From the NCBI GenBank assembly GCA_937968035.1, contig CALBTS010000081.1, positions 1-8,260 of the forward strand: a stretch of DNA of 8,260 nt, read 5' to 3'. Under the pieces are notes generated by a model. The model saw only the letters and a program-made list of their open reading frames with translations, ran no database searches and was not told where the DNA came from. How positions within the stretch are numbered: position 1 is the stretch's first letter; the number at the start of each line of letters is the position of its first letter. This document shows, piece by piece, positions 1-8,260 of this stretch. This DNA comes from an uncultured Methanomethylovorans sp. GTDB taxonomy: Archaea > Halobacteriota > Methanosarcinia > Methanosarcinales > Methanosarcinaceae. Both the position numbers and the translations under genes were made by a program.

Positions 1-531
1 AATCTGATAAATGACATCCTGGATATTTCCAAGGTGGAAGCGGGAAAAATGAAGCTGTTCCCGGAATCCACTAATATAGATAGCCTGCTGGACGAAATGG
101 TATCTTTGGTCCAACCCCTGGCAGCAAAAAAAGAGATCATAATAAACGTTTCCAGGGATCCGGAACTACAAACCATGTTTGCTGACAAGGCCAAGATAAA
201 ACAGGTACTTTACAACCTGTTAGGAAATGCTATCAAATTTACTCATCGTGGAGGGCGTGTGATCATCCGCACGAACATCAATGGCAACATGGCTCAAATA
301 TCAGTGATCGATACCGGTATAGGCATCTCACCCCAGGACATGAATAGACTGTTTAGACCATTCACACAACTGGATTCTTCTGTTGCCAGAAGATATGAAG
401 GCACCGGACTGGGGCTTGCACTTGTCAAAGAACTCATAGAACTACATGGAGGGCATATATGGGTTGAAAGCGAAGTGGGAAAGGGAAGCAACTTCACTTT
501 TGAGATACCCCTGAAAAAGGCTGCTAACTGA
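1..531 (+). CDS. Histidine kinase, C-terminal part (left-truncated)
   Basis: The reading frame is open from base 1 and ends at TGA 529-531, giving the last 176 residues of a sensor kinase whose start lies outside the window. It begins in the second helix of the dimerisation (HisKA) domain, just after where the phospho-acceptor His would be, with the segment NLINDILDISKVEAGKM. The HATPase_c domain follows with the N box (NLLGNAIKF), the G1 box (DTGIGIS), the F box (LFRPFTQL) and the G2 box (EGTGLGLALVKE), so ATP binding looks intact. There is no receiver domain after it. The kinase core is about 60-65% identical by eye to the complete kinase at 997-3819, so the two are tandem paralogues. Sensor domains and signal are unknown because they are off the window. 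Confidence 0.95.
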   Translation, partial: NLINDILDISKVEAGKMKLFPESTNIDSLLDEMVSLVQPLAAKKEIIINVSRDPELQTMFADKAKIKQVLYNLLGNAIKFTHRGGRVIIRTNINGNMAQISVIDTGIGISPQDMNRLFRPFTQLDSSVARRYEGTGLGLALVKELIELHGGHIWVESEVGKGSNFTFEIPLKKAAN

Positions 532-624
532 ATTTGTAAATGTGCATGAAAGAAAGGAAGAAAGAAAGAACTTAATAAGTAAATTTTCTGAACATGCCTC
601 TAATTAATTCATTATGTGAACGAG

Positions 625-640
625 TCTTTTATTCTTATAT
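625..640 (+). terminator. Possible T-tract terminator of partial kinase
   Basis: The T-rich string TCTTTTATTCTTATAT lies about 95 bases after the kinase stop. The same core, CTTTTATTCTT, recurs directly after the stop of the paralogous kinase (3821-3832). Archaeal termination needs mainly a T-rich non-template strand, so this is a reasonable but weak call. No hairpin precedes it. Confidence 0.3.
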
Positions 641-662
641 TAATGCAAACTTTTAAATCAAA

Positions 663-671
663 TCTATATAC
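663..671 (+). promoter_or_regulatory. TATA-like promoter of the 59-residue protein gene
   Basis: TCTATATAC preceded by AAA resembles an archaeal BRE/TATA pair. Transcription would start about 25 bases downstream, near 690. That is after the upstream GTG at 684, so it supports the internal ATG at 714 as start. A second AT-rich candidate (TTTTAAAT, 651-658) sits just upstream. Confidence 0.45.
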
Positions 672-713
672 ATAGAATAAAGAGTGAGACCATCATACAT
701 CGGGAGAATGAAC

Positions 714-893
714 ATGATGGAGGAATTTATCGTGCGGGACTTCCTTGGAAGGATAGTGACGATCTACTGCGGTGGGATTGCCACTTTCAAAGGCAAGGTT
801 AAAGAGTGCGGGAACGGTTTTGTCCGGCTTGAGATAGTTCAAGGCCGATACACATCAATAGCTATCGATAAGATCATTACCATAACCGCATAA
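714..893 (+). CDS. Small conserved-type basic beta-rich protein, possible SH3/Lsm-like fold
   Basis: This encodes 59 residues with no signal peptide or membrane segment. It reads as alternating short beta-strands and Gly turns (DFLGRIVTIYCGG, TFKGKVKECGNG, FVRLEIVQGRY, IAIDKIITITA). That pattern, a strand, a turn and a closing I-D-K-I-I strand, is what small SH3- or Lsm-like barrels look like, which suggests RNA or protein binding; this is inferred from pattern only. I associate similar small proteins with Methanosarcinaceae genomes but cannot name a characterised one. The frame can be opened at GTG 684 or ATG 708, but GGGAG at 702-706 is spaced 7 bases from ATG 714, and the TATA box at 663-671 puts the transcript start near 690. 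ATG 717 is the alternative. It lies between two paralogous kinases on the same strand but has its own promoter, and so does the kinase that follows. Confidence 0.8.
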   Translation: MMEEFIVRDFLGRIVTIYCGGIATFKGKVKECGNGFVRLEIVQGRYTSIAIDKIITITA

Positions 894-950
894 ACTATAC
901 CCGATTCACGCGGGAAAACACAAAATAATCATTTTCAGATATAGCTACTG

Positions 951-958
951 TATAAAAG
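951..958 (+). promoter_or_regulatory. TATA box of the complete histidine kinase
   Basis: TATAAAAG is a near-ideal archaeal TATA box. Its centre at about 955 predicts a transcript start near 978-982. The GTG at 970, which would give the longest reading frame, would then lie upstream of the mRNA, so translation more likely begins at ATG 997 or ATG 1027. Confidence 0.6.
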
Positions 959-996
959 GGCCATTTCCAGTGGGGTGGAGCTTCAGACCTTGGTAT

Positions 997-3819
<2,823 letters not shown>

Positions 3820-3820
3820 T

Positions 3821-3840
3821 CCTTTTATTCTTTTTTTATA
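3821..3840 (+). terminator. T-tract terminator of the complete kinase
   Basis: CCTTTTATTCTTTTTTTATA begins one base after the TAG stop (3817-3819) and includes a run of eight T broken only by C. No strong stem precedes it, which is normal for archaeal T-tract termination. The core matches the string at 626-636 after the paralogous kinase. Confidence 0.55.
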
Positions 3841-3987
3841 ACATTGGTCCACTTGTGGCAAAATAGTAGATATTAAAACATAGTACATAGGAATCCGTCT
3901 GAATCAAAAACGTATTTTGCCTCAAAAGGACAGATCGGAAGATAAGCAAAATGGAAGAGATGTTGAATAGGGTGGATCCATGCGCAC

Positions 3988-4074
3988 AAAAAATAAAAAA
4001 GAGGCCGTTTGAAGAAGATCACACCTCTCAGAAGAATAACTTTATTCCTTTCCGGATGACGATCTTCCTCAAAC
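3988..4074 (-). terminator. Long stem-loop followed by T-tract, nitroreductase terminator
   Basis: On the minus strand, arms 4074-4061 and 4020-4007 form a 14-bp stem with a single G-U wobble. An inner stem (4049-4043 with 4038-4032, 4-base loop) sits inside it. The outer stem is followed by GGCCTC and then TTTTTTATTTTTT (4000-3988). In plus-strand RNA the wobble becomes an A-C mismatch and there is no T-tract, so the element is oriented for the minus strand. It starts 45 bases after the nitroreductase stop. Inner and outer stems together could also be a stable 3'-UTR structure or processed small RNA. Confidence 0.6.
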
Positions 4075-4119
4075 CCAACACACTACAATGTAAGATTTTT
4101 CTTTAAGTCCTATGCCCAA

Positions 4120-4938
4120 TCATTTCCATGCGATCCTGGAAGGAAGTCTGCCCGGGATATTGCAGACCTCATATTGCGGATAACCGAACATCATTGCATA
4201 TTGTACTGCATGGCCTTCAGGCAGCCCAAGTTCATCTGTGACGGGTTTACATGATGTCGCAGCCATTTTGAGGAAACCTGCCCAGCAAGCTCCCAGTCCG
4301 AAGGCCGGGGCAGCCAGCTCGAACCAGGAAAGTGCGATGATACTGTCTGTGTAAGCCATGGGGTTATCTGCCAGAGCATGCGCTATTGCCAGATGCGGTG
4401 CGCCCCGGCAAATGGGATCTTTCCCATTGGCATAAGCTGCAATGAGCCCCTGCATTACAGGTTTCATGGGATTGGGAGTGTCTGAGGCAACTATCTCGCG
4501 CATCCAGTCAATGGTAAGTCTGGTAAGCTTTTGAACCTGTTTTGGATCATGCACGATCAGCCAGTGCACAGGCTGGTTGTTAACTCCGGAAGGAGCGAAA
4601 CGTATAACGTCCAGCATATTTTCTATTGTGGACCTGTCAACGACTTCGTCTTTATAATTACGTATGGAGCGGCGCTTTCTCATATAGAGGCCGAGCCGTT
4701 CAGGTGTGATACCAGGCAGTACAGCATCATCAATAACAGAATGTTCAGTTTCGAACAGAGGTGAAATGGCGCTTTCGGGACAGAAAGCTTCACAATTCCC
4801 GCATCTTGTACAGGCAGAGCCCATGTTATCGGGAATATAGGGCATGTTCTGTGCATCGCGGAAGATAATTCCCATTGGGCATATTTCCGCACATATACCG
4901 CATTGTGTACACATTTCTTGATCAAATATCATGTTCAT
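4120..4938 (-). CDS. Ferredoxin-nitroreductase fusion (two [4Fe-4S] clusters plus FMN domain)
   Basis: This is a 272-residue soluble redox protein. Residues 1-55 form a bacterial-type 2x[4Fe-4S] ferredoxin with two CxxCxxCxxxCP motifs (C10, C13, C16, C20 and C43, C46, C49, C53). Residues about 80-270 are a nitroreductase domain with the N-terminal RRSIRNY (89-95), the FAPSGVNNQPVHW segment (114-126) that lines the FMN site in this superfamily, and a C-terminal FGLGACWAGF region. Such fusions probably feed electrons from reduced ferredoxin through the clusters to FMN and on to an organic substrate; the substrate is unknown and need not be a nitro compound. ATG 4938 is preceded by TTGAGG with 10 bases of spacing; ATG 4932 is less well placed. 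It has its own TATA-like box at 4975-4985, so it is likely transcribed alone although the HAD gene upstream points the same way 83 bases off. Confidence 0.93.
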   Translation of the reverse strand: MNMIFDQEMCTQCGICAEICPMGIIFRDAQNMPYIPDNMGSACTRCGNCEAFCPESAISPLFETEHSVIDDAVLPGITPERLGLYMRKRRSIRNYKDEVVDRSTIENMLDVIRFAPSGVNNQPVHWLIVHDPKQVQKLTRLTIDWMREIVASDTPNPMKPVMQGLIAAYANGKDPICRGAPHLAIAHALADNPMAYTDSIIALSWFELAAPAFGLGACWAGFLKMAATSCKPVTDELGLPEGHAVQYAMMFGYPQYEVCNIPGRLPSRIAWK

Positions 4939-4974
4939 GGAGATCGAGCCTCAAATTAAGTGGACGATGTGCAT

Positions 4975-4985
4975 GATAAATATTT
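4975..4985 (-). promoter_or_regulatory. TATA-like promoter of the nitroreductase gene
   Basis: On the minus strand the string AAATATTTATC lies about 40 bases before ATG 4938. It would place the transcript start near 4954 and give a short leader that still includes the GAGG ribosome-binding site (4952-4949). Confidence 0.45.
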
Positions 4986-5021
4986 GCCTGGAAACAGAAG
5001 AAAGCTGATATCACTTGATCC

Positions 5022-5681
5022 TTAATCAAGCAAGTCCCTCCAGGCATCATAGATATGCATGGCTTCCATTCCTATTTCCTGAGGCGCAATTATATCATTT
5101 TCTGCTGTATCACCAACTGAAAGCACTTCCTCAGGTTTGAGCTTCATACGCTCAAGTGCTATCCTGAAGATGCGCTGATCGGGTTTTTTGTATCTCATAT
5201 CAGAAGAAAAGATCACATGATCGAAAAATTCATATAGCCCCAGAAAACGCAACTCCTTCTCGGAAAACACACGCTGTCCATTAGAAACTAAGCACAGGGA
5301 AAGACCTTTGTATCTTTTGAGTATCTCCAGACTTTCCTGGAAAGGATGCAGCCTGCGCAGGGACGCTGAACGGAACACCTTTGAAGTCTCAATGCCCAGA
5401 TACGTGGTGTCACTCTTCCATATAGCGTTCTCACCGCAGATCTCTGCAAATATCTCTTCCACTCTCACCTCCGGATATTTTTCTTTAGAGGCTTCCATTT
5501 TATCCCGAATCTTAGAATGATATTCGGATCTTAGGAGATCAGGATCGATCTTCACTCCTTTGTATTTCAGCCATTTGCTCACAGTATCGTACGTGTAATA
5601 GTCGTCTTCGTCCGTATCTATATCTATCAGTGTCCCGTAGCAATCAAAGATAATACCTTTTATCCGAGAGATCTCAAACAT
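5022..5681 (-). CDS. HAD-superfamily hydrolase, haloacid-dehalogenase-like
   Basis: This is a 219-residue cytoplasmic HAD enzyme with all four motifs. Motif I is FDCYGTL with nucleophile D13, motif II is LVSNG (S133), motif III is KKPDQRIF (K166) and motif IV is VGDTAENDI (D191, D196). Residues about 20-105 are the helical C1-type cap. The second acidic residue of the phosphatase DxD signature is Tyr here (D13-C-Y15), as in L-2-haloacid dehalogenases, while motif IV is of the phosphatase kind. The substrate is therefore uncertain: small phosphomonoester or halo-acid-like. The start ATG lies inside the end of the upstream phosphotransferase gene (22-base overlap) and has a perfect AAAGGAGG with 7-base spacing, so the two are probably translationally coupled. 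The phosphatase/kinase pairing suggests a shared phosphorylated metabolite, which is inference. A 6-bp stem (5014-5019 with 5025-5030) overlaps the stop codon. Confidence 0.92.
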   Translation of the reverse strand: MFEISRIKGIIFDCYGTLIDIDTDEDDYYTYDTVSKWLKYKGVKIDPDLLRSEYHSKIRDKMEASKEKYPEVRVEEIFAEICGENAIWKSDTTYLGIETSKVFRSASLRRLHPFQESLEILKRYKGLSLCLVSNGQRVFSEKELRFLGLYEFFDHVIFSSDMRYKKPDQRIFRIALERMKLKPEEVLSVGDTAENDIIAPQEIGMEAMHIYDAWRDLLD

Positions 5682-6646
5682 GCAGCTGCCTCCTTTATCA
5701 GATACTCGTGATGTGGATAATGCCTGTGCAGTCTGGCAGACCTCAAAAAGCCCAGGCTCATAAAGAAAGGAATCACTTTGGTGGTTCTTAAAAAGTCATT
5801 TTCGTTCTTGCTGTAATGCCACAGAAAATGACCTATATATGGTTCTGCAAGCCTACCTGAACCTTCCTGAAGCTGAAAATGGTTCTTAAGCTCGGAGCAC
5901 ATTATCCCCAGGTCCCGTGCATAGTGTGCATTATACCAAGAACTTTCAAGATCGAGAATATATGGAACATCTTTATGGAACACATAATTAGAGGGCGTTG
6001 CGTCCCTGTGTATCATACAGCCCTGCCTCTGGTCAAGCAGGGAACTGTACCACCATTTCCCAAGCAGCTGATCGAAATGGTCCCTTGTGGAGCGATCAAG
6101 CTTAAGATGGTCCAGCACACTATGAAAATTAGCGAAGTCCCTCGCCTTGTCATAATAGTCATGTCGTGTATGTTCATGGAGCCTGCGCTGCATGTGAGCA
6201 ACAGATGTAAGCCGGTCATAAAGATCGGTCTCATGTGAAAGATGCCATGCAAGAGACTTGCCCGATATATACTCGGTCACAAGGGCACAGTTGAAGTCCC
6301 GATGCATTGCTATTGGTGCGGGAACGTTTATGATGGACCTGACTGCCATAAGATTATTGAATTCCTTGGCCATTGCCTCGGAAGCATTGTATCTTTTCAA
6401 TTTTCCCGTAGGCTCTGCAAAGAACTTTACTATAACACTGTACCTCTCTCCTTTGAACTTATACCTGCATACAGTGTGTGAAGAGGGGGCGTACTTAAAA
6501 ACGTCTACTTTACAGTGTTTGTTCTTTATTCTGTCTCCAAGTGCATGTACCAGCCAATCCCGGAAAACGTCACCAGGGTCTAAAGTACTTACATGATGGT
6601 TCAAAACAGGGATCACCGCTCCAATAATTTCAGAGGAGTTATACAT
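5660..6646 (-). CDS. APH/choline-kinase-like phosphotransferase
   Basis: This 328-residue soluble protein has the aminoglycoside phosphotransferase/choline kinase fold, which moves the gamma-phosphate of ATP to a small-molecule hydroxyl. Visible landmarks are the ATP-binding Lys in YSVIVKFF (K74), a likely partner Glu (E95 in AKEFNNL), a hinge-like LVTEYISG (122-129), the catalytic loop MIHRDATPSNYVF with H213, D215 and N220, and the metal-binding ILDLES (D232, E234). All catalytic residues are present, so it should be active. An antibiotic is an unlikely natural substrate in a methanogen; a sugar, amino alcohol or lipid head group is more plausible, but nothing here decides it. It is first in an overlapping pair with the HAD hydrolase. 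ATG 6646 has only a weak ribosome-binding site (an AGGAT-like string 17 bases upstream). A palindrome at 6702-6724 sits at the predicted transcript start. Confidence 0.88.
   Translation of the reverse strand: MYNSSEIIGAVIPVLNHHVSTLDPGDVFRDWLVHALGDRIKNKHCKVDVFKYAPSSHTVCRYKFKGERYSVIVKFFAEPTGKLKRYNASEAMAKEFNNLMAVRSIINVPAPIAMHRDFNCALVTEYISGKSLAWHLSHETDLYDRLTSVAHMQRRLHEHTRHDYYDKARDFANFHSVLDHLKLDRSTRDHFDQLLGKWWYSSLLDQRQGCMIHRDATPSNYVFHKDVPYILDLESSWYNAHYARDLGIMCSELKNHFQLQEGSGRLAEPYIGHFLWHYSKNENDFLRTTKVIPFFMSLGFLRSARLHRHYPHHEYLIKEAAACLRSLG
5689..5696 (-). promoter_or_regulatory. Ribosome-binding site of HAD gene inside upstream gene
   Basis: AAAGGAGG on the minus strand, 7 bases before ATG 5681. It lies within the last codons of the phosphotransferase gene and fixes the HAD start despite the overlap. 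Confidence 0.8.
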
Positions 6647-6701
6647 CCATCCAGCTATATCATCCTATTTGTAACTATTTAGATTTCAATAGAATGCACT
6701 C

Positions 6702-6724
6702 TGTGCTGCAATGAATGCAGCACA
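6702..6724 (-). repeat. Perfect 9-bp inverted repeat, operator or hairpin
   Basis: TGTGCTGCA (6702-6710) and TGCAGCACA (6716-6724) are perfect inverted copies around a 5-base loop. GAATGCA also occurs twice in direct orientation (6692-6698 and 6713-6719). On the minus strand the palindrome lies 49 bases after the membrane protein stop and about 27 bases downstream of a TATA-like box (6746-6736), at the predicted start of the phosphotransferase/HAD transcript. That fits a repressor operator. A terminator for the membrane protein gene is possible but no T-run follows on the minus strand. Confidence 0.6.
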
Positions 6725-6735
6725 ACATCGCATAC

Positions 6736-6746
6736 ATTTATAAAAA
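6736..6746 (-). promoter_or_regulatory. TATA-like promoter of the phosphotransferase-HAD pair
   Basis: TTTTTATAAAT on the minus strand predicts a transcript start near 6714 and a leader of about 67 bases before ATG 6646. A weaker candidate (TCTAAATAG, 6687-6679) would give a much shorter leader. I cannot choose firmly between them. Confidence 0.4.
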
Positions 6747-6772
6747 CATAAACAATATGTGATCCACTTCAT

Positions 6773-7078
6773 TTATGTCAGGTGATAAGCGATCTTTACA
6801 GCATTTACAGCAATAATAGCTAAGAAAAGTACTATTATTATCAGAGTTACAAAGATCAGCATCAAACCAAGAACAAACGCTGCCGGCCACCACAATGGTG
6901 CAAACACCCATAGCCATTCGATGTCCAGGAACCCCATTGCCTTAGCAGCCACTAAAGCGATCGTTATTAATCCGGTAAATCCAATGCTCTCTTTTCTAAA
7001 AACATTTTTAACAACAACATGTGTCATGATTAACACATCATTCAGGTATTTGATGTCATGGGCTGCTTCGGGAGCCAA
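6773..7078 (-). CDS. Small integral membrane protein of unknown function
   Basis: This encodes up to 101 residues with a polar N-terminus, a first hydrophobic segment (about 33-51) and a long one (57-94) that is probably two membrane helices. Between them is the aromatic motif DIEWLWVFAPLWWP (52-65). That motif recalls small membrane proteins, common in phages and bacteria, that are often labelled transmembrane Fragile-X-F-like; this is from memory, and no function is known for them. The longest frame starts at TTG 7078, with an in-frame stop just upstream. GTG 7036 and ATG 7027 (84 residues) are alternatives, and none has a Shine-Dalgarno. TATA-like boxes at 7101-7121 would start the transcript near 7080-7090. 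I give the full frame as the upper bound; the true start may be ATG 7027. The gene stands alone between two promoters. Confidence 0.65.
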   Translation of the reverse strand: MAPEAAHDIKYLNDVLIMTHVVVKNVFRKESIGFTGLITIALVAAKAMGFLDIEWLWVFAPLWWPAAFVLGLMLIFVTLIIIVLFLAIIAVNAVKIAYHLT

Positions 7079-7100
7079 GCAGCTTTACTTAATGATTAAT

Positions 7101-7121
7101 AGTATATATTTACATATATAG
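7101..7121 (-). promoter_or_regulatory. TATA-rich promoter region of the small membrane protein gene
   Basis: The minus strand reads CTATATATGTAAATATATAC, two overlapping TATA-like boxes centred near 7117 and 7106. They predict transcript starts near 7090 or 7080. Confidence 0.45.
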
Positions 7122-7224
7122 GTTGCTACAGTCTTTTTTGACCATACTTTTATTTTTTCTGTGTCCATGATAACAATGATCTCTGTCAAGTAAAATTTTT
7201 CACATTAAAGCATGCCCGTAATCC

Positions 7225-7236
7225 ATTAATATAACT
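7225..7236 (+). promoter_or_regulatory. TATA box of the leader/acetolactate-synthase-like transcript
   Basis: ATTAATATAACT is a good archaeal TATA candidate. Its centre near 7230 predicts a transcript start at about 7254-7257, almost exactly at the ATG (7255) of the valine-rich leader ORF. The leader peptide would then be translated from a leaderless mRNA, a common mode in archaea. The structural gene would have a leader RNA of about 165 bases. Confidence 0.5.
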
Positions 7237-7254
7237 TGTCGCGTTTCTTCTTTG

Positions 7255-7323
7255 ATGTTGAACTCTACCACAAACTACACTCTTCCTAATGTATCTGTAG
7301 TAGTGGTAGTAGTATTCGCTTGA
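7255..7323 (+). CDS. Valine-rich leader peptide of acetolactate-synthase-like gene
   Basis: This is a 22-codon ORF from ATG 7255 to TGA 7321-7323, too short for usual gene calling. It starts MLNSTTNYTLPN and contains seven Val, V13 and V15-V20. Six Val codons run in a row (GTA GTA GTG GTA GTA GTA, 7297-7314), followed by Phe, Ala and stop. Two Leu are also present. It sits between a TATA box and an acetolactate-synthase-like gene, whose pathway makes valine and leucine. In enteric bacteria the ilvBN operon is preceded by a leader peptide, IvbL, with a similar valine run, where ribosome pausing at valine codons prevents transcription termination. The same logic is inferred here. The stop codon lies inside the 5' arm of a hairpin followed by a T-run (7317-7358). 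No Shine-Dalgarno precedes the ATG, but the TATA position suggests a leaderless start. The chance alternative is a GTA-type triplet repeat without translation. Confidence 0.6.
   Translation: MLNSTTNYTLPNVSVVVVVVFA
7265..7309 (+). promoter_or_regulatory. Leader hairpin 1, overlapping valine codons
   Basis: CTACCAC (7265-7271) pairs with GTGGTAG (7303-7309), and ACTAC (7274-7278) pairs with GTAGT (7297-7301). The 12-bp stem has a small internal loop and an 18-base apical loop. Its 3' arm is the valine-codon run, so a ribosome translating or paused there would open it. The apical CTTCCT (7282-7287) could also pair with AGGAGG of the downstream ribosome-binding site (7407-7412) with one wobble. 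Confidence 0.45.
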
Positions 7324-7358
7324 GCAAGAGACCATTCTGGCTCAAGTGTACTGTTTTT
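7317..7358 (+). terminator. Candidate attenuator hairpin with T-run
   Basis: CGCTTGAGC (7317-7325) pairs with GCTCAAGTG (7340-7348) as a 9-bp stem with one G-U, around a 14-base loop that itself contains AGA/TCT. Five bases later comes TTTTT (7354-7358). The 5' arm contains the leader peptide stop codon. The stem-to-T-run distance is longer than in a classic bacterial intrinsic terminator, so its strength is uncertain. A competing stem, 7345-7352 with 7375-7382 (8 bp, one G-U), shares four bases with the 3' arm and could act as an alternative fold. Confidence 0.45.
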
Positions 7359-7404
7359 GGGTTGTTCACTGTTTAGTACATTCTGTGCCAGGCTGTTTTC
7401 TTTC

Positions 7405-7412
7405 AAAGGAGG
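7405..7412 (+). promoter_or_regulatory. Ribosome-binding site of the acetolactate-synthase-like gene
   Basis: AAAGGAGG, 7 bases before ATG 7420, is a perfect Shine-Dalgarno and fixes the start. It is preceded by a T/C-rich stretch (7396-7404). Confidence 0.85.
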
Positions 7413-7419
7413 TTTGAAT

Positions 7420-8260
7420 ATGAAAGAAATGAACGGAGCAGAAGTGCTTGTCAAAAGTCTGGAGGACCTTGGGGTCAGATGCGTCTTTGGTTATACAGGA
7501 GCAGCAATCCTTCCTGTGTTCCATGCGCTTCAGAAAAGCAGTATTGAGATTGTGATAAATTCGAACGAACAATCCTCTGCATTCAGTGCAGCCGGATATT
7601 CACGGTCAAGTAGCGAGGTGGGTGTTGCCATTGTTACATCTGGACCGGCCATAACGAACACTCTCACAGCTGTTGCAGATGCTTACGGCGACAGTATTCC
7701 ATTACTTGTATTTGCAGGCCAGGTTCCGGAACACAAGATAGGTACCGATTCTTTTCAGCACATCAATGTAACAGGCGTCTTTGGAGATGCCGCCAAAAAA
7801 GTAATCCAGCTTTCCAACAATGAAGATGTTGAATCAATTGTCAAGGATGCATATTACTATGCCAGATCGGGAAAACCAGGTCCTGTGGTCATAGATTTCC
7901 CTCTTGACAAACAGCAGAAGGTCCATGATTATAAAGCCATTAACGTAAGAAGGTTCGAAGAAAGTTATCATGATGACCGGCATCTGTGTGATGACCAGTG
8001 TGAAGACTTTTTCCAATTGCTGCTGCGTTCCAAAAAGCCATTGCTTTATCTGGGAGGGGGCCTGAACTCACAGCAAGGGAGCCAGGCAATAAGGGAGTTC
8101 AATGCACATTTCAGGATACCGTCTGTAAATACGCTCATGGCAAAGGGAGTGGTTGATGAAAGAGAAGACCTGAACCTGGGAATGCTGGGCATGTTCGGGA
8201 CACCCTATGCTAATATGCTTATCCAGGAAAACGATCTTTTCTTTGCCATTGGTGTCAGGT
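7420..8260 (+). CDS. Acetolactate synthase large-subunit-like ThDP enzyme (right-truncated)
   Basis: The frame is open from ATG 7420 to the window edge, giving the first 280 residues. The N-terminal ThDP-binding (PYR) domain covers about 5-170, with catalytic E50 in NEQ, which activates the ThDP aminopyrimidine. The central domain starts near 205 (LLYLGGGL) and includes TLMAKGVVDE and GMLGMFGTPYANM, typical of acetolactate synthases. These enzymes condense two pyruvates, or pyruvate with 2-ketobutyrate, at the head of valine, leucine and isoleucine synthesis. F112, Q113 and K126 match conserved active-site positions of the family. Several signature positions differ: GYTGAA for GYPGGA, SGPAITN for SGPGATN, FQHIN for FQE-D, and GMFGT for GMHGT. 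It may thus be a divergent acetolactate synthase or a relative acting on another 2-keto acid. The C-terminal ThDP/Mg motif and any small subunit gene are off the window. A valine-rich leader ORF and hairpins precede it, which supports a branched-chain role. Confidence 0.88.
   Translation, partial: MKEMNGAEVLVKSLEDLGVRCVFGYTGAAILPVFHALQKSSIEIVINSNEQSSAFSAAGYSRSSSEVGVAIVTSGPAITNTLTAVADAYGDSIPLLVFAGQVPEHKIGTDSFQHINVTGVFGDAAKKVIQLSNNEDVESIVKDAYYYARSGKPGPVVIDFPLDKQQKVHDYKAINVRRFEESYHDDRHLCDDQCEDFFQLLLRSKKPLLYLGGGLNSQQGSQAIREFNAHFRIPSVNTLMAKGVVDEREDLNLGMLGMFGTPYANMLIQENDLFFAIGVR

Follow-up and report, generated by a model that had tools for sequence, protein, structure and literature searches.

Can an archaeon use a short valine-rich open reading frame (ORF) to control an acetolactate-synthase-like gene, as bacteria do upstream of ilvB? 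The question arises from a locus near the end of the window, by which we mean the whole stretch of 8,260 nucleotides analyzed here from an uncultured Methanomethylovorans sp. An earlier sequence-only reading described an ORF of 22 codons, among them a run of six Val codons and a seventh nearby, lying between a TATA box and a gene of the acetolactate synthase family, and our own reading of the sequence confirms this arrangement (Table 1). The same reading took the DNA to come from an archaeon, which agrees with its nearest relatives, found in Methanolobus, Methanococcoides and Methanosarcina.

Table 1. Features of the valine-rich leader and its flanking sequences, in window coordinates.
Feature	Position	Strand	Remarks
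TATA-like box TTAATATA	7226..7233	+	Starts 29 nt before the leader ATG
Leader ORF, 22 codons, MLNSTTNYTLPNVSVVVVVVFA, predicted leaderless	7255..7323	+	ATG to TGA in frame in 45/45 leaders
P1 5' arm CTACCAC, inside the ORF	7265..7271	+	Pairs with 7303-7309
Six consecutive Val codons (seventh at 7291-7293)	7297..7314	+	Codon positions compared across 45 leaders
P1 3' arm GTGGTAG, made of Val codons	7303..7309	+	Pairs with 7265-7271
Segment 2 CTTGAGC, 5' arm of 2:3, holds the leader TGA	7319..7325	+	Pairs with 7340-7346
Segment 2' AAGAGAC, purine-rich	7326..7332	+	Pairs with 4'
Segment 3 CTGGCTCAAGTGTACT	7337..7352	+	Common to 2:3 (7340-7346) and 3:4
T5 tract, loop of 3:4	7354..7358	+	Common, not a strict requirement
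Segment 4 AGTACATTCTGTGCCAG, 3' arm of 3:4	7375..7391	+	Pairs with segment 3
Segment 4' GTTTTCTTT, U-rich, behind 3:4, partner of 2'	7395..7403	+	Covariation with 2'
Shine-Dalgarno AAAGGAGG	7405..7412	+	Strong; ahead of the gene ATG at 7420
Acetolactate-synthase-like large-subunit gene, truncated where the window ends	7420..8260	+	Best NCBIfam family TIGR00118

In another part of the window, two similar histidine-kinase ends (1-531 and 970-3819) flank the gene of a small MM0924-family protein (684-893).

Conservation and codon content of the leader ORF

The leader set comprises 45 sequences, namely that of the window and those of 44 genomes of the family. All of them are single uninterrupted frames that open with ATG and close with a TGA at a fixed site, and pairwise nucleotide identity is as low as 57%, so the expectation that a Val-run ORF would be conserved upstream of orthologous genes despite divergence was borne out throughout the set. 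The leaders fall into six length classes, all multiples of three, that range from 69 to 93 nt including the stop. The spacer between the leader TGA and the gene ATG is distributed 17/15/13 across the three classes modulo 3, and is therefore unconstrained.

Valine accounts for 317 of the 1037 non-Met codons in the 45 leaders (Leu 107, Ile 20), and every leader carries between five and nine Val codons. The usage is GTA 205, GTG 96, GTT 13 and GTC 3; the run in the window reads GTA GTA GTG GTA GTA GTA. Counted back from the stop, positions 4, 5, 6, 7, 8 and 10 are occupied by Val in 43, 45, 45, 36, 36 and 37 of the 45 leaders, respectively. Among the leaders listed, the codons that break up GTA in frame are GTG, GTC, GTT, TTA, GCT, ACT, TCN and CCN, and extra Val codons have been inserted in frame separately in different lineages. 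The pN/pS ratio of the leader frame, 0.70 against 0.83 and 0.94 in the other two frames, is mildly low and, given the rough alignment, a weak test; a mild value is what would be expected if Val content and RNA pairing are what mainly matters.

How common such leaders are within one genome was assessed on contig C1 of genome G024, of which 2.376 of 2.395 Mb (120 pieces, all but the last 18 kb) were scanned for short ORFs that begin with ATG, follow a TATA-like box at a distance of 28-36 nt and precede a gene. The scan returned 652 short ORFs, six of which contain six identical residues in nine, and the acetolactate synthase leader is the sole Val case among these six. No further convincing amino acid leader of such architecture was present in the best 60 of the 652 ORFs.

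Distribution among relatives

A contig scan for the gene identified 32 loci, 24 archaeal and 8 bacterial. The archaeal loci belong to Methanolobus, Methanococcoides, Methanohalophilus, Methanosarcina, Methanohalobium and MAGs named only to higher rank, and the leader is present at all 24; a similar leader sequence was found at none of the eight bacterial loci in the 450 nt upstream (238 nt for L023). Across the 111 Methanosarcinaceae genomes, the gene occurs in 44 at an E-value of 1e-150 or better. Leader DNA matches occur in 46, and these are the same 44 genomes plus G079 and G100, whose 29-base matches lie, by eye, inside transporter-like coding sequence and were discounted. The leaders are all distinct over their full length (45/45), with 44 distinct sequences downstream of the leader stop, and the leader precedes the same gene in all 45 cases, an association beyond chance.

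An RNA model of the stretch between leader stop and gene matched 34 of 392 genomes of the phylum, a search whose stricter filters may miss weak relatives. Thirty-two of these are known carriers; the other two matches, in G297 (E-value 0.05) and G362 (E-value 0.03), fall outside the family, are weak, show no Val leader by eye and were rejected as chance.

Promoter and predicted leaderless start

The TATA-like box of the window is separated from the leader ATG by a gap of 21 nt. Boxes with 6-8 of 8 matches stand ahead of 44 of the 45 leaders; their start lies 31-32 nt before the ATG in 39, at 29 nt in the window, at 30 nt in two leaders and at 34 nt in one. For L041 and L042 the top-scoring box is located at -8, yet cttaagta is visible at the usual site. 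Archaeal transcription starts approximately 25 nt downstream of the TATA box, and this placement implies that the leader ORF is probably leaderless, in line with what the sequence-only reading had proposed from the TATA position.

A control scan of the 45 nt ahead of the gene ATG at 43 loci gave 4-6 of 8 matches (5 in 38 of the 43), together with a spacing peak of its own at 21 nt (19/43 loci). Match quality consequently weighs more than fixed spacing, and we dropped TATA spacing by itself as proof of a promoter; the control's peak reflects shared sequence, so the fixed spacing ahead of the leaders may partly reflect relatedness too. A scan of 6600-7500 for bacterial promoters returned seven promoter-like sites against 3.1 expected in shuffles, and none of these was used.

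RNA hairpins within and behind the leader

RNAalifold predicts a hairpin within the ORF (P1) and a long hairpin downstream. All seven P1 pairs are standard in 40 of the 45 leaders, and each of the other five has one broken pair. Downstream, the seven pairs of 2:3 are standard in 45/45 and otherwise invariant, the exceptions being one compensatory change (G-C to A-U in L064) and G-U forms in three others; this near-invariance offers little covariation support for 2:3. The stop codon lies within segment 2, and the overlap in segment 3 makes 2:3 and 3:4 mutually exclusive. The predicted energies of the two states are close, with means of -28.1 kcal/mol for 2:3 and -28.9 kcal/mol for 3:4 (-25.6 and -29.1 in the window).

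The combined 2'-3:4-4' structure is paired in 96.8% of cells. In this structure, 25 cells are changed on both sides, compared with 4.7 in shuffles, which ignore relatedness (0/500 reach the observed value), and with 1-4 when the structure is slid along the alignment, a control that allows for relatedness. The number of 3:4 pairs with a change on both sides is less striking, since the observed six is reached by 30 of 500 shuffles. In the 2':4' helix, three of the five pairs have changed on both sides; overall, own partners pair better than permuted ones (584 against a mean of 538.5, reached by 0/5000), with 36 distinct pairs, in a comparison that ignores relatedness. The compensatory change that L005 carries in 2':4' weakens the U-rich tract, and compensation at the cost of the U-run points to pairing more than to a terminator tract.

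The T5 tract was also considered as a terminator and dropped, being broken in several relatives (e.g., L005, L017, L062 and L064). A scan for bacterial-type terminators across 6600-7500 found none. In the window, a small hairpin, TTCAAAGGAGGTTTGAA (7402-7418), is predicted to carry the Shine-Dalgarno sequence in its loop; this hairpin was not seen in the folds of the relatives.

Ribosome position and predicted switching

For folding with a ribosome on the leader, we treated the RNA as covered to a point 12 nt beyond the first base of the A site, an assumed footprint. When at most three codons separate the A site from the stop, 3:4 is predicted to form in 45/45 leaders, with a probability above 0.9 in all of them for a ribosome at the stop itself. 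A ribosome six or more codons short of the stop is predicted to leave segment 2 open, and for an A site 6-10 codons before it, 2:3 reaches approximately 0.34-0.43 at equilibrium. The predicted switch falls 4-6 codons before the stop, where the Val codons lie. When segment 4 is left out of the folded RNA, 2:3 forms at a probability of at least 0.97 in 45/45. The choice of hairpin is thus predicted to depend on ribosome position, which is the geometry of bacterial attenuators of the trpL and IvbL kind. The window RNA without a ribosome is 0.99 in 3:4 at equilibrium, and this value, together with the low equilibrium share of 2:3 under a stalled ribosome, means that an attenuator model needs 2:3 to be kinetically favored.

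Proposed mechanism and competing explanations

We consider it probable, on these predictions, that the leader and its hairpins constitute a ribosome-mediated valine attenuator, in which a Val-starved ribosome would stall and the gene would stay on. When valine is plentiful, the ribosome would reach the stop and mask segment 2, so that segment 3 waits for segment 4; 3:4 would then form ahead of the U-rich tract 4', bringing transcription to an early end. When valine is scarce, the ribosome would halt at the first Val codon and leave segment 2 open, in which case 2:3 would form first, 3:4 would be delayed, and RNA polymerase would read on into the gene. A U-rich tract suits archaeal termination and might suffice for the archaeal polymerase. 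Against this model count the negative scan of 6600-7500 for bacterial-type terminators and the fact that the archaeal polymerase is not known to need hairpins.

The ORF, its frame and Val codons, the promoter spacing, the stop in segment 2, the overlap of 2:3 with 3:4 and the covariation of 2'-3:4-4' can all be read from the aligned sequences. The weakest links of the attenuator model are its sign and its output step, that is, termination versus masking of the Shine-Dalgarno sequence. On the latter view, which we regard as unlikely, the leader would still sense valine, and the hairpins would set ribosome access to the Shine-Dalgarno sequence of the gene, which would be free with 3:4, where the pyrimidine-rich segments are tied up, and paired with segment 4 or 4' under 2:3. 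Folding agrees with it to the extent that the site is freer in 3:4 (mean 0.72) than in 2:3 (0.25) in 45/45 leaders, and it would also accommodate the lack of a bacterial-type terminator in the scanned region and a 2':4' pairing that compensatory changes maintain even in the presence of a weakened U-run. However, control of this type would have its sign reversed, with ribosomes that complete the leader raising translation and Val starvation lowering it, an odd direction for a gene of biosynthetic type; the difference predicted is modest (mean free fraction of 0.80 with the ribosome at the stop and 0.54 with segment 2 open), and freed pyrimidine-rich stretches would be expected to pair with purine-rich ones anyway. 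Termination remains our preferred reading, given that 2:3 is the first to form, that the type of gene calls for the corresponding sign, and that a parallel exists at the bacterial locus L024, described below.

Far less probable is a structured non-coding leader, riboswitch-like or protein-bound, of which the Val ORF would be a by-product through the pairing of GTGGTAG with CTACCAC. The core AGTGGTAGT, which forms P1, is indeed invariant in the 25 sequences compared, but the frame is kept in 45/45 leaders through six lengths, in-frame Val insertions occur outside P1 in different lineages, the stop stays at a fixed site, and a search of 6700-7600 against Rfam gave no match up to E=5. We attach still less credence to the idea that the leader peptide itself acts, for instance on the enzyme, with the Val run being part of it: a Thr pair, the V-run and a final Ala do recur across the peptides, but these conserved parts coincide with RNA pairing (P1 and segment 2) and with Val content, while the rest varies freely, and conserved hairpins stand between the ORF and the gene. 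A chance ORF or a functionless GTA microsatellite has a negligible probability, for although GTA repeats can expand, the 45/45 conservation, the in-frame codon interruptions, the lengths in multiples of three and the co-occurrence with the gene contradict it.

The downstream gene and its product

TIGR00118, the biosynthetic acetolactate synthase large subunit, is the best NCBIfam family of the gene downstream of the putative attenuator. Full-length orthologs score 510.8 (L007) and 504.6 (L012) against this family, which remains the best one for them at scores below its cut-off of 538.35; the product is therefore not certain, hence our term "acetolactate-synthase-like". The best relatives of these orthologs among solved structures are AHAS. 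Judged by its family, the enzyme probably makes a Val precursor. Behind the L007 ortholog, no same-strand ORF of at least 100 aa that could be a small-subunit gene starts within 1 kb.

In E. coli, a Trp at the AHAS site compared here favors 2-ketobutyrate and thereby the isoleucine branch. At the Trp site of Arabidopsis AHAS (GMVMQWED, 6u9h), the ortholog has Leu, as do two other solved sequences. In an alignment of 13 proteins, the four leader-controlled enzymes have Leu at this site, E. coli IlvB has Gln, three bacterial homologs have Leu, Leu and Ile, and the three canonical archaeal IlvB proteins have Trp. We accordingly predict that the leader-controlled enzyme works in the branch toward valine and leucine, in keeping with the abundance of Val and the scarcity of Ile codons in its leader.

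Four genomes were examined for paralogs, and each encodes a canonical ilvB (35-37% identical) in addition to a third ThDP gene. A Val leader, defined as a short ORF with four Val in nine codons within 400 nt, precedes none of these eight paralogs (four canonical ilvB and four third ThDP genes); three of the eight have short ORFs with 5-6 V/I/L in eight codons. The homologs compared from outside the group are bacterial and 57-62% identical to the four archaeal enzymes, which makes a transfer of the gene, with or without its control, possible.

Comparison with known systems

The E. coli ilvBN leader IvbL is likewise a short Val-rich ORF, with nine Val codons, before a large-subunit AHAS gene, and the distance from leader stop to gene is 105 nt there and 96 nt here. 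The likeness to the bacterial ilvB leader drawn in the sequence-only reading thus stands for the layout and does not extend to the peptides, between which homology was not detected (BLASTP E=0.24 over 14 residues outside the Val run). E. coli IlvB, with its Gln, and the enzyme studied here, with its Leu, both lack the Trp of the three canonical archaeal IlvB proteins. In contrast to ilvBN, the archaeal locus has a TATA-like promoter and a predicted leaderless ORF; no small-subunit gene was seen behind the L007 ortholog, and no GC-rich terminator was found in 6600-7500.

T-box elements and amino acid riboswitches respond to an amino acid or its tRNA by switching between alternative hairpins. 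Alternative hairpins are the shared trait, whereas the sensor at the archaeal locus would be an ORF; the search of 6700-7600 against curated RNA families, which gave no match, led us to set aside a T-box or known riboswitch as an explanation.

A bacterial counterpart was observed in a Spirochaete MAG (L024), where positions 3770-3900 contain a Val-rich short ORF, MTVLSVVVSVLYNNGLRLLP, followed by a strong GC hairpin with a U-run before a homologous gene; MTVLSVVVSVLYNNGLRLLP begins at an ATG within a longer frame that opens with TTG. The enzyme encoded there is 57-58% identical to the archaeal ones and, like them, stands behind a short Val-rich ORF, but the leader sequence differs and the arrangement was seen in one genome only (238 nt upstream were examined in its relative L023). 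The gene was detected at an E-value of 1e-170 or better in 2 of the 46 genomes of this class. The locus looks like a classic bacterial attenuator, and it is possible that it represents the origin of the archaeal control or a parallel to it.

A further likeness is offered by the ilvBNC attenuator of Corynebacterium glutamicum. As described in PMC11857589, its leader ORF is leaderless and carries Leu and Val control codons, and its overlapping terminator and antiterminator hairpins have comparable stability and switch through a common segment, a scheme supported by mutations. The leaderless ORF and the segment-sharing hairpins resemble those predicted here. The two systems differ in that ilvBNC relies on a bacterial polymerase and terminator, while the system predicted here is archaeal and precedes an acetolactate-synthase-like gene with no ilvN seen behind it.

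Novelty and significance

The sequence-only reading knew of no established amino acid attenuator in Archaea, and none was described among the open-licence papers listed in our literature searches. According to a 2021 article, no attenuation or antitermination was known in archaea at that time (PMC8448881). Ribo-seq of M. mazei is reported to have revealed 314 unannotated small ORFs, 10% of them in 5' UTRs; the words acetolactate, attenuat and valine do not occur in the main text of that paper (PMC11456600). The parts available of two other papers on methanogens describe internal termination without leader control (PMC10450193) and valine production, with attenuation named only in general (PMC13158618).

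The type of control proposed is known from bacteria, and its occurrence in an archaeon, on a probably leaderless ORF, would be new. On balance, the evidence tilts toward this being the first archaeal ribosome-mediated amino acid attenuator, in which the ribosome on a leaderless Val ORF would decide whether transcription ends early or continues into an acetolactate synthase gene; such control would have been invented or adopted in the ancestor of the Methanosarcinaceae, in parallel to the bacterial ilvB leader. If this is true, translation would steer transcription co-transcriptionally in these archaea, so that their coupling is used for regulation, and leader-peptide control would have arisen with, or been adapted to, archaeal promoters, leaderless initiation and U-tract termination. 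Conserved across 44 genomes, the Val-codon leader is a small, concrete case open to genetic tests, and genetic tools exist for Methanosarcina.

Duplicated leaders and interrupted genes

Second, decaying copies of the leader were observed in three genomes, at approximately 8670-8860 of L098 (G064), in L126 (G063) and in L127 (G065). Each precedes a small membrane-protein-like gene and shares the strand of the working leader, which follows at a distance of 0.8-4.4 kb. The copy in G064 has ATA as its start codon, and the copy in G065 has an intact ORF and has lost the 3:4 region. This arrangement suggests that the leader was duplicated and that genes were then inserted between the copies.

Two loci carry interrupted versions of the gene. 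In a Methanohalobium MAG (G005), the gene at position 4001 of L021 stands behind an intact leader but is broken by a stop at its second codon and by a later TGA, and is a probable recent pseudogene. An ortholog with one in-frame TAG is found at G038:C2:1111971-1113680 (L095), on the same contig as the Methanohalophilus locus L016. In the Methanosarcinaceae this codon could presumably be read as pyrrolysine; alternatively, it could mark a broken gene.
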